A stretch of 64,000 nucleotides of DNA from an uncultured Planktomarina sp. (lineage in GTDB: Bacteria > Pseudomonadota > Alphaproteobacteria > Rhodobacterales > Rhodobacteraceae): contig CAJJBJ010000002.1 of assembly GCA_905182455.1 (NCBI GenBank), positions 372,001 through 436,000 on the forward strand, written 5' to 3'. A program made the position numbers and the translations under genes. Below, piece by piece: positions 1-64,000 of this stretch. Every line of letters begins with the position of its first letter. The first letter of the stretch is position 1. The notes beneath the pieces were generated by a model, which made no database searches, was not told where the DNA came from, and worked only from the letters and a program-made list of their open reading frames with translations.

Positions 1-1356
1 GCCATTGACGGCCATGATCCTGAAGCCATTGATGCAGCCCTAAGTGCGGCGCGCAAGACCAAAAAACCCTCAATGATTGCCTGCAAAACCCACATCGCCT
101 TGGGCCATGCGGCGCAAGACACGTCCAAAGGCCACGGCGCTTTGACCGATGTGGGACAATTGGCCGATGCTAAATCAGCCTATGGTTGGAAACACGGCGC
201 GTTTGAAATACCCACCGATGTGAAATCCGCATGGGAAGCCATCGGCGCCCGCGGTGCCTCCGAACGCGTCGAATGGGACGCACGTTTTGCTGGACTGCCC
301 AGCTCCCGCCAAGCTCAGTTCAACCGCGTATTTGCCGGGGAGGCTCCTAAAAAACTCGGTGTCGTTATCCGCGCTATGAAAAAAGATGCAGCGGAGACCC
401 TGCCAAAGATGGCCACACGTTCAGCGTCAGAGAACACATTGAAAGTGGTCAACCCAGTGATGACCGAAACCGTGGGCGGCTCAGCCGATCTCACCGGATC
501 CAACAACACAAAGACTGAAGATATGGGCATTTTTGATCCAGATAACCGGGCCGGCCGCTATATCTATTTTGGCATCCGTGAGCACGGCATGGCAGCAGCG
601 CTGAATGGCATGGCGCTGCACGGCGGCATTCGCCCATACGGCGGCACATTTATGTGTTTCACCGACTATGCCCGCGGTGCGATGCGTCTGTCGGCTTTGA
701 TGGGCGTTCCAACGGTTTATGTCATGACCCATGATTCCATCGGACTTGGCGAAGATGGCCCAACCCACCAACCGGTCGAGCATCTGGCAATTTCCCGCGC
801 GACGCCAAATACTTTAGTGTTCCGCCCTGCAGATGTCACCGAAACAGCTGAAGCTTGGGAAGTGGCATTGAGCCAACCCAGAACCCCGACTGTGATGGCT
901 CTGTCACGTCAAGGCGTGCCTGCGGTGCGTACCGAGTATAGGTCAGCAAACCTAAGCGCACGCGGCGCATATGTTTTGGTAGAAGCCACAGGCAAACGCC
1001 AAGCCATTTTGATGGCTACGGGCACTGAAGTATCCTTGGCCATGCAGGCCCACGAGATACTGGAAGCCCAAGGCATCGGCACACGGGTTGTTTCCATGCC
1101 CTGCATGGAGCTGTTTGCACAACAAAATGACGCGTACCGGAAGCGCATTTTGCCCGGTGGTCCTGTGCGTGTGGCTGTGGAAGCGGCTGTGCGTATGGGC
1201 TGGGATCAATGGCTTTTGGGCGAGCGTGGGCGCGAGGCCAAAGCAGGCTTTATCGGCATGACAGGCTTTGGCGCCTCAGCCCCTGCGGACCGCCTGTACA
1301 AAGAGTTTGGAATCACTGCTGAAGCTATCGTCGAAAAAGTGAAATCGTTGCTCTAA
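1..1356 (+). CDS. tkt: Transketolase, C-terminal two thirds (5' end outside window)
   Basis: The frame is open from the first base, so the N-terminus lies upstream of the window; about 451 of the usual 660-670 residues are present. Transketolase is the thiamine-diphosphate enzyme that moves two-carbon ketol units in the pentose phosphate pathway. The segment begins in the DGHD region of the thiamine-binding domain and continues through the pyrimidine-binding domain (GIREHGM near window residue 187, [15 protein letters not shown] near 245) and the C-terminal domain. A hairpin with a T-tract follows the stop codon. Two GAPDH genes lie downstream, giving the tkt-gap-gap order common in Rhodobacteraceae. 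The identity is firm; only the start is missing. Confidence 0.96.
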
Positions 1357-1362
1357 AAATCC

Positions 1363-1391
1363 AAAGGCTGCGGCAATGTCGCAGCCTTTTC
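1363..1391 (+). terminator. Rho-independent terminator after tkt
   Basis: Arms AAAGGCTGCG and CGCAGCCTTT enclose a seven-base loop and run into a TTTT tract, seven bases after the tkt stop codon. It separates tkt from the gap promoter. Confidence 0.85.
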
Positions 1392-1429
1392 GTTAAGTTT
1401 CGACTCTTACACCAAACTGTTACGCAAGC

Positions 1430-1461
1430 AGTTATCGCTAACAGAAATGTTTCCGCTAACA
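1430..1461. promoter_or_regulatory. Two LacI-type palindromes upstream of first gap gene
   Basis: AGTTATCGCTAACA (1430-1443) and TGTTTCCGCTAACA (1448-1461) are inverted repeats centred on CG, with centres 18 bp apart. The shape TGNTANCGNTANCA with a central CG is typical of LacI-family operators. A related site lies before the second gap gene. Control by a CceR/PckR-like central-carbon regulator is an inference; the regulator is not in the window. Confidence 0.5.
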
Positions 1462-1545
1462 AGCTGAAAATCAGATAGTTTTGAACTTTCTTTACCGCAC
1501 CACCCTTGTTAGGTCCTCAATAGAATCTGTTCAGGGGTGATGATC

Positions 1546-2547
1546 GTGGTTGTAAAAATTGGTATCAATGGTTTCGGCCGCATCGGTCGCTGCATCTTAG
1601 CTCATATCGTTGAAAGTAGCCGTACGGATGTGCAGGTTGTTAAGATCAACGCAACTGGTCCAATAGAAACCAGCGCCCATTTGATGCGCTACGACAGCGT
1701 TCATGGCCGCTTTGCTAGTGAAATTATCGTTGGCGACGGCACACTCGATCTTGGCCTTGGGCCGATCAAAATGTTTTCAACCTACAATCCAAACGAATTG
1801 GATTGGTCCGGAGTTGATGTGGTTTTGGAATGTACAGGCAATTTTAACGATGGTGAGACCGCAAAGGTTCACCTTGCCCAAGGAGCCAAAAAGGTTCTGA
1901 TCTCAGCACCCGCCACCAATGTAGACCGCACCATCGTTTTGGGCGCCAACGAGCATATGCTACGGCGCAGCGACACAATAATTTCTAATGGCTCTTGCAC
2001 CACCAATTGCCTGGCACCTCTGGTCAAAGCCCTCAATGACACTATTGGCATTGAACGTGGGATCATGACCACCATTCATAGCTACACAGGCGACCAACCG
2101 ACCTTGGATCGCCGCCATAGCGATCTTTACCGCGCCCGTGCAGCCGCTATGGCTCTGATCCCTACATCTACCGGTGCAGCTAAGGCTCTGGGCGAAGTCC
2201 TGCCTGAAATGGCCGGAAAATTGGACGGTACGGCCATTCGCGTGCCCACGCCAAATGTTTCCTGTGTGGATCTGACATTTGAGGCCTCGCGTCCAGTGAC
2301 CGTACAAGAGGTCAATGCCGCCATCGAAGCTGCGGCCTCGGGTCCTATGGCCGGCATCCTCGCCTATGATCCCGCTCCAAAAGTGTCCATAGATTTCAAT
2401 CATACAACACAATCATCAATTTTTGCCCCAGAACAAACCAAAGTGATTGGCGGAACAACGGTGCGTGTACTATCGTGGTATGATAATGAATGGGGCTTTT
2501 CCGTGCGTATGGCTGATTTAGCCGCTAAAATGGGACAGCCCACGTAA
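1546..2547 (+). CDS. gap: Glyceraldehyde-3-phosphate dehydrogenase, GapB-like paralogue
   Basis: This protein has the Rossmann motif GINGFGRIGR at the N-terminus, the catalytic cysteine in SNGSCTTNCLAP and the C-terminal WYDNEWGFS, so it is a complete GAPDH of about 333 residues. After the second beta strand it reads INATGPIETSAHL, lacking the aspartate of NAD-specific enzymes (IND in the neighbouring paralogue). NADP-using gluconeogenic GapB enzymes have a similar INAS-type sequence, so NADP preference is inferred. The frame opens with GTG at 1537 and ATG at 1540, but AGGGG at 1533-1537 sits at good distance from the GTG at 1546, which I prefer. Two LacI-type palindromes precede the gene. 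Confidence 0.93.
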   Translation: MVVKIGINGFGRIGRCILAHIVESSRTDVQVVKINATGPIETSAHLMRYDSVHGRFASEIIVGDGTLDLGLGPIKMFSTYNPNELDWSGVDVVLECTGNFNDGETAKVHLAQGAKKVLISAPATNVDRTIVLGANEHMLRRSDTIISNGSCTTNCLAPLVKALNDTIGIERGIMTTIHSYTGDQPTLDRRHSDLYRARAAAMALIPTSTGAAKALGEVLPEMAGKLDGTAIRVPTPNVSCVDLTFEASRPVTVQEVNAAIEAAASGPMAGILAYDPAPKVSIDFNHTTQSSIFAPEQTKVIGGTTVRVLSWYDNEWGFSVRMADLAAKMGQPT

Positions 2548-2736
2548 GTAGGAAATGCAGTGACCCCGCGGCCTATCCCTTTACTACGCTATCAACTTAA
2601 TTGCGGCCGTCACAGCTGATATCTCCTTAAATGACGGCATAGCTTTAGTGTTTATCGGTCAAAAATTTGTGGATTTTATCGAGTACATCGTCTTTTGGAG
2701 ATAGTCTGGGCTGTTGACTTTCTGTTGTCCTTATGA

Positions 2737-2750
2737 TGTTAGCGCTATCA
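2737..2750. promoter_or_regulatory. LacI-type palindrome upstream of second gap gene
   Basis: TGTTAGCGCTATCA is an inverted repeat centred on CG, matching the pair of sites before the first gap gene. It lies 18 bases downstream of a TTGACT that could serve as a -35 box, so a bound repressor would overlap the -10 region or transcription start. The whole 225-base gap between the two gap genes shows no coding frame. Confidence 0.5.
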
Positions 2751-2772
2751 ACAATTGGGGCAGGACACTTAT

Positions 2773-3780
2773 ATGACATTAAAAGTAGCAATCAATGGAT
2801 TTGGCCGCATTGGGCGGAATGTACTCAGAGCAATCATCGAATCTGGTCGTACAGATATTGAAGTGATCGCAATTAATGATTTGGGCTCAGTTAAAAACAA
2901 CGCCCATTTGTTGAAATATGATTCCGTTCATGGACGCTTTCCTGCGGTTGTGACTGTGGGCGAAGATTTCATTGATGTAAGCAAAGGTCCGATCCGTGTC
3001 ACCGCCATGCGCAATCCTGCCGATTTGCCTTGGGCTGATGTTGATGTAGTGATGGAATGCACCGGCATTTTCACCTCAAAAGCCGCCTGTCAGGCTTATC
3101 TCGACAATGGCTCATCGCGGGTATTGATCTCTGCTCCTGGAAAGGATGCAGATAAAACAATTGTTTACGGTGTAAACCACGACACATTGACCACCAATGA
3201 TTTAATCGTTTCAAACGCCTCATGCACCACCAACTGTTTGGCCCCAATTGCCAAGGTTTTGCATGAAAACATCGGCATCAAGCGCGGCTTAATGACCACA
3301 ATTCACAGCTACACAGGCGATCAACCGACTTTGGACCGCACCCATAGCGATCTTTACCGCGGGCGCGCTGCTGCTCTGTCGATGATCCCCACCACAACCG
3401 GCGCCGCCAAGGCTGTGGGTCTGGTGCTGCCAGAGTTGAACGGCAAGTTGGACGGAGTGGCGATGCGCGTGCCAACGCCTAATGTTTCTGCAGTTGATCT
3501 GACCTTTGAAGCGGGCCGTCATACGGATATCGCTGAGATCACCGCGATGATGAGGCAAGCAGCTGAGGGTCCACTCAAAGGCGTTTTGGATGTAATTGAC
3601 GAGCCACTGGTGTCTTCAGATTTCAACCATGATCCGCATTCTTCAGTCTTTCACGCCGATCAAACCTTGATCATGGGCGGTGATATGGTGCGGATTCTGT
3701 CATGGTATGACAATGAATGGGCTTTCTCAAACCGCATGGCCGATACGGCCGTTGCAATAGGTAAATTGATCAAACACTAA
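2773..3780 (+). CDS. gap: Glyceraldehyde-3-phosphate dehydrogenase, NAD-type paralogue
   Basis: This second GAPDH (335 residues) oxidises glyceraldehyde 3-phosphate to 1,3-bisphosphoglycerate. It shows AINGFGRIGRN at residues 6-16, the NAD-selecting aspartate in AINDLGSVKNNAHL, the catalytic cysteine in SNASCTTNCLAP and WYDNEWAFSN near the end. The frame extends upstream to a TTG at 2755, but ATG 2773 has AGGA seven bases ahead and gives the family's MTLKVAINGF start. The retained aspartate contrasts with the upstream paralogue, suggesting a division between NAD-linked glycolytic and NADP-linked use; the division is inferred. The gene ends ten bases from the convergent coaD. Confidence 0.95.
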   Translation: MTLKVAINGFGRIGRNVLRAIIESGRTDIEVIAINDLGSVKNNAHLLKYDSVHGRFPAVVTVGEDFIDVSKGPIRVTAMRNPADLPWADVDVVMECTGIFTSKAACQAYLDNGSSRVLISAPGKDADKTIVYGVNHDTLTTNDLIVSNASCTTNCLAPIAKVLHENIGIKRGLMTTIHSYTGDQPTLDRTHSDLYRGRAAALSMIPTTTGAAKAVGLVLPELNGKLDGVAMRVPTPNVSAVDLTFEAGRHTDIAEITAMMRQAAEGPLKGVLDVIDEPLVSSDFNHDPHSSVFHADQTLIMGGDMVRILSWYDNEWAFSNRMADTAVAIGKLIKH

Positions 3781-3790
3781 AGTTAAGTCG

Positions 3791-4285
3791 CTAGGTATGC
3801 AGGCGGTCCTTCAGGGCCGCCTCAATCTCTGGTGTCACAAATTTCGACACATCCCCTCCTAAGCGACAAATTTCTTTGACCAGCTTAGAGGCAATTGCCT
3901 GATGTTGCGCTTCGGCCATTAAAAACACTGTTTCAATGCTGGAATCCAATTGCCGGTTCATGCCAACCATCTGATATTCATATTCGAAATCAGCCACAGC
4001 GCGCAGGCCGCGCAAAATGATGCCAGCCCCAACATCGCGCGCACAATCAATCAGCAGATTTTCGAACGGATGCACCACAATCTCAGTGCCGGTTTCTGCA
4101 TTCAGGCGCCGAGCTTCCGCTTTGATCATTGCCACACGTTCATCCAGATCAAACAAGGGCCCCTTATCGCGGTTGATGGCAACGCCGATCACCAAGCGAT
4201 CTACCAAGGCGCAGCCGCGACGGATGATATCAATGTGACCAAGGGTAATAGGATCAAATGTTCCGGGATAAAGGCCTGTGCGCAT
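3791..4285 (-). CDS. coaD: Phosphopantetheine adenylyltransferase
   Basis: CoaD transfers AMP from ATP to 4'-phosphopantetheine, the penultimate step of coenzyme A synthesis. The 164-residue length is normal for the family. The nucleotidyltransferase start GLYPGTFDPITLGHIDII carries the TxGH ATP-binding motif near residue 15, and GIILRGLRAVADFEYE near residue 88 is the conserved pantetheine-binding segment. It lies 88 bases downstream of the LysR gene on the same strand and is convergent with gap. A strong GC hairpin (3801-3820) lies inside its last codons. The identity is secure. Confidence 0.96.
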   Translation of the reverse strand: MRTGLYPGTFDPITLGHIDIIRRGCALVDRLVIGVAINRDKGPLFDLDERVAMIKAEARRLNAETGTEIVVHPFENLLIDCARDVGAGIILRGLRAVADFEYEYQMVGMNRQLDSSIETVFLMAEAQHQAIASKLVKEICRLGGDVSKFVTPEIEAALKDRLHT

Positions 4286-4373
4286 CTAGTGTTCTCCGAT
4301 TTGATGCTGCTAACAAGCCATATTTCACGAGAATTGCAAGCGCGTGGCAGCGCTAATCTGAAAATAACCAGCC

Positions 4374-5273
4374 TTAGCCATTGGCCAAAGTTTCCAATCG
4401 CGAAATTTCGTCCCGGATTCCAGACAAAAGCACCTCTGCAAAGAGGTTAAGCCGTCGGTTGCGCCTATCATCAGCAGAGCAAATTAAAAAGAAGCTGCGG
4501 GTTAAGGACAGTTGATCCATCAAAATACGTCGCAACTCCGGTGCAAAGGGCAAGGCAAAATCATGCACGATGCCCACCCCTGCCCCTTGGCGCAGCAGGT
4601 TCATCTGTACCGAGATTGAATTTGACGCCAACTGCACTCTGCGTAGATCCAAAGGCTCCAGATAATCCAACTCTTTGTCAAAAATCATGTCCTGAACATA
4701 GCCCACCATCGGCAAGCCACGAAGATCGTTGAGGCTTTTTGGCTTTTTGAACTTATCCCACAGTGCTACCGAGGCTGCCAGATGCAGCCGGTAATCTGCA
4801 ATTTTTTGCACAACGAGGCGCCCCGCCGTAGGTTGACTAACCCCAATGGCCATATCCGCTTCGCGCCGTGTGAGGTTGAACACCCGCGGCAGCGCTACTA
4901 TTTGAATGTCTAACTCTGGATAATCCTTGGTAATTTGACCGCATACCTGCGGCAATAGAAAATTGGCGCAGCCATCCGGAGCACCAATGCGAATTTGCCC
5001 GGTTAAGCCTTCGCCGTCACCACGCAGCGTCCCAAGCCCCGCATTCAAGGATGATTGCGCCGCATCCACATGGGCCAACAACCCGTGCCCGGCTTCGGTC
5101 AACTCATAGCCCTTGGGTGATTTGGAGAATAACGGCGTAGCATGAACCATTTCCAATCGGGCAATACGCCGACTGACCGTGGCAGGGTCAATTTTCAGCA
5201 CTTGCGCCGCAATTGTAAGGCTCCCCGCCTGCGCCACTGCCAGAAATATTCGCAGATCATCCCAGTTTTCCAT
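4374..5273 (-). CDS. LysR-family transcriptional regulator
   Basis: The protein has 299 residues with the LysR layout: an N-terminal winged helix-turn-helix (WDDLRIFLAVAQAGSLTIAA, then PATVSRRIARLE near residues 30-41) and a C-terminal effector-binding domain. I start it at ATG 5273, preceded by AGGGG, rather than at the longer in-frame ATG at 5294. It is divergent from mmsA with 96 bases between them, the classic arrangement in which a LysR protein controls its neighbour. Control of the valine-catabolic cluster is therefore inferred; the effector is unknown. Confidence 0.9.
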   Translation of the reverse strand: MENWDDLRIFLAVAQAGSLTIAAQVLKIDPATVSRRIARLEMVHATPLFSKSPKGYELTEAGHGLLAHVDAAQSSLNAGLGTLRGDGEGLTGQIRIGAPDGCANFLLPQVCGQITKDYPELDIQIVALPRVFNLTRREADMAIGVSQPTAGRLVVQKIADYRLHLAASVALWDKFKKPKSLNDLRGLPMVGYVQDMIFDKELDYLEPLDLRRVQLASNSISVQMNLLRQGAGVGIVHDFALPFAPELRRILMDQLSLTRSFFLICSADDRRNRRLNLFAEVLLSGIRDEISRLETLANG

Positions 5274-5369
5274 AATACCCCTGCATTTTTGCAATTTGAT
5301 TTTGGATTATTTCCCCTTTTATTTACATAAATGCAAGATTAAACAGAGTTAAACCTTAGGAGAACCCCC
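5274..5369. promoter_or_regulatory. Divergent control region between LysR gene and mmsA
   Basis: This AT-rich spacer holds TGCATTTTTGCA (two TGCA arms) next to the LysR start and a further ATGCAA on the mmsA side, giving T-N11-A type candidate LysR boxes. AGGAG seven bases before the mmsA ATG is its ribosome-binding site. No protein-binding data can be read from the sequence. Confidence 0.4.
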
Positions 5370-6871
5370 ATGCAAGAACTCACCCACTATATCAATGGCG
5401 CCCATGTGAAGGGCACATCTGGCCGTTTCGCCGATGTCTACAATCCAGCAACCGGCGAAGTTCAGGCCACTGTGCCTTTGGCCAATGGCGCCGAAATGGA
5501 TCAAGCCGTGGCATTTGCCGCCGCAGCCCAACCCGCTTGGGCCTGCTGTAAATCCACAGCGCCGCGCCCGCGTGTTGATGAAGTTCGTAGATCTTTTGAA
5601 CCGCGACATGGAAAAATTGGCTGAGGCTTTAAGCCGCGAACATGGCAAAACCATCCCAGACGCCAAAGGTGACGTTATTCGGGGTTTGGAAGTCGTTGAA
5701 TATTGCATCGGCGCGCCACAATTGCTGAAAGGTGAATATACCGATAGCGCGGGCCCCGGTATCGATATGTACTCAATGCGTCAAGCCTTGGGTGTGACCG
5801 CAGGTATTACGCCGTTCAACTTCCCAGCCATGATCCCAATGTGGATGTTCGCCCCGGCGATTGCTTGTGGCAATGCGTTCATTCTCAAACCATCTGAGCG
5901 CGACCCATCGGTGCCTTTAATGCTGGCTGAATTGTTCGAAGAAGCTGGATTGCCTAAGGGTATTTTGCAGGTTGTGAACGGTGACAAAGAAGCTGTGGAT
6001 GCAATCTTGCATCACGATGTGATTCAATCCATCGGCTTTGTGGGTTCAACACCAATTGCCGAATATATCTATGCGACCGGTTGTGCTGAAGGCAAACGCG
6101 TTCAGTGTTTTGGCGGCGCCAAAAACCACATGATCATCATGCCCGATGCCGACATGGACCAAGCAGCTGATGCGCTTCTGGGCGCCGGTTACGGTGCGGC
6201 AGGCGAACGCTGCATGGCAATTTCAGTGGCCGTGCCTGTAGGCGATGACACAGCGGACCGCTTGCTGGCCAAACTGATCCCACGCGTGGAAGCGCTGAAG
6301 GTTGGTCCTTATACGTCTGGCAATGATGTGGATTATGGCCCGGTTGTGACAGCTGCCGCCAAAGCCAATATTGAGCGTTTGGTACAAACTGGTATCGATC
6401 AAGGCGCTAATTTGGTAGTGGATGGTCGCGACTTTAATCTTCAAGGTTATGAAGACGGTTTCTTCGTTGGTGCGCATTTGTTCGACAATGTCACCAAGGA
6501 CATGGACATCTACAAATACGAGATCTTTGGCCCAGTACTTTCAACGGTGCGTGCTGAAAACCTATGAAGAGGCGCTCGGCCTTGCCATGGATCACGAATA
6601 TGGTAACGGCACCGCCATTTTCACCCGTGATGGCGACACCGCGCGTGACTTTGCGAACCGCGTCAATGTGGGCATGATCGGCATCAACGTGCCAATTCCG
6701 GTGCCTTTGGCCTATCACACCTTTGGCGGTTGGAAAAAATCTGTGTTTGGCGATCTCAACCAGCATGGTCCAGATGCATTCAAATTCTACACACGCACTA
6801 AAACTGTGACCGCACGCTGGCCATCAGGCACCAAAGAAGGCGGAGAATTCAGCATTCCGCTGATGGAATAA
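5370..6871 (+). CDS. mmsA: Methylmalonate-semialdehyde dehydrogenase, frame broken twice as read
   Basis: MmsA converts (methyl)malonate semialdehyde to propionyl- or acetyl-CoA at the end of valine catabolism. Joined, the three frame segments give a normal protein of about 500 residues, with FNFPAMIPMWM, SERDPSVP and the active-site cysteine in GAAGERCMA. Two single-base insertions break it: an extra T at 5544 (GCC-T-GCT, where family members read AWAAVNPQRRAR) and an extra A in the AAAA run at 6557-6560 (restoring VRAETYEEAL). All conserved residues are intact outside the breaks, which favours recent loss or sequence error over old decay. A GC-rich terminator follows. Confidence 0.92.
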
Positions 6872-6890
6872 CCACTCTTTCATGACATTT

Positions 6891-6914
6891 CGGGGCCCTG
6901 CGGGGCCCCGGTTT
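6891..6914 (+). terminator. Rho-independent terminator after mmsA
   Basis: CGGGGCCC and GGGCCCCG form an eight-base GC stem with a four-base loop, followed by GTTT. The T-tract is short but the stem is very strong; it would insulate mmsA from the acyl-CoA dehydrogenase gene. Confidence 0.7.
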
Positions 6915-7003
6915 CCAGACAATACAGCTGACAAGAAAGGGAGCTAGGTTCCTGCCTCGGGATTTGGTTCACTTGCCACATAAGCAACCACAGGACCGCA
7001 CCC

Positions 7004-8140
7004 ATGGATTTTTCCCTTTCCGACGAACAAACCGCCATTTTTGATATGGCCCGCGATTTCGGCGCCACCCATATCGCCCCCTTTGCGCGCGATTGGGAAA
7101 CAGCTGGTGAAATTCCAAAAACTCTTTGGCCACAATTGGCAGAACTGGGGTTCGGCGGGCTTTATGTGCGCGAGCAAAGCGGTGGATCAGGTCTGACCAG
7201 GCTGGATGCAACCTTAGTCTTTGAAGCACTATCTATGGCCTGCCCTTCGGTAGCGGCGTTTTTATCAATCCATAATATGTGCGCCGCGATGATCGATAAG
7301 TTTGGCGCCGAAGATTTGCGCGCCAAATATCTGCCCAAGGCGCTGAACATGGAGATGTTCTTCTCCTATTGCCTCACCGAACCAGGCTCAGGCTCCGATG
7401 CAGCGGCCCTTAAAACCAAAGCGGTGAAATCCAACACAGATTACAGCCTCACCGGCACCAAAGCCTTCATCTCTGGAGGCGGCTATTCTGACGCCTATAT
7501 CATCATGGCGCGCACCGGCGATGACAGCCCCAAGGGCATAACGGCCTTGATTGTTGAGGATGGCACTCAGGGCCTGTCCTTTGGCTGTTTGGAAGATAAA
7601 ATGGGCTGGCGCTCGCAACCCACGCGACAGGTGCAACTCGACGATTGCAAAACGCCGATCGAGAACCTGCTCGGTGAAGAGGGTCGTGGATTCTCTTATG
7701 CCATGGCCGGACTTGATGGTGGGCGGCTTAATATCGCGGCCTGCTCACTCGGTGCAGCCCAACAGGCCTTTGACCAAACGCGCGCATATATGGCGGAGCG
7801 TAAGGCCTTCGGGAAATCCATCGATCAATTCCAAGCTCTGCAATTTCGCCTCGCGGATATGGAGATTGAGCTACAATCTGGCCGTACTTTCTTGCGGCAG
7901 GCGGCGTGGAAGCTGGACAACGGCGCGTCAGACGCCACGCATTTCTGCGCCATGGCCAAAAAATTGGTTACGGATATGGGAAGCAAAGTGGCCAATGATT
8001 GCCTGCAATTGCACGGTGGCTATGGCTATTTGGCCGACTACGGCATCGAAAAAACCGTACGCGATTTGCGGGTGCATCAGATTTTGGAAGGCACCAATGA
8101 GATTATGCGGGTGATCGTGGCGCGGGGTCTCAACTCATGA
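7004..8140 (+). CDS. Acyl-CoA dehydrogenase, probably isobutyryl-CoA dehydrogenase
   Basis: This flavoprotein of 378 residues has the acyl-CoA dehydrogenase layout: an N-terminal helical domain, CLTEPGSGSDAAA near residue 125 for flavin and substrate contact, and LHGGYGYLADYGIEKTVRDLR followed by LEGTNEIMR, whose glutamate is the catalytic base. It sits with hydroxyisobutyryl-CoA hydrolase and the mms genes, which points to isobutyryl-CoA as substrate in valine breakdown; the substrate is inferred from context. Its stop codon overlaps the next start by four bases (ATGA), so the two are translationally coupled. Confidence 0.9.
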   Translation: MDFSLSDEQTAIFDMARDFGATHIAPFARDWETAGEIPKTLWPQLAELGFGGLYVREQSGGSGLTRLDATLVFEALSMACPSVAAFLSIHNMCAAMIDKFGAEDLRAKYLPKALNMEMFFSYCLTEPGSGSDAAALKTKAVKSNTDYSLTGTKAFISGGGYSDAYIIMARTGDDSPKGITALIVEDGTQGLSFGCLEDKMGWRSQPTRQVQLDDCKTPIENLLGEEGRGFSYAMAGLDGGRLNIAACSLGAAQQAFDQTRAYMAERKAFGKSIDQFQALQFRLADMEIELQSGRTFLRQAAWKLDNGASDATHFCAMAKKLVTDMGSKVANDCLQLHGGYGYLADYGIEKTVRDLRVHQILEGTNEIMRVIVARGLNS

Positions 8141-9174
8141 GCGACCTGATTGCTCGAATTGACGGGACTGCGGGGCGCATCACTCTCAACCGCCCCGACG
8201 CTCTGAATGCGCTCACCTATGATATGTGTTTGGAGATCGAATCCCTGCTTGATCTTTGGGAAGCAAATCCAAACGTGTCCCTGATTATCTTTGATGCGGC
8301 CGGCGACCGCGCGTTTTGTGCAGGCGGCGACATCACAATGATGTATGCCACCGCCGAAGTCGGTGACTTCGAATATGGGCGCAAGTTCTGGACCGATGAA
8401 TATCGCCTCAATGCCAAGCTGGCCACCTGCCCCAAACCGATAGTCAGCTTTCTGCATGGCTTCACCATGGGAGGCGGTGTGGGCCTTGGATGCCATGTGC
8501 CGCATCGTGTGGTCTGTGAAAACAGTCAAATCGCCATGCCGGAATGCGGAATCGGCTTGGTCCCGGATGCGGGCGGCTCGCTGCTGCTGGCCCGCGCACC
8601 GGGGCGGTTTGGCGAGTATTTGGGCACCACCACCAGTCGAATGGGCCCTGCGGATGCAATTTTCGTGGGCTTTGCGGATCATTTCATCCTGCAAGAGCAC
8701 TGGGGCGCAGTCATCCAATCGCTTTGCGACACCGGCAGCACAGAAGCTCTGGAAAGCTTCGCACAGGATCCCAGCCCTGCGCCGCTGATGGCGATTGAGG
8801 CCGAGGTCACAGAGTTTTTTCGCGGTGAGTATTTCGGTGATATTGTGATCAATCTTCAACATGCTGGCGGTGATTTTGCGACCAAGACCCTTAAAAAATT
8901 ATCCAGATCCTCGCCTTTGGCCATGGCCGCCACCATTGAGATGATTCACCGCGTCCGGGGCTTAGATGACATCGTGCGCGCTTTAGAGATGGAATACCGC
9001 TTCACCTACCGCGCGGCCGAACAAGGTGATTTCATCGAAGGCATCCGCGCCATGGTCATCGACAAAGACAAAAGTCCCAAGTGGCAACACAGCTTGACCG
9101 AGTCCTTGCTGCCCGCAGCCAGCGCGATGCTGCGCCCCCTTGGGGCAAATTCCCTAAACCTCACGGAGACATAA
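8137..9174 (+). CDS. 3-hydroxyisobutyryl-CoA hydrolase (enoyl-CoA hydratase/isomerase family)
   Basis: The 345-residue length and sequence match the HIBYL-CoA hydrolase branch of the crotonase superfamily, which is longer than ordinary enoyl-CoA hydratases. FCAGGDITMMY near residue 63 and HGFTMGGGVGLG near 107 build the oxyanion hole, and MPECGIGLVPDAGG near 133 carries the catalytic glutamate and aspartate positions. It releases free 3-hydroxyisobutyrate, the substrate of MmsB encoded four bases downstream. The start overlaps the acyl-CoA dehydrogenase stop by four bases. Confidence 0.9.
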   Translation: MSDLIARIDGTAGRITLNRPDALNALTYDMCLEIESLLDLWEANPNVSLIIFDAAGDRAFCAGGDITMMYATAEVGDFEYGRKFWTDEYRLNAKLATCPKPIVSFLHGFTMGGGVGLGCHVPHRVVCENSQIAMPECGIGLVPDAGGSLLLARAPGRFGEYLGTTTSRMGPADAIFVGFADHFILQEHWGAVIQSLCDTGSTEALESFAQDPSPAPLMAIEAEVTEFFRGEYFGDIVINLQHAGGDFATKTLKKLSRSSPLAMAATIEMIHRVRGLDDIVRALEMEYRFTYRAAEQGDFIEGIRAMVIDKDKSPKWQHSLTESLLPAASAMLRPLGANSLNLTET

Positions 9175-9178
9175 TAAG

Positions 9179-10052
9179 ATGAAAATCGGATTTGTAGGAC
9201 TTGGAAATATGGGCACGCCCATGGCGGTTAATTTGACCAATGCTGGGCATGAGGTTGTGGGTTTTGATCCTGTGGCGGCGATCCCTGCAGGTGTCACTAA
9301 AGCTCAGACCGCCCAAGAAGCGGCAAGCGGAGCCGATGTGGTGATCACCATGCTGCCCAACGGGGCCATTGCCCATTCTGTGGCCAGTGACATTTTACCT
9401 GTCATGACCAAGGGCTGCCGTGCTGTTGGATTGTTCTACTATCGATGTAGCCTCGGCGCGGGCCATGGATCAGTTGGCCCAAGACCATGGCATCGGCTTT
9501 CTAGACGCGCCCGTATCCGGCGGAGTTGGTGGCGCTTCGGCAGGAACACTCACCTTCATGGTCGGTGGCTCAGATAGCGCCTTTGCAACAGCTGGCCCAT
9601 TGTTTGATATCATGGGACAAAAATCCGTGCATTGCGGCGCGGCGGGCAATGGCCAAGCGGCCAAAATCTGCAACAACATGATACTCGGAATCACCATGAT
9701 CGGGACCTGCGAGGCCTTTGCGCTGGCCGATAAGCTGGGGCTAGACCGTCAAGCGATGTTTGATGTGGTCAGCACTTCGTCTGGCTACAGCTGGACAATG
9801 AACGCCTATTGCCCCGCCCCGGGCATTGGCCCGCAAAGCCCTGCGGATAATGATTACAAACCCGGTTTCGCCGCTGACCTTATGCTCAAGGATTTGCGCT
9901 TGTCACAGCAAGCGGCCATTGACGTTGATGCGGATACGCCAATGGGCGCTGCGGCCACGGCGCTTTACCAAACGTTTGTAGAACAAGAAGATGGTGCAGG
10001 CCAAGATTTCTCAGCCATGTTGCCACGATTTGAGGGCCGTAGCCGCTCCTAG
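9179..10052 (+). CDS. mmsB: 3-hydroxyisobutyrate dehydrogenase, frame broken once as read
   Basis: MmsB oxidises 3-hydroxyisobutyrate to methylmalonate semialdehyde with NAD. The first segment has the nucleotide-binding GFVGLGNMGTPMA; the second has LLDCSTIDV, FLDAPVSGGVGGA and GNGQAAKICNNM with the catalytic lysine. A single extra base near 9416-9419 (GGC-T-GCC, where the family has KGAVLLDCST) shifts the frame by +1. Repaired, the protein has about 290 residues, normal for the family. The gene follows the hydrolase by four bases in the same cluster. Confidence 0.9.
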
Positions 10053-10063
10053 GAGATGACACT

Positions 10064-11390
10064 ATGTTGATGCAAGACTTCGCCGCTGATCTCACTTATC
10101 AGGCTTTACCTGACGATGTGCTGCCAGTCTTGCGCCGTTCCTTACTCGACACTTTGGGGGTTGCAGCCATTGGATCGCAAAGCGAGATGGCTCAAATTGG
10201 CACCAAGACGGCTCAGGCTCTGTTTGGCCCCACCGCCGCCTCCTCGGCGCGCTGCCTTTTTGATGGCAACCTCGCCAGCGCAGCTGGGGCCGCCATGGCA
10301 GGGGCGATGACCATCGACAGCGTGGATGCCCATGACGGCACCTCACCCTGTAAAGGTCACGCAGGCTCAGCCATTTTTCCCAGCCTTTTTGCCCTAGCCG
10401 ATGGGCGCGGACTGACGGGCCAAGACTTGGCCACCTATTTGGCGCTGGCCTATGAGATTTCCTACCGCGCCGGGCTCACACAGCACGACACCTGCACCGA
10501 TTACCACACCTCTGGTGCTTGGACCGCCGTGGGCGTGGCCGCCATGACCGCACGGATTTTGGGCTGTGATGCAGCTCAGATCCATGAAGCGGCCGGAATT
10601 GGCGAATATCACGGCCCACGCAGCCAAATGATGCGCTGTATCGATCATCCAACCATGGTGCGTGACGGTGTTGGTTGGGGGGCGCCTACGGGTGTCACCG
10701 CCGGGGTTTTGGCTCAGACTGGCTTTACCGGCGCACCGGCCCTGACCTGCCAAGGACCTCAATGGTGGGGCTTGGGAGACAGCTGGAAACTGGTGACAGA
10801 CACCCATTACAAGCCCTACCCCTGCTGCCGCTGGTCTCACCCGAGTATAGACGCCGCAGCAGAGTTGATGGTGCGTCATGGGCTTTCACATCATGACATT
10901 GCCTCAGTGGAGATCAAAACCTTCCACAATGCCACCCGCCTTGCGGGCCATACGCCAGTTAGCGCGGATGAATTTGCCTATTCGATTGCCTTTCCGGTAG
11001 CCTGCATGATTGTGCGCGGCCAAGTGGGCGTGCCGGAGTTGGATATATCCGCCCTAAGCGATCCCGCAATTTTGCGCATCAGCACCGCCACAAGCTTGAT
11101 TGATGATCCCCATTTAACTCAGGATCAGCGACGGCAAACGCTGGGCACAGGTCTCAATCTTGATGCGAGATGGCACAAGACATGAAGCCGCCCCACGCAC
11201 TCCGCGCGGGGACACCGACCTGCCACTCAGCAACAAGGAAATATCAGACAAATATCACCTCTTCGCAGACCCGATCATCGGAGCTGAAACCGCCGGGCGT
11301 ATCGAAACCCTCTGCGCCGGATTTGATTACTTGGACGCAGGTGGCGTGCAAGGTCTGTTGGATATCATCCTGCGAAAACCGGGGGCTTAA
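10064..11390 (+). CDS. MmgE/PrpD family protein, frame broken once as read
   Basis: The protein belongs to the MmgE/PrpD (2-methylcitrate dehydratase-like) family. The main frame (10064-11185) covers the N-terminal helical domain, including [22 protein letters not shown], and much of the C-terminal domain. The tail continues one frame over, reading [20 protein letters not shown] and then a typical family C-terminus to 11390. One extra base near 11130-11136 explains the shift; repaired length is about 441 residues, normal for the family. AGGAG precedes the start at good spacing. Its position after mmsB suggests a linked acid or propionyl-CoA route, but the substrate is unknown. It overlaps the convergent uvrA by four bases. 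Confidence 0.82.
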
Positions 11391-14245
11391 CCCGCCACCA
11401 CCTCTTTTGGGGTCAGCAAGTCTTTCAAGTAACGACCAGTGTGACTGGCTTCTACTTTTGCCACCGCCTCAGGTGTGCCCTTGGCAACCATATGCCCACC
11501 GCCATCGCCGCCCTCGGGGCCAATATCAATGATATGATCTGCAGTTTTCACCACATCTAAATTATGTTCAATCACGATCACAGAGTTGCCTTGATCCACC
11601 AATTCATGCAGCACTTCCAACAGTTTGCGCACATCTTCAAAATGCAGGCCTGTGGTGGGTTCATCCAGTATGTAAAGGGTGCGGCCTGTGCTGCGTTTGG
11701 ACAGCTCTTTCGACAGTTTCACCCGTTGCGCCTCACCGCCCGACAGGGTCGTTGCTTGCTGGCCAACCTTGATATAGCCCAAGCCAACCCGCATCAACGC
11801 ATCCATTTTCTCGCGGATTGAGGGCACGGCTTTAAAAAACTCCTGAGCAGATTCAACGGTCATATCCAAGACATCGGCAATCGATTGGCCCTTGAATTTT
11901 ACCTCAAGCGTTTCGCGGTTGTAGCGCGCACCTTTGCAGGTTTCGCATTCCACGTAGACATCTGGCAGGAAGTGCATCTCAATCTTGATCACACCATCCC
12001 CATGACAGGCCTCACAGCGTCCACCTTTTACATTAAAAGAGAAGCGCCCAGGCTTGTATCCGCGCGCTTTGGATTCGGGTAGCCCCGCGAACCAATCGCG
12101 GATTGGAGTAAAAGCCCCAGTATAGGTGGCTGGATTCGAGCGTGGTGTGCGGCCAATGGGACGCTGATCAATGTCAATCACCTTGTCGAGATGCTCCAAG
12201 CCTTTGACCGCTTCACAAGGCGCAGGCGTTTGACGCGCGCCATTGAGATTCATAGAGGCGGTTTTAAACAGGGTTTCAATGGTCAGAGTGGACTTGCCGC
12301 CGCCAGATACTCCGGTGACACAAACAAATTGTCCCAAGGGAAAATCCACAGTGATATTTTGTAAATTGTTTCCGCTGGCTTTGCGCACGGTGACTTTTTT
12401 ATTATTGCCAACCCTGCGTGTGCTGGGCACTTCAATCCTGCGTCGTCCGGCCAAATAATCACCAGTGATTGAGGCGCTATTGGCGATGATCTCAGCGGGC
12501 GTGCCACAGGCCACCACTTCACCGCCATGAATGCCCGCACCGGGCCCAATGTCAAAGACATAATCCGCCTCGCGGATGGCCTCTTCGTCATGCTCCACCA
12601 CAATCACCGTATTACCTTGATCGCGAAGGTTTTTCAACGTTGTCAGCAGCCTGTCATTGTCGCGTTGATGCAACCCGATACTGGGTTCATCCAAGACATA
12701 AAGCACCCCTTGCAGGCCCGAACCAATTTGGCTGGCCAAACGGATGCGCTGGCTCTCGCCGCCCGACAATGTGCCGGAGTTGCGCGCAAGCGTCAAATAC
12801 TCAAGCCCCACATTGTTCAAGAATCCAAGTCGCTCGCGGATTTCCTTCAAAATAGGCCCCGCAATTGCGAGTTTTTGTTTGCCCAATTGATCAGGCACGC
12901 TTTGGCACCAATCAAAGGCTTCTTTGATCGACATCTGCACCACTTGACCTGCATGTAACCCAACGATTTTCACCGCCAAGGCCTCAGCCCGCAGCCGGTA
13001 GCCACCGCAGGTTCCGCAAGAGCGGTTGTTTTGGTAGCGTTCAAACTCTTCCCGAATCCAGTTGCTATCGGTTTCGCGGTAGCGCCGTTCCATATTGGGA
13101 ATAACGCCTTCAAAGGTGCGCGTGACCTGATACACCCGCCCACCTTCGTCATAGCGAAACAAAATTTCTTCGTTGCCAGAGCCATAGAGAAAGACTTTTT
13201 GTACGTCTTCAGGCAGATCTTTCCATTTGGTAGAGCGATTAAATTTATAATGGTTGGCGATGGATTCAATGGTTTGCAGAAAATAAGGTGATTTGCCTTT
13301 GCGCCATGGGGCCAAGGCACCATCATAAATCTTCAGGGTCTGATCAGGCACCACCAAACGCTCGTCAAAAAACAACTCAACCCCCAAGCCATCGCAATCC
13401 GGACAGGCGCCAAAGGGGGCGTTGAACGAAAACAAGCGAGGCTCAATTTCGGGGATAGTAAAGCCAGAGACAGGACAAGCGAATTTTTCGCTAAAGGTAT
13501 GGCGCTCAGGATCCCCCTCCGCTGGGGCTGTTTCCAAAATAGTGATGCCATCGGCCAAATCGAGCGCCGTGCGAAAGCTATCAGCCAAGCGGGTTTCAAC
13601 ACCCTCGCGCACAACGATCCGATCGACAACCACATCGATATCATGGCGAAATTTCTTATCCAAGGTTGGCGGCTCGTCCAAATCATAGAACTCGCCATCC
13701 ACTTTGACCCGCTGAAAACCCTGTTTGCGCAGCTCTAAAAACTCTTTGCGATACTCGCCCTTACGGTCGCGCACGATAGGAGCCAGCAGATAGCCCCGGG
13801 TCCCCTCCTCCATCGCCATAACCCGGTCTACCATGTCTTGCACTTGCTGGGCCTCGATAGGCAGGCCAGTGGCAGGCGAAAACGGCGTGCCCACCCGCGC
13901 GAACAGCAATCGCATATAGTCATAGATTTCAGTGACTGTGCCCACGGTTGAGCGCGGGTTTTTTGAAGTAGTTTTTTGCTCAATAGAAATCGCTGGGCTC
14001 AAACCACTAATGTGATCCACATCTGGTTTTTCCATCATATCAAGGAATTGCCGCGCATAGGCCGAGAGGCTTTCGACATAACGCCGCTGCCCTTCGGCAT
14101 AGATCGTGTCAAAGGCAAGCGATGACTTTCCCGAGCCCGATAGACCAGTGATTACCACCAATTGATCGCGCGGAATATCCACATCGATATTTTTGAGATT
14201 ATGCTCGCGCGCCCCGCGAACTTCGATTTTTTTCAGCTCAACCAT
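11387..14245 (-). CDS. uvrA: Excinuclease ABC subunit A
   Basis: UvrA is the damage-recognition ATPase of nucleotide excision repair and works with UvrB. The 952 residues match the family length. The first Walker A (GLSGSGKS, residues 34-41) and the second (GVSGGGKS) lie in the two ABC modules, each with an LSGGE signature and a D-E Walker B. Zinc-finger cysteines are visible in [14 protein letters not shown] and the CEACHGDG...CETCKG pair. A LexA box lies 64 bases upstream, so SOS induction is expected. The gene is complete and unbroken. Confidence 0.98.
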
Positions 14246-14308
14246 AATGGACCCCAGTCTCTGAGTTCAACATAGTGTTAAGTCGCGCCAGGGCCAATAT
14301 AAAAGAGA

Positions 14309-14323
14309 GAACATTATGTGAAC
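14309..14323 (-). promoter_or_regulatory. LexA (SOS) box upstream of uvrA
   Basis: The plus strand reads GAACATTATGTGAAC, which on the uvrA strand is GTTC-N7-GTTC, the known alphaproteobacterial LexA site. It lies 64 bases before the uvrA start codon, where it would cover the promoter. uvrA is a standard SOS gene in this class. Confidence 0.85.
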
Positions 14324-14430
14324 ATAAGGCGATTAACCGCGTAATATTTCAAAATATACGATGCGGTCAGCTTTAAAGCAAAGAGAGCAGGCCAAACTTT
14401 ATGACTTTGGCCCGATATCAGATCATAGGT

Positions 14431-15825
14431 TTAGATATGGATCGCGCGGTCCCAAGCGTCCAACACGCTTTCATGCATCATCTCAGATAGGGTTGGATGC
14501 GGGAACACCGTTTGCATCAGATCTTCTTCGGTGGTCTCCAATTGACGACCAACAACATAACCTTGGATCAGCTCAGTGACTTCAGCCCCAATCATATGGG
14601 CGCCCAAAAGTTCACCGGTTTTGGCGTCAAATACAGTTTTGACCATGCCTTCCGCTTCGCCCAAAGCAATTGCCTTGCCATTGCCCATAAAGGGGAAACG
14701 TCCCACACGAATCTCATAGCCTGCATCACGCGCTTGAGCTTCAGTATGACCCACACTGGCCACCTGCGGCGTGCAATAGGTGCAGCCAGCAATGCTTTCA
14801 GGTTTGACAGAATGCGGTGAGCCACCAGCTATCAACTCAGCGACCATAACACCCTCGTGGCTGGCTTTATGTGCAAGCCATGGTGCGCCGGCCACGTCCC
14901 CGATTGCATAGACGCCCATAACGCCGGTCCGGCAATAAGCATCTGTGGTGATATGGGTCCGGTCAACATTTACACCCAAGGCTTCCAGCCCTAAATTTTC
15001 AACATTGCCTACAATCCCAACCGCTGAGATCACCGTATCGAAGACCTCTTTGGTGATTTTGCCGACTTGTTCGATATGTGCTGTCACCGATCCCACACCG
15101 CGATCCAGCTTTTTCACCATGGTTTTGGTGCGAATCTTCATGCCTTGTTTTTCAAAAGCTTTCTGCGCGAAGGCCGAAATCTCAGCATCTTCCACAGGCA
15201 TAACCCGGTCCATAACTTCCACCACAGTGGTGTCAGCGCCCAGCGTGTTATAGAAACTGGCAAACTCAATGCCAATCGCACCTGATCCGATGACCAAAAG
15301 CTTTTTCGGCATGCGCGGTGGGGTCAAAGCTGTTTTATAGGTCCAAACCAGATCTCCATCCCCTTCCAAGCCGGGCAGTTCACGGGCTCGGGCACCGGTG
15401 GCGATGATGATATGTTTGGCCGTCAGCGCTTCGGCGCCCTTGGCTGTTTTGACCACGACCTTGCCCGGTGCTGTGATTGTCGCATCGCCCATCAGCGAGG
15501 CCACTTTGTTTTTCTTCAACAAATGCGTCACGCCTCCGTTCAGCTGCTTCGCAATGCCGCGCGAGCGGGCCACAACAGCATCCAAATCATAATCAATATT
15601 TTGCGCCAACAGGCCAAATTCTTTGGCGCGTTGCATCAGATGATAAACTTCCGAAGAGCGCAGCATCGCTTTGGTTGGAATACAGCCCCAGTTGAGGCAT
15701 ATGCCACCCATATGCTCGCGTTCCACAACAATGGTTTTCAATCCCAGTTGCGCTGCACGAATAGCAGCCACGTAGCCACCGGGCCCCGCACCAATAACGA
15801 TCACATCATATGTATTGTCAGCCAT
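14431..15825 (-). CDS. lpdA: Dihydrolipoyl dehydrogenase, PDH-type E3
   Basis: This 464-residue flavoprotein reoxidises dihydrolipoyl groups of 2-oxoacid dehydrogenase complexes. FAD binding is shown by VIGAGPGGYVAAIRAAQLG, the redox disulfide by GGICLNWGCIPTK near residue 40, NAD binding by VIGSGAIGIEFASFY near 180 and the active-site histidine region by HPTLSEMMHE at the end. The CLNWGCIPTK form resembles pyruvate-dehydrogenase-linked E3s, unlike the [10 protein letters not shown] of the second lpd at 53.6 kb. GGAG seven bases ahead supports ATG 15825 over the in-frame GTG just before it. A perfect 18-base palindrome lies 22 bases upstream. Confidence 0.95.
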   Translation of the reverse strand: MADNTYDVIVIGAGPGGYVAAIRAAQLGLKTIVVEREHMGGICLNWGCIPTKAMLRSSEVYHLMQRAKEFGLLAQNIDYDLDAVVARSRGIAKQLNGGVTHLLKKNKVASLMGDATITAPGKVVVKTAKGAEALTAKHIIIATGARARELPGLEGDGDLVWTYKTALTPPRMPKKLLVIGSGAIGIEFASFYNTLGADTTVVEVMDRVMPVEDAEISAFAQKAFEKQGMKIRTKTMVKKLDRGVGSVTAHIEQVGKITKEVFDTVISAVGIVGNVENLGLEALGVNVDRTHITTDAYCRTGVMGVYAIGDVAGAPWLAHKASHEGVMVAELIAGGSPHSVKPESIAGCTYCTPQVASVGHTEAQARDAGYEIRVGRFPFMGNGKAIALGEAEGMVKTVFDAKTGELLGAHMIGAEVTELIQGYVVGRQLETTEEDLMQTVFPHPTLSEMMHESVLDAWDRAIHI

Positions 15826-15846
15826 CACAGGACTCCACTTTATAAT

Positions 15847-15864
15847 TAGTTTAATATTAAACTA
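15847..15864. promoter_or_regulatory. Perfect 18-bp palindrome in lpdA promoter
   Basis: TAGTTTAATATTAAACTA is self-complementary over all 18 bases and sits 22 bases upstream of the lpdA start. Size and symmetry fit a dimeric repressor of MarR-like type; the regulator is not identifiable here. Confidence 0.55.
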
Positions 15865-15936
15865 TAATGCAAACTGGTGCAAATCTAATTTTCGCGAGGT
15901 CCATAACTCTCAAAAAATCGCGGTTTAGGGGCAGGA

Positions 15937-16515
15937 TTATGACGCGGCGATTATGGTTTCGAGCGTGAACCCATAACCGCCAGCTTTATCATAGGCGATT
16001 TCCGGGGCGGTTGCCGGACGGCTCAAAGCATCGTTGCGAGCGGGAAAGCGGCCAAACTTACGGATGATTTCACGATGCGCCTGGGCATGGGGCAACTGTT
16101 GGATTTTACCCTCAGGCAGCCGCGTGAGAATCAACCGCACTGCGCGGTCTTGATCCGTTAGACTTTCAGAATGCATCAAGGGCATGTAGAAAAATTGCCG
16201 TGCAGGCTCATCAATCCTCAGATCCCACCCATTTTGCAACGCCGCTTTAGAGGCGGCCAAGGCCTGTCGATCTGATCCAAAAGAGCGGGCCGTTCCGCGA
16301 AACATATTGCGCGGCATCTGGTCCATCAAAATCAAGTAGGCAAGGGTGCCAGTGGCATAGGTGAGCCATAGCGCATTGGCCCCATTGACCGTGTCCCACC
16401 AAACCTGCTCGAAGCGATCTCGGATCTCTTGATCAAGCCCCTCGCCCGGCACATACCAGCCTTTCGGCCCGATTTCGTCCAGCCAAAAACCTACAACGTC
16501 ATGTACAGTTGTCAT
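15937..16515 (-). CDS. DUF924 family protein
   Basis: The 192-residue protein matches DUF924: an N-terminal VVGFWLDEIGPKGWY, then LILMDQMPRNMFRGTARSFG near residue 75, PLMHSESLTDQDRAV near 112 and HREIIRKFGRFPARN near 146. The family is predicted to be an all-helical, TPR-like fold of unknown function. It has no signal peptide or membrane segment, so a cytoplasmic location is likely. It follows the MFS carrier by 74 bases on the same strand, but no functional link can be shown. Confidence 0.85.
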   Translation of the reverse strand: MTTVHDVVGFWLDEIGPKGWYVPGEGLDQEIRDRFEQVWWDTVNGANALWLTYATGTLAYLILMDQMPRNMFRGTARSFGSDRQALAASKAALQNGWDLRIDEPARQFFYMPLMHSESLTDQDRAVRLILTRLPEGKIQQLPHAQAHREIIRKFGRFPARNDALSRPATAPEIAYDKAGGYGFTLETIIAAS

Positions 16516-16589
16516 ACGCCAGCCCCGATGTGTCCACTCTAAGACAATTTCTACGCATCTAGATCAAAAGTGCAAAGGGAAATGTCACG

Positions 16590-17846
16590 CTATGTTTCAT
16601 ACGTTTCGTCTTCCAATGAGGTTTCGATATAATACTCAGAAGCAACCTCAACGGCCACGGGACTGGCCGAAGGCATAACTGCAGCATAAGCCCCGTCCTC
16701 GATGCCATCACGCGATCGCTGTGTCATCCGATATCCGGCATAGCCCGTAAGGGTTAACATCAAGACTGCAATCACCATGAAGAAGGCCTGGGTGCCAAAA
16801 ACATCCATCATCCAACCCGTCACCAAAGGGCCCATAATAGCACCCATCCCGTTGATGAAGATCAGCCCACCAGAGGCTGCAGCCATATCATCGGCTTCAA
16901 GGTAATCACTAGTATAGGCAATCAGCAGTGAATACAGAGGATTTGAGGTGCCCCCAATCACAAAAGCCGCTACCAAAAGTACTCCGAAATAATGGTCAAA
17001 CAGAAAGCCTACAAGGGACATGACCCCGCCCACGGCGGCGACAATCAGAATCACCACTCGACGGTCAATATAATCCGAAAACCAACCGATTGGATATTGC
17101 ATTAATAAAGCGCCGACGTAGATGCTCGATACAAACATGGAGATCTGTACAATGGTAAGTCCAGCGGCCATGCCGTAAACTGCTGACATGCCAAATTGAG
17201 CTGAAAACACCCCGCCCAACAAGAACATCCCAAAACAGCCCAAAGGGGACGTTTCAATCAACGTTTTGAGCGGCATCGGTTTTGTCGTCTCAAAGGCCGG
17301 TGTGGGGGAAATAGACAGCAAAATCGGCGCGAAGGAGATCGACACCAAAACCGAGGCGACGATAAACAAGGCGTAACCGCCTGCGTCGCCCATGACCAAG
17401 AGCACCTGTGCACACACAATCCCGAACATCTGAACAATCATATAAACTGACAATGTCTTGCCGCGATTAGTATTGTCAGCGGAATTGTTCAGCCAGCTTT
17501 CCGCCGTGACATAAACTCCCGAAAAGCAAAACCCAATCACAACACGGCCCAAAGCCCAAGCCACGGGATGCGCAAAAGCAGGGTAGAGAATCAAGATCGC
17601 AGAGATAAACGAGGCCAAGGCCGCAAAGACCCGCACATGCCCGACCCTACGGATCATCTCTGGCGCCAAACGCGAACCACCCAAGAAACCCGCGAAATAG
17701 GCCGACATCACAATGGACATATCAAAGGTTGAAAACCCTTCAATACCACCACGCACACCGAGCAAGGTGCCCTGCAAGCCGTTGCCAACCATCAACAACA
17801 TCATACCGAGCAGTAACGCCCATGAGCGCGACAATACTTGAAACAT
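16590..17846 (-). CDS. MFS transporter
   Basis: This 418-residue protein has the alternating hydrophobic segments of a 12-helix major facilitator carrier, with GRVVIGFCFSGVYVTAESWLNN near residues 90-111 and a loop rich in charged residues between helices 6 and 7. The sequence resembles the YcaD-like branch. The polar tail after residue 385 is cytoplasmic by prediction. The substrate cannot be read from sequence. It lies 83 bases downstream of queA on the same strand. Confidence 0.88.
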   Translation of the reverse strand: MFQVLSRSWALLLGMMLLMVGNGLQGTLLGVRGGIEGFSTFDMSIVMSAYFAGFLGGSRLAPEMIRRVGHVRVFAALASFISAILILYPAFAHPVAWALGRVVIGFCFSGVYVTAESWLNNSADNTNRGKTLSVYMIVQMFGIVCAQVLLVMGDAGGYALFIVASVLVSISFAPILLSISPTPAFETTKPMPLKTLIETSPLGCFGMFLLGGVFSAQFGMSAVYGMAAGLTIVQISMFVSSIYVGALLMQYPIGWFSDYIDRRVVILIVAAVGGVMSLVGFLFDHYFGVLLVAAFVIGGTSNPLYSLLIAYTSDYLEADDMAAASGGLIFINGMGAIMGPLVTGWMMDVFGTQAFFMVIAVLMLTLTGYAGYRMTQRSRDGIEDGAYAAVMPSASPVAVEVASEYYIETSLEDETYET

Positions 17847-17929
17847 AAAACAACCTCAAATTTTCATAGTTAATGAACGGGGAGCTATAGTCTAAGATGG
17901 AATCACATCTTTTGACATCCCAACTGCCT

Positions 17930-18979
17930 TTATTGCGGGAATAGCAATGACGTATCGCCGTAGCTGAAAAATCGATACTCTTGTGTCACAGCATGGGCGT
18001 AGATTTGGTCCAGCTGATCTTTGCCAATCAAGGCCGCCACAAGCATCATCAAAGTGGATTTAGGTAGGTGAAAATTGGTCATCAAACCATCAGTGACTTT
18101 AAAGTCAAATCCGGGGTAGATAAAAATATCTGTATTGCCCTCAAACGGTTGCAAGGTTCCGCCCTTGGCAGCAGTTTCAATCAACCGCAGCGCTGTCGTG
18201 CCCACCGGGATTATGCGGCCACCCTTGGCTTTGGTGGCCTCAATCTCCACCACGGTCTGCGCGCTGACGTGGCCCCATTCTGCATGCATTTTATGAGTGC
18301 TGATATCCTCAACCTTGACCGGCAAGAACGTCCCTGCCCCGACATGCAAAGTCACAAAGCTTATCTCCACGCCTTTTTTGGCCAATGCCGCCAAGACTGC
18401 CGCATCGAGATGCAGCGAGGCTGTGGGCGCTGCAACCGCGCCACGATGCTTGGCCCAAATGGTTTGGTAATCCGTCTTATCTTGCGCATCGGCCGCGCGT
18501 TTGGAGGCGATATAGGGAGGCAAAGGCATATGGCCACTGGCATCAAGTGCTGCATCGAAGGCGTCGCCTTCCACTGAGAAAGACAAAAGCGCCTCCCCTT
18601 CAGATTTATCCATACAGATGGCCGATAGACCCGCGGCAAAAACAACTGCTTCACCCACAGCCAGTTTGCGCAGGGGCTTAACCAAGGCTTTCCACTGCCC
18701 GGCCGCCAGCGGTTCTAACAGGGTGACTTCGATCTTAGCCTGCATCAAGCCCTGAGCTGATTGCCGAGCCCGCGTCCCGCTGAGACGTGCGGGGATCACC
18801 TTAGTGTCATTGAGCACAAGACGGTCACCAGGGCGCAAAAAGTTGCAAATATCTCGCACATGCGCATCTTCAATCCCCGCGCTAGTACTCACCAAGAGCT
18901 TAGCGTCGCCTCGTGGGGTCACGGGACGCACGGCGATCAACTCCTGTGGGAGTTCAAAATTAAAATCGGAAAGTTGCAT
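17930..18979 (-). CDS. queA: S-adenosylmethionine:tRNA ribosyltransferase-isomerase
   Basis: QueA transfers and isomerises the ribosyl part of SAM onto preQ1 in tRNA, making epoxyqueuosine. The 349-residue length is normal. Family signatures include [12 protein letters not shown] at the N-terminus, [16 protein letters not shown] near residue 55, [15 protein letters not shown] near 217 and [19 protein letters not shown] near 302. The start codon directly abuts the stop of the upstream AsmA-like gene with no spacer, so the two are co-transcribed. Confidence 0.96.
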
Positions 18980-21900
18980 CTAGTTCTGCTCTGGTGCTTT
19001 GCGGCGAAAAATCTCTCGAAACATCCCCGGGGTAAACAATGACAGCGGATTCACAGCCGTCTCGGGTTCTTCAATAGCACCGCCCAGCGTAAAGTTGAAC
19101 CCAATCAAGCCCTCCCCGCGCCGCGTCAAAAACGCCCCTATGCCATTGAGCAAATAAAACGGCGACAACACCCCCTGCAAATCCAATTCTTTGCGCTTTG
19201 TGTTGATATAGCCATCCAAAGACATGCCAAGTGAGGGGCCTACGGCGCTGGATTCATAGATCGTAAACAGCTCGTTTTTCAAGTTAAATGTACCATTGAT
19301 CGTATCAAAGAAGATACCCTTGCCGTCCATTTGATCCAACAGGCCGACGATAGAGGCCGCGCTCAGAAGTTGCGCCACCTGCGGGGCATCCTTGATCCGC
19401 ACATCACTTATCTTTAAATCACCATTCCAGCCGCCCTCATGCGGGGTCAAGAGCAGAGTCATCAAGCCGCCATTGGCTTGGCGCAACAGCCCCGCATCAC
19501 GCAGCGCCCCACCAGCATCTTGTGATACCAAATCCAAGCGCAGGTTGTCATCGTGACCCGACATTCTGCCAGAGATCAGCGTACCTCCATTGACCTTGCC
19601 CGAAAACAGCCCCCCCGCACTTAACCCATCGGAAAACTCAGCCGCTACATTGGTCAGCGTCAAACTGTCAGAGATTTGCAGCTGCCGCAGGTTGACCGCC
19701 AATGGCGCCGCAGGACCCGCATCGCCCGCATCTTGCGATGTAGATTGTGGGAATTTGCGAAGATCCAAGCTGCCATCGGTCACCAAAATCCGCATCGGCT
19801 TACCGGCGCCACGGTTGACCAAAGTGACCTCTGCCGAGAGCCAATTGGCTATCTGTAAATCTTTAAGCACCACCTGCTCGAGCCCTTCCGGGCCAAAATC
19901 AACCCGGCCGGCGGTAGACAGCCCCGCCGCCTTAAACGTGAAATCATCCACAGTCATCGGCTTGGTGAAGGCCCCAGAGACCTTTAATTCGCCCAAGGTC
20001 ATGCGGTTTTTAGACCACTTCAACGCAGGGACTTGCAGGCTCGCCCCTTCAAAATTGGAGGTGAGTTCAAACGCAACCGGCGTATCTTTCACAATATCCA
20101 ACGTTAGATTACCCACAGTCTTTCCCGAAAGGCCACCCGTCGGCAGAGCAATGTTCAACGCCGCCAAAGATTTATTTGTCAGTTCAAGTTGAGCCTCAAC
20201 TTTGCTCGCAATGCCAGGGGAGCCCAAGGGCTGGGTCCAGCTGCCGTCAAATGGTACGCCAGATAGGCTGCCGGCTCCAGAGATTTTCAATTCTGTAGGC
20301 ACGACGGATAGGCTCATCGTTTTGGCAGACAACATCCGCCCGGGCACCAGAATTTTGCTACGGACATTCTGCAAAAACCCGGTCAAATCAAAATCTACCT
20401 CTTCCGGCTTCACGCTTTTTTTCAATCGGGTTTGAACCTCCGTTTCAAAGGTGATCTGTCCGGTGACATCCCCGACACCGCGCTTGGCCTTGGTGGGAAT
20501 TTCAAAGGGCTTGTTGTCCAGCAAGGACATGGCGGCATGTATGGGACCGTTGCCCTTCAGTATGAATGTAGCAGGGGGATCGGGAATCTTGGTGGATGGG
20601 ACAAGCATCATTGAGCCATCAAGTATAATCGTGCCACCCTCAGCCGCTTTCACATGCCCCGTTTGCAGGCTCAAAATGAACTCATCATCCTCAAAAGTCC
20701 CATAGCCAATCCCATCCGAGATCACCGGCATAAAGCGCATGAATTTAACTTCAGCTTGATCAAACTGAAAGCTGCTCGCCAAAGTCGCAGGGCCACCAGC
20801 CGCTTGCCGCGCTTGCACGGTTAGGTTTTTGAGGCTGCCTTTTTTGATATTTTCGTTAAACCAGCGCCGGCTTTTGGGTTTCAAAGCCTCAGGCCAAAGG
20901 GTCATGGCAGTTTGCGCATGCACCTCTTGTGCCTCGCCCTGCATGCCAAACGACCACCCCGAAGGCTCCAAACTGGCCTTGCCAGATAGCGATACCTTCG
21001 CTCCGTTTATCTGCGCCAGCAACTTACCAAGATCAATTTGCAGGGGATCATAGTTGATCTTCATTTGCCCCGTGGCCTTAGAGACTGCAACCGGATCACG
21101 CCACCACGGGGTTTTGGATAAAACAGCGTTTTCAACATCAAGATGCAAAACCAAGCCACCTGAGGATTTGCCATTTTCCGCATCAGGCACCAGCAAAGCA
21201 TAGCCCTCCGCCAACAATGACCCCCAATCACTTTGGATCGAGGCCTGGGTGATATTCATGCGCCCCAGTTCTGGCAGATAGGAAAAATAGGTTTTAGCTT
21301 CAGAATAAGATAACTGTGGACTGCCTGCACCGGTGGTCAAACTGCCCTTACCAAAATCCAAAATTGCGTTGATAACACCGAGCTCGCCAAGCGCCCGCGC
21401 GCTTCTGAAGCTGCCTGATAAATTGCCGTCCACAAAGCTCAACCAGGTCAATGCCTTTGATTGCAGCGCGAGGTCTCGGGCCGGAAGATCACGAAACTCG
21501 GCTCCAAGGCTGCCAGCACCGTTGGCTGTGCCGTTGTAAAACAGCCCCAAGGTTGCCAGCTCACCGCCGCCTGTCAGTAAAGCCAAGTCGCCGCGCAGCT
21601 GCAAAACGCCCGCCGCCTGTTTCACGCTGGCACGGCCTCCGTCGAAGGTCCAGGCGCGGCCGTTGAGTCGGTCCACATAATTTACCGTCAGTTGATCCAA
21701 TTGCCCCAGCTCTAGACTAGAAAATTCTGGCTGCTCAAAAAAGGCTTCAGTCGCCTGAAGGATCTCATCCAATGTTTGGGGGCTCTGCCCCGCGCCTGAG
21801 ATCACAAACCCCAGATCAAAGCTGCCATCGCTTTTTCGGGTAACATCAAATATCGCATCCGATAGGAAGACGGAGTTGGGCGCGATACGACCAAATACTA

Positions 21901-22258
21901 AGGCCTTCCCGTCAAACACCACATTCAATACGCCAAATTGCACCCCGGCGCCTGTCTCAGGGTCTGAAAACTGTGCGCCCGTTATAATCAATTTGGGGTT
22001 AAACAATTCCGTCAACGCAATATCAGCACGATCAAAGGTGATATCGGGCAAATTTAGTCTGGCGTTAAGTTCTGCCTGCAATCTGGTCTGCAGGCTTTCG
22101 GGCAAAGGCAAGGTCCGATCCTGCATGACAGCAACCAACAGGCCAAAACACAGCAAGACCGACCAAATCAAAGCGTAAAAAGCCAGCACCATGCGCGACA
22201 TCAGCCTGCGCTTTGGCACAGTTGTGATTTCGACTTCTGGCGTACTCATTTGCGACAT
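18980..22258 (-). CDS. AsmA-like/DUF3971 envelope protein (YhdP/TamB-type, 1092 residues)
   Basis: This large protein has a short cytoplasmic N-terminus, one membrane segment at about residues 22-46 (MVLAFYALIWSVLLCFGLLV) and a periplasmic body of about 1,040 residues with repetitive beta-rich sequence. The DUF3971 region and the AsmA-type C-terminus (FKLxL-style strands near GYINTKRKELDLQGVLSPFY) place it with YhdP/AsmA proteins, which form hydrophobic grooves for phospholipid transport between the membranes. Transport of lipid here is inferred from that family. It is translationally adjacent to queA and divergent from bcp. An alternative ATG lies three codons in. Confidence 0.85.
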   Translation of the reverse strand: MSQMSTPEVEITTVPKRRLMSRMVLAFYALIWSVLLCFGLLVAVMQDRTLPLPESLQTRLQAELNARLNLPDITFDRADIALTELFNPKLIITGAQFSDPETGAGVQFGVLNVVFDGKALVFGRIAPNSVFLSDAIFDVTRKSDGSFDLGFVISGAGQSPQTLDEILQATEAFFEQPEFSSLELGQLDQLTVNYVDRLNGRAWTFDGGRASVKQAAGVLQLRGDLALLTGGGELATLGLFYNGTANGAGSLGAEFRDLPARDLALQSKALTWLSFVDGNLSGSFRSARALGELGVINAILDFGKGSLTTGAGSPQLSYSEAKTYFSYLPELGRMNITQASIQSDWGSLLAEGYALLVPDAENGKSSGGLVLHLDVENAVLSKTPWWRDPVAVSKATGQMKINYDPLQIDLGKLLAQINGAKVSLSGKASLEPSGWSFGMQGEAQEVHAQTAMTLWPEALKPKSRRWFNENIKKGSLKNLTVQARQAAGGPATLASSFQFDQAEVKFMRFMPVISDGIGYGTFEDDEFILSLQTGHVKAAEGGTIILDGSMMLVPSTKIPDPPATFILKGNGPIHAAMSLLDNKPFEIPTKAKRGVGDVTGQITFETEVQTRLKKSVKPEEVDFDLTGFLQNVRSKILVPGRMLSAKTMSLSVVPTELKISGAGSLSGVPFDGSWTQPLGSPGIASKVEAQLELTNKSLAALNIALPTGGLSGKTVGNLTLDIVKDTPVAFELTSNFEGASLQVPALKWSKNRMTLGELKVSGAFTKPMTVDDFTFKAAGLSTAGRVDFGPEGLEQVVLKDLQIANWLSAEVTLVNRGAGKPMRILVTDGSLDLRKFPQSTSQDAGDAGPAAPLAVNLRQLQISDSLTLTNVAAEFSDGLSAGGLFSGKVNGGTLISGRMSGHDDNLRLDLVSQDAGGALRDAGLLRQANGGLMTLLLTPHEGGWNGDLKISDVRIKDAPQVAQLLSAASIVGLLDQMDGKGIFFDTINGTFNLKNELFTIYESSAVGPSLGMSLDGYINTKRKELDLQGVLSPFYLLNGIGAFLTRRGEGLIGFNFTLGGAIEEPETAVNPLSLFTPGMFREIFRRKAPEQN

Positions 22259-22337
22259 TGCTCAGTTAGCCCTTTCAATTTGAGCATCCTGGCCTAAAAT
22301 AAACCCTGCAACAATGCCTCTCAGATAAACCGAGGAT

Positions 22338-22808
22338 ATGATGATCTCAATCGGCGATAAAGCACCAGAATTCAATCTCACAATCGATGGTGGCGCGCAA
22401 TTTGCGCTTTCGGATGCGGCAGGCAAGAACCTTGTCCTGTATTTCTATCCTAAGGATGACACGCCCGGCTGCACCAAAGAGGCCATCGGCTTTTCCGAGC
22501 AACTGGAAAATTTTAACGCGAAGAATACTGTTATCTTAGGCGTTTCGCGCGATACAGTGAAAAAGCATGACAAGTTTATTTGCAAATATGGCCTGCACAT
22601 TCACTTGATTTCCGATGAAGATGGAAGCCTTTGTGAGGCTTTCGGTACTTGGGTCGAAAAACAGATGTATGGCAAAACCTATATGGGCATTGAACGTGCG
22701 ACGTTTTTGATCAACCCACAGGGTGAAATTGCCCATATTTGGCGCAAGGTCAAAGTGCCCGGTCATGTGAAAGATGTATTGGCCACTGTGACAGCGTTAA
22801 ACTCATGA
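22338..22808 (+). CDS. bcp: Thioredoxin-dependent thiol peroxidase (Bcp/PrxQ)
   Basis: This peroxiredoxin reduces hydroperoxides. The peroxidatic cysteine is residue 45 in DDTPGCTKEA. The usual alpha-type resolving cysteine five residues later is replaced by isoleucine (CTKEAIG), but Cys82 in KFICKYGL is where beta-type PrxQ proteins carry theirs, so a Cys45-Cys82 pair is inferred. The start is either of two consecutive ATGs at 22338 and 22341; GAGGA at 22332-22336 favours the second slightly. Its stop overlaps the start of the DUF455 gene by four bases, indicating coupling. Confidence 0.93.
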   Translation: MMISIGDKAPEFNLTIDGGAQFALSDAAGKNLVLYFYPKDDTPGCTKEAIGFSEQLENFNAKNTVILGVSRDTVKKHDKFICKYGLHIHLISDEDGSLCEAFGTWVEKQMYGKTYMGIERATFLINPQGEIAHIWRKVKVPGHVKDVLATVTALNS

Positions 22809-23635
22809 TGCCATTGGCGGAAATGGCCTGCGCTGTCCTGACCACCTCAGACAGTCGGGAAAAACGATTCTGTCGCGCAGGTTGGCAGCGCAGTGGTTTG
22901 AACATCGTCACGCAGATTTGCCCGTTGAGATTGGCACCGCCTCCCCGCCAGATATGCCCGCCCGACCCGATAAGCCCGAGCTGCTGGCCCCACGCGACGC
23001 GCCACGCCGCAAAACCGGATCAGAAGTCAGGTCGCAATGCGCTTTTGCATGCCGTGGCCCATATAGAGCTAAATGCGGTAGATCTGCACTGGGACCTGAT
23101 TGCGCGATTTAGCGCCACGCCCATGCCCATCGGATACTATGATGATTGGGTGAAAGCCGCCGATGAAGAAAGTAAACATTTCAACTTGATGTGCGACTGT
23201 CTTGAAGCGCATGGCAGCTTTTATGGCGCCATGGTCGCCCATGCCGGAATGTGGCGGGCGGCCGAAGACACTGCGGAAGATTTCTTGGGCCGCTTGGCTG
23301 TGGTGCCTATGGTGCTGGAAGCGCGTGGCCTCGACGTCACCCCCAGCATGATCCGCATTTTTGAAAATGCCAAAGACCAACAGGTGGTTGATGCCTTAAA
23401 CGTTATCTATGCCGAAGAAGTCGCCCATGTGGCCTATGGCTCCAAATGGTTTCATTTCTTATGTGGCAGAGACAATATTGACCCCAAGCCAAAATTTCAC
23501 GCGCTGGTACGTCAATACTTTCACGGCGCGCTCAAACCGCCCTTCAACGAGGCAAAACGCGCTGAAGCAGGGATTGCACCTGATTTTTATTGGCCCTTAG
23601 CTGATGAAATGCTACCTCAGCCCGCTATACGCTAA
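22805..23635 (+). CDS. DUF455 ferritin-like protein, frame broken twice as read
   Basis: The protein belongs to the ferritin-like DUF455 family. The C-terminal 190 residues are intact, with HAVAHIELNAVDLHWDL, DEESKHFNLMCDCLE and YAEEVAHVAYGSKWF supplying the E/H metal-ligand pattern. Between about 22865 and 23025 the coding sequence lies one frame over (ILSRRLAAQWFEHRHADLP onward): a base is missing in the A-run at 22860-22864 and an extra base lies near 23021-23031. The two shifts cancel, so the frame stays open but about 54 residues are mis-encoded as read. It overlaps bcp by four bases; a role in oxidative stress or metal handling is an inference. Confidence 0.82.
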   Translation: MMPLAEMACAVLTTSDSREKRFCRAGWQRSGLNIVTQICPLRLAPPPRQICPPDPISPSCWPHATRHAAKPDQKSGRNALLHAVAHIELNAVDLHWDLIARFSATPMPIGYYDDWVKAADEESKHFNLMCDCLEAHGSFYGAMVAHAGMWRAAEDTAEDFLGRLAVVPMVLEARGLDVTPSMIRIFENAKDQQVVDALNVIYAEEVAHVAYGSKWFHFLCGRDNIDPKPKFHALVRQYFHGALKPPFNEAKRAEAGIAPDFYWPLADEMLPQPAIR

Positions 23636-23643
23636 ACCCTATT

Positions 23644-23657
23644 GGCGTAATTACGCC
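23644..23657. repeat. 14-bp perfect palindrome after DUF455 gene
   Basis: GGCGTAATTACGCC is fully self-complementary and lies nine bases after the DUF455 stop codon. It could be a weak hairpin terminator (five-base stem, AATT loop) or an operator for the M23-bactofilin promoter. Confidence 0.4.
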
Positions 23658-23783
23658 GTTTATGGTGACTTTGGACAATTTGATGCAGATTAAGAAATCA
23701 AATTCATTGCGGTAGATTGGCCGGTTGTCTATTAGTAGCTCTAGGCGCCGCATGCGGGGACTAATTCAAGAAAGGATCGAGAT

Positions 23784-25107
23784 TTGTTCACCAAACTTCG
23801 GCTTCGGTTGCATCACTTTCTAGAACGCATAATGCCTGAAAAACGGCTATTCTTACGAACAGATTCCGAAACACGGTTTATGCGCCTTTCCCCTATCTCT
23901 CAGATTATAGCAATATTGGGATCTGCGGCCTTCATCGGCTGGGCAATCATTGCAACGGCCATTGTCTTACTCGACACCATCGGTTCTGGTAATTTTCGTG
24001 ATCAGGCGCGCCGGGATCAAGCCATTTATGAAGAACGCCTAAACGCGCTCGCCTCAGAACGCGACAATCGCTCACAAGAAGCATTGGCCGCCCAACAGCG
24101 TTTCAACACCGCTCTGGAGCAGGTCTCAAGCATGCAGTCCGCACTGCTCACCTCCGAAGATCACCGTCGCGAACTAGAGCGCGGCATCGATGTAATGCAA
24201 GCCACTCTGCGCCGCTCCATGAATCAACGCGAGATCCTACAGGTAGAATTGGACGCCACAGCCACGCAAATTGATCCTGAAAATGGACATAGCCACCGAT
24301 GCGAATACCACTCAGGCCATTGGAAGCACCATGGACTATGTGAACGATACCTTGGCCGATGTATCCCAACAACGCGACTACGCACACGCCCGTTCGCAGC
24401 GAGCCCATGATCAAATGGTCAGCCTTGAGTTAGAAATTCAATTTCTCGAAGAAAAAGCCGATCAAATTTTCCGCCAGCTTGAAGATGCAATGACAATATC
24501 GGTCAAGCCCTTGGATAAAATGTTTCGCAATGCGGGCTTGAACATCGATCGTTTACTGGAACAAATCAAGCGCGGCTATTCCGGCCAAGGCGGGGCCTTG
24601 TCGCCCATTTCCTACATGCCAGATGGCTTGGATGTTGTGGATCCCACGGTTAATCGGGCCAATAATATTTTAAATCAACTCGACAAACTCAACATCTATC
24701 GTATCGCCGCTGAAAAAGCTCCCTTCGCTATGCCGGTCAAAGGAACCTTTCGTTTTACCAGCGGTTACGGCCCTCGTTGGGGCGAAATGCACCGCGGCAC
24801 TGACTTTGCCGCAAAAAGTGGAGCCCCCATTTATGCCACCGCTGATGGTGTGGTGACGCGCGCGGAATGGGGCAGTGGCTATGGCCGTGTTGTCTATGTC
24901 AAACATGCCTTTGGTATCGAAACCCGCTATGCTCATATGGCAAAAATCCGCGTAAAAAAAGGCCAGCGCGTTTCCCGTGGACAAAGGATCGGCGATATGG
25001 GAAACTCTGGGCGATCAACCGGCATTCATCTTCATTATGAAGTGCGTGTAAACGGTAAAGACGTTAATCCGATGATCTATATCAAGGCAGGAAGAGATGT
25101 TTTCTAA
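23784..25107 (+). CDS. M23 peptidoglycan endopeptidase, frame broken once as read
   Basis: The protein has a cytoplasmic N-terminus, one membrane segment at about residues 38-62, a coiled coil (about 70-240) and a C-terminal M23 domain. Zinc ligands are seen in HRGTDFAA (HxxxD) and GIHLHYEVR (HxH). It should cut peptide cross-links of peptidoglycan in the periplasm. The start is a TTG with AGGA seven bases ahead; family members align from this point. A single extra base near 24271-24285 shifts the frame; repaired length is about 440 residues. The next gene, a bactofilin, overlaps its end by 11 bases, a pairing seen in bactofilin-hydrolase shape modules. Confidence 0.88.
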
Positions 25108-25582
25108 AAGCAAAATAAATAACCCAATAACAAAACCTGATACCGCAGCTGCTGCATCGGCCGCGCCTATCAACAAACCTGCGGCAGAATTCAAACCGGC
25201 CGCACCAAAGGCGAAACCGCCTGCGTCGATCCTGTCTTCGGATCTTCAAATCATGGGAAACCTGAAAACCACAGGTGACATTCAGGTTGAAGGTCGTGTA
25301 GATGGTGACATCCGCGCGCATCTGCTGACCATTGGTGAAGGTGCCACGGTTAAAGGCGAAATAATTGCTGATGATGTTGTGGTTAATGGCCATGTAATCG
25401 GCCGTTTACGTGGCTTGAAAGTCCGTCTGACTTCAACCGCGCAGGTTGAAGGTGACATCATCCACAAGACCATCGCGATTGAAAGCGGCGCACATTTTGA
25501 AGGCTCCGTGCAACGCCAAGATGATCCACTGAACCCAGGTTCAGCCCAAAAAGCGGCAGCCTCTGCGGCTCCGAAAGACTAA
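25097..25582 (+). CDS. Bactofilin (polymer-forming cytoskeletal protein)
   Basis: This 161-residue protein has a proline/alanine/lysine-rich tail (residues 1-50), a right-handed beta-helix bactofilin core (about 51-140, regular short repeats such as GDIQVEGRVDGDI and EIIADDVVVNGHVIG) and a flexible end. Bactofilins polymerise without nucleotides under the membrane and recruit cell-wall enzymes. The gene starts inside the last codons of the M23 gene, so the pair is co-translated. A terminator follows the stop. Confidence 0.93.
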   Translation: MFSKSKINNPITKPDTAAAASAAPINKPAAEFKPAAPKAKPPASILSSDLQIMGNLKTTGDIQVEGRVDGDIRAHLLTIGEGATVKGEIIADDVVVNGHVIGRLRGLKVRLTSTAQVEGDIIHKTIAIESGAHFEGSVQRQDDPLNPGSAQKAAASAAPKD

Positions 25583-25600
25583 AGCTAAGTTTCAATATTA

Positions 25601-25633
25601 AAAAAGGGCGCGGCTTTGGCTGCGCCTTTTTTG
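25601..25633. terminator. Bidirectional terminator between bactofilin and prfB
   Basis: A-tract plus GGGCGC pairs with GCGCCT plus T-tract around a ten-base loop. The flanking A and T runs let it work for both convergent genes. Confidence 0.85.
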
Positions 25634-25636
25634 TTT

Positions 25637-26761
25637 CTATTCGCTCTTTGCGTCGGCCCGCGATTTACCAGAGACATTCATCGCCAAAGTAGCCGCCATC
25701 AACCCATCCAAATCACCATCCAACACGCCTTTTGTATCAGAAGTTTCATAGGAGGTGCGCAGGTCTTTCACCATCTGATAGGGCTGCAACACATAGCTGC
25801 GGATTTGATTGCCCCAACCTGCATCGCCCTTATTGTCATGGGCTTCATTGATCGCAGCGTTGCGACGGTCCAGCTCCATTTGATACAGGCGTGACTTCAA
25901 AGCTTTCATCGCAATATCCCGGTTTTGGTGTTGTGATTTTTCGGAACTGGTCACCACTATTCCGGTCGGAAAGTGTGTGATGCGCACGGCGGAATCAGTG
26001 GTGTTCACGTGCTGACCACCAGCACCCGAACTACGATAGGTGTCCAGACGAATATCAGAAGGGTTAACCTCGATATCAATATTGTCATCCACCACTGGAT
26101 AAACCCAAATCGAGCAAAAAGACGTATGCCGTTTGGCCGCCGCGTCAAAGGGGCTGATGCGCACCAAGCGATGCACGCCAGACTCGGATTTCAACCAACC
26201 ATAGGCATTATGCCCAGTGATTTTATAAGATGCGGACTTAATACCAGCTTCTTCGCCTGCGGTCTCTGATTGCAGTTCGACCGTATAGCCCTTCTTCTCA
26301 GCCCATCGCACATACATGCGGGCCAGCATCAAAGCCCAGTCACAGCTCTCAGTACCCCCAGCGCCAGAGTTGATCTCCAAGAAGGTGTCATTGCTGTCAG
26401 CCTCTCCGTCCAAGAGCGCTTCTAGCTCTTTTTCACCAGCGGTTTTTGCAAGAGCCTTCAGCGCGTTTTCTGCGTCTTTCACCACCTCGAGATCTTCTTC
26501 CAACTCGCCAAGTTCAATCATTTCCAGATTGTCCGATAGATCTTGTTTGATACCCTCATAGATAGATATCGCGTCCACCAGCAACTGCCGGTCGCGCATC
26601 AACTTCTGCGCACGCTCTTGATCATCCCAAAGGCTAGGATCTTCAATTATCGCATTGAATTCTTCCAACCGATAAGGCGCGGTTTCATAATCCAAACGCT
26701 TGGCCAAAAGCGCAAGGGATTTCTCTATGGCTCCCACCACATTTGTCATTTCTGCGCGCAT
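25637..26761 (-). CDS. prfB: Peptide chain release factor 2
   Basis: RF2 releases nascent peptides at UAA and UGA codons. The 374 residues carry the stop-codon recognition region with VRISPFDAAAKR (SPF tripeptide) near residue 205 and the catalytic GGQ in SSGAGGQHVNTTDSAVR near 245. The reading frame is continuous from ATG 26761, so the programmed +1 frameshift known from E. coli prfB is absent here. Its end shares a bidirectional terminator with the bactofilin gene. PBP1a lies upstream on the same strand. Confidence 0.97.
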   Translation of the reverse strand: MRAEMTNVVGAIEKSLALLAKRLDYETAPYRLEEFNAIIEDPSLWDDQERAQKLMRDRQLLVDAISIYEGIKQDLSDNLEMIELGELEEDLEVVKDAENALKALAKTAGEKELEALLDGEADSNDTFLEINSGAGGTESCDWALMLARMYVRWAEKKGYTVELQSETAGEEAGIKSASYKITGHNAYGWLKSESGVHRLVRISPFDAAAKRHTSFCSIWVYPVVDDNIDIEVNPSDIRLDTYRSSGAGGQHVNTTDSAVRITHFPTGIVVTSSEKSQHQNRDIAMKALKSRLYQMELDRRNAAINEAHDNKGDAGWGNQIRSYVLQPYQMVKDLRTSYETSDTKGVLDGDLDGLMAATLAMNVSGKSRADAKSE

Positions 26762-26846
26762 ATCAAACCTACCGGATCATTAAAATTGAATTGTGAAGGG
26801 TCTATCCAAGCCAGCCACCCTTGCCAAGCGGCAGCGGTGATTTTCC

Positions 26847-29442
26847 TCAGTAGAGTCCGCCAGAAGAGATTGACCCGAAGGAGGCCTGTGGCGCGACTTT
26901 TATCGTCCGGCCCGATGAGGTGATGACCTGTTGCATCGCCTCAGTCTCGCCCAGCTCAAACATTGGCATATTGCCGCTCACCTGAAAGCCTCCATCGAAG
27001 GCCACACCAAAAATGGGCTCGCTGCCCTCTCGGAAAAACTCAGCCACCACATGGTCCCCCTCAGCGCCCTCTTGCAAACGCGCACCGGTGAATCGGTCAA
27101 TATTGATGAATGTGCCATTTTCCGGTACGTTAAACTCACCGGCACCATAGCGCTCGATAGCCACTTCCATGAAACGGTTGAATACCGGCCCACACATGCC
27201 ACCGCCACCTGCCCCGCGGCCCAGAGGCGCTGGCTGGTCCATCCCCATATAGCAGCCCGCCACGATATTGCTTGTAAACCCTAAAAACCAAACGTCTTTA
27301 GCCTCATTGGTCGTACCTGTCTTGCCAGCCACAGGCACAGGAAGGTTTACCGTGCGGCTCGCCGTGCCGCGTTGCACCACGCCTTCCATCATGGAAGTCA
27401 GCTGATAGGCAGTGACCTGATCCATTACCCGTTCACGGTTCGACACAATCGTCGGCAGCCACCCCGCCATAAGACCAGTGAGTTTACACTCATCACAGCT
27501 GCGCTCATCGTGTAAAAATACGGTTTTCCCACTACGGTCTTGTACACGGTCGACCAAGGTTGGTTGTACCCGCTCGCCACCATTGGCGAACATCGCATAG
27601 GCAGAGACCATTTTGTAAAGCGTGGTTTCTTCCGATCCGAGCGAGGCCGACAAATAGGGCTTCATATTGTCGTAAACACCGAATTTCTCTGCATAGGTCG
27701 CGATGGTCTCCATGCCCAGTTCTTGTGCCAAACGCACAGTCATTAAGTTACGCGATTGCTCAATGCCCAAGCGCACCGGGCTTGCCCCATAGAATTTGTC
27801 AGAATAGTTTTTTGGTCGCCATAGTCCCTGTGGCGTATCCACCTCAATTGGCGCATCGATCACTAAGGTCGCAGGGCTATAGCCGCTATCCAGAGCTGCG
27901 GCATAGACAAAGGGTTTGAACGAGGAGCCTGGCTGCCGGTTGGCTTGGGTGGCACGGTTAAACACAGAATGCTGATAAGAAAACCCACCCTGCATCGCAA
28001 TCACGCGGCCGGTATGCACATCCATGGCCACAAATCCGCCCTGAATTTTAGGCACTTGGCGCAGTGACCAGTTGATAAAGGTGCCATCGGTTTCATCCAA
28101 AATTGGCGCAACCAGAATGACATCTCCCACCGAAAGCAGATCCTTGACTTGCTTGACAGTGTTGCGGCTGATACTGTCGTTACTTTTCTGTTTTTTAGCC
28201 CATGTCACATCTTTGGCCGACAGGATATGCGCGTCGCCCTCCAGACCCTCAATACCCAAACGCGCATCGTTCTTTAACAGCTCCAGCACCACAGCGGGGC
28301 GCCATTTTTGATTGATGGTGATATCGCGCGGTATGGTTAGGCCTTGTAATACATCGCGCCATGTGCCCAGTAGATCTGCGGCAATCGACAGTCCAGCACC
28401 GTGATAGACACCCTGAGCACGGTCGTAATCCTCCAAACCCAAACGCAGGCTTTGGGCCGCAACCTCTTGCAAGGTTGGGTCAATCGTGGCGCGAACGGAA
28501 TAGCCACCGGTGAAAAATTCAGCCTCCCCAAAATCGCGGGTCAATTGCCGGCGAATTTCGTCAGTCGGATAATCGCGCGGTGGCAGGCCACTGCGAAAGC
28601 TCAGAAAGTCCCCGTTTTGTACGGTTCTCAAAGGCTGTTTGCGAGCCAGATCATAGGCAACATCCGACAAAAACCCATTCTCATTCATCTCACGCAACAC
28701 GAAATTGCGCCGCAACACGGCCCGCTCACGCTGGCGCACCGGGTGATATTGCGAGGGTGCCTTTGGCAGGGCCGCAAGATAGGCGACCTCTTCCGGTAAA
28801 AGATCCTTCAGAGATTTGTTGAAATAGGTCTGCGCAGCCGCGGCCACACCAAATGAGTTTTGACCTAAAAAAATCTCGTTAAGATAGAGCTCCAGAATGC
28901 CATCCTTGTCCAAGGTGCCTTCAATGCGCGTGGCCAAAATGATTTCCTTGATCTTGCGTTCCGCAGAGCGCGAACCGTCCAGACAGGAAGTTTTTCATTA
29001 CCTGCTGCGTGATGGTCGAGGCTCCGCGCAGGTTCTCCCCTCGAGACACAATCGCATCCCGCAGAGCGGCGGCCATCCCAGCTGGATCATAGCCTGCGTG
29101 GCTGTAGAAATTTTTATCCTCAGCCGAAATGAAGGCCGCTTTCACCAAATCAGGAATTTCATCAGCGGCGGCAAATAAACGGCGCTCGGTAGCAAATTCA
29201 TCAATGATATGACCTTCACCGGAATAAATACGGCTGATGGTTTTGGGCTGGTAACTGGCCAATTCATCATGGCCCGGCAAGCCTTTGCCATAGATGACAA
29301 ACACCGCCCCCAACACCAAAGACCCAAAGATGGCCGCAAGGGTCATTGTCGAGAAGATCGCACCAAAAATGCGCAGCCCAAACATCCCTGCCCGAAGGCA
29401 GAGCCGCGCTATGAAATTCCTGATGGCACTTAAGCTTGGCAT
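26847..29442 (-). CDS. mrcA: Penicillin-binding protein 1A, frame broken once as read
   Basis: This class A PBP polymerises and cross-links peptidoglycan. It has an N-terminal membrane segment (about residues 25-50), a GT51 transglycosylase domain (AEDKNFYSHAGYDPAG and GASTITQQVMKNFL) and a transpeptidase domain with the SxxK serine in PGSSFKPFVY, an SRN motif and KTGTT. In gene orientation one extra base near 28981-28986 shifts the frame; the repaired stretch reads LDGSRSAERKIKEIILATRI, as expected for the family. Repaired length is about 865 residues. Because PBP1A is a key enzyme, sequence error is more likely than true loss. It sits beside the M23-bactofilin pair. Confidence 0.93.
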
Positions 29443-29577
29443 GGATCATTTTTCCCGGTGTTTAAGTTTCTATATGATGTGCGCCGGCTCAGGTCAAAAC
29501 ACGATTGCGTTGTTCATGCGCGGCAAGCTGCACAAATGCACAACGTGGGTTCAAGCCGGCCAAGTTCTGCCTAAATA

Positions 29578-30726
29578 TCATAGGAAGCGGGCCTGCATGA
29601 AGGCTTTCAACCGGCGCAATCCTTCCACAATTTCATTGGTTGACTGCGCATAGGACATCCGGATTGTTTGGCCTCCGCGCAGAGGATCAAAATCCAAACC
29701 CGGCGTCAACGCCACGCCAGCCTCCGCCAAAACCTCCGCAGCGAAGGTTCGGCTGTCGACACCAAATTCCGAGATATCAGCATAGATATAAAAGGCCCCG
29801 TCGGGCGGTGCAATTTTGGCAATCCCTGCTTGCGGCAGACCCACCAGCATCAACCTGCGATTTTCCGCATAAACGGCCAAATTTTTTGTCATTTCATCCC
29901 CAGAGTCCAAAGCCGCCAAAGCGGCTATTTGGCTCACATGCGGCGGGCAGATGAACATATTTTGCGCCAAACGCTCAATGCTGCGAACATGATCTTCCGG
30001 CACCACCAACCAACCAACTCTCCAGCCAGTCATCGAAAAATACTTGGAAAACGAATTGATCACATAGGCGCTATCCGTCACTTCCAAAGCGGTGACGGCT
30101 TTTTTATCATATTCAATTCCATGGTAAATTTCGTCAGATATAAACCCAATGCTCCGCTCCTCAGCATGATCGGCCAGTGCTTTCAGCGCAGTTTTGTCCA
30201 GCATGGTTCCAGTAGGATTTCCTGGAGAGGCCACCAACAGCCCGTCCAATGGATGGACGGCCACATCCTGCACGCGCAGCTGATGACTTGTTTCCGCATG
30301 GGTAGGAATGTCCACTGGCTGCAATGACAATGCCTTGAGAATTTGCCGGTAAGACGGATAGCCGGGGGCCGCGATCCCCACCCGTGCACTGGGATCAAAC
30401 AGCGCAGTGAAGGCCAATAAAAACCCAGCCGAAGAGCCTGAGGTCACCACAACCCGATTGGGATCCAAATCCACCCCATACCACTGCATATAAAGCCGTG
30501 CGATGCCTTGACGTAAAGCCGGAAGCCCAAGGGCCACGGTATAGCCCAAAGGATCACGCTGCAAAGCTTCAACCACCGCTTGGCGGGCTTGGAGGGGCGC
30601 AGGTGTGCTGGGTTGTCCAACTTCCATATGTATAATTCGGCGATCTTCCGCCTCTGCCGCCCGTGCGGCTTCCATCACATCCATAACAATGAAAGGATCA
30701 ACTTGGCTGCGTTTTGAGAGACTCAT
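29578..30726 (-). CDS. Class I/II pyridoxal-phosphate aminotransferase
   Basis: The 382-residue protein is a fold-type I aminotransferase. The PLP lysine is in NSFSKYFSMTGWRVGW near residue 230, ASPGNPTGTM near 165 contacts the cofactor, and IRMSYAQS near 360 contains the substrate-carboxylate arginine. The substrate cannot be fixed from sequence; aspartate or aromatic acceptors are possible. It is divergent from the M48 peptidase gene with 47 bases between the starts. The 135 bases between its end and the PBP1A start hold no gene. Confidence 0.9.
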   Translation of the reverse strand: MSLSKRSQVDPFIVMDVMEAARAAEAEDRRIIHMEVGQPSTPAPLQARQAVVEALQRDPLGYTVALGLPALRQGIARLYMQWYGVDLDPNRVVVTSGSSAGFLLAFTALFDPSARVGIAAPGYPSYRQILKALSLQPVDIPTHAETSHQLRVQDVAVHPLDGLLVASPGNPTGTMLDKTALKALADHAEERSIGFISDEIYHGIEYDKKAVTALEVTDSAYVINSFSKYFSMTGWRVGWLVVPEDHVRSIERLAQNMFICPPHVSQIAALAALDSGDEMTKNLAVYAENRRLMLVGLPQAGIAKIAPPDGAFYIYADISEFGVDSRTFAAEVLAEAGVALTPGLDFDPLRGGQTIRMSYAQSTNEIVEGLRRLKAFMQARFL

Positions 30727-30773
30727 GCCTTAACCTTCTAATTTATGGGTGCGAACTGCCCAAGGAATCGCTG

Positions 30774-32087
30774 ATGTCGAACACCCGTTTGAAAGCCATT
30801 TTAGTCGCAATCGTACTGACTGTGAACGCCACCATGGCACAAAGTGTTGGCCTTTTGCGCGATCCGGACATTGAGCATGGATTGCAGAAGTTGGCCAACC
30901 CCATTTTGCGCGCCGCCGGGCTCAACATTGGAGCCGTCAAAGTATTCATTGTCAATGATATGTCCCTAAATGCCTTCGTGATCGACCATAATCACATATT
31001 CATTCACGCGGGCTTGGTGTTGAAGCTTCAAAATGCAGATCAACTGCAATCTGTCATCGCCCATGAGGCCGCCCATATCGCCAACGGTCATATCGCGCGG
31101 CGCGTGGCCAATATGAAACGCGCCAAACGGACCGCAGGTTTTGGAGCTTTGATCGCAGCCGCCGCAATCGCCGGGGGTCAATCGCAGGCAGCTGTCGGAA
31201 TTGCTTTGGGCGCCACTGGTTCGGCAAATCGGGTTTTGCTGGCCCATTCCCGGGTTGAGGAAGCATCTGCCGATCAATCAGCCCTGCGCTATTTGACCCA
31301 AGCACAGATAAATCCAGCTGCAATGTCGGACGTGTTCCAGATTTTCAGCGGTCAGATCACGCTCAGTGAAGAACGCCGAGATCCCTATACCCGCAGCCAC
31401 CCCCTGAACCGTGACCGCATGCGTACCATTGATGCCTATGCAGCAGGTGCCAGCCGTTTCGCGCCCTCTCCCTCCCAAGCCTATTGGTTCAACCGGATCC
31501 AAGCCAAATTATCGGGGTTTCTGCGCGTGCCAAAATGGACTTTGGACCAAGCCAAAGGCAACGCTGAGATAGACCTAATGTGCCAAGCAATCGCCAATCA
31601 TCGCAGCGGCCGGACGGCCTTAGCTACCAAAAACATAGCACAATTGATCGCAGCACATCCCAATGACCCCTACTACCGTGAGCTCCAAGGCCAGATCCTG
31701 CTGGAAAGCCGTCAATATGCCGCCGCTATTATGGCCTATGGCACGGCAGCACAATTAGCGCCGTCAAACGCGCTCATTTTGGGGGGCTATGGTCGATCCT
31801 TGCTGGCGACCAATACAAAAACTTCCAATGCAAAAGCGCTCAAAATTTTACAAAAGGCCCGTAGCCTCGATAATCGAGACGCCAGAATTTTACGTGACAT
31901 CGGAACAGCCTTTGCCCGTGCCGGCAAGCAGGGCCAAGCGGTTTTGGCAATTGCCGAACGCTATGCGCTTTTGGGTGATCTCAAAAATGCAGCCCTTCAA
32001 GCCAAAAAGGCTGAGGTGATATTGCCGAGCGGATCCACCGCATGGCAAAGGGCTCAGGATATTTTAGACTCGGTTGAGACGCCTTAA
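30774..32087 (+). CDS. M48 family metallopeptidase with C-terminal TPR-like repeats (BepA-like)
   Basis: A signal peptide covers about residues 1-22 ([16 protein letters not shown]), so the protein is periplasmic. The zinc motif HEAAH lies near residue 92 with a downstream glutamate in RVEEASAD. The C-terminal half, about residues 245-435, is helical with TPR-like repeats, as in BepA/YfgC proteases that check outer-membrane protein assembly; that role is inferred. I choose ATG 30774 because AAGGA precedes it by seven bases and it creates a proper signal peptide, unlike the longer frame from 30714. It overlaps the convergent ispG by four bases. Confidence 0.9.
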
Positions 32088-33217
32088 CTTTCGGCCAAGG
32101 CCGCAGCAGACGCTTGGGCATCCAAAACCGCAGCACGGGTTTCAACCTGCTCTACAATATGCTCCACCAACTGTTCATTCGACAACTTATGGCTTTGTTG
32201 GCCGGCCAGATAGACCATGCCAGACCCGTTGCCACCGCCGGTAAAGCCCACATCCGTCATCAAAGCTTCGCCCGGCCCATTGACCACACAGCCAATGATC
32301 GAAAGCGACATTGGGGTTTTGATATGCTCTAAACGCCGTTCTAAGGTTTCAACGGTTTTGATAACGTCAAAGCCCTGGCGCGCGCAGCTGGGACAAGAGA
32401 TGATATTCACGCCCCTGTGACGCAGGCCAAGTGACTTCAGAATATCATACCCAACCTTGACCTCCTGCACCGGATCGGCAGACAAGCTGACACGTATGGT
32501 ATCGCCAATGCCCATCCACAGCAGATTGCCAAGGCCAATCGCAGATTTGATCGTGCCTGACATTAGCCCCCCCGCCTCGGTGATCCCAAGGTGAATCGGC
32601 GCATCTGTGGCATCCGCGAGAGCTTGATAGGCAGCAGCAGCCATAAAGACATCACTGGCTTTCACACTGATTTTGAAATCAAGAAAGTCATTGTCTTCGA
32701 GAATTTTGATATGCTCCAACCCACTTTCAACCATCGCGTCAGGGCAAGGCTCGCCGTATTTGTCTAGCAAATGCTTTTCGAGTGAGCCTGCATTCACCCC
32801 GATACGCATGGAACACCCGTGATCTCTGGCGGCTTTGATCACCTCACGCACCCGCGCTTCGCTGCCAATATTGCCCGGGTTGATCCGCAGGCAGGCCGCC
32901 CCAGCCTCTGCCGCTTCGATGCCACGCTTATAGTGAAAGTGAATATCCGCCACGATCGGCACCGGGCTTTCGCGCACAATTTCTTTCAGCGCCTTTGACG
33001 AAGCCTCATCAGGCACCGAGACCCGCACAATATCCACCCCAGCATCAGCACAGGCTTGAATTTGTGCTATGGTCCCTGCCACATCGGTGGTGAGCGTGTT
33101 GGTCATGGTTTGCACAGTGATCGGAGCATCGCCGCCAACAGGCACAGAGCCCACCATAATCTGCCGACTTTTACGACGGTAGATGTTGCGCCAAGGGCGA
33201 ATGTGGTTGACAGACAT
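32084..33217 (-). CDS. ispG: 4-hydroxy-3-methylbut-2-enyl-diphosphate synthase
   Basis: IspG is the [4Fe-4S] enzyme of the MEP isoprenoid pathway that converts MEcPP to HMBPP. The cluster cysteines are seen in [12 protein letters not shown] and GCVVNGPGE near the C-terminus, and the TIM-barrel start has [11 protein letters not shown]. The frame runs upstream to 33331, but family members begin [20 protein letters not shown], so the start is ATG 33217 (377 residues). It lies 34 bases after the RodZ-like gene on the same strand, so the two probably form an operon. Confidence 0.96.
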
Positions 33218-33251
33218 AATGAAATTCCAATCAGGGCCAGTTGCGCAATCT

Positions 33252-34481
33252 CTATTGCCTCGCGCCCTCAGCTTCAAGATCAAGTAGAAAGCTATAAAAG
33301 GAAGATTGCTGATCTGGCTTATAAAGATCATAGGTTTGCGTTAGGTTTTCCGGTGACAGCTCGATATTTTTGGCCGTACGCGCCCCGTTTCCGGCTGGGC
33401 CGTATAATTCTCCATTGACCAAAAAGAACAAGGCTCCAGAGTTTCCAGCCCGCTCAATTACCGCCGGCCGATCCGACAACGGCACGTCAAAGGGATTTTT
33501 TGCATCCATAATTTGCTCAAAAATGATTGAGCCATCCGCATCCTTCACCCGCAACCACACGCCTTGCTCAGCCACCAACTGCACCCGATCAGGCAGAGGT
33601 TCAACCAATTGCAAAGCAGGTGGTGCGGCTCGTGTCACGACAGCGGCCAATACCGATTGCAGCGTATCGTTGATGGTAGTGTCCATGGCCGCCACTTGGG
33701 CGGGTATGGGAAAGGCAAATGCCCCCTGTTCGTTTGGATTTAGATTTGAAATAGCACCATCACGCGGCACCAGAACGGGCCTATCTAAGGCCTGTGGTCG
33801 GTAAATGCGGCTGTAGATTTCATCACTGCTTAGGCTGACTTGCCCAGAACTCAAATCCGCCGAGACGCGGGGCCGCAACGGATCAAGGTCTGACGCCACC
33901 AAAGGCGGTTGCTCAACCGGCACCATTTGCACCCGTTGGATTTTCTGCACCACGGTGTACGCGCCATAGCCAAGGCCCCCCAAAAGGAACACCAAAACCA
34001 AGGATGAGAAGATCGCACGAATATCAACACGGTTAAAAAAACTTTCCCGCTGTGGCAAAAATGGCGTGGTCGAGGCCCCTAACCCACTCGAGGGCCGCGC
34101 GGCGGAGGCGGCCAATCTCTGTTCGCGGCTCAAGCGATTTGGCAAAGCCTTATCCGACATGCCATGAATCGGCTTAAAGCCACTTTCTTTGCAGAACAGC
34201 TCAAAGGCTTCTTCAGGGTCCATACCCAGATATTTGGCATAGGAACGCACATAGCCCGCGATAAATCCTGGCGTGTCAAAAACCGAAGGATCGGCGTCCT
34301 CCACCGCTGCAATATAGGCTGCTTTGATTTTAAGTTCACGCTGCACATCCATCAAGGATTTGCCGCGCGTCGCACGCTCACCGCGCATAATATCACCAAG
34401 GCGCACTTCAAAGTCATCAAAGCCCTTAAGCTTTAACGCTTTCTTAACATTCGCCAGTCGTGATGATCTCAGGCCAATCAT
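33252..34481 (-). CDS. RodZ-like helix-turn-helix membrane protein (DUF4115)
   Basis: The 409-residue protein has an N-terminal Xre-type helix-turn-helix (about residues 25-95, with [20 protein letters not shown] and [15 protein letters not shown]), a single membrane segment near residues 155-180 and a periplasmic DUF4115 domain near 305-380 ([19 protein letters not shown]). This is the RodZ layout, a protein that links MreB to the elongation machinery; the function here is inferred from domain order. It precedes ispG, an arrangement common in proteobacteria. Confidence 0.88.
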
Positions 34482-34768
34482 GCACCTGCCCTAATCGTTT
34501 ACGCGCCATCGGTCCTAACGTCGTCCGCTGAAAGCTATTAACAGTTATTAACAACATCCAGTTGCAAAATATAGTGTAACAGCGCATGAACTTAGGCCAT
34601 AGGCGGGTAATAGCCAATAAATTTCGGCAATATTTTACTGATGTTACGCCAAATTGCAGCAATTTTGAGAAAAAATTGAATTAACCAAACCGATTCGATT
34701 GAATTATGGGGCTAGACCTCAGACCCTTGGTCGCTAGATTCGAGTTAAACATTTCCCTCGGAGGTTCC
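34482..34768. promoter_or_regulatory. Divergent spacer between RodZ-like and M20 genes
   Basis: These 287 AT-rich bases contain the promoters of two divergent genes. A TTAACAGTTATTAAC repeat near 34536-34550 resembles a CtrA site but has six rather than seven bases between the TTAA halves. No conserved coding frame or RNA is visible. Confidence 0.35.
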
Positions 34769-36163
34769 ATGTCTGCACCCAAGCTTGATCCCGTTTTGGC
34801 CCATATCGACACCCATATTGAGAGTGCCACTCAGCATCTATTTGATCTGCTGCGCATCCCAAGTATTTCGACCGATCCCGCCTATAAGGCTGACTGCGAT
34901 CAGGCCGCCAATTGGCTGGTTGAGGATCTCAAATCAATTGGCTTTGACGCCAGCAAAAGACCAACTCCTGGCCATCCGATGGTTGTGGCCCATACGGGGG
35001 CCGATGCCGGTAACACGGGCCCGCATGTGATGTTTTACGGCCATTATGACGTACAACCGGTGGATCCGTTGGATCTTTGGGACAGCCCACCGTTTGAGCC
35101 AGTGCTAGAAGCCGGCAATTTGGGCCCGGTGATCCGCGCCCGGGGATCTTCTGACGACAAAGGCCAGTTGATGACCTTCGTGGAGGCCTGCCGCGCGTGG
35201 AAAGCCGTTCATGGTACCCTACCCGGCAAGATCAGCCTATTTTTCGAAGGTGAAGAAGAATCCGGCTCCCCGTCTTTGGTGCACTTCATGACCGAGAATG
35301 CCACAGAATTAACCGCAGATATCGCTCTAATTTGTGACACTGGTCTATTTGGCGATGACACGCCGGGCATCGTCACCCGTTTGCGCGGACTTTTGGGCGA
35401 AGAGTTGACCGTCACAGGCCCCTCCAAAGATTTGCACTCTGGCATGTACGGCGGGGTCTCTATGAACCCAGCACGTGTCTTGGCTAAAATCATTGCAGCC
35501 CTGCACGATGACACGGGCCGCATCACCATTCCGGACTTTTATGACGGTGTGCCTGACCTCACGCCAGAAATCGCCACCCAATGGGACGGGTTGAACTTTG
35601 ATTCGGGTGAATTTTTGGGCCAAGTTGGCATGTCGGAGCTGGCCGGTGAACAGGGCCGCACGGCGCTGGAGATGCTCTGGTCGCGCCCCACCTGTGAGGT
35701 CAACGGACTTTGGAGCGGCTACACCGGCACAGGTTTCAAAACAGTATTGCCAAGCCAAGCCAGCGCCAAAATCTCGTTCCGACTGGTGGGTCAGCAAGAT
35801 CCGCATGCCATTCGTGAAAACTTTCGCTCCATGGTGCAAGCGATATTACCACCAGATTGCACCGTTGAATTTAAGGGCCATGGCACTTCTGCGAGCTCAG
35901 AAATGGCAGTCGACAATCCCGCCTTTGAAGCCGCCCGTTTGGCCTTGTCGGATGAATGGCCGAAGGCTGCGGCCTTTGTCGGTTGCGGCGGCTCAATCCC
36001 AATTGCCGGGCATTTCAAGTCGATTCTGGGTATGGATGCCATGCTGATTGGCTTTGCACGCGACAATGACGCAATCCACAGCCCAAATGAAAAATATGAC
36101 CTGCGCAGCTTTCACAAGGGTATTCGCAGCTGGGCGCGAATATTGCACCAGCTCTACGCGTAA
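34769..36163 (+). CDS. M20 family dipeptidase/metallohydrolase
   Basis: The 464-residue protein has the di-zinc M20 pattern: FYGHYDVQPVDPLDLW (first histidine and aspartate) near residue 92, RGSSDDKGQLM near 127 and EGEEESGSPSLVHF near 161, plus a central lid domain with HSGMYGG. It resembles the carnosinase-like dipeptidase branch; exact peptides are unknown. GGAGG four bases ahead of ATG 34769 fixes the start within a longer open frame. It is probably cytoplasmic, as no signal peptide is seen. Two tRNA-Asp genes follow on the other strand. Confidence 0.9.
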   Translation: MSAPKLDPVLAHIDTHIESATQHLFDLLRIPSISTDPAYKADCDQAANWLVEDLKSIGFDASKRPTPGHPMVVAHTGADAGNTGPHVMFYGHYDVQPVDPLDLWDSPPFEPVLEAGNLGPVIRARGSSDDKGQLMTFVEACRAWKAVHGTLPGKISLFFEGEEESGSPSLVHFMTENATELTADIALICDTGLFGDDTPGIVTRLRGLLGEELTVTGPSKDLHSGMYGGVSMNPARVLAKIIAALHDDTGRITIPDFYDGVPDLTPEIATQWDGLNFDSGEFLGQVGMSELAGEQGRTALEMLWSRPTCEVNGLWSGYTGTGFKTVLPSQASAKISFRLVGQQDPHAIRENFRSMVQAILPPDCTVEFKGHGTSASSEMAVDNPAFEAARLALSDEWPKAAAFVGCGGSIPIAGHFKSILGMDAMLIGFARDNDAIHSPNEKYDLRSFHKGIRSWARILHQLYA

Positions 36164-36232
36164 CATAGTTCAAAACGCAATTAACCCACGTCCGATTGCG
36201 TGGTAGATCATGACAAAATACTTAGCAAATAA

Positions 36233-36309
36233 TGGCGCGGTTGACGGGACTCGAACCCGCGACCCCCGGCGTGACAGGCCGGTACTCTAACCAACTGAGC
36301 TACAACCGC
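36233..36309 (-). tRNA. tRNA-Asp (GTC), copy 1
   Basis: The minus strand folds into a full cloverleaf: acceptor GCGGTTG with CAACCGC, D-arm TAGCTCAGTTGG, anticodon stem CCGGC around CTGTCAC (anticodon GTC), GGTTCGAGTCC T-arm, discriminator G and encoded CCA. It is identical to the second copy 24 bases away. Confidence 0.96.
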
Positions 36310-36327
36310 GCATTAGACTTCTAAAAC
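36308..36327. repeat. tRNA-Asp spacer segment repeated in inverted orientation at 36934-36953
   Basis: GCGCATTAGACTTCTAAAAC between the two tRNA-Asp genes is found again, exactly and inverted, about 620 bases to the right. The match begins in the tRNA 5' end and covers the spacer; near-matching bases (CACAGTGG versus CACTG) extend it. Confidence 0.7.
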
Positions 36328-36333
36328 TCACAG

Positions 36334-36410
36334 TGGCGCGGTTGACGGGACTCGAACCCGCGACCCCCGGCGTGACAGGCCGGTACTCTAACCAACTGAG
36401 CTACAACCGC
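36334..36410 (-). tRNA. tRNA-Asp (GTC), copy 2
   Basis: The 77-base sequence is identical to copy 1, including the encoded CCA. Being upstream on the minus strand, it is transcribed first; the 24-base spacer suggests one tandem transcript. Confidence 0.96.
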
Positions 36411-36583
36411 TGACTGTGTGTCTTGTAAGACGTGAGGTTTCTCTAAGGAAGGTCCTGAGCTGCGTCAAGCGGCCAGTGCGCTTTTGATGAATATTTTGCA
36501 AAACTTTATTTAAATTGCTGTGGTGGGGTGTTGTGAGGGAAAATTGGGGTTGATTCCAGACGGATCGGACAGCCATCGCGCTG

Positions 36584-36898
36584 TCAGAACAGTTCATAAG
36601 ATTGGCAAATTAATCCCTTGGCTTTTTCCAGATCCGCGTGCCCGCCCAGTGTCAATTCAAGATCCCCTGTCGCATAGTGACCGACGGTGCTCACATCACG
36701 GCTAAATCCCTCCTCAAGCTCGATACTTTTGGGATCAATCTTGAGATGCACAGGCACAACGCCGATTTGTGGTTTCACTTCAACACAGGCTAAATTTGTA
36801 ATCCGTTTAAAAGCAAAGTGAAATAAAAGCTCTTTTTTGAACACATCACCCCCATCTCCAGTAAAAATGTCTCCAAATTTGCGTAAAGCGCGGTCAAT
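36584..36898 (-). pseudogene. DUF5655 C-terminal remnant
   Basis: The frame reads FKKELLFHFAFKRITNLACV and later VGHYATGDLELTLGGHADLE and KAKGLICQSYE, a clear match to the C-terminal domain DUF5655 found at the end of predicted transport/NucS-like proteins several hundred residues long. An in-frame TGA (36899-36901) cuts it off, and only about 105 residues remain. There is no convincing ribosome-binding site before its GTG at 36844. It lies between tRNA-Asp genes and an IS element, so it is most likely a leftover of a lost accessory gene. Confidence 0.65.
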
Positions 36899-37223
36899 TC
36901 AGAGCTTGCCTTCACTAAAGGCTCCGCAGTGGTTTTAGAAGTCTAATGCGCGCGGGTTTTAAACGGCTTAACAGAGATCAGCTTTGCCTATACCGCGCTC
37001 AAAAGTTCCAATAACAATAGATTATCACCAAAGAGCCGGTAGCGTATCAACTAAATATTTCTAATCATTTTTTTATAAAATTCATAAAATTTTCTAAAAT
37101 CAGATGCAATATATATTAACCGTGGATCTTCTCATTCGATTACATCCGCAACTTTTTTATCAAACTTGTTCATAACGAGAAGTTCGAAATCGCGACGATG
37201 ATCCATCAATCAAAATAAAACAA
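36899..37223. other. AT-rich non-coding stretch with inverted tRNA-spacer copy
   Basis: No gene is recognisable in these 325 bases. Positions 36934-36953 repeat the tRNA-Asp spacer in inverted orientation; the rest is markedly AT-rich up to the left end of the IS element. It looks like debris from insertion and deletion events. Confidence 0.6.
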
Positions 37224-37939
37224 GAGGCTGACCCAGATAACTACTTCAAGTGACGCTTAACCCATTGTCTTAGCAGTAATAACTGTCTTGAAGGGTCACT
37301 GTTGTTAAAACGCCACTCACATTCCTTCAAATACAGACCAAATTGAGCCTTGGGAACACCATTGAATTTGCTCATATGCCGCTTGGCTTGGTTCCAGAAA
37401 TTCTCGATGCCATTGATATGGTTGTGGCGGTCGGCAAATAGCTTAGAATGGTTGATGCGGAAGTGGTGGAAATCCGACACATCCAGCACGTTGTAGCCTC
37501 TCCAGCAGTCTGAATATACGATGCTATCCGGCACAACCTTGCGCTTGATGATCGGGATCAGAGTTGCTCCTGAAGCATCCAGGATAATCTTGGTGTAAAC
37601 CTTTCCACCCCTTTTAATAAGCCAAATACAGGGATTTTACCCGCAGCACCGCGTCCACGTTTTTCTTTCCGTCTGCCACCAAAGTAGCTTTCATCAACTT
37701 CAATTTCTCCGCCGAACATAGCTTCGCTTTCAGCTTCCAGTTCATAGGCGATAATTTCGCGCAGCCGGAGAAAATAAAAGGCCGCTGTCTTGCGGTTCAC
37801 ACCGCAAAGGCTGGCCGTAATTCGCGCTGTCGATCCCGAAACAAAATGCTCCGTGAGGCGATCTTGTTTGTAGGGACTTAGACGACTCTTTCTCATGCTT
37901 CCCATCATAACCTCTTCTTAGGTTATCTGGGTCAGCCCC
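37224..37939 (-). mobile_element. IS1595-family (ISXO2-like) insertion sequence, 716 bp
   Basis: Terminal inverted repeats GAGGCTGACCCAGATAAC (left) and GGGGCTGACCCAGATAAC (right, read inward) match at 17 of 18 positions and enclose one transposase gene on the minus strand. The transposase stop codon lies just inside the left repeat. The eight bases flanking each side (TAAAACAA and GATATTTT) are not a target duplication, so the copy is old or one flank was rearranged. Confidence 0.88.
37241..37908 (-). CDS. IS1595-family transposase, frame broken once
   Basis: The N-terminal segment has the zinc/HTH-like start and the first catalytic acid in EVDESYFGGRRK; the second segment carries SDCWRGYN and HINGIENFWNQAK, completing the DDE-type triad. 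The frames meet at plus-strand CCCCTTTT (37609-37616), in gene orientation AAAAGGGG. Restoring one A, or slipping back one base there, gives LLKRGGKVYTKIILDASGAT, exactly the family sequence. This may be a sequence error, a real inactivating deletion or a -1 frameshift site. Repaired length is about 220 residues. Confidence 0.85.
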
Positions 37940-38005
37940 GATATTTTGCTCATAAATCAACTCGATTTAAATATTAAATCAACAACAATTTGCACGGATA
38001 CCTCT

Positions 38006-38473
38006 CTACCACTCCAAACTCAACCCGCCGCCCGATTTCAGCTCCTCCATGCTCAACAGCGCTGTGACGTTGAACACCCGGACTTCTGAGATCAGGGCTT
38101 GGTAAAAGATGTCATAAGCCCGCGCGTTGGCCACCACCACTTTGAGGATATAATCAATTTCACCAGCCAAGCGATGCGCTTCGAGCACCTCGGGGCGGTT
38201 TTTCAGGGCGGTGAGAAACTTCTCTTGCCAATCAGCCTCATGTTCAGAAGTGCGGATCAATACGAAAAAGCAGGCGTCAAACCCCAAAGCTTCAGCGTCC
38301 AGCTCAACCGTAGTGCGTTTGATCACCCCTGCGGCGCGCAGCTTTTTGATTCGGTTCCAAACTGGGGTCTTTGACGCCCCAATTGTCTTGGCAATGTCAT
38401 CCAGGGACCGGCTGGCATCCTTTTGCAGCTCGGACAGAATTTTGCGATCAACCGCATCTAGGCGAACAGGCAT
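38006..38473 (-). CDS. Lrp/AsnC-family transcriptional regulator
   Basis: The 155-residue protein has the Lrp layout: an AsnC-type helix-turn-helix (LDAVDRKILSELQKDAS, then GASKTPVWNRIKKLRAAGVI, residues 5-50) and a RAM ligand-binding domain (HRLAGEIDYILKVVVAN near residue 101). It is divergent from cysG and the sulfate-assimilation operon, so control of sulfur genes, perhaps in response to an amino acid such as cysteine, is a reasonable inference. It is not one of the CysB-type LysR regulators used by enteric bacteria. Confidence 0.93.
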   Translation of the reverse strand: MPVRLDAVDRKILSELQKDASRSLDDIAKTIGASKTPVWNRIKKLRAAGVIKRTTVELDAEALGFDACFFVLIRTSEHEADWQEKFLTALKNRPEVLEAHRLAGEIDYILKVVVANARAYDIFYQALISEVRVFNVTALLSMEELKSGGGLSLEW

Positions 38474-38577
38474 TTGGCATTCCTTTCAATATGAGAACAA
38501 GCGGTCCCCGGCGCGCTCAGCTTTGTATATTACATCCTTATTAACGAAGCCTACTAGTAAAATACCAGAACAATTTT

Positions 38578-38589
38578 CTAATATATTAG
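38578..38589. promoter_or_regulatory. 12-bp perfect palindrome before cysG
   Basis: CTAATATATTAG is fully symmetric and ends four bases before the cysG ribosome-binding site GGAGG. Its position in the Lrp-cysG divergent spacer makes it a candidate operator for the adjacent Lrp protein. Confidence 0.4.
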
Positions 38590-38605
38590 CATTGGAGGCA
38601 ATATT

Positions 38606-40000
38606 ATGAAACATTTTCCTATTTTTCTGAATATCGAAAATCAACCCATTGCCGTAGTGGGCGGTGGCGATGCCGCCGTTGCCAAGCTGCGCTTGCTACT
38701 CAAAACCGAGGGACAGATCACGGTCTATGATGATGCCCCTGCCCCAGAGATTGCGACATGGGCAGACGCGGGGCTTTTAACCATCTCACGGCCCCCTATG
38801 AGTGCTGAGCAGGCGCGCCACGCTTGCTTGATATATGCCGCCGCCGAAGACGACAGCCGCGACGCCGCCACGCACCAAATAGCAAAAGACGCCGGCACCC
38901 TGTTCAATTGGGTCGACAACTTGAAAAACTCCGATTTCATCACCCCGGCTATCGTTGACCGGGACCCAGTGGTCGTGGCCATCGGCACCGAGGGCGCAGC
39001 CCCCGTGGTAGCCCGCGCCATAAAGCGCGTTATCGAAGGCCGCCTGCCGCAGACTTTGGGCAAACTGGCCAAAATAGGTCAAGCCTTCCGCCCCCATGCG
39101 GATGCCCTGCCCTTTGGCCGGGTGCGGCGCGATTTCTGGTCTGCTTTCTACTTTGGATCAGGCCCCACAGCCTATGACGCCTCGGGCCCTGACGGTGCGC
39201 AGGCAGCCTTGAATGAGCTGTTGCAGGTTTTCACCCAGCACACCCCAAAACAGGGCCATGTGGATTTCGTGGGCGCAGGCCCCGGTGATCCAACCCTACT
39301 CACCCATAAGGCCCGCCTGCTGCTGGATGAAGCCGATGTGGTGCTATATGACCGGCTGGTTGATCCGCGCATTCTGGAATTGGCCCGACGTGAAGCCCTG
39401 GTGATTGAAGTGGGTAAAACCGGCTTTGGGCCTTCTATGGCACAAAATGAGATCAATCAGCTGATCATAGATCATGTGGGCCGTGGAGTGCAGGTGGTAA
39501 GGCTAAAATCTGGTGATCCATCGGTTTTTGGGCGCTTGGATGAAGAATTAGAAGCCATTGCCGCCCATGATATCTCTCATAGCATCGTACCGGGCATCAC
39601 CGCAGCCTCCGCCGCCGCCGCCAGCCTTGGCCGCAGCCTAACCCAAAGGGATCGCAACTCCGGTGTCAGACTAATCACTGGTCATGATATGGCCGGGTTT
39701 GCCGACCAAGATTGGCGCAGTATGGCCGCGCCAGATACTGTGGTCGCTATCTACATGGGTAAGAAAGCCGCGCGTTTCATTCAAGGTCGCTTGATGATGC
39801 ATGGTGCGGATGCTGAAACGCCGATCACTGTGGTTGAAAACGTCTCACGTGCGGATCAAAGGACTATTTCAACGCAGCTCAAGCACCTCCCCCAAGCAGT
39901 TAGAAACCTCGACGGCCCCGCCGTGCTTCTCTATGGAGTTATTCCACGCATTAAATCTTGTAAGATACATCAAGAACAGGATCTTGAAAGATGCAATTAA
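38606..40000 (+). CDS. cysG: Siroheme synthase (precorrin-2 dehydrogenase/ferrochelatase + uroporphyrinogen-III methyltransferase)
   Basis: This 464-residue multifunctional enzyme makes siroheme, the cofactor of the sulfite reductase encoded two genes downstream. Residues 1-205 form the CysG-A part, with the NAD motif VVGGGDAAVAKLRLLL and NWVDNLKNSDFITPA. Residues 215-450 form the SUMT part, with VDFVGAGPGDPTLLTHKA, YDRLVDPRIL, KSGDPSVFGRLDEE and SIVPGITAASAAA. GGAGG seven bases before the ATG fixes the start. It overlaps the next gene by ten bases. Confidence 0.96.
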   Translation: MKHFPIFLNIENQPIAVVGGGDAAVAKLRLLLKTEGQITVYDDAPAPEIATWADAGLLTISRPPMSAEQARHACLIYAAAEDDSRDAATHQIAKDAGTLFNWVDNLKNSDFITPAIVDRDPVVVAIGTEGAAPVVARAIKRVIEGRLPQTLGKLAKIGQAFRPHADALPFGRVRRDFWSAFYFGSGPTAYDASGPDGAQAALNELLQVFTQHTPKQGHVDFVGAGPGDPTLLTHKARLLLDEADVVLYDRLVDPRILELARREALVIEVGKTGFGPSMAQNEINQLIIDHVGRGVQVVRLKSGDPSVFGRLDEELEAIAAHDISHSIVPGITAASAAAASLGRSLTQRDRNSGVRLITGHDMAGFADQDWRSMAAPDTVVAIYMGKKAARFIQGRLMMHGADAETPITVVENVSRADQRTISTQLKHLPQAVRNLDGPAVLLYGVIPRIKSCKIHQEQDLERCN

Positions 40001-40287
40001 ACTCATTTTCTAAGGTGATCACCGCGAATGATCTGCGCTCTGGTGAGGTCATTTATATGTGCTTTACTCGTGGATGGGTCGCCCAGTTGAGCGATGCCGC
40101 CGTGATCACTGATCCCGATCTCGCCAAGGCCAGCCTCGCTTTTGCAGAGGGTCAATCTGATATCGCAGTAGGCGCTTATCTGAGTGATGTAACAGACCAA
40201 GCAAACGGCCCAACCGCCACACATTTTCGCGACAAGTTTCGCAGCCAAGGCCCGTCGAACTATGCCCACGGAAAACAGAAGCTTTAA
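39991..40287 (+). CDS. DUF2849 protein of the sulfite-reduction operon
   Basis: This 98-residue protein matches DUF2849, a small family found almost only between cysG and the sulfite reductase gene in alphaproteobacteria. It shows VITANDLRSGEVIYMCFTRG at residues 9-28 and GAYLSDVTDQANGPTATHFR near 61. It overlaps the end of cysG by ten bases and ends one base before cysI, so it is translated with them. No function is known; help in siroheme delivery or reductase assembly is speculation from context. Confidence 0.88.
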   Translation: MQLNSFSKVITANDLRSGEVIYMCFTRGWVAQLSDAAVITDPDLAKASLAFAEGQSDIAVGAYLSDVTDQANGPTATHFRDKFRSQGPSNYAHGKQKL

Positions 40288-40288
40288 G

Positions 40289-41950
40289 ATGTATCATTAT
40301 TCCAGTTTTGATCAGGATTTTGTCACCAACCGCGTGGCACAGTTTCGCGGACAGGTGGCACGACGGTTAGACGGCAGCTTGACTGAAGATGAGTTCAAGC
40401 CCCTGCGGCTAATGAATGGCCTATATCTGCAACTGCATGCCTATATGCTGCGCGTGGCTATCCCTTATGGTACGCTCAACAGCCTTCAAATGACACAATT
40501 GGCAATGATTGCGGAGCGTTGGGACAAGGGTTATGGTCATTTCACCACCCGCCAAAACATTCAATTCAACTGGCCCAAGCTCGAAGATGTGCCAGATATT
40601 TTGGAGGCTTTGGCCGAGGTTGAGATGCATGCCATTCAAACCAGCGGCAACACCATTCGCAATGTCACCGTCGATCATTTCGCCGGTGCGGCCGCCGATG
40701 AGATTGCAGATCCCCGTCCGATTGCTGAGTTGTTGCGGCAATGGTCGACAGATCATCCAGAATTTCAATTTCTACCGCGCAAATTCAAAATAGCCGTCAC
40801 CGGCAGCGCCACAGACCGCGCTGTGACCCGCACCCATGACATCGGGCTGCGCATGGTCACCCAAGACGGTCGGCCCGGCTTTGAGGTGATCGTCGGAGGT
40901 GGGCTTGGGCGCACACCTATGATTGGCAAAATTTTACGTAATTTCTTGCCGGTAGCGGATATTTTGCCTTATGTAGAAGCTATTGTCAGCGTTTACAACT
41001 TGCTCGGTCGGCGCGACAATAAATACAAAGCGCGGATCAAAATCACCGTTCATGAAAACGGGATTAAAAAAATTAAAGCTCGGGTTGAAGCGCGCTACCG
41101 TGAGATCAAACCGCAGTTTCAAGGGGCCGATCAGCAGCTTTTGAGTGAGATTGAAGCGAATTTCAAAGTACCCAATTTCTCTTGCGGACAGGCCCCAAGC
41201 CCTGCGGATTTCAAAGATGAAAGCCCAGCTTTTCGGTCTTGGGCGGACACCAATCTCACCCTACATAAGGCTGAGGGCTATGCTATTGTTTCCATCAGCT
41301 TGAAAAAACACGGCGACACCCCTGGCGACGCAACAGCGGCTCAAATGCGAGTTATGGCGGATCTGGCGCGAGAGTTCAGCCATGACGAGCTGCGAATTTC
41401 CCACGAACAAAATGTGATCTTGCCCCATGTGCACCGTTCAGATCTGCCCGCAGTTTACAGCGCCTTGCGCGCCGCAGATTTGGCCACCGCCAATATCGGG
41501 CTTATTTCGGATATCATTGCCTGCCCCGGTATGGATTACTGCGCATTGGCCACCGCCCGCTCGATCCCCATCGCCCAGAAAATCGCAACTCGCTTTGCAG
41601 AGCTGAAACTGGAGCATGATATCGGCCCGTTGAAGCTAAAAATATCCGGCTGTATCAATGCTTGTGGTCATCATCATGTGGGACATATCGGCATTTTGGG
41701 CTTGGAGCGCGCTGGGGTGGAGAGCTACCAAATCACCCTTGGCGGTGATGCGGGTGCTGAAGCGCAAATCGGCACGCGGGCCGGTCCTGGATTTGGGGCC
41801 GATGAGATTGTGCCCGCGATTGAGCGTTTGGTGCTTGGCTATCTGGAGCTGCGGTCCGACGCCCATGAGACGTTCTTGCAAAGCTACCAACGTTTGGGTG
41901 CCGCGCCGTTCAAAATCGTGCTTTACCCGGCCCAACAAAAGGCCGCGTGA
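40289..41950 (+). CDS. cysI: Nitrite/sulfite reductase hemoprotein (assimilatory sulfite reductase)
   Basis: The 553-residue protein has the duplicated ferredoxin-like and siroheme domains of the nitrite/sulfite reductase family. The siroheme-[4Fe-4S] cysteines are in ACPGMDYCALA (C-x5-C) and SGCINACGHHH (C-x3-C), and HFTTRQNIQFNWP near residue 88 contacts siroheme. Neighbours cysG, cysH and DUF934 point to sulfite rather than nitrite. Family members begin MYHY-like, which supports ATG 40289 over the longer frame from 40262. Electrons probably come from ferredoxin, possibly via the reductase encoded at 43150. Confidence 0.93.
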   Translation: MYHYSSFDQDFVTNRVAQFRGQVARRLDGSLTEDEFKPLRLMNGLYLQLHAYMLRVAIPYGTLNSLQMTQLAMIAERWDKGYGHFTTRQNIQFNWPKLEDVPDILEALAEVEMHAIQTSGNTIRNVTVDHFAGAAADEIADPRPIAELLRQWSTDHPEFQFLPRKFKIAVTGSATDRAVTRTHDIGLRMVTQDGRPGFEVIVGGGLGRTPMIGKILRNFLPVADILPYVEAIVSVYNLLGRRDNKYKARIKITVHENGIKKIKARVEARYREIKPQFQGADQQLLSEIEANFKVPNFSCGQAPSPADFKDESPAFRSWADTNLTLHKAEGYAIVSISLKKHGDTPGDATAAQMRVMADLAREFSHDELRISHEQNVILPHVHRSDLPAVYSALRAADLATANIGLISDIIACPGMDYCALATARSIPIAQKIATRFAELKLEHDIGPLKLKISGCINACGHHHVGHIGILGLERAGVESYQITLGGDAGAEAQIGTRAGPGFGADEIVPAIERLVLGYLELRSDAHETFLQSYQRLGAAPFKIVLYPAQQKAA

Positions 41951-41951
41951 T

Positions 41952-42686
41952 ATGCCTTATTTAAACACAATCCCTGTGCAAAGTCGGGTGGCCATGCTCA
42001 ACCGACTGGATACAGGCAAAGATCCGCAGGACATCTTGCGGCCAGCCCTGTCTATGCTGTCTGGCAAGATGGCCTTAGTCAGCTCCTTTGGCGCCGACTC
42101 AGTGGTGCTGTTGCATATGGTTGCGCAAATCGTACCCGACACCCCGGTGCTATTTATCGATACGCAAATGCTGTTTCGCGCTACGGTGAGCTATCAAAAA
42201 CAGGTGGTAGAGGTGCTTGGGCTGACAGATGTCCGCCGCATTTTGCCGGATCGGGGCGAGATATTTCTGGGCGACACCGAGGGATTGTTGCATCAAGCCG
42301 ACACCGATACCTGCTGTGCTTTGCATAAGGTTGCGCCATTGCAGCGGGCGTTGGAGCCATTTGACGCTTGGATCACCGGCCGCAAACAGCATCAATCCAC
42401 AACCCGAGCCGATATGGTCACATGGGAAGATGATGGTGCAGCCAGGCTTAAGCTCAACCCATTAGCACAGTGGAGCAAAGCGGATGTGGCCGCCTATTTT
42501 GACCACCACAACCTGCCACGGCATCCCCTCAGCGAAAAGGGCTATCCCTCCATCGGTTGCGCCCCTTGCACCTTTAGCGTGACGCCCGACATGGACGATC
42601 GCGCCGGACGCTGGGCCGGCAAGGCCAAAACAGAATGTGGAATTCATTTTCCGCCGAAAGCACATAAGCAGTCAGGATCCATATGA
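41952..42686 (+). CDS. cysH: Adenylyl-sulfate (APS) reductase, assimilatory
   Basis: CysH reduces activated sulfate to sulfite. The 244-residue protein carries two cysteine pairs, DTCCALHK and GCAPCTF, the [4Fe-4S] signature that marks APS-using rather than PAPS-using enzymes, and the catalytic cysteine in KTECGIHF near the C-terminus. SSFGADSVVLLHM near residue 47 is the PP-loop. The start at 41952 follows the cysI stop by one base, and its own stop overlaps the DUF934 start by four bases. Confidence 0.95.
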   Translation: MPYLNTIPVQSRVAMLNRLDTGKDPQDILRPALSMLSGKMALVSSFGADSVVLLHMVAQIVPDTPVLFIDTQMLFRATVSYQKQVVEVLGLTDVRRILPDRGEIFLGDTEGLLHQADTDTCCALHKVAPLQRALEPFDAWITGRKQHQSTTRADMVTWEDDGAARLKLNPLAQWSKADVAAYFDHHNLPRHPLSEKGYPSIGCAPCTFSVTPDMDDRAGRWAGKAKTECGIHFPPKAHKQSGSI

Positions 42687-43087
42687 GCATCATCGTAACA
42701 GACAGCGGGTTTAGCAGCCCCGACATAGAAGACAGTGCCACGACGCATAATCCCAGAGCGACGATAGATCTGCCATCCGATTTTGACCCGACACAGATCA
42801 CTCCGGAGCTTTTGCAGGCGCGCTGCATCCGCATTGAGCTGCCAAGCTTTGCCGATGGTCGCTGCTTCACCCTCGCTACGTTGCTGCGCAGGCGTGGCTA
42901 TGCCGGGCATTTGCGGGCCTTTGGACATGTTTTGGCAGATCAATACGCTATGGCGCGGCGATCCGGGTTTGACGATGTGCAGATCAGCGATGAGCTGGCC
43001 ACTCGCCAGCCCGAAGCGCAATGGCAGTACCGCGCGGATTGGCGCGCGCATGATTATCAAGCACGGCTGCGCCAGACTGCCACATAA
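42683..43087 (+). CDS. DUF934 protein of the sulfate-assimilation operon
   Basis: This 134-residue protein matches DUF934, a family tied to assimilatory sulfite reductase and APS reductase genes in proteobacteria. The core is IRIELPSFADGRCFTLATLL followed by GHLRAFGHVLADQ, and then a helical segment with DVQISDEL. It overlaps cysH by four bases. Its biochemical role is unknown; an accessory role in sulfite reduction is inferred only from the repeated gene association. Confidence 0.88.
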   Translation: MSIIVTDSGFSSPDIEDSATTHNPRATIDLPSDFDPTQITPELLQARCIRIELPSFADGRCFTLATLLRRRGYAGHLRAFGHVLADQYAMARRSGFDDVQISDELATRQPEAQWQYRADWRAHDYQARLRQTAT

Positions 43088-43149
43088 CCGCTTTACTACA
43101 AGCAATTGAACTTTTGACAGACGGGACGTAAACTCGAACAGGAAACAAT

Positions 43150-43983
43150 ATGACCGAGCACAGCACCGTGACCTTAGAGACCGCCACAGCAGTACCTTTG
43201 CCTGACGCCCAAACGGTGACAGAAGTTGAACATTACACCGACAGCTTGTTTCGCTTTCGCGTCACACGGCCTGCCTCCATGCGATTTAGGTCCGGTGAAT
43301 TTGTGATGATTGGCCTTATGGGCGATCCGCATCCGGAAACGGGCAAGCAAAAACACTTGCTGCGTGCCTATTCCATAGCCTCACCAGCTTGGGACGACAC
43401 ATTACAGTTTTATTCAATCAAAGTGGATAATGGTCCCCTCACAAGCCGATTACAGCACATCAAAGTCGGTGATCAGGTGATTTTGAAGCCAAAATCCGTT
43501 GGAACATTGGTGCATGATGCTTTGACGCCGGCCAATCGCATTTGGTTTTTCTCAACCGGCACCGGCATCGCCCCCTTTGCCTCGTTGCTTCGCGAACCAG
43601 AAACCTATGAGCGGTTTGATCAAGTCATTTTGACCCACACCTGCCGTGACGTGGCGGATCTCAAATTTGGCAAAGAGTTGATTGCCGAGACCAAAACAGA
43701 TATTTTGGTGGGTGAAGAGGCACAGCAAAAGCTGCACTACTACCCGACCACCACCCGCGAGACATCAAAAAAAATGGGTCGTATCACCAGCTTGCTGGAA
43801 GATGGGAGCTTGCTTGTAGATTTGGGCGTCACCGACTTCAACGCCACAAATGACCGCGCCATGGTTTGTGGATCGATTGGTCTCAACACCGATATAAAGC
43901 GCATTCTGGAAAACTACGGCCTGCGCGAAGGGGCCAATTCTGATCCCGGTGACTATGTGATTGAGAAGGCCTTTGTGGGTTAG
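43150..43983 (+). CDS. fpr: Ferredoxin-NADP+ reductase
   Basis: This 277-residue flavoprotein has the FAD-binding RAYSIASPAW motif near residue 75 and the NADP-binding GTGIAPFASLLREPETY near 137; the C-terminal EKAFVG matches bacterial FPR types. It moves electrons between NADPH and ferredoxin or flavodoxin. AGGAAA lies five bases before ATG 43150. It follows the sulfur operon by 62 bases on the same strand, so it may feed reducing power to sulfite reductase, although FPRs also have general and oxidative-stress roles. Confidence 0.94.
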   Translation: MTEHSTVTLETATAVPLPDAQTVTEVEHYTDSLFRFRVTRPASMRFRSGEFVMIGLMGDPHPETGKQKHLLRAYSIASPAWDDTLQFYSIKVDNGPLTSRLQHIKVGDQVILKPKSVGTLVHDALTPANRIWFFSTGTGIAPFASLLREPETYERFDQVILTHTCRDVADLKFGKELIAETKTDILVGEEAQQKLHYYPTTTRETSKKMGRITSLLEDGSLLVDLGVTDFNATNDRAMVCGSIGLNTDIKRILENYGLREGANSDPGDYVIEKAFVG

Positions 43984-44192
43984 TCTAAGCCGGTTTAAAG
44001 CCTCTGTTTTTCTATAAGTTCTCCAAATGCGACCGCATAGGCTTGCTAATGTTGCGGCTGCAGGTGGGGTTTAATTGTTAAAAGAGAGAGTCAAACCACC
44101 TTCATTGGGCAAATGGCAAATATTCACCTTGAAATTATGCCCACACGCGGCTAGATAGGCCACGTTAATTTTATCACAAAAGGACGATAGCT

Positions 44193-44738
44193 ATAGCCCG
44201 CAGACCTCACAACGCGCCTCCGCAGCGCGAAACCGGACCCCGCATCAATGAACGCATTCGGGGATCTGAGCTTCGCTTAATTGACGAAGATGGCGAAAAC
44301 ATCGGAGTAGTTACTCCTGAACGCGCGATGATCATGGCAGAGGATGCCGGGTTGGACTTGGTGGAAATTTCTCCAAATGCGAACCCGCCTGTATGCAAAA
44401 TCATGGATTTTGGGAAATTCAAATACGAAACCCAAAAGAAAGAAGCTGAAGCGCGAAAAAAGCAAAAGATCATTGAGATCAAAGAGGTTAAGTTTCGTCC
44501 GAACACCGACAAGCATGACTATGAAGTCAAAATGCGCAACGTGTTCAAATTTCTGGAAAATGGCGATAAGGCAAAGATCACTCTGCGCTTTAAAGGCCGT
44601 GAAATGGCGCACCAAGAATTGGGCCGCCAGCTTTTGTTGCGGGTTGCCGAAGATACCAAAGAGATTGGTAAAGTCGAGAACATGCCCAAAATGGAAGGCC
44701 GTCAGATGATCATGCTGATCGGTCCTATGCCGAACTAA
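44193..44738 (+). CDS. infC: Translation initiation factor IF-3, AUA start codon
   Basis: IF-3 checks start codons and keeps ribosomal subunits apart. The first standard start in the frame (ATG 44328) would lose 45 conserved residues. Reading upstream from ATA 44193 gives [20 protein letters not shown], the typical alphaproteobacterial IF-3 N-terminus, with AGGA eight bases ahead. No ATG, GTG or TTG is available at that point. A non-canonical start is expected because IF-3 represses initiation at such codons on its own mRNA, as known for the AUU of E. coli infC. The protein is then 181 residues, the family norm. A terminator follows. Confidence 0.94.
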
Positions 44739-44764
44739 GCTTGCTTATATATTGATTTGGAAGG

Positions 44765-44791
44765 CCCGGGGGGAAATCCTCGGGTTTTTTT
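44765..44791 (+). terminator. Rho-independent terminator after infC
   Basis: CCCGGGG pairs with CCTCGGG (one G-U) around a six-base loop and is followed by seven T residues, 27 bases after the infC stop. Confidence 0.9.
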
Positions 44792-44895
44792 GTGTTTCAG
44801 CCTGATTTGCCGCAGGACAAAGGTTTTTCAGGGGGTTGTGCTCCACGCGCGGTTGGATCAGAATTTGACCAACTCACCAGATAAGGATAATCGCC

Positions 44896-46095
44896 ATGGC
44901 CGAACTCAAACCCCAACTCGCAGATTTCAAGTGGCAAGACCCCTTTTTGCTCGAAAACCAGTTGAGCGAAGATGACCGCATGCTGCGCGATGCAGCGGCA
45001 CAATTTGCCCAAACCGAACTGCAACCTTTGGTGATTGATGCCTACCGCGAGGCAACTGTCAGCCCTGAGCTGTTTCCAAAAATGGGGGAAGCCGGGCTCT
45101 TAGGGGCAACCATCCCAGAGGAATACGGCGGATTTGGCGCCAGCTATACAGCCTATGGTTTGATTGCCCGTGAGATTGAGCGTGTGGACAGTGGTTACCG
45201 TTCAATGATGTCAGTACAATCATCTTTGGTGATCTACCCAATCCATGCCTATGGCAGCGAAGAGCAACGCAAGAAATTCTTGCCCGGCCTCTGTTCCGGC
45301 GCATTGATCGGCTGTTTTGGCCTCACAGAGTCAGACGCCGGCTCCGATCCTTCCGGAATGAAAACCCGCGCCGTCAAAACCGCGACTGGGTATCGCATCA
45401 CGGGTTCCAAAATGTGGATTTCAAACGCACCAATTGCAGATGTTTTCGTTGTTTGGGCCAAATCTGAAGAGCATGGCGGCAAAATTCGTGGATTTATACT
45501 TGAAAAAGGCATGAAGGGCCTGACCGCCCCAAAAATTGGCGGCAAGCTGTCGCTGCGGGCTTCGGTCACCGGTGAGATTGTTATGGATGATGTTGAGGTG
45601 GGTGAAGGCTCGCTCTTGCCAAATGTTCAGGGCCTCAAAGGTCCGTTTGGCTGTCTCAATCGTGCCCGTTACGGCATTGCATGGGGCGTTATGGGGGCGG
45701 CTGAATTTTGCTGGCACTCCGCGCTGCAATATGGTCAAGACCGCAAGCAATTCGGTAAACCTTTGGCGCAAATGCAACTGTTCCAGAAGAAGCTGGCTGA
45801 TATGCAAACTGAAATCTCCCTCGGGCTACAAGCGGCGTTCCGAATGGGTCAAATGATGGATGACGGCACTGCAAGCCCTGAGCTGATCAGCATGATGAAG
45901 CGCAACAACTGTGGTAAAGCTTTGGATATTGCCCGCGTAAGCCGTGATATGCATGGTGGCAATGGCATTTCTGAAGGCTTCCAAATCATGCGCCATGCGG
46001 CGAATTTGGAAACCGTGAACACCTATGAAGGCACCCATGACGTGCATGCTTTGATCTTAGGGCGGGCCCAAACTGGACTGCAGGCATTTTTCTAA
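44896..46095 (+). CDS. gcdH: Glutaryl-CoA dehydrogenase (acyl-CoA dehydrogenase family)
   Basis: This 399-residue flavoenzyme dehydrogenates and decarboxylates glutaryl-CoA to crotonyl-CoA in lysine and tryptophan breakdown. [18 protein letters not shown] near residue 140 and [18 protein letters not shown] near 172 are typical of the GCDH branch, and [16 protein letters not shown] near 375 carries the catalytic glutamate. [10 protein letters not shown] near residue 100 also fits GCDH. AAGGA lies about nine bases before the start. It stands alone between the infC terminator and the sucC promoter region. Confidence 0.92.
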
Positions 46096-46154
46096 AAGGC
46101 TTGTATAACTTGCATTTGCCCCGACATCTAATCAATTGTTGGACTAAGAGATGA

Positions 46155-46170
46155 TTTTGTGATCACAAAA
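46155..46170. promoter_or_regulatory. Candidate GntR operator 1 before sucC
   Basis: TTTTGTGATCACAAAA is a perfect 16-base palindrome, 114 bases upstream of the sucC start. Its core TGTGATCACA recurs at 46179-46188 and directly before the GntR gene (55677-55686). Confidence 0.7.
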
Positions 46171-46178
46171 AATTTCCA

Positions 46179-46188
46179 TGTGATCACA
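46179..46188. promoter_or_regulatory. Candidate GntR operator 2 before sucC
   Basis: TGTGATCACA repeats the core of operator 1 with centres exactly 21 bases apart, two turns of the helix, so two dimers would bind the same DNA face. Confidence 0.68.
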
Positions 46189-46283
46189 AATGTACGAAAA
46201 ACAGCACTTTCACAAAAATTTACTATATTGCTTCCTTTAATATGCATAAGATGTCTCAAAGAACAAATTGTGGGATCATCTCT

Positions 46284-47483
46284 ATGAACATTCACGAATA
46301 TCAAGCCAAAGCCCTTCTGCGCAGCTATGGCGCACCGGTCAGCAACGGACGAATTGTGTTGCGGGCCGATGAAGCCAAAGCAGCCGCCAGCGAGATGGAT
46401 GGCCCGCTTTGGGTTGTCAAAGCTCAGATCCACGCAGGCGGGCGCGGTAAAGGCAGTTTTATTGAAGCAGACGCCGGTGCTGCAGGCGGCGTGCGTTTGG
46501 CCCGTTCGGTCGAAGAAGCCGAAAAAGAAGCCAAAGCAATGTTGGGTCGCACTTTGGTGACCAAGCAAACTGGTCCCGCCGGCAAGTTGGTCAACCGAAT
46601 ATATATCGAAGACGGTTCTGACATTGAAAAAGAATTTTATTTTGCCATTCTTGTGGACCGCCAAACAAGCCGTGTTTCCTTTGTAGCCTCTACCGAAGGT
46701 GGCATGGACATCGAAGAAGTGGCAGAATCCACCCCTGAGAAAATCCTGTCGTTCTCCATTGATCCGGCCACCGGTTACCAAGGCTTTCACGGCCGCCGCA
46801 TCGCGTTCAATCTTGGCCTTAATGGCAAGCAAACCAAACAATGCGTCGCTTTGATGGGCAACTTGTACCGTCTTTTTCTGGAAAAAGATATGGAGATGCT
46901 GGAGATCAACCCGCTGATCATCTCCGGCAGCGGCAATTTGAAATGTCTCGATGCTAAAATGGGCTTTGACGGTAACGCGATATATCGCCACCGCGACATT
47001 GCTGAGCTGCGTGATACTACAGAAGAAGACCCCAAAGAACTGGAAGCCAGTAAATATGACCTGAACTACATCGCACTCGACGGCCAAATAGGCTGTATGG
47101 TAAATGGCGCAGGTCTGGCCATGGCCACGATGGACATCATCAAGCTTTATGGCGCTGAACCTGCCAACTTTCTCGACGTTGGTGGCGGTGCGACCAAAGA
47201 AAAGGTTACGGAAGCCTTCAAAATCATTACCTCAGACCCACAGGTCAAAGGTATTTTGGTTAATATTTTTGGTGGCATTATGCGTTGTGATGTGATTGCC
47301 GAAGGTGTGGTTTCCGCGGTCAAAGAAGTGGGCCTGCAAGTGCCCTTGGTTGTGCGTTTGGAAGGCACCAATGTTGAGGAAGGCAAAGCCATCATCCGGC
47401 AGAGCGGCCTGAACGTGATTGCCGCCGATGACCTCAAGGATGGGGCGGAAAAGATCGTCGCGGCTGTCAAGGCTTTGCAATAA
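46284..47483 (+). CDS. sucC: Succinate-CoA ligase, ADP-forming, beta subunit
   Basis: SucC forms, with SucD, the TCA-cycle enzyme that makes ATP or GTP from succinyl-CoA. The 399 residues begin [19 protein letters not shown], the family start, which fixes ATG 46284 within a longer open frame. The ATP-grasp domain has [11 protein letters not shown] near residue 46 and EINPLIISG near 200; [14 protein letters not shown] near 325 lies in the CoA-ligase half. Two TGTGATCACA palindromes precede it. It leads a gene run sucC-sucD-sucA-sucB-MAPEG-lpd on one strand. Confidence 0.97.
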
Positions 47484-47574
47484 CTGAACGTTGAATTCGA
47501 AATTTTGGCAACTGGATCAGAAAATCCCTGATTTTTGAGCAACCGTTACCAAACACACTAACTAGGAGCCCCTC

Positions 47575-48456
47575 ATGGCCGTACTGATTGACGAACACAC
47601 CAAAGTAATCTGCCAAGGTTTCACTGGCAGCCAAGGCACATTTCATTCCGAACAGGCCATCGCCTATGGCACCAAAATGGTTGGTGGCGTGACACCAGGC
47701 AAAGGTGGAATGACCCACCTGAATTTACCAGTGTTCAACTCTGTGCATGAAGCCAAAGCAATGACTGAGGCCAATGCCACAGTGATCTACGTGCCACCCC
47801 CCTTCGCAGCGGACTCAATTCTCGAAGCAATTGACGCACAGATGGAAGTGATTGTTTGCATCACCGAAGGCATTCCCGTGTTGGACATGATGCGCGTCAA
47901 GCGAGCTTTGGAAGGCTCATCCAGCCGCCTGATCGGCCCGAACTGTCCGGGCGTGATCACTCCTAATGCTTGCAAAATCGGCATCATGCCGGGCCACATC
48001 CACCGCCGTGGCTCTGTGGGCGTGGTTTCACGCTCCGGCACACTGACCTATGAAGCCGTCAAGCAAACCACCGATGTTGGCCTCGGCCAATCTACCTGCG
48101 TGGGCATCGGCGGCGATCCAATCAAGGGCACCGAGCATATCGACGTGCTAGAATGGTTCTTGGCCGATGACGAGACTCAAAGCATCATCATGATTGGTGA
48201 AATTGGCGGATCTGCCGAGGAAGAAGCGGCGCAGTTTCTGGCTGATGAAAAGAAAAAAGGCCGTTGGAAGCCAACAGCCGGCTTTATCGCAGGCCGCACA
48301 GCCCCTCCAGGCCGTCGCATGGGCCATGCCGGCGCAATCGTTGCGGGCGGCAAAGGCGGTGCCGAAGATAAGATCGAAGCTATGAAAATGGCTGGCATCA
48401 TCGTGGCCGAAAGCCCAGCCGGTTTGGGCGAAGCTGTTTTAGAAGCTATTGGGTGA
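47575..48456 (+). CDS. sucD: Succinate-CoA ligase alpha subunit
   Basis: SucD binds CoA and carries the phosphohistidine intermediate. CoA-binding [15 protein letters not shown] is at residues 15-29, [11 protein letters not shown] near 156, and the active-site histidine is in [11 protein letters not shown] near 250. The 293-residue length is normal. AGGAG seven bases ahead of the ATG supports the start. The gene follows sucC by 91 bases without a visible terminator. Confidence 0.97.
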
Positions 48457-48663
48457 AATGATGGGGGCAAACTTGGCGATTCAGATTTAAGCAGATGGGG
48501 GGCGTGGTGATCATACCACCCGCCACCGATTTGCCTCGCCTTGTGCTCCCCTGTCACCTAAGCGCTTCTGGCGGTGCCGTTCTTTTGAATGCCCCGCCAA
48601 TTCTCATTCTAACACCACCCTATCAAGTCCACCAAATTCCAGTCCTCACCAAGGTATCAATCG
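48457..48663. other. Non-coding spacer between sucD and sucA
   Basis: These 207 bases hold no recognisable gene. GTGGTGATCATACCAC near 48505-48520 forms a short inverted repeat that resembles, but does not match, the TGTGATCACA sites before sucC. A second promoter for sucA is possible. Confidence 0.35.
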
Positions 48664-51606
48664 ATGACCGATCATCCAGCAAACGATCAATTCCATGCCT
48701 CAAGCTTCATGCAGGGCCATAACGCGGAATATCTCGAGCAAATGCACGCTCGCTATGCCTTTGACCCTGCATCTGTCGACGCACAATGGGCCGCATTTTT
48801 TGCCGAGATTGGCGACACCAACGGTGATGCAAGAGCCCAAGCTGCGGGCCCCTCATGGGCGCGGGGTGATTGGCCACCAACCCCAATGGATGATCTGACA
48901 TCTGCCTTTACGGGCGAATACCCCGACGAAGTGGGCAAGAAGATGGCCACCAAAGCCACAGAAACCGGCGCCGCTGTAAGTGACGATCAAATCAAACGTG
49001 CAGTGCTGGATGGATTGCGGGCCTTGATGCTGATCCGAGCCTATCGGATCCGAGGCCATTTGGCCGCTGACCTTGATCCTTTGGGCATGCGTGAAGATGA
49101 AGCTGGACCAGAGCTGGACCCGTCAAGCTATGGCTTTACGGCCGCCGATATGGACCGCCCCATTTTTCTCGACAATGTTTTAGGGCTGCAATTCGCCTCC
49201 ATGCGTGAAATCCTTGAAATCGTGCGGCGCACCTATTGCGGTACATTTGCTCTGCAATACATGCATATTTCGGATCCTGAGCAATCCTCATGGCTCAAAG
49301 AGCGTATCGAGGGTTACGGCAAAGAGATCATCTTCACCCGCGAAGGCCGCAAAGCCATTCTTAACAAATTGGTTGAGGCAGAGGGATTTGAGAAATTCCT
49401 GCATGTAAAATACATGGGCACAAAACGCTTTGGCCTCGACGGGGGCGAAAGCCTGATCCCGGCGATGGAACAGATCATCAAACGCGGTGGCGCTTTGGGC
49501 GTGAAAGATATCATCATCGGCATGCCACACCGTGGACGTTTGTCGGTGCTGGCAAATGTCATGGCCAAACCTTACCGCGCGATTTTCAACGAATTCCAAG
49601 GTGGCTCGTTCAAACCCGAAGATGTGGACGGTTCTGGCGATGTCAAATATCACCTCGGTGCCTCGTCTGATCGAGAATTTGATGGCAATACTGTGCACCT
49701 GTCGCTCACCGCCAACCCAAGTCACCTTGAAGCGGTCAACCCGGTGGTTCTGGGCAAGGCGCGGGCCAAACAAGACCAAAGCAACGACACAGAACGCACA
49801 ACCGTGTTGCCTATCCTGTTGCACGGCGATGCGGCCTTTGCCGGTCAAGGCGTTGTGGCCGAAGGCTTTGGCCTATCAGGCCTCAAGGGTCACAAAACCG
49901 GCGGCACCATGCATATTGTGGTGAACAATCAAATCGGCTTCACCACCGCACCGCATTTCAGTCGCTCATCCCCCTACCCCACAGATATTGCTCTGATGGT
50001 CGAGGCCCCGATTTTTCACGTCAATGGTGATGACCCAGAGGCTGTAGTCCATGCCGCGCGCGTCGCCACTGAATATCGTCAAAAATTCAAAAAAGATGTG
50101 GTGCTTGATATCATTTGCTATCGTCGCTTTGGTCACAACGAAGGCGATGAGCCGATGTTCACCAATCCGGTGATGTACAAAAAGATCAAAACTCAAAAAA
50201 CCACCCTGACTCTTTATACAGAGCGTTTGGTGCGCGACGGGTTGATACCTGAGGGCGAGATTGAAGATATGAAAGCCAGCTTTCAGTCCTATCTCAACAC
50301 TGAGTTCGAAGCAGGTAAAGACTATAAGCCCAATAAGGCTGATTGGCTCGATGGCCGCTGGTCGAAAATGAACCGCCACGGCGAGGAATATCAACGCGGC
50401 GCGACTGCCATGACAGAAGAAACCTACGACAATGTTGCTAGCGCGCTTTGCCGCGTGCCCAAAGGCTTTCCCGTCCACAAAACCGTGCAGCGCATGTTGG
50501 ATGCCAAGTCCAATTTGCTAACCACTGGCAAGGGTATCGACTGGGCAACCGGCGAGGCCTTGGCCTTTGGCTCCTTGCTCACCGAAGGCCATGCTGTACG
50601 CCTTTCAGGTCAAGACAGTGCACGCGGCACCTTTAGCCACCGCCATTCTGCGCTGGTGCACCAGGACACTGAAGAGCGTCACTACCCGCTCAACAACATC
50701 CGTGAGGGCCAAGGCAAATATGAGGTCATCGACTCGATGCTCTCAGAATATGCGGTTCTGGGTTTTGAGTATGGCTACAGCCTTGCAGAACCGAATGCTT
50801 TAGTGATGTGGGAAGCGCAATTTGGCGACTTTGCCAATGGCGCTCAGATTATGTTCGACCAATTCATCTCCAGCGGTGAAAGCAAATGGCTGCGGATGTC
50901 TGGCCTCACAATGCTGCTGCCCCACGGATTTGAGGGTCAAGGGCCCGAACACAGCTCTGCGCGCCTTGAGCGGTTCTTGCAGATGTGCGGTCAAGACAAC
51001 TGGATCGTGGCCAATTGCACCACACCCGCCAATTACTTCCACATCCTGCGCCGCCAAATTCACCGCACCTTCCGCAAGCCTTTGGTTTTGATGACGCCAA
51101 AATCGCTGCTGCGCCATAAAATGGCAGTCTCCAAGCGTGAAGAGTTCACCACCGGATCCAGCTTTCACCGCGTGCTTTGGGATGATGCGCAATATGGCAA
51201 TTCTGAGACCAAGCTGGTGTCGGACAAAAAGATCAAACGCGTGGTGATCTGTTCTGGCAAAGTCTACTATGACCTGCTGGAAGAGCGCGATGCCCGCGGG
51301 ATTGACGATTTCTATCTTCTGCGCATCGAGCAATTCTACCCATTCCCAGCGATCTCAATGGTCAGTGAATTGGAACGCTTCAAACAAGCCGAGATTGTCT
51401 GGTGCCAAGAAGAGCCCAAAAACCAAGGTGCTTGGACCTTTATTGAACCAAATATTGAGTGGGTGCTCACCCGCATCGGTGCCAAACACCTCCGCCCCTC
51501 GTACGTCGGTCGCTCCACCTCTGCCTCGCCCGCGACGGGCCTCGCATCCATACACAAATCACAACAAGCCGCGCTCATCGATGAAGCGCTTACGTTAAAA
51601 GGATAA
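48664..51606 (+). CDS. sucA: 2-oxoglutarate dehydrogenase E1
   Basis: This 980-residue thiamine-diphosphate enzyme decarboxylates 2-oxoglutarate and passes the succinyl group to E2. The N-terminal E2-docking segment is [34 protein letters not shown] near residue 281 and [15 protein letters not shown] near 384 are thiamine/substrate motifs; [13 protein letters not shown] and [14 protein letters not shown] near the end complete the transketolase-like domains. The stop is four bases before sucB, so they are coupled. Confidence 0.97.
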
Positions 51607-51610
51607 GACC

Positions 51611-53083
51611 ATGTCCACCGAAGTTCGCGTCCCAACTCTGGGCGAATCTGTGACCGAAGCCACCGTTGCCACATGGTTCAAAAAACTGGGCGATCACGTG
51701 GCGGCTGATGAAATGCTCTGTGAGCTGGAAACCGATAAGGTCACAGTTGAAGTGCCAAGCCCCGTGGCCGGCACCATATCCGAAATCGTCGCCCCAGAAG
51801 GCAGCACCGTCAGTGTGGAAGCGCTCTTGGCACAAATAAGCGAAGGCGCTGCTGCCCCAGCGCCCGCCGCCGTCAGCCGCAAAACTCCGGAAGCAGAATC
51901 CGTCACTGTGATGGTGCCAACCCTTGGTGAAAGCGTCAGCGAAGCCACCGTGGCCACATGGTACAAACAGCCCGGCGACTCGGTTGCCCAAGATGAGATG
52001 CTCTGCGAATTGGAAACCGATAAGGTCAGCGTCGAGGTGCCAGCCCCAGCCGCCGGTATCTTAGGCAAAACTCTAGCCCCTGAGGGCAGCACCGTGCAAG
52101 CGGGCGGTCAATTGGCCGTCATTAGTAGCGCCGTTTTGCAAGCGCCAACCTCTGGCACCGCGGATGCAGCCCCTGCAGGACGCAAAGACCTAGAAGATGC
52201 CCCCTCGGCCAAAAAATTGATGGCAGAAACCGGTCTCGACCGGTCTAAGGTAACCGCAACAGGTAAAGATGGACGCGTGATGAAAGAAGATGTGCAAACA
52301 GCCCTTGCGGCAAAACCGGCAACCCTTGCTATAGCCATGACCCCAGCCTCAGCGCCGCGCGCCGCCGTCCCCGTCGAAGATGCCGCCCGTGAAGAACGCG
52401 TGAAGATGACACGTCTGCGCCAAACAATTGCCCGCCGCCTCAAAGACAGCCAAAATACCGCGGCCATGCTCACAACCTACAATGAGGTCGATATGACCGA
52501 GGTGATGGCGTTGCGAAACGAATACAAAGATTTGTTCTTGAAAAAACATGGCGTAAAACTCGGCTTCATGTCCTTTTTCACGGTGGCCTGCTGTAATGCA
52601 CTGCGCGAAGTCCCAGAGGTCAATTCCGAGATTGACGGCACGGATATAGTCTATAAAAACTTCGTCCATATGGGCATCGCCGCAGGCACGCCCACAGGAC
52701 TGGTGGTGCCCGTGATCCGTGACGCAGACGCAATGTCCTTTGCTGAGATTGAAAAAGCCATTGCCGAAAAAGGCGCCCGCGCCCGGGATAGCAAACTATC
52801 AATGGCCGAAATGCAAGGCGGGACCTTCACAATTTCAAATGGTGGCGTCTATGGCTCGCTGATGTCTTCACCGATCCTGAACCCACCACAATCCGGCATC
52901 CTCGGCATGCATAAAATCCAAGACCGCCCCATGGCCATCAACGGCCAGGTGGTGATCCGCCCCATGATGTATCTGGCCCTCAGCTATGATCACCGTGTGG
53001 TCGACGGCAAGGGCGCAGTGACCTTCTTAGTCCGCGTCAAAGAAGCGCTGGAAGATCCCCGCCGCTTGCTGATGGACCTATAG
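51611..53083 (+). CDS. sucB: Dihydrolipoamide succinyltransferase (E2), two lipoyl domains
   Basis: E2 forms the core of the 2-oxoglutarate dehydrogenase complex. Two N-terminal lipoyl domains are visible, each with the modified lysine in ELETDKV (residues about 41 and 142), joined by Ala/Pro linkers; then the E1/E3-binding domain ([17 protein letters not shown]) and the catalytic domain ending in [12 protein letters not shown] with the active-site histidine. E. coli SucB has one lipoyl domain; two are usual in Rhodobacteraceae. The 490-residue length fits this. AAGGA precedes the ATG. Confidence 0.96.
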
Positions 53084-53095
53084 GGAGGCCGCGTG

Positions 53096-53506
53096 ATGAC
53101 ACCGGAGCTCACAGCCCTCGCCCTCGCGGGCTTGCTTCAGGTTTTGCAGTTGGTCATTATGACCATCCCGGCCAATCTCCAATTGGGCCTGCGTAAAACC
53201 CTTGGATCACGCGACGTGAGCACATCCGGCTCGCTGCTTTTTGCCGAGCTACAGCCCCGCACTGCGCGTCTGTTTAGGGCCTTCAACAACCACTTTGAAG
53301 GCCTTATCTTCTTTACTATCGCCGTTGTGGTCATCACCCTAAGCGGCAAATCCAGTGAAGCCACCCAAATGGCCGCCTATATTTATCTTGCCGCTCGGAT
53401 CGCCTACGTGCCTGCCTATTTCTTCGGCCTTAATCCTTGGCGCTCGGTGATTTGGTTTGCAGGGTTTGGCGCCACTGTGTTCATTTTGGTGATTTCTATC
53501 CTATGA
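53096..53506 (+). CDS. MAPEG-family membrane protein
   Basis: The 136-residue protein has four hydrophobic helices and the MAPEG pattern (RLFRAFNNHFEGLIFF near residue 60, AYVPAYFFGLNPWRS near 104). MAPEG proteins handle eicosanoids or glutathione in eukaryotes; bacterial roles are mostly unknown. ATG 53096 has GGAGG seven bases ahead and is preferred to the GTG at 53093. The gene sits between sucB and lpd, an arrangement also common in related roseobacters, so it is probably co-transcribed though chemically unrelated. Confidence 0.88.
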   Translation: MTPELTALALAGLLQVLQLVIMTIPANLQLGLRKTLGSRDVSTSGSLLFAELQPRTARLFRAFNNHFEGLIFFTIAVVVITLSGKSSEATQMAAYIYLAARIAYVPAYFFGLNPWRSVIWFAGFGATVFILVISIL

Positions 53507-53608
53507 TCTTCTTCTGGCCCCAAATACTCTGGGGTTTGGGGAAACGCCTCAATTCATTTCTAACCGCTGGGCTTAGGCCCATATTGCCCAAGACAAAGGA
53601 CCTCCCAT

Positions 53609-54997
53609 ATGGCTTCTTATGATGTAATTGTGATCGGCTCCGGCCCCGGCGGCTATGTCAGCGCCATTCGATGTGCGCAATTGGGGCTGAAAACAGCCTG
53701 TGTGGAGGGGCGTGACACCTTGGGTGGCACCTGTTTGAATGTGGGCTGCATCCCATCCAAAGCGCTCTTGCATGCCAGCCATCAGCTGCATGAAGCTCAA
53801 CATAATTTTGCAAAAATGGGCCTGATGGCAGACAATCCGGTGGTCGATTGGACCAAAATGCAGAACTACAAAACTGAGGTGATCGACGGCAACACCAAAG
53901 GCATTGAGTTTTTGTTCAAGAAAAACAAAATTGACTGGATCAAAGGCTGGGCCAGCATTCCTGCCGCAGGTGAGGTCAAAGTCGGTGATGAGACACACAG
54001 TGCCAAACATATCATAATCGCCAGCGGCTCCGAGTCCTCCAGCCTACCAGGCATTGAGGTTGACGAGAAAATTGTCGTCACCTCCACTGGGGCCCTGGCC
54101 TTGGACAAGATCCCCGCCAAAATGGTGGTGATCGGCGCTGGTGTCATTGGGCTTGAGCTGGGTTCAGTCTATGCACGATTGGGCAGTGACGTTGAAGTCA
54201 TCGAGTTTCTGGATGAGATCACCCCCGGCATGGATGCGGAAGTGCAGAAAACCTTTCAACGCATTTTGAAAAAACAAGGCCTCAAGTTCACCATGGGTGC
54301 GGCGGTGCAATCCGTCTCAGTCAAAAAGGCAAAAGCCACGGTCAGCTATCTCAAACGCAAAAAAGATACGCAGCATCAGGTTGAGGCCGATGTGGTGCTT
54401 GTGGCCACCGGGCGCAGGCCCTTCGTTGATGGTTTGGGCCTAGAGGCGCTTGGGGTCACCCTCACAGATCGCGGACAAATCCAAACCGACACCCATTACG
54501 CCACTTCCGTGCCCGGTATTTACGCAATTGGCGACGCCATCACCGGCCCTATGCTGGCCCATAAAGCCGAAGACGAGGGCATGGCCGTCGCTGAAATTTT
54601 AGCCGAACAGGCGGGCCATGTGAATTACGATGTGATCCCCAGTGTGATCTACACCCATCCAGAAGTGGCCAGTGTCGGCCAAACCGAAGAACAATTGAAA
54701 GAGGCTGGTCGCGACTATAAAGTTGGCAAATTTTCCTTCATGGGCAATGGCCGTGCCAAAGCCAATTTCGCCGCTGATGGTTTTGTGAAGATCCTCGCCG
54801 ATACCGCCACAGATCGGATATTGGGCGCGCATATCATCGGGCCAATGGCTGGGGATTTGATCCATGAAGTCTGTGTCGCCATGGAATTTGGCGCTGCAGC
54901 CGAAGATCTGGCCCGCACATGCCACGCCCATCCGACCTATTCCGAGGCAGTACGCGAAGCTGCCCTCGCTTGTGGTTTAGGCGCAATTCATAGCTAA
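53609..54997 (+). CDS. lpdA: Dihydrolipoyl dehydrogenase, OGDH-linked E3
   Basis: This second E3 (462 residues) has [21 protein letters not shown] for FAD, the redox pair in [17 protein letters not shown] near residue 41, [19 protein letters not shown] for NAD and the active-site [15 protein letters not shown] near the end. Its place behind sucAB assigns it to the 2-oxoglutarate complex, in contrast to the CLNWGCIPTK enzyme at 14.4-15.8 kb. AAGGA lies eight bases before the ATG. It ends 27 bases from the convergent GntR gene. Confidence 0.96.
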
Positions 54998-55024
54998 ATT
55001 AATACTTGGCGCGCAAAGTTAATA

Positions 55025-55669
55025 TTATCGCGCCAACATCCGCAGCCCCTGAGTGACATCGGCCCGCACCGCGACCCGCAGCCCCGGCTCATCACCCGCC
55101 TTCAAAGCCGCTAAGATCAAACGATGATTGATCGGCGGATCTTTGCGCTGAAGTCTGCCATAAAGAGCTCGCATTGTCGGGCCCATTTGCAACCAAACCG
55201 TTTCCACTGTGGCCAACATCGCAGGGGCTTGTGCTCGCAGATACAGAGTGCGATGAAACTCAAGATTGCTGCGGATATAGGTCACCGCATCCGCCTTGGC
55301 CACAGCCACTGATATAGCGTCGTTGATGGTCTGCAGCCGCTCGACGAGCGCCATATGCGCCCGCGGCAGGGCCCGTGTGGCCAGCTCCACCTCGATTAAA
55401 GCCCGCAGGGAGGCCAGCTCCTCTATACGGTCACTCGACAACTCCGGGGTTTGAAAACGGCCGGTGACGGATATGCTCAACGCACCCTCAGCCGCCAAAC
55501 GTTTCAACGCCTCGCGCACCGGGGTGACCGACACACCAAATTCGGTCGCAACCCCACGCAGAGTGATTGCTTGGCCTGGGCTCATCTCACCATACATGAT
55601 CCGCATTCGAAGGGTTCGGTACACCTGATCATGGGCGGCTAGATAACTGTCTTGTAATTTCTCTGCCAT
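55025..55669 (-). CDS. GntR-family regulator with FCD domain
   Basis: The 214-residue protein has a GntR winged helix (RIMYGEMSPGQAITLRGVAT and GVSVTPVREALKRLAAEG, residues about 22-62) and a helical FCD effector domain whose metal-ligand histidines include EFHRTLYLRAQ near residue 132. FCD regulators often sense organic acids. The palindrome TGTGATCACA lies eight bases before its start and twice before sucC, so it probably represses itself and controls the succinyl-CoA/2-oxoglutarate genes; this is an inference from shared sites. No strong ribosome-binding site is seen, so the mRNA may be leaderless. Confidence 0.92.
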   Translation of the reverse strand: MAEKLQDSYLAAHDQVYRTLRMRIMYGEMSPGQAITLRGVATEFGVSVTPVREALKRLAAEGALSISVTGRFQTPELSSDRIEELASLRALIEVELATRALPRAHMALVERLQTINDAISVAVAKADAVTYIRSNLEFHRTLYLRAQAPAMLATVETVWLQMGPTMRALYGRLQRKDPPINHRLILAALKAGDEPGLRVAVRADVTQGLRMLAR

Positions 55670-55676
55670 ATCTGTT

Positions 55677-55686
55677 TGTGATCACA
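55677..55686. promoter_or_regulatory. Candidate autoregulatory GntR operator
   Basis: TGTGATCACA within TTTGTGATCACATTT ends eight bases before the gntR start codon. It is the only intergenic occurrence of this 10-mer noticed outside the sucC promoter. Confidence 0.68.
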
Positions 55687-55714
55687 TTTTTGCAGCCTGT
55701 CAAACGAGAACCAC

Positions 55715-56388
55715 TCAGAACAGATAACGATGTAAATCTTCACCATGCTCACGCAGCCAAGCCCGTTGCTCGGCATGGTTGGGGAAAAGCCGCTCCACCA
55801 CCGCCCAAAACCGCGCGGAGTGGTTCATTTCAGCCAAATGTGCCACCTCATGGGCCGCCACATAGTTCAACACCTCCGGCGGCGCCATGATCAACCGCCA
55901 AGAGTAATTGATGTTGCCTTGGGTTGAGCAGGAGCCCCAGCGGGACGTGGTATCGCGCAGGGTGAGCCTGCCATAGGGTTTGCCCAAAGCCACAGCATAG
56001 CGCTCGGTGGCCTCTTGCAGGCGCATACGTGCTTGCAGCTTGAGAAAGGCTTTCACCCGTGCGCCTACCATCGCTTCGGGTCCGGGCACCAACAGCTCCT
56101 CTCCAATCGCACGCACTTGCCGACCCTGCCCCGGGCAAATGGTCAAAAGCTGGCCTTGATATAAAAACGTGCCCCCAAGCATCGCCTCCGCAGTTGGCGG
56201 TAAGTCTGCCAAATGGGCCCTAATCCAAGATTCTTTTTCAAAAACGAACTTTTCAGCCTGTGCCATCGGGCAGGATATCGGCAAACTCAACGTAACAAGC
56301 CTTTGAGCCGCGAAACCCGCAAAGACATGCGCCGCGCCCGCTTAGATCGCCGTAAAACGACACTGATTCTCGGGCTCCCAGGCAGCAT
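55715..56388 (-). CDS. YgjP-type (COG1451) zinc metallopeptidase, frame broken once as read
   Basis: The protein belongs to the YgjP/WLM-like metallopeptidases. The N-terminus reads LPGSPRISVVLRRSKRARRM in one frame; the rest, from VTLSLPISCPMAQAEK, lies in another. One base is missing near 56295-56297 in the KGLVTL codons. The zinc motif HEVAH is in NYVAAHEVAHLAEMNHS, and SRWGSCS precedes it, both typical. Repaired length is about 225 residues starting at ATG 56388. Its biological role is unknown. Confidence 0.83.
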
Positions 56389-56521
56389 TATTTGCTGAAC
56401 AGGGGCAATTGATGCTGAATTCATCCAAGACATCCACAAATTAATAGATTTCACCTTTGACACCGCCCATTCTCTATGGCACTCGACACAGATTGTCACC
56501 GATTGCGAGAGGGGGAAACCC

Positions 56522-56845
56522 ATGCCCAAAGAAGAATGGGGTACTAAACGTGTTTGCCCCACCACAGGCAAGCGTTTTTACGACCTGAATAAAGATCCGA
56601 TTATTAGCCCTTACACGGGTGAAACTGTTGCACTGGATGCAAACAAGGGCCGTACGATGGTCGCTGATGCTGAAGATGCGCAAACAAAAAAACAACAAGA
56701 AGCTGATGCCGACTCTGAAGAGGTGGTATTGGATGACGATGATATTGACGCAGATTTGGGCGATGATGTGCTTGATGACGACGACGATGACACCGTTTCT
56801 CTTGACGAAATCGCCGATGTCGCTTCAGACGACGACGATAGCTAA
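56522..56845 (+). CDS. TIGR02300 family acidic protein
   Basis: This 107-residue protein starts PKEEWGTKRVCPTTGKRFYD and continues NKDPIISPYTGE, the TIGR02300 signature, with two cysteine/threonine-rich turns. The second half is almost entirely Asp/Glu with runs of aspartate (residues 70-107), giving a very acidic disordered tail. The family is nearly restricted to alphaproteobacteria and has no assigned function. It lies just upstream of tRNA-Ala. GAGGGGG lies close before the start. Confidence 0.9.
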   Translation: MPKEEWGTKRVCPTTGKRFYDLNKDPIISPYTGETVALDANKGRTMVADAEDAQTKKQQEADADSEEVVLDDDDIDADLGDDVLDDDDDDTVSLDEIADVASDDDDS

Positions 56846-56916
56846 ATTTCTTCGCTTGGCGCGCTGATTTACTCTTGATCCCGCGCCAAGCCTTGCCTAA
56901 ACAGCAAGATATTATA

Positions 56917-56992
56917 GGGCCCTTAGCTCAGCTGGGAGAGCGCCTGCATGGCATGCAGGAGGTCAGCGGTTCGATCCCGCTAGGGTCCACCA
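56917..56992 (+). tRNA. tRNA-Ala (GGC)
   Basis: The 76-base cloverleaf has acceptor GGGCCCT with AGGGTCC, D-arm TAGCTCAGCTGGGAGAGC, anticodon arm CCTGC-ATGGCAT-GCAGG with anticodon GGC, T-arm GGTTCGATCCC, discriminator A and encoded CCA. Confidence 0.96.
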
Positions 56993-57022
56993 AATCCCCA
57001 TAACATCCTATAAAAAAATAAG

Positions 57023-57047
57023 GCAGTGTCCCGCACACGGCTTTTTT
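57023..57047 (+). terminator. Terminator after tRNA-Ala
   Basis: GCAGTGT pairs with ACACGGC (one mismatch) around a five-base loop, followed by six T residues, 31 bases after the tRNA. Confidence 0.75.
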
Positions 57048-57101
57048 AGCGTATCATGATTAAATTGGACAGCATGGACGTCTCCCGCGGCTCACCATCC
57101 C

Positions 57102-58577
57102 CTACCCCAACGTCCTTCGCACCGCGTCTTTCCAGCCGGCGTAGAGGGTGTCGCGGGTGTCGACGGGCATTTGCGGCTCAAAGCGTTGCTCTAGGGCCCA
57201 TGTTTTGGCGAAGCCTGCCTTATCCGGATAGACCCCGGCGCGGGATCCTGCAAGCCATGCGGCCCCCAAAGCCGTAGTCTCCAACACCTGTGGCCGGTCC
57301 ACCGGAGCGCCTATAATATCGGCCAGAAATTGCATCGTCCAATCGCTGGCGGTCATGCCACCATCGACCCGCAGCACCGCCGGCCCCACAGCGCCCATAT
57401 CGTCCAGCATCGCCATCAGAAGATCACGGGTTTGATAGCCCACGCTTTGCAGCGCCGCCTTGGCAAATTCCTTTGGCCCTGAGTTGCGCGTCAGCCCGAA
57501 CACTGCCCCCCGGCACTCCGCATCCCAATAGGGCGCGCCAAGCCCTGTGAAGGCGGGCACCAGATACAGAGACTGTGTCGGATCGGCAGAAGCGGCCATA
57601 TCGGCGACCTCAGAGGCCTGCTGGATGATTCCCAACCCATCGCGCAGCCATTGCACAACAGCGCCAGCAATGAAGATCGAACCTTCCAGCGCATAGGTCG
57701 GCTTGCCGTCAAACTGATAAGCAATCGTGCCCAGCATCCGGTTTTGCGATTGCACCAGAGTGTCACCGGTGTTCAAAAGCGCAAAGCAGCCGGTGCCGTA
57801 GGTCGATTTTAGCATCCCCGGTACAAAGCAGGCCTGACCAATGGTGGCGGCCTGTTGATCGCCTGCCACTCCAAGGATCGGGATCGACCCGCCAAACAGG
57901 CCAGTTGTGCCAAAGTCAGAAGCGCAATCGCGCACCTCCGGCAGTAGGCATTGTGGAATATCCAACAGGCCGCAAATCTCATCATCCCAACACCCTTTAG
58001 TAATATCATACAGCATGGTGCGGGCAGCATTGGTGGCATCGGTCACATGAGACACGCCCTCGGTCAGCTTCCAAATCAGATAGCTGTCCATGGTGCCAAA
58101 CAGCAATGCGCCCTTCTGCGCCCGCACCCGCGCACCAGGAACATGCTCCAATAGCCAATTGATCTTGGTGGCTGAGAAGTAGGGATCAATCAACAACCCA
58201 GTTTTCGCGGTGATCTCTGGCCCATGGCCCGCAGCACGCAACGAATCACAAAATGGCGCTGTTCGCCGGTCTTGCCAGACAATAGCGTTGTGAATGGGCG
58301 CGCCGGTGACCCGGTCCCAAATGAGGGTGGTTTCGCGTTGGTTGGTGATCCCAATCGCTGCGATATCCGCAGGTCCGCAGGATGCTTTTTGCATCACGCC
58401 GCGCACCACTGCCAAAACAGAGGCCCAAATTTCTTCTCCATCATGCTCCACCCAACCCGATTGCGGGAAATGTTGGGTGAATTCTTGCTGACTGGAGAAG
58501 GCGGGGCGCATATCGGCGTCAAATAAAATTGCACGGCTGGAGGAGGTGCCTTGGTCAATGGCCAGAATATACGTCAT
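57102..58577 (-). CDS. glpK: Glycerol kinase
   Basis: GlpK phosphorylates glycerol to glycerol 3-phosphate. The 491 residues show the FGGY-kinase pattern: [15 protein letters not shown] at the N-terminus, [14 protein letters not shown] near residue 77, [13 protein letters not shown] near 102, [16 protein letters not shown] near 256 and [18 protein letters not shown] near 400. GGAG six bases before the ATG supports the start. No glpF or glpD neighbours it here, and the 141 bases upstream hold no obvious operator. Confidence 0.96.
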
Positions 58578-58718
58578 AGGATCTCCAAACAGGTCAGAAG
58601 GGCCAAAATCGGCCCAAATTTCACTATAAATGTGCGTTTAGAGATGGGTCTATGTAAAGGGAAAATCTGCTAGAAGTTCAGCATATATGACACTCTAAGC
58701 CGCCCCTGCGTCGATCAT

Positions 58719-59429
58719 CTAGCCCCGAAAGCCTGTGGCCACGACAAATTTCTCAGAAGAGTTGGACCGTGACGCTGGCGGCTTCATATTCGAAACTTTG
58801 GTGAATTTTTTCTTGAGCAGAGCCTGCAGGTCACCCTCAGCCCCACCGGCCAAAACCTTAGCGATGAACGTCCCACCCGGAGCCAAAACATCAAAGGCAA
58901 AATAGGCCGCAGCCTCACACAGAGCAATGATGCGCAGGTGGTCGGTTTGTTTATGTCCAGAAGAGGCTGCAGCCATATCTGACATGACCACATCGGCCTG
59001 ACCATCTAGCCAAGTTTTGACCTTGTCGTCCGCCCCGTCCTCCATGAAATCCAACACATGAATTTCAGCACCAGGAATGGATTCCACCTCTTGCAGATCA
59101 ACGCCCAGAATGGTGCCAACCTTTTTGCCTTGCCGTTCACCCAATGCGTTGATGCGGCGCACAGCCACTTGGCACCAGCCCCCAGGCGCACAGCCCAAGT
59201 CCACAATCCGAGCGCCGGGCACCAAGAAGCGATATTTGTCATCAAGTTCCAAAATTTTAAACGCCGCACGACCACGATAGCCCTCAACTTGAGCCCGCTT
59301 GACATAGGGGTCATTGAGCTGACGCTCCAACCAAAGCGTGGACGACAGTTTCCTACCACGAGCAGTTTTCACCTTCACACGCAGTTCACGTTGGCCGCGG
59401 CCACTGTTGTTGGTAGGGATCTTCGCCAT
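58719..59429 (-). CDS. rlmE: 23S rRNA (uridine-2'-O)-methyltransferase
   Basis: RlmE (FtsJ/RrmJ) methylates the 2'-O of U2552 in 23S rRNA. The 236-residue protein shows the SAM motif [14 protein letters not shown] near residue 76 and the K-D-K-E catalytic set in [29 protein letters not shown] and SSEKFVVA. It lies five bases downstream of the Ppx/GppA gene on the same strand, a tight operon. Confidence 0.95.
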
Positions 59430-59434
59430 GTCAT

Positions 59435-60550
59435 TCAGCTCTTTTGTTCGCGCAACACACCATCTGCGCTCATTTGTGCATAGAGTAAACCCTCTCGCAG
59501 CCCTCTATCGGCCACTGAAAGCTTATGCGTGGGCCAACTTCGCAGCAAAGCTTGCAAAATCGCTGCCCCTGACATGATCAACGCTTGACGGTCTTTGCCA
59601 ATGCGTGGATCATTTTTTCGTCCCGTGGGGCCCATTCGAAGGTAATCATGTATTACCTTATCAATTTCTATCGAAGACATCGACAGCCCATCGACTTTAT
59701 TACGATCATAACGCCGCAAGCCCAAATGGCTGGCCGCCACAGTGGTCACCGTGCCGCTGGTGCCGATGATCTGGAAATGTGCCATTTTATAGGCCCGCTC
59801 ATAGGGGATGAATTTCTCGAGTTTTTCTTCGAACATCAAACTCATCAGTGCAAAGCGGCCCGCATCATCATCCACATCATTGAACAAATCACGCAACGTG
59901 GCCACGCCCAGAGGCACAGATATCCAATCAACTACTTTCGCACCATATTTATTGGGCCGCTCGCCAGAGCGAAACCCTTTGTGCATATGCATAATTGCGC
60001 GGCTGCGCAGCTTTGGCTCCACGTCAACCAGATCAATCCACACCAGCTCCGTTGACCCACCGCCAATATCCACTACAAGCAATTGATCGGTGTCGTTGGT
60101 CACCAAAGGCGCGCAGGATAAAACCGCCAGTTGTGCCTCCTCTTCCGCTCGGATGATCTCAAGATTGAGACCCGTTTCCTTGCGGATCTGCCGCATGAGC
60201 GCCGCACCATTGTCTGCACGTCGACACGCTTCGGTGGCGACCAAACGCATCTTTTTCACACGATATTGTTTAAGTTTTTGGCTGCAAATACGTAGGGCTT
60301 GCAGGGTTCGGTTCATCGACGCGCGGCTCAGTCTCCCAGTTTCTTCTAAGCCGATTCCAAGCTGGACCGATTTTGAAAAACTGTCCACGACCTTGAATTG
60401 CGCACCGTCAGGCTGCGCAATTAACATTCTGCACGAATTTGTGCCTAAGTCCAACGCCGCATAAAGCGATTGAGCTTGAGCCTTAGGGCCTGCGGTGGAT
60501 CCAACCGCTTTAGGAACCGCGCCCGCAGACCGGGGACGCTGTGGCGTCAT
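59435..60550 (-). CDS. Ppx/GppA family phosphatase
   Basis: The 371-residue protein belongs to the exopolyphosphatase/guanosine pentaphosphatase family of the sugar-kinase fold: [15 protein letters not shown] near residue 32, [11 protein letters not shown] near 104, [13 protein letters not shown] near 154 and [15 protein letters not shown] near 257. It hydrolyses polyphosphate or pppGpp; sequence alone does not separate these. It is the first gene of the pair with rlmE. The N-terminal 28 residues are low-complexity and the true start could lie slightly downstream. Confidence 0.92.
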
Positions 60551-60777
60551 TATTATACGCCTTTCGGATTTCGAGTTACCACCAACTTAGGCGCATAGAG
60601 GGGGCCATGCAATCATTCATAAAGTTATTGCGAAATTTTCCAATGTCGAAGGCTATTAATTCCAAGTTGCATTTGTCATTACGGCAAGGTCGCTACCACC
60701 CGTTCAATTGTCGAAATTCGACCCTGTTTTATGTTCAATTGCTCCTAGTAATCCGTTACAGAGAGATGAGGAATCAA

Positions 60778-61077
60778 ATGGCAGATGTAATTGTTGTGTA
60801 TTGGCGAGATATTCCAGCCCAAGTTATTGTGGGTAAAGGTCGCAAAGCGGCCAAGGTTCAACTGCCAGAACGGTTTGAGCAGGCCATCGATCGCGCCGCG
60901 ATGAAGATTGGCGCGGAAGATACCGATTCCTATTTGGCGGAATGGCGCAAAGCACCGGCATATGAGGTTGAGGGCGAGCAAGCGGATGTGGCGCAGTCAG
61001 AAGCCAATCGCATTGATGCCGAATATGACCAAACCAAAATTAAGCAGCTCATCGCCAATGATGGCTGGACCAGATGA
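60778..61077 (+). CDS. Small 'virulence factor' family protein (PF13769-type)
   Basis: This 99-residue protein matches the family labelled virulence factor: VIVVYWRDIPAQVIVGKGRK at the N-terminus and EDTDSYLAEWRKAP near residue 47. The name is historical and no function is proven. GAGGAA just before ATG 60778 fixes the start within a longer frame. It leads a run with a methylenetetrahydrofolate-reductase-like gene and a corrinoid methyltransferase, a linkage also seen in other roseobacters, so a role in folate/corrinoid methyl transfer is inferred. Confidence 0.85.
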   Translation: MADVIVVYWRDIPAQVIVGKGRKAAKVQLPERFEQAIDRAAMKIGAEDTDSYLAEWRKAPAYEVEGEQADVAQSEANRIDAEYDQTKIKQLIANDGWTR

Positions 61078-61107
61078 CTCTTAAATATTTACTCACAGGA
61101 GAGGCTC

Positions 61108-62034
61108 ATGGCCCTGCTTAATTTCGGATTAAAGGACGTGCCAGCTGTTGAGGTCAATCCACAGGTTGAAACCTTCCTGAAGGATTTTTCAATTGAAGTG
61201 ATGCCGCGCACCGCTGAGAAGGTTGAAGACTTCCGTGACTTCCTGCCCGGTGCCACCCGCGTCTATGTTGCGCATATCGAGGGCACACCTATCGAAGATA
61301 TGGTTGCCACCGCAAAGCGGTTGGCGGCTGAAGGTTACGATGTAATGCCGCATTTCCCGGCGCGGATCATCAAGGACGAAGCGACGCTGCGCAATTGGAT
61401 TGCCATGTATCAAGGTGAGGCTGACGTTGAGCAGGCCCTGATTCTTGCGGGCGGTGTCACAACTCCGCACGGGGACTATCACAGCTCCATGCAGCTTTTC
61501 GAATCTGGTGCCTTTGGCGATGCTGGGTTCAAACGCCTACATGTGGCCGGTCACCCCGAGGGCAACAAAGACATCGATCCCGACGGGGGGATGACCAATG
61601 TCGATGCGGCCTTGCGCTGGAAGCAAGCTTTTTCAGACACATCCGACGCTGAAATGGCCATCGCGACTCAATTTTGTTTTGAGGCTAAGCCGGTGATTGA
61701 TTGGGCCAATGACTTGGCCGCCAATGGCATCACACTGCCTATTCATATTGGTGTGGCAGGTCCGGCAAAATTACAGACCTTGATCAAGTTTTCCATCGCC
61801 TGCGGTGTGGGCGCATCCCTACGCGTATTGCAGCGCCGGGCCAAGGATTTGACCAAATTGCTCCTGCCCTTCAGCCCAAATGAATTTTTGGCCGAATTGG
61901 CTGCTCATAAAGCTCAAAACCCGCAGCTTAACATCTCCCATGTGCATTTTTTCCCACTTGGTGGGATCAAGACCAACGCCAAATGGGCCATCGAAAACGG
62001 CGGTTCTTCCGTTGTTCCTGTTTCTCAATCCTAA
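61108..62034 (+). CDS. metF: Methylenetetrahydrofolate reductase family protein
   Basis: The 308-residue protein has the (beta/alpha)8 layout of MTHFR-like flavoproteins: SIEVMPRTAEKVED near residue 28, FPARIIKDEATLRNWI near 93, LILAGGVTTPHGDY near 112, HVAGHPEGNK near 145 and ATQFCFEAKPVIDW near 190. It is a divergent, short MetF branch found beside corrinoid methyltransferases in roseobacters, probably linking 5-methyl- and 5,10-methylene-THF. AGGAG precedes the ATG. It lies 12 bases before the methyltransferase gene. Confidence 0.9.
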   Translation: MALLNFGLKDVPAVEVNPQVETFLKDFSIEVMPRTAEKVEDFRDFLPGATRVYVAHIEGTPIEDMVATAKRLAAEGYDVMPHFPARIIKDEATLRNWIAMYQGEADVEQALILAGGVTTPHGDYHSSMQLFESGAFGDAGFKRLHVAGHPEGNKDIDPDGGMTNVDAALRWKQAFSDTSDAEMAIATQFCFEAKPVIDWANDLAANGITLPIHIGVAGPAKLQTLIKFSIACGVGASLRVLQRRAKDLTKLLLPFSPNEFLAELAAHKAQNPQLNISHVHFFPLGGIKTNAKWAIENGGSSVVPVSQS

Positions 62035-62046
62035 GGATTATCAAGA

Positions 62047-63111
62047 ATGACACGCACCGTTGTTGAGTCAAAAACAAAAACCGCGATTATTGGTTTTGAC
62101 GAGCCCTTCTGCGTTATCGGAGAGCGTATCAATCCAACTGGCCGGAAAATTCTCAATGCTGAGCTTGAGGCTGGAGATTTTTCTCGGGTTGAAGCCGACG
62201 CCATTGCGCAAGCTGCGGCTGGCGCCTCGATCTTAGACATCAACTCTGGCGCCGTTTTTTCCAACAAAATGGCCGAAGATCCGCGCTATGCTGACAATAA
62301 CTTTGTCGAACCGACATTGATGCGCGAATTAGTGCTGCGGGTGCAGGCGGTTGTCGACACACCTTTGTGCATCGACAGTTCCGTGCCCGGTGCTTTGGAA
62401 AATGGCTTAGCCGCTGCCGAAGGCCGTCCCTTGCTCAATTCCGTGACCGGTGAAGAAGACCGGCTTGAGCTCGTTCTACCTTTAGTAAAAAAATACAACG
62501 TGCCGGTGGTGGCTATCTCCAATGACGACACCGGGATTTCAGAAGATCCAGACGTGCGCTTTGCTGTGGCCAAGAAGATTGTCGAACGAGCCGCTGATTT
62601 TGGCATTCCACCCCATGATATTGTGGTGGATCCCTTGGTGATGCCTGTGGGTGCGATGGGCACAGCTGGATTGCAGGTTTTCACCTTGGTGCGGCGCTTG
62701 CGCGACGAGCTGGGCGTGAACACCACCTGCGGCGCATCGAATATCTCCTTTGGCCTGCCAAATCGTCATGGGATCAACAATGCCTTCTTGCCGATGGCCA
62801 TGGTGGCCGGCATGACATCCGCAATCATGAATCCAGTGATGTTACCGGTCAATCAAGCCAAGATTGATGCCAAGAAAGAAGCCATTCGCGCGGCAGGCAT
62901 CATGCTGCCGGAAGATATGGATGATGAAACTTTCGTGACCCTCTTTGGCATGGGCTCGACCAACTCCAAAGCAGGTAAGGAAATGGAAGCCATCCGGGCG
63001 GCCAATTTCCTGATGGACAATGACGCCAGCGGTGGGGCTTGGATCAAATTCAACAAAGTTCCCGGAGACGATGCCGGCGGGCGCGGTGGGCGCAAGCGCC
63101 GCCGCGGTTAA
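62047..63111 (+). CDS. Methyltetrahydrofolate:corrinoid methyltransferase (pterin-binding)
   Basis: The 354-residue protein has the pterin-binding TIM barrel shared by AcsE/MtgA-type methyltransferases and MetH: VIGERINPTGRKIL near residue 23, AGASILDINSGAV near 58, PLCIDSSVPGAL near 100, and NTTCGASNISFGLPNRHGIN near 225. It moves methyl groups between tetrahydrofolate and a corrinoid protein. A basic Gly/Arg-rich tail ends it. With the MetF-like gene it forms a one-carbon module, as used in demethylation of quaternary amines; the methyl source is not encoded here. A terminator follows. Confidence 0.9.
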   Translation: MTRTVVESKTKTAIIGFDEPFCVIGERINPTGRKILNAELEAGDFSRVEADAIAQAAAGASILDINSGAVFSNKMAEDPRYADNNFVEPTLMRELVLRVQAVVDTPLCIDSSVPGALENGLAAAEGRPLLNSVTGEEDRLELVLPLVKKYNVPVVAISNDDTGISEDPDVRFAVAKKIVERAADFGIPPHDIVVDPLVMPVGAMGTAGLQVFTLVRRLRDELGVNTTCGASNISFGLPNRHGINNAFLPMAMVAGMTSAIMNPVMLPVNQAKIDAKKEAIRAAGIMLPEDMDDETFVTLFGMGSTNSKAGKEMEAIRAANFLMDNDASGGAWIKFNKVPGDDAGGRGGRKRRRG

Positions 63112-63130
63112 CAAAATCACAAGATCTCAA

Positions 63131-63158
63131 GGGCGCGGTGGCATCACTGCGCTCTTTT
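63131..63158 (+). terminator. Terminator after corrinoid methyltransferase gene
   Basis: GGGCGCGGTG pairs with CACTGCGCTC (two G-U/G-T type pairs) around GCAT and runs into TTTT, 19 bases after the stop. Confidence 0.8.
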
Positions 63159-63161
63159 GCT

Positions 63162-63932
63162 TTACAAGTTGCGCGCCGTGGCAGCCGTGGCTCTTAGAGC
63201 AGTTTGCAATGTGACCACATCCGCCGCCACGCCCAAAAACTTACCGCCCTGCGCCACAAAACGCTCTTGCTCCTCCTCCCCTAAACAAATTGTACCGGCG
63301 CAAAGCCCTGCTGCGGTGATATCAGCCATGCCTTTAGCGATAACCTCGAGCACATCAGGATGATTCAAATTACCCAAATATCCCATATCCGCACTTAAAT
63401 CGGCAGGACCAATGAAAATGCAATCTACCCCCGGTACTTTGGCAATCTGAGGGATATTGAGCATGGCAGACAATGTTTCGACCTGCACAATCACGCAGAT
63501 TTGGTCATTGGCGGTGTGGGCATAGTCTGAAATCGCGTTGTAACCGCTGGCCCGGGCCAAAGCGTAGCCAACCCCGCGATTGCCTTCGGGCGCATATTTG
63601 CAAGCCGCAACGACTTTGGCCGCCTGTTCGGCAGTCTCAACCATAGGCACCAAAATACTTTGCGCACCGATATCCAAGACCTGCTTTAGGATCCAATTCT
63701 CGCCGTCTGGCACACGTACAATGGCGCTGGCACCCAAGCCCTGCAATGCCCGCAGCTGCGACTCAATCAGCGGCAAATCATTGGGGCCATGCTCGCCATC
63801 GATCAAACACCAATCAAAGCCTGCGGCCCCGGCCATCTCAGCCACCGCGGGGCTGGTGAGCCCCAACCAAATGCCGATTTGCATTTCACCGGCGCGAATT
63901 GCGGCCTTTAACTCATTTGTTGGTGCAGGCAT
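63162..63932 (-). CDS. HpcH/HpaI aldolase family protein
   Basis: The 256-residue TIM-barrel protein matches class II pyruvate-type aldolases such as HpaI and 2-keto-3-deoxy-rhamnonate aldolase: FDWCLIDGEHGPNDL near residue 39, IVQVET near 148 with the metal-binding glutamate, and FIGPADLSADMGYLGN near 172 with the metal-binding aspartate. It cleaves or forms 2-oxo acids from pyruvate and an aldehyde; the substrate is unknown. It is convergent with the one-carbon genes and shares their terminator region. No neighbour in the window indicates the pathway. Confidence 0.92.
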   Translation of the reverse strand: MPAPTNELKAAIRAGEMQIGIWLGLTSPAVAEMAGAAGFDWCLIDGEHGPNDLPLIESQLRALQGLGASAIVRVPDGENWILKQVLDIGAQSILVPMVETAEQAAKVVAACKYAPEGNRGVGYALARASGYNAISDYAHTANDQICVIVQVETLSAMLNIPQIAKVPGVDCIFIGPADLSADMGYLGNLNHPDVLEVIAKGMADITAAGLCAGTICLGEEEQERFVAQGGKFLGVAADVVTLQTALRATAATARNL

Positions 63933-64000
63933 GGCCTAATCCTTTGTTGCTTGGATAAAAACAGCCATAGAACACGCCAAATGACAAGGCTTTTACAAAT

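Follow-up and report, generated by a model that had tools for sequence, protein, structure and literature searches.

A conserved palindrome in the Rhodobacteraceae, most likely a gene switch site, precedes genes leading from malate and pyruvate to acetyl-CoA

The window analysed here is the whole 64-kb stretch of DNA from an uncultured Planktomarina sp., whose family is the Rhodobacteraceae. On its minus strand, positions 14431 to 15825 encode dihydrolipoyl dehydrogenase (lpd; above the TIGR01350 cut-off), the E3 on the pyruvate dehydrogenase (PDH) side, with its ATG at 15825-15823 and an in-frame GTG slightly upstream at 15828. The gene is preceded by the palindrome TAGTTTAATATTAAACTA (15847-15864, assigned to neither strand), whose family form is TRGTTYARNNYTRAACYA. 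The first-pass annotation had described it as a perfect 18-bp palindrome, which is confirmed by the zero mismatches between its arms, and had placed it 22 bases before the start codon, whereas 21 bases separate it from the ATG. A DUF924 gene (15937-16515), also on the minus strand, lies upstream of lpd and gives the context. For contrast, the plus strand carries a second E3 gene (53609-54997) behind sucC, sucD, sucA and sucB (order read from the translations), in agreement with its earlier assignment to the sucC gene run; this second E3 has no copy of the palindrome at ≤3 mismatches.

The 64-kb window contains no perfect 18-bp palindrome other than that at 15847-15864, whose sequence had no second match there when up to 3 mismatches were allowed (100 shuffles gave 0). 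In first-order Markov sequences that kept the composition of the window, perfect palindromes of 18 bp averaged 0.37 per 64 kb, with a maximum of 2 in 60 runs. Because of this expectation, one palindrome of any sequence would by itself be weak evidence and mean little, and the earlier claim that chance is unlikely even in AT-rich DNA fails as it was put. The non-random feature is the recurrence of this particular sequence in the genome, in the family and at lpd loci.

In the window's own genome (2.12 Mb, 95.8% complete), the site was found at ≤3 mismatches in three places, before lpd, a malic enzyme gene and pdhA, with a single match for the backward-read control; relaxing the pattern at other positions yielded no extra site in this genome. 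The malic-enzyme site (L002) is an exact copy of the palindrome, and the protein encoded behind it has Pfam malic and PTA domains, while the pdhA site (L003), TAGTTTAATGCTAAACTA, has two mismatches at the centre. Behind this pdhA come genes interpreted as pdhB and aceF, and lpd is absent from the run; the lpd of the window is therefore its natural E3 partner, which upholds the previous pairing of the gene at 14431-15825 with PDH.

A putative lpd promoter can be placed on the minus strand at 15854-15882, with a -35-like TTGCAC (15882-15877), a 17-base spacer and a -10-like TAATAT (15859-15854) at the centre of the palindrome. A TTG is kept 16-18 bases ahead of the palindrome in 18 lpd promoters among the matches listed, and the malic-enzyme leader of the same genome has the same TTGCAC at the same spacing; it is plausible that TTGCAC, 17 bases and TAATAT constitute a promoter common to lpd and this leader. 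A consensus promoter scan did not report the TTGCAC/TAATAT pair of lpd, and its sole listing was a site on the plus strand.

At ≤2 mismatches the site occurred in 19 of the 41 genomes searched (control, 0/41), namely the own genome, 15 of the 19 others of the genus and three more, and the exact form TAGTTTARNNYTAAACTA was present in 71 of 150 family genomes, with 1/150 for the control. Among the matches listed, 93 unique exact sites remained when duplicates were removed from L001-L110, and 89 of them stood before the same three genes (pdhA, 38; malic enzyme, 33; lpd, 18). The other four of these 93 listed sites (L009, L028, L049 and L078), which are found close to gene ends, within a reading frame or 119 bases ahead of one, look like chance. 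Because the same operator precedes pdhA and malic enzyme in both the own genome and the family, the palindrome marks a regulon of the pyruvate node and not control of E3 alone, and the idea of an operator special to the lpd E3 is not borne out.

Absence from the lpd promoters of close relatives, named at the outset as the result that would speak against such a site, was looked for in the nearest named lpd loci (the best 80 of 578 related stretches), scoring the 14 arm positions over up to 250 bases upstream. The site was kept in 76 of these 80 loci with ≤4 arm positions changed (0 mismatches in 20, 1 in 33, 2 in 17, 3 in 4 and 4 in 2), and in 70 of the 80 with ≤2. The remaining four of the best 80 (L223, L234, L263 and L293) had no site, their best match being 6-8 mismatches off. 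The backward-read control gave 0/80 at ≤2 mismatches, with its best score, 3 mismatches, in 2 of the 80 loci. Within this best 80 of 578, the nearest locus is from a Planktomarina MAG (91% identity), followed by Roseovarius, Salipiger, Ruegeria, Leisingera, Sulfitobacter, Tabrizicola and others. One record, named Nocardioides marinus (L226, JAHVJD010000001.1), carries an lpd and an operator typical of roseobacters (82% identity) and is probably mislabelled or contaminated.

Among the matches listed, 30 of the 33 operator-linked malic enzymes are 50-56% identical to the one of the own genome and three are 79-100% identical, and two groups of malic-enzyme paralogues thus seem to carry the operator. 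The site is found with both groups (L002, L025 and L011 versus the rest), as if it had stayed in place through an exchange of the enzyme.

Outside the window's family, the sole match among the 41 relatives was in G027, of family f4, in which a pair of palindromes, spaced 21 bp apart, lies before an operon encoding an Acg-type oxidoreductase (NF047509) and a MarR protein; no site was found at the pdhA of G027. The same operon with tandem sites was present in 3/3 f4 genomes examined, with the first palindrome occupying the spacer from TTGACA to a TATATT-like -10, and the second directly after it, covering the expected start. When 289 genomes of the class were searched with the pattern, one more oxidoreductase-MarR operon with two palindromes 21 bp apart was found, in G270 (family f101). 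Outside the window's family, the pattern occurred in 7 of the 284 class-sample genomes versus 4 with control matches, which is near background. Four of those seven were oxidoreductase-MarR operons, and two, in G037 and G302, look fortuitous. In the seventh, from another alphaproteobacterial family, TAGTTTAAGGTTAAACTA (L202, G191:C6:76949-76966) has behind it a gene for a short-chain dehydrogenase and one for a different MarR protein. Possible readings of the motif as Lrp-, IclR-, LacI- or CtrA-like were dropped once the MarR operon of G027 was found.

With the f4 MarR protein as the query, each of the first 17 family genomes to be tested yielded a close relative (identity 39-47%, E-value 4e-26 or lower); G162 had two relatives, and G025 and G028 had weak matches only (E 4e-7 or worse). 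The copy of the own genome lies outside the window (G000:C9:101040-101480), between a deaminated-glutathione-amidase-like gene and ubiG. It has the MarR winged helix (PF12802, 45.4 bits with a cut-off of 27; PF01047, 30.3 bits with a cut-off of 24.6), was matched by no GntR model and scores far under the cut-offs of those named MarR models that it matches in NCBIfam, and the nearest solved relatives, for example 8ylf and 2a61, are at E 1e-5. Used as the query in turn, it had a match at E 1e-20 in 131 of the 150 family genomes, usually once per genome and usually between a carbon-nitrogen hydrolase and ubiG. In many genomes of the family, the neighbourhood of this core MarR gene is steady (L124, L114-L128), with a comF-like gene, a glutaredoxin, the deaminated-glutathione-amidase-like hydrolase, MarR and ubiG. 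When 17 MarR loci of the family (L112-L128, L112 being an oxidoreductase-linked paralogue) were scanned for sites of their own, 0/17 had one at ≤2 mismatches, and one locus (L127) had one at 3; this speaks against the core MarR regulating its own gene in the window's family. In the f4 and f101 relatives, by contrast, sites stand before the MarR operon itself. The genome check proposed by the first-pass annotation was a search for the palindrome next to MarR/TetR-type genes; the candidate MarR gene adjoins no site in the own genome.

The exact motif occurred in 70 of the 131 family genomes with the MarR gene versus 1 of the 19 without it (Fisher p = 4e-5). A looser search of these 19 gave weak partial matches in four, the best being 36% identical (G110). 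Seven of the 19 had no PdhA at E 1e-60, two had a distant PdhA only and in one (G112) the locus was cut by a contig end. In the nine assessable genomes lacking MarR, eight had no pdhA site at ≤3 mismatches; these eight include G181 and G134, whose matches at 4 and 5 mismatches may be remnants of a site. The ninth, G140, had a perfect pdhA site and no MarR found, and is the least complete of the nine (92% complete, 590 contigs). Family genomes negative for the exact motif were examined at pdhA for the first 27 of 79 in handle order, of which 24 had this pdhA. Of those 24, 21 carried MarR, and 18 of the 21 had a pdhA site at ≤3 mismatches, the pdhA sites of the other three (G055, G021 and G054) being 4-5 mismatches off with a GTTYA..TRAAC-like core kept; the three without MarR (G060, G048 and G023) had no pdhA site. 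Where the exact motif was missing and the pdhA promoter could be assessed, the site was therefore present at ≤3 mismatches in 18/21 with MarR versus 0/8 without (p = 4e-5).

In a PdhA tree of 70 rows, the eight genomes lacking both MarR and site require six state changes, five of them forced by well-supported branches, and G060 and G077 are each paired with a relative holding a perfect site. On this tree the MarR gene was thus lost at least five independent times in the window's family. In this tree G140 was grouped with the MarR-positive rows despite no MarR having been found, and the MarR status of G009 and G010 was untyped; with these three removed, the site was present at ≤3 mismatches in 53 of 56 MarR-positive rows. 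The Fisher test over all rows used 55/58 versus 1/9; since 38 of the 59 rows grouped as MarR-positive have exact sites and most of them were included for that reason, 18/21 versus 0/8 is the fairer comparison. The repeated joint loss of gene and site is hard to explain unless the MarR protein uses the site. Eight genomes had no PdhA relative at E 1e-60 (G051, G076, G083, G095, G099, G121, G148 and G061), and seven of them also lacked the core MarR, G061 being the one with MarR present and this PdhA absent. Genomes without a PdhA relative may use another type of PDH.

A second, oxidoreductase-linked MarR was found in 18 family genomes (G162 and 17 more). The recognition helix of this paralogue reads PK(T/N)(T/S)M(T/S)H, and that of the core, f4 and f101 proteins T(K/R)GA(M/I)TN. 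None of the 17 readable paralogue leaders (of 18) contained the TTTAA palindrome. Classed by eye, 12 of the 17 had two TRGTNCGATATCGNACYA sites (CGATATCG type), 20 bp apart where both were clear, three were partial (L298, L304 and L310), and two had TGGTTC..GAACCA (L301 and L311). In the four operons whose MarR has the T(K/R)GAMTN helix (three in f4, one in f101), the tandem sites are of the TTTAA type and 21 bp apart. Across the operons of Acg-type oxidoreductase and MarR (L111, L161, L162, L204, L112 and L297-L313), tandem operators lie 20-21 bp apart, and the helix and the operator type covary between the two groups. The MarR tree separates the core proteins from all oxidoreductase-linked proteins; because the TTTAA type occurs on both sides of this split, the change to CGATATCG operators would most simply be derived, having arisen in the family in which the two regulators occur together.

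From these comparisons we consider it probable that the palindrome is the operator of a three-target regulon, comprising pdhA with the PDH genes behind it, the separate PDH-side lpd and malic enzyme, and that the protein acting on it is most likely the MarR encoded near ubiG. The conserved site, the target genes, the joint loss of MarR and site and the match of paralogue helix and operator are computed observations, and the earlier guess of a MarR-type regulator fits the last two as well as the tandem sites at the f4 and f101 MarR operons. Evidence on the other side comprises the perfect pdhA site of G140 with no MarR found, the MarR of G061 with this PdhA absent, the more divergent pdhA sites of G055, G021 and G054, the lack of a site at the pdhA of G027 and near the core MarR gene of the window's family (≤2 mismatches), and the four lpd loci of the best 80 that have no site. 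The MarR protein would bind the site, repress rather than activate, and be released by a metabolite signalling pyruvate supply, for which pyruvate itself is a tentative first guess. At lpd the palindrome lies over the putative -10 and start, and a bound dimer is predicted to occupy both -10 and +1 and so to block RNA polymerase. Malic enzyme and PDH together form the route from C4 acids to acetyl-CoA, and one switch over both therefore makes sense. In the original proposal of dedicated repression of lpd by a dimeric regulator, the dedicated dimeric regulator is very likely correct and repression is what we infer, while the restriction to E3 fails because pdhA and malic enzyme share the operator.

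That the MarR protein binds and activates, or acts both ways, appears unlikely to us: MarR-family activators exist and the direction of control is deduced here, but the palindrome lies over the putative -10 and start of lpd and within the -35/-10 spacer in f4, which are typical positions of a repressor. It is rather improbable that another regulator binds the operator of the same three genes, with the correlation to MarR arising secondarily, from shared loss or from gene context. The deduced nature of MarR binding would leave room for such a protein, as would the examination of joint loss for MarR genes alone and the distance of the MarR gene from all proposed targets in the window's family; yet in two other families tandem copies of this palindrome precede the operon of the MarR itself, the gene has been lost at least five times, and the helix and operator of the paralogue changed together. 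This covariation also argues against the inverted repeat acting as a hairpin of the mRNA leader and not as a DNA operator, which is very improbable. The repeat does lie in a short stretch ahead of the start codon, and any inverted repeat can be drawn as a hairpin, but its arms are A+T-rich and weak, and the first f4 copy lies between -35 and -10, hence upstream of the transcript. A chance palindrome in A+T-rich intergenic DNA, although 0.37 would be expected per 64 kb for any sequence, has a negligible probability, given that the exact sequence and its position before three functionally linked genes are kept in the family.

On balance, we lean slightly towards a wider interpretation of the MarR-operated regulon, in which an undescribed MarR protein would sense pyruvate supply and gate both malate to pyruvate and pyruvate to acetyl-CoA, an unrelated protein thereby taking the place of PdhR. 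It would share a common origin with the oxidoreductase-linked MarR, whose helix and operators would have changed together where both coexist, insulating the two switches. If true, this would name a control point for the entry of carbon from pyruvate and malate into acetyl-CoA in an abundant, largely marine family. The three-target regulon with its sharply defined operator is directly testable in cultured relatives, and the paired paralogues, with two helices and two operator types per cell, would be a natural case of duplicated regulators separating their targets.

In the titles and abstract openings of the literature searched, mostly excluding subscription papers, no description of the motif or of a MarR regulator of PDH in the window's family was found. 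MarR-family repressors have palindromic operators over promoters. The candidate shares the winged helix with them, and a palindrome in the 16-20 bp range on putative promoters, as well as the tandem sites before the MarR operons of f4 and f101, would fit that pattern; unlike them, in the window's family it would control genes of central carbon metabolism that lie at a distance from its own locus. RccR of Pseudomonas is presumably of the RpiR family, a protein family other than that of the MarR candidate. The likeness to RccR, as far as the available part of the source describes it, lies in primary carbon genes tied to the carbon source (PMC5489143). A comparable job in other Proteobacteria is performed by PdhR, described in the available part of its source as a GntR-family, pyruvate-responsive repressor of aceEF-lpdA, and that part does not report PdhR for the window's family (PMC5343134). 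As with PdhR, a dedicated pyruvate-node regulator would act through an operator before PDH genes including lpd; unlike in the PdhR system, the candidate is of the MarR family, malic enzyme is a core target and the operator, as found here, is TAGTTTA-N4-TAAACTA. With operators at pdhA and lpd and a protein that is not of the GntR family, the system would work like PdhR without being a member, and what appears to be new is a MarR-type regulon with an unusual, central set of targets.
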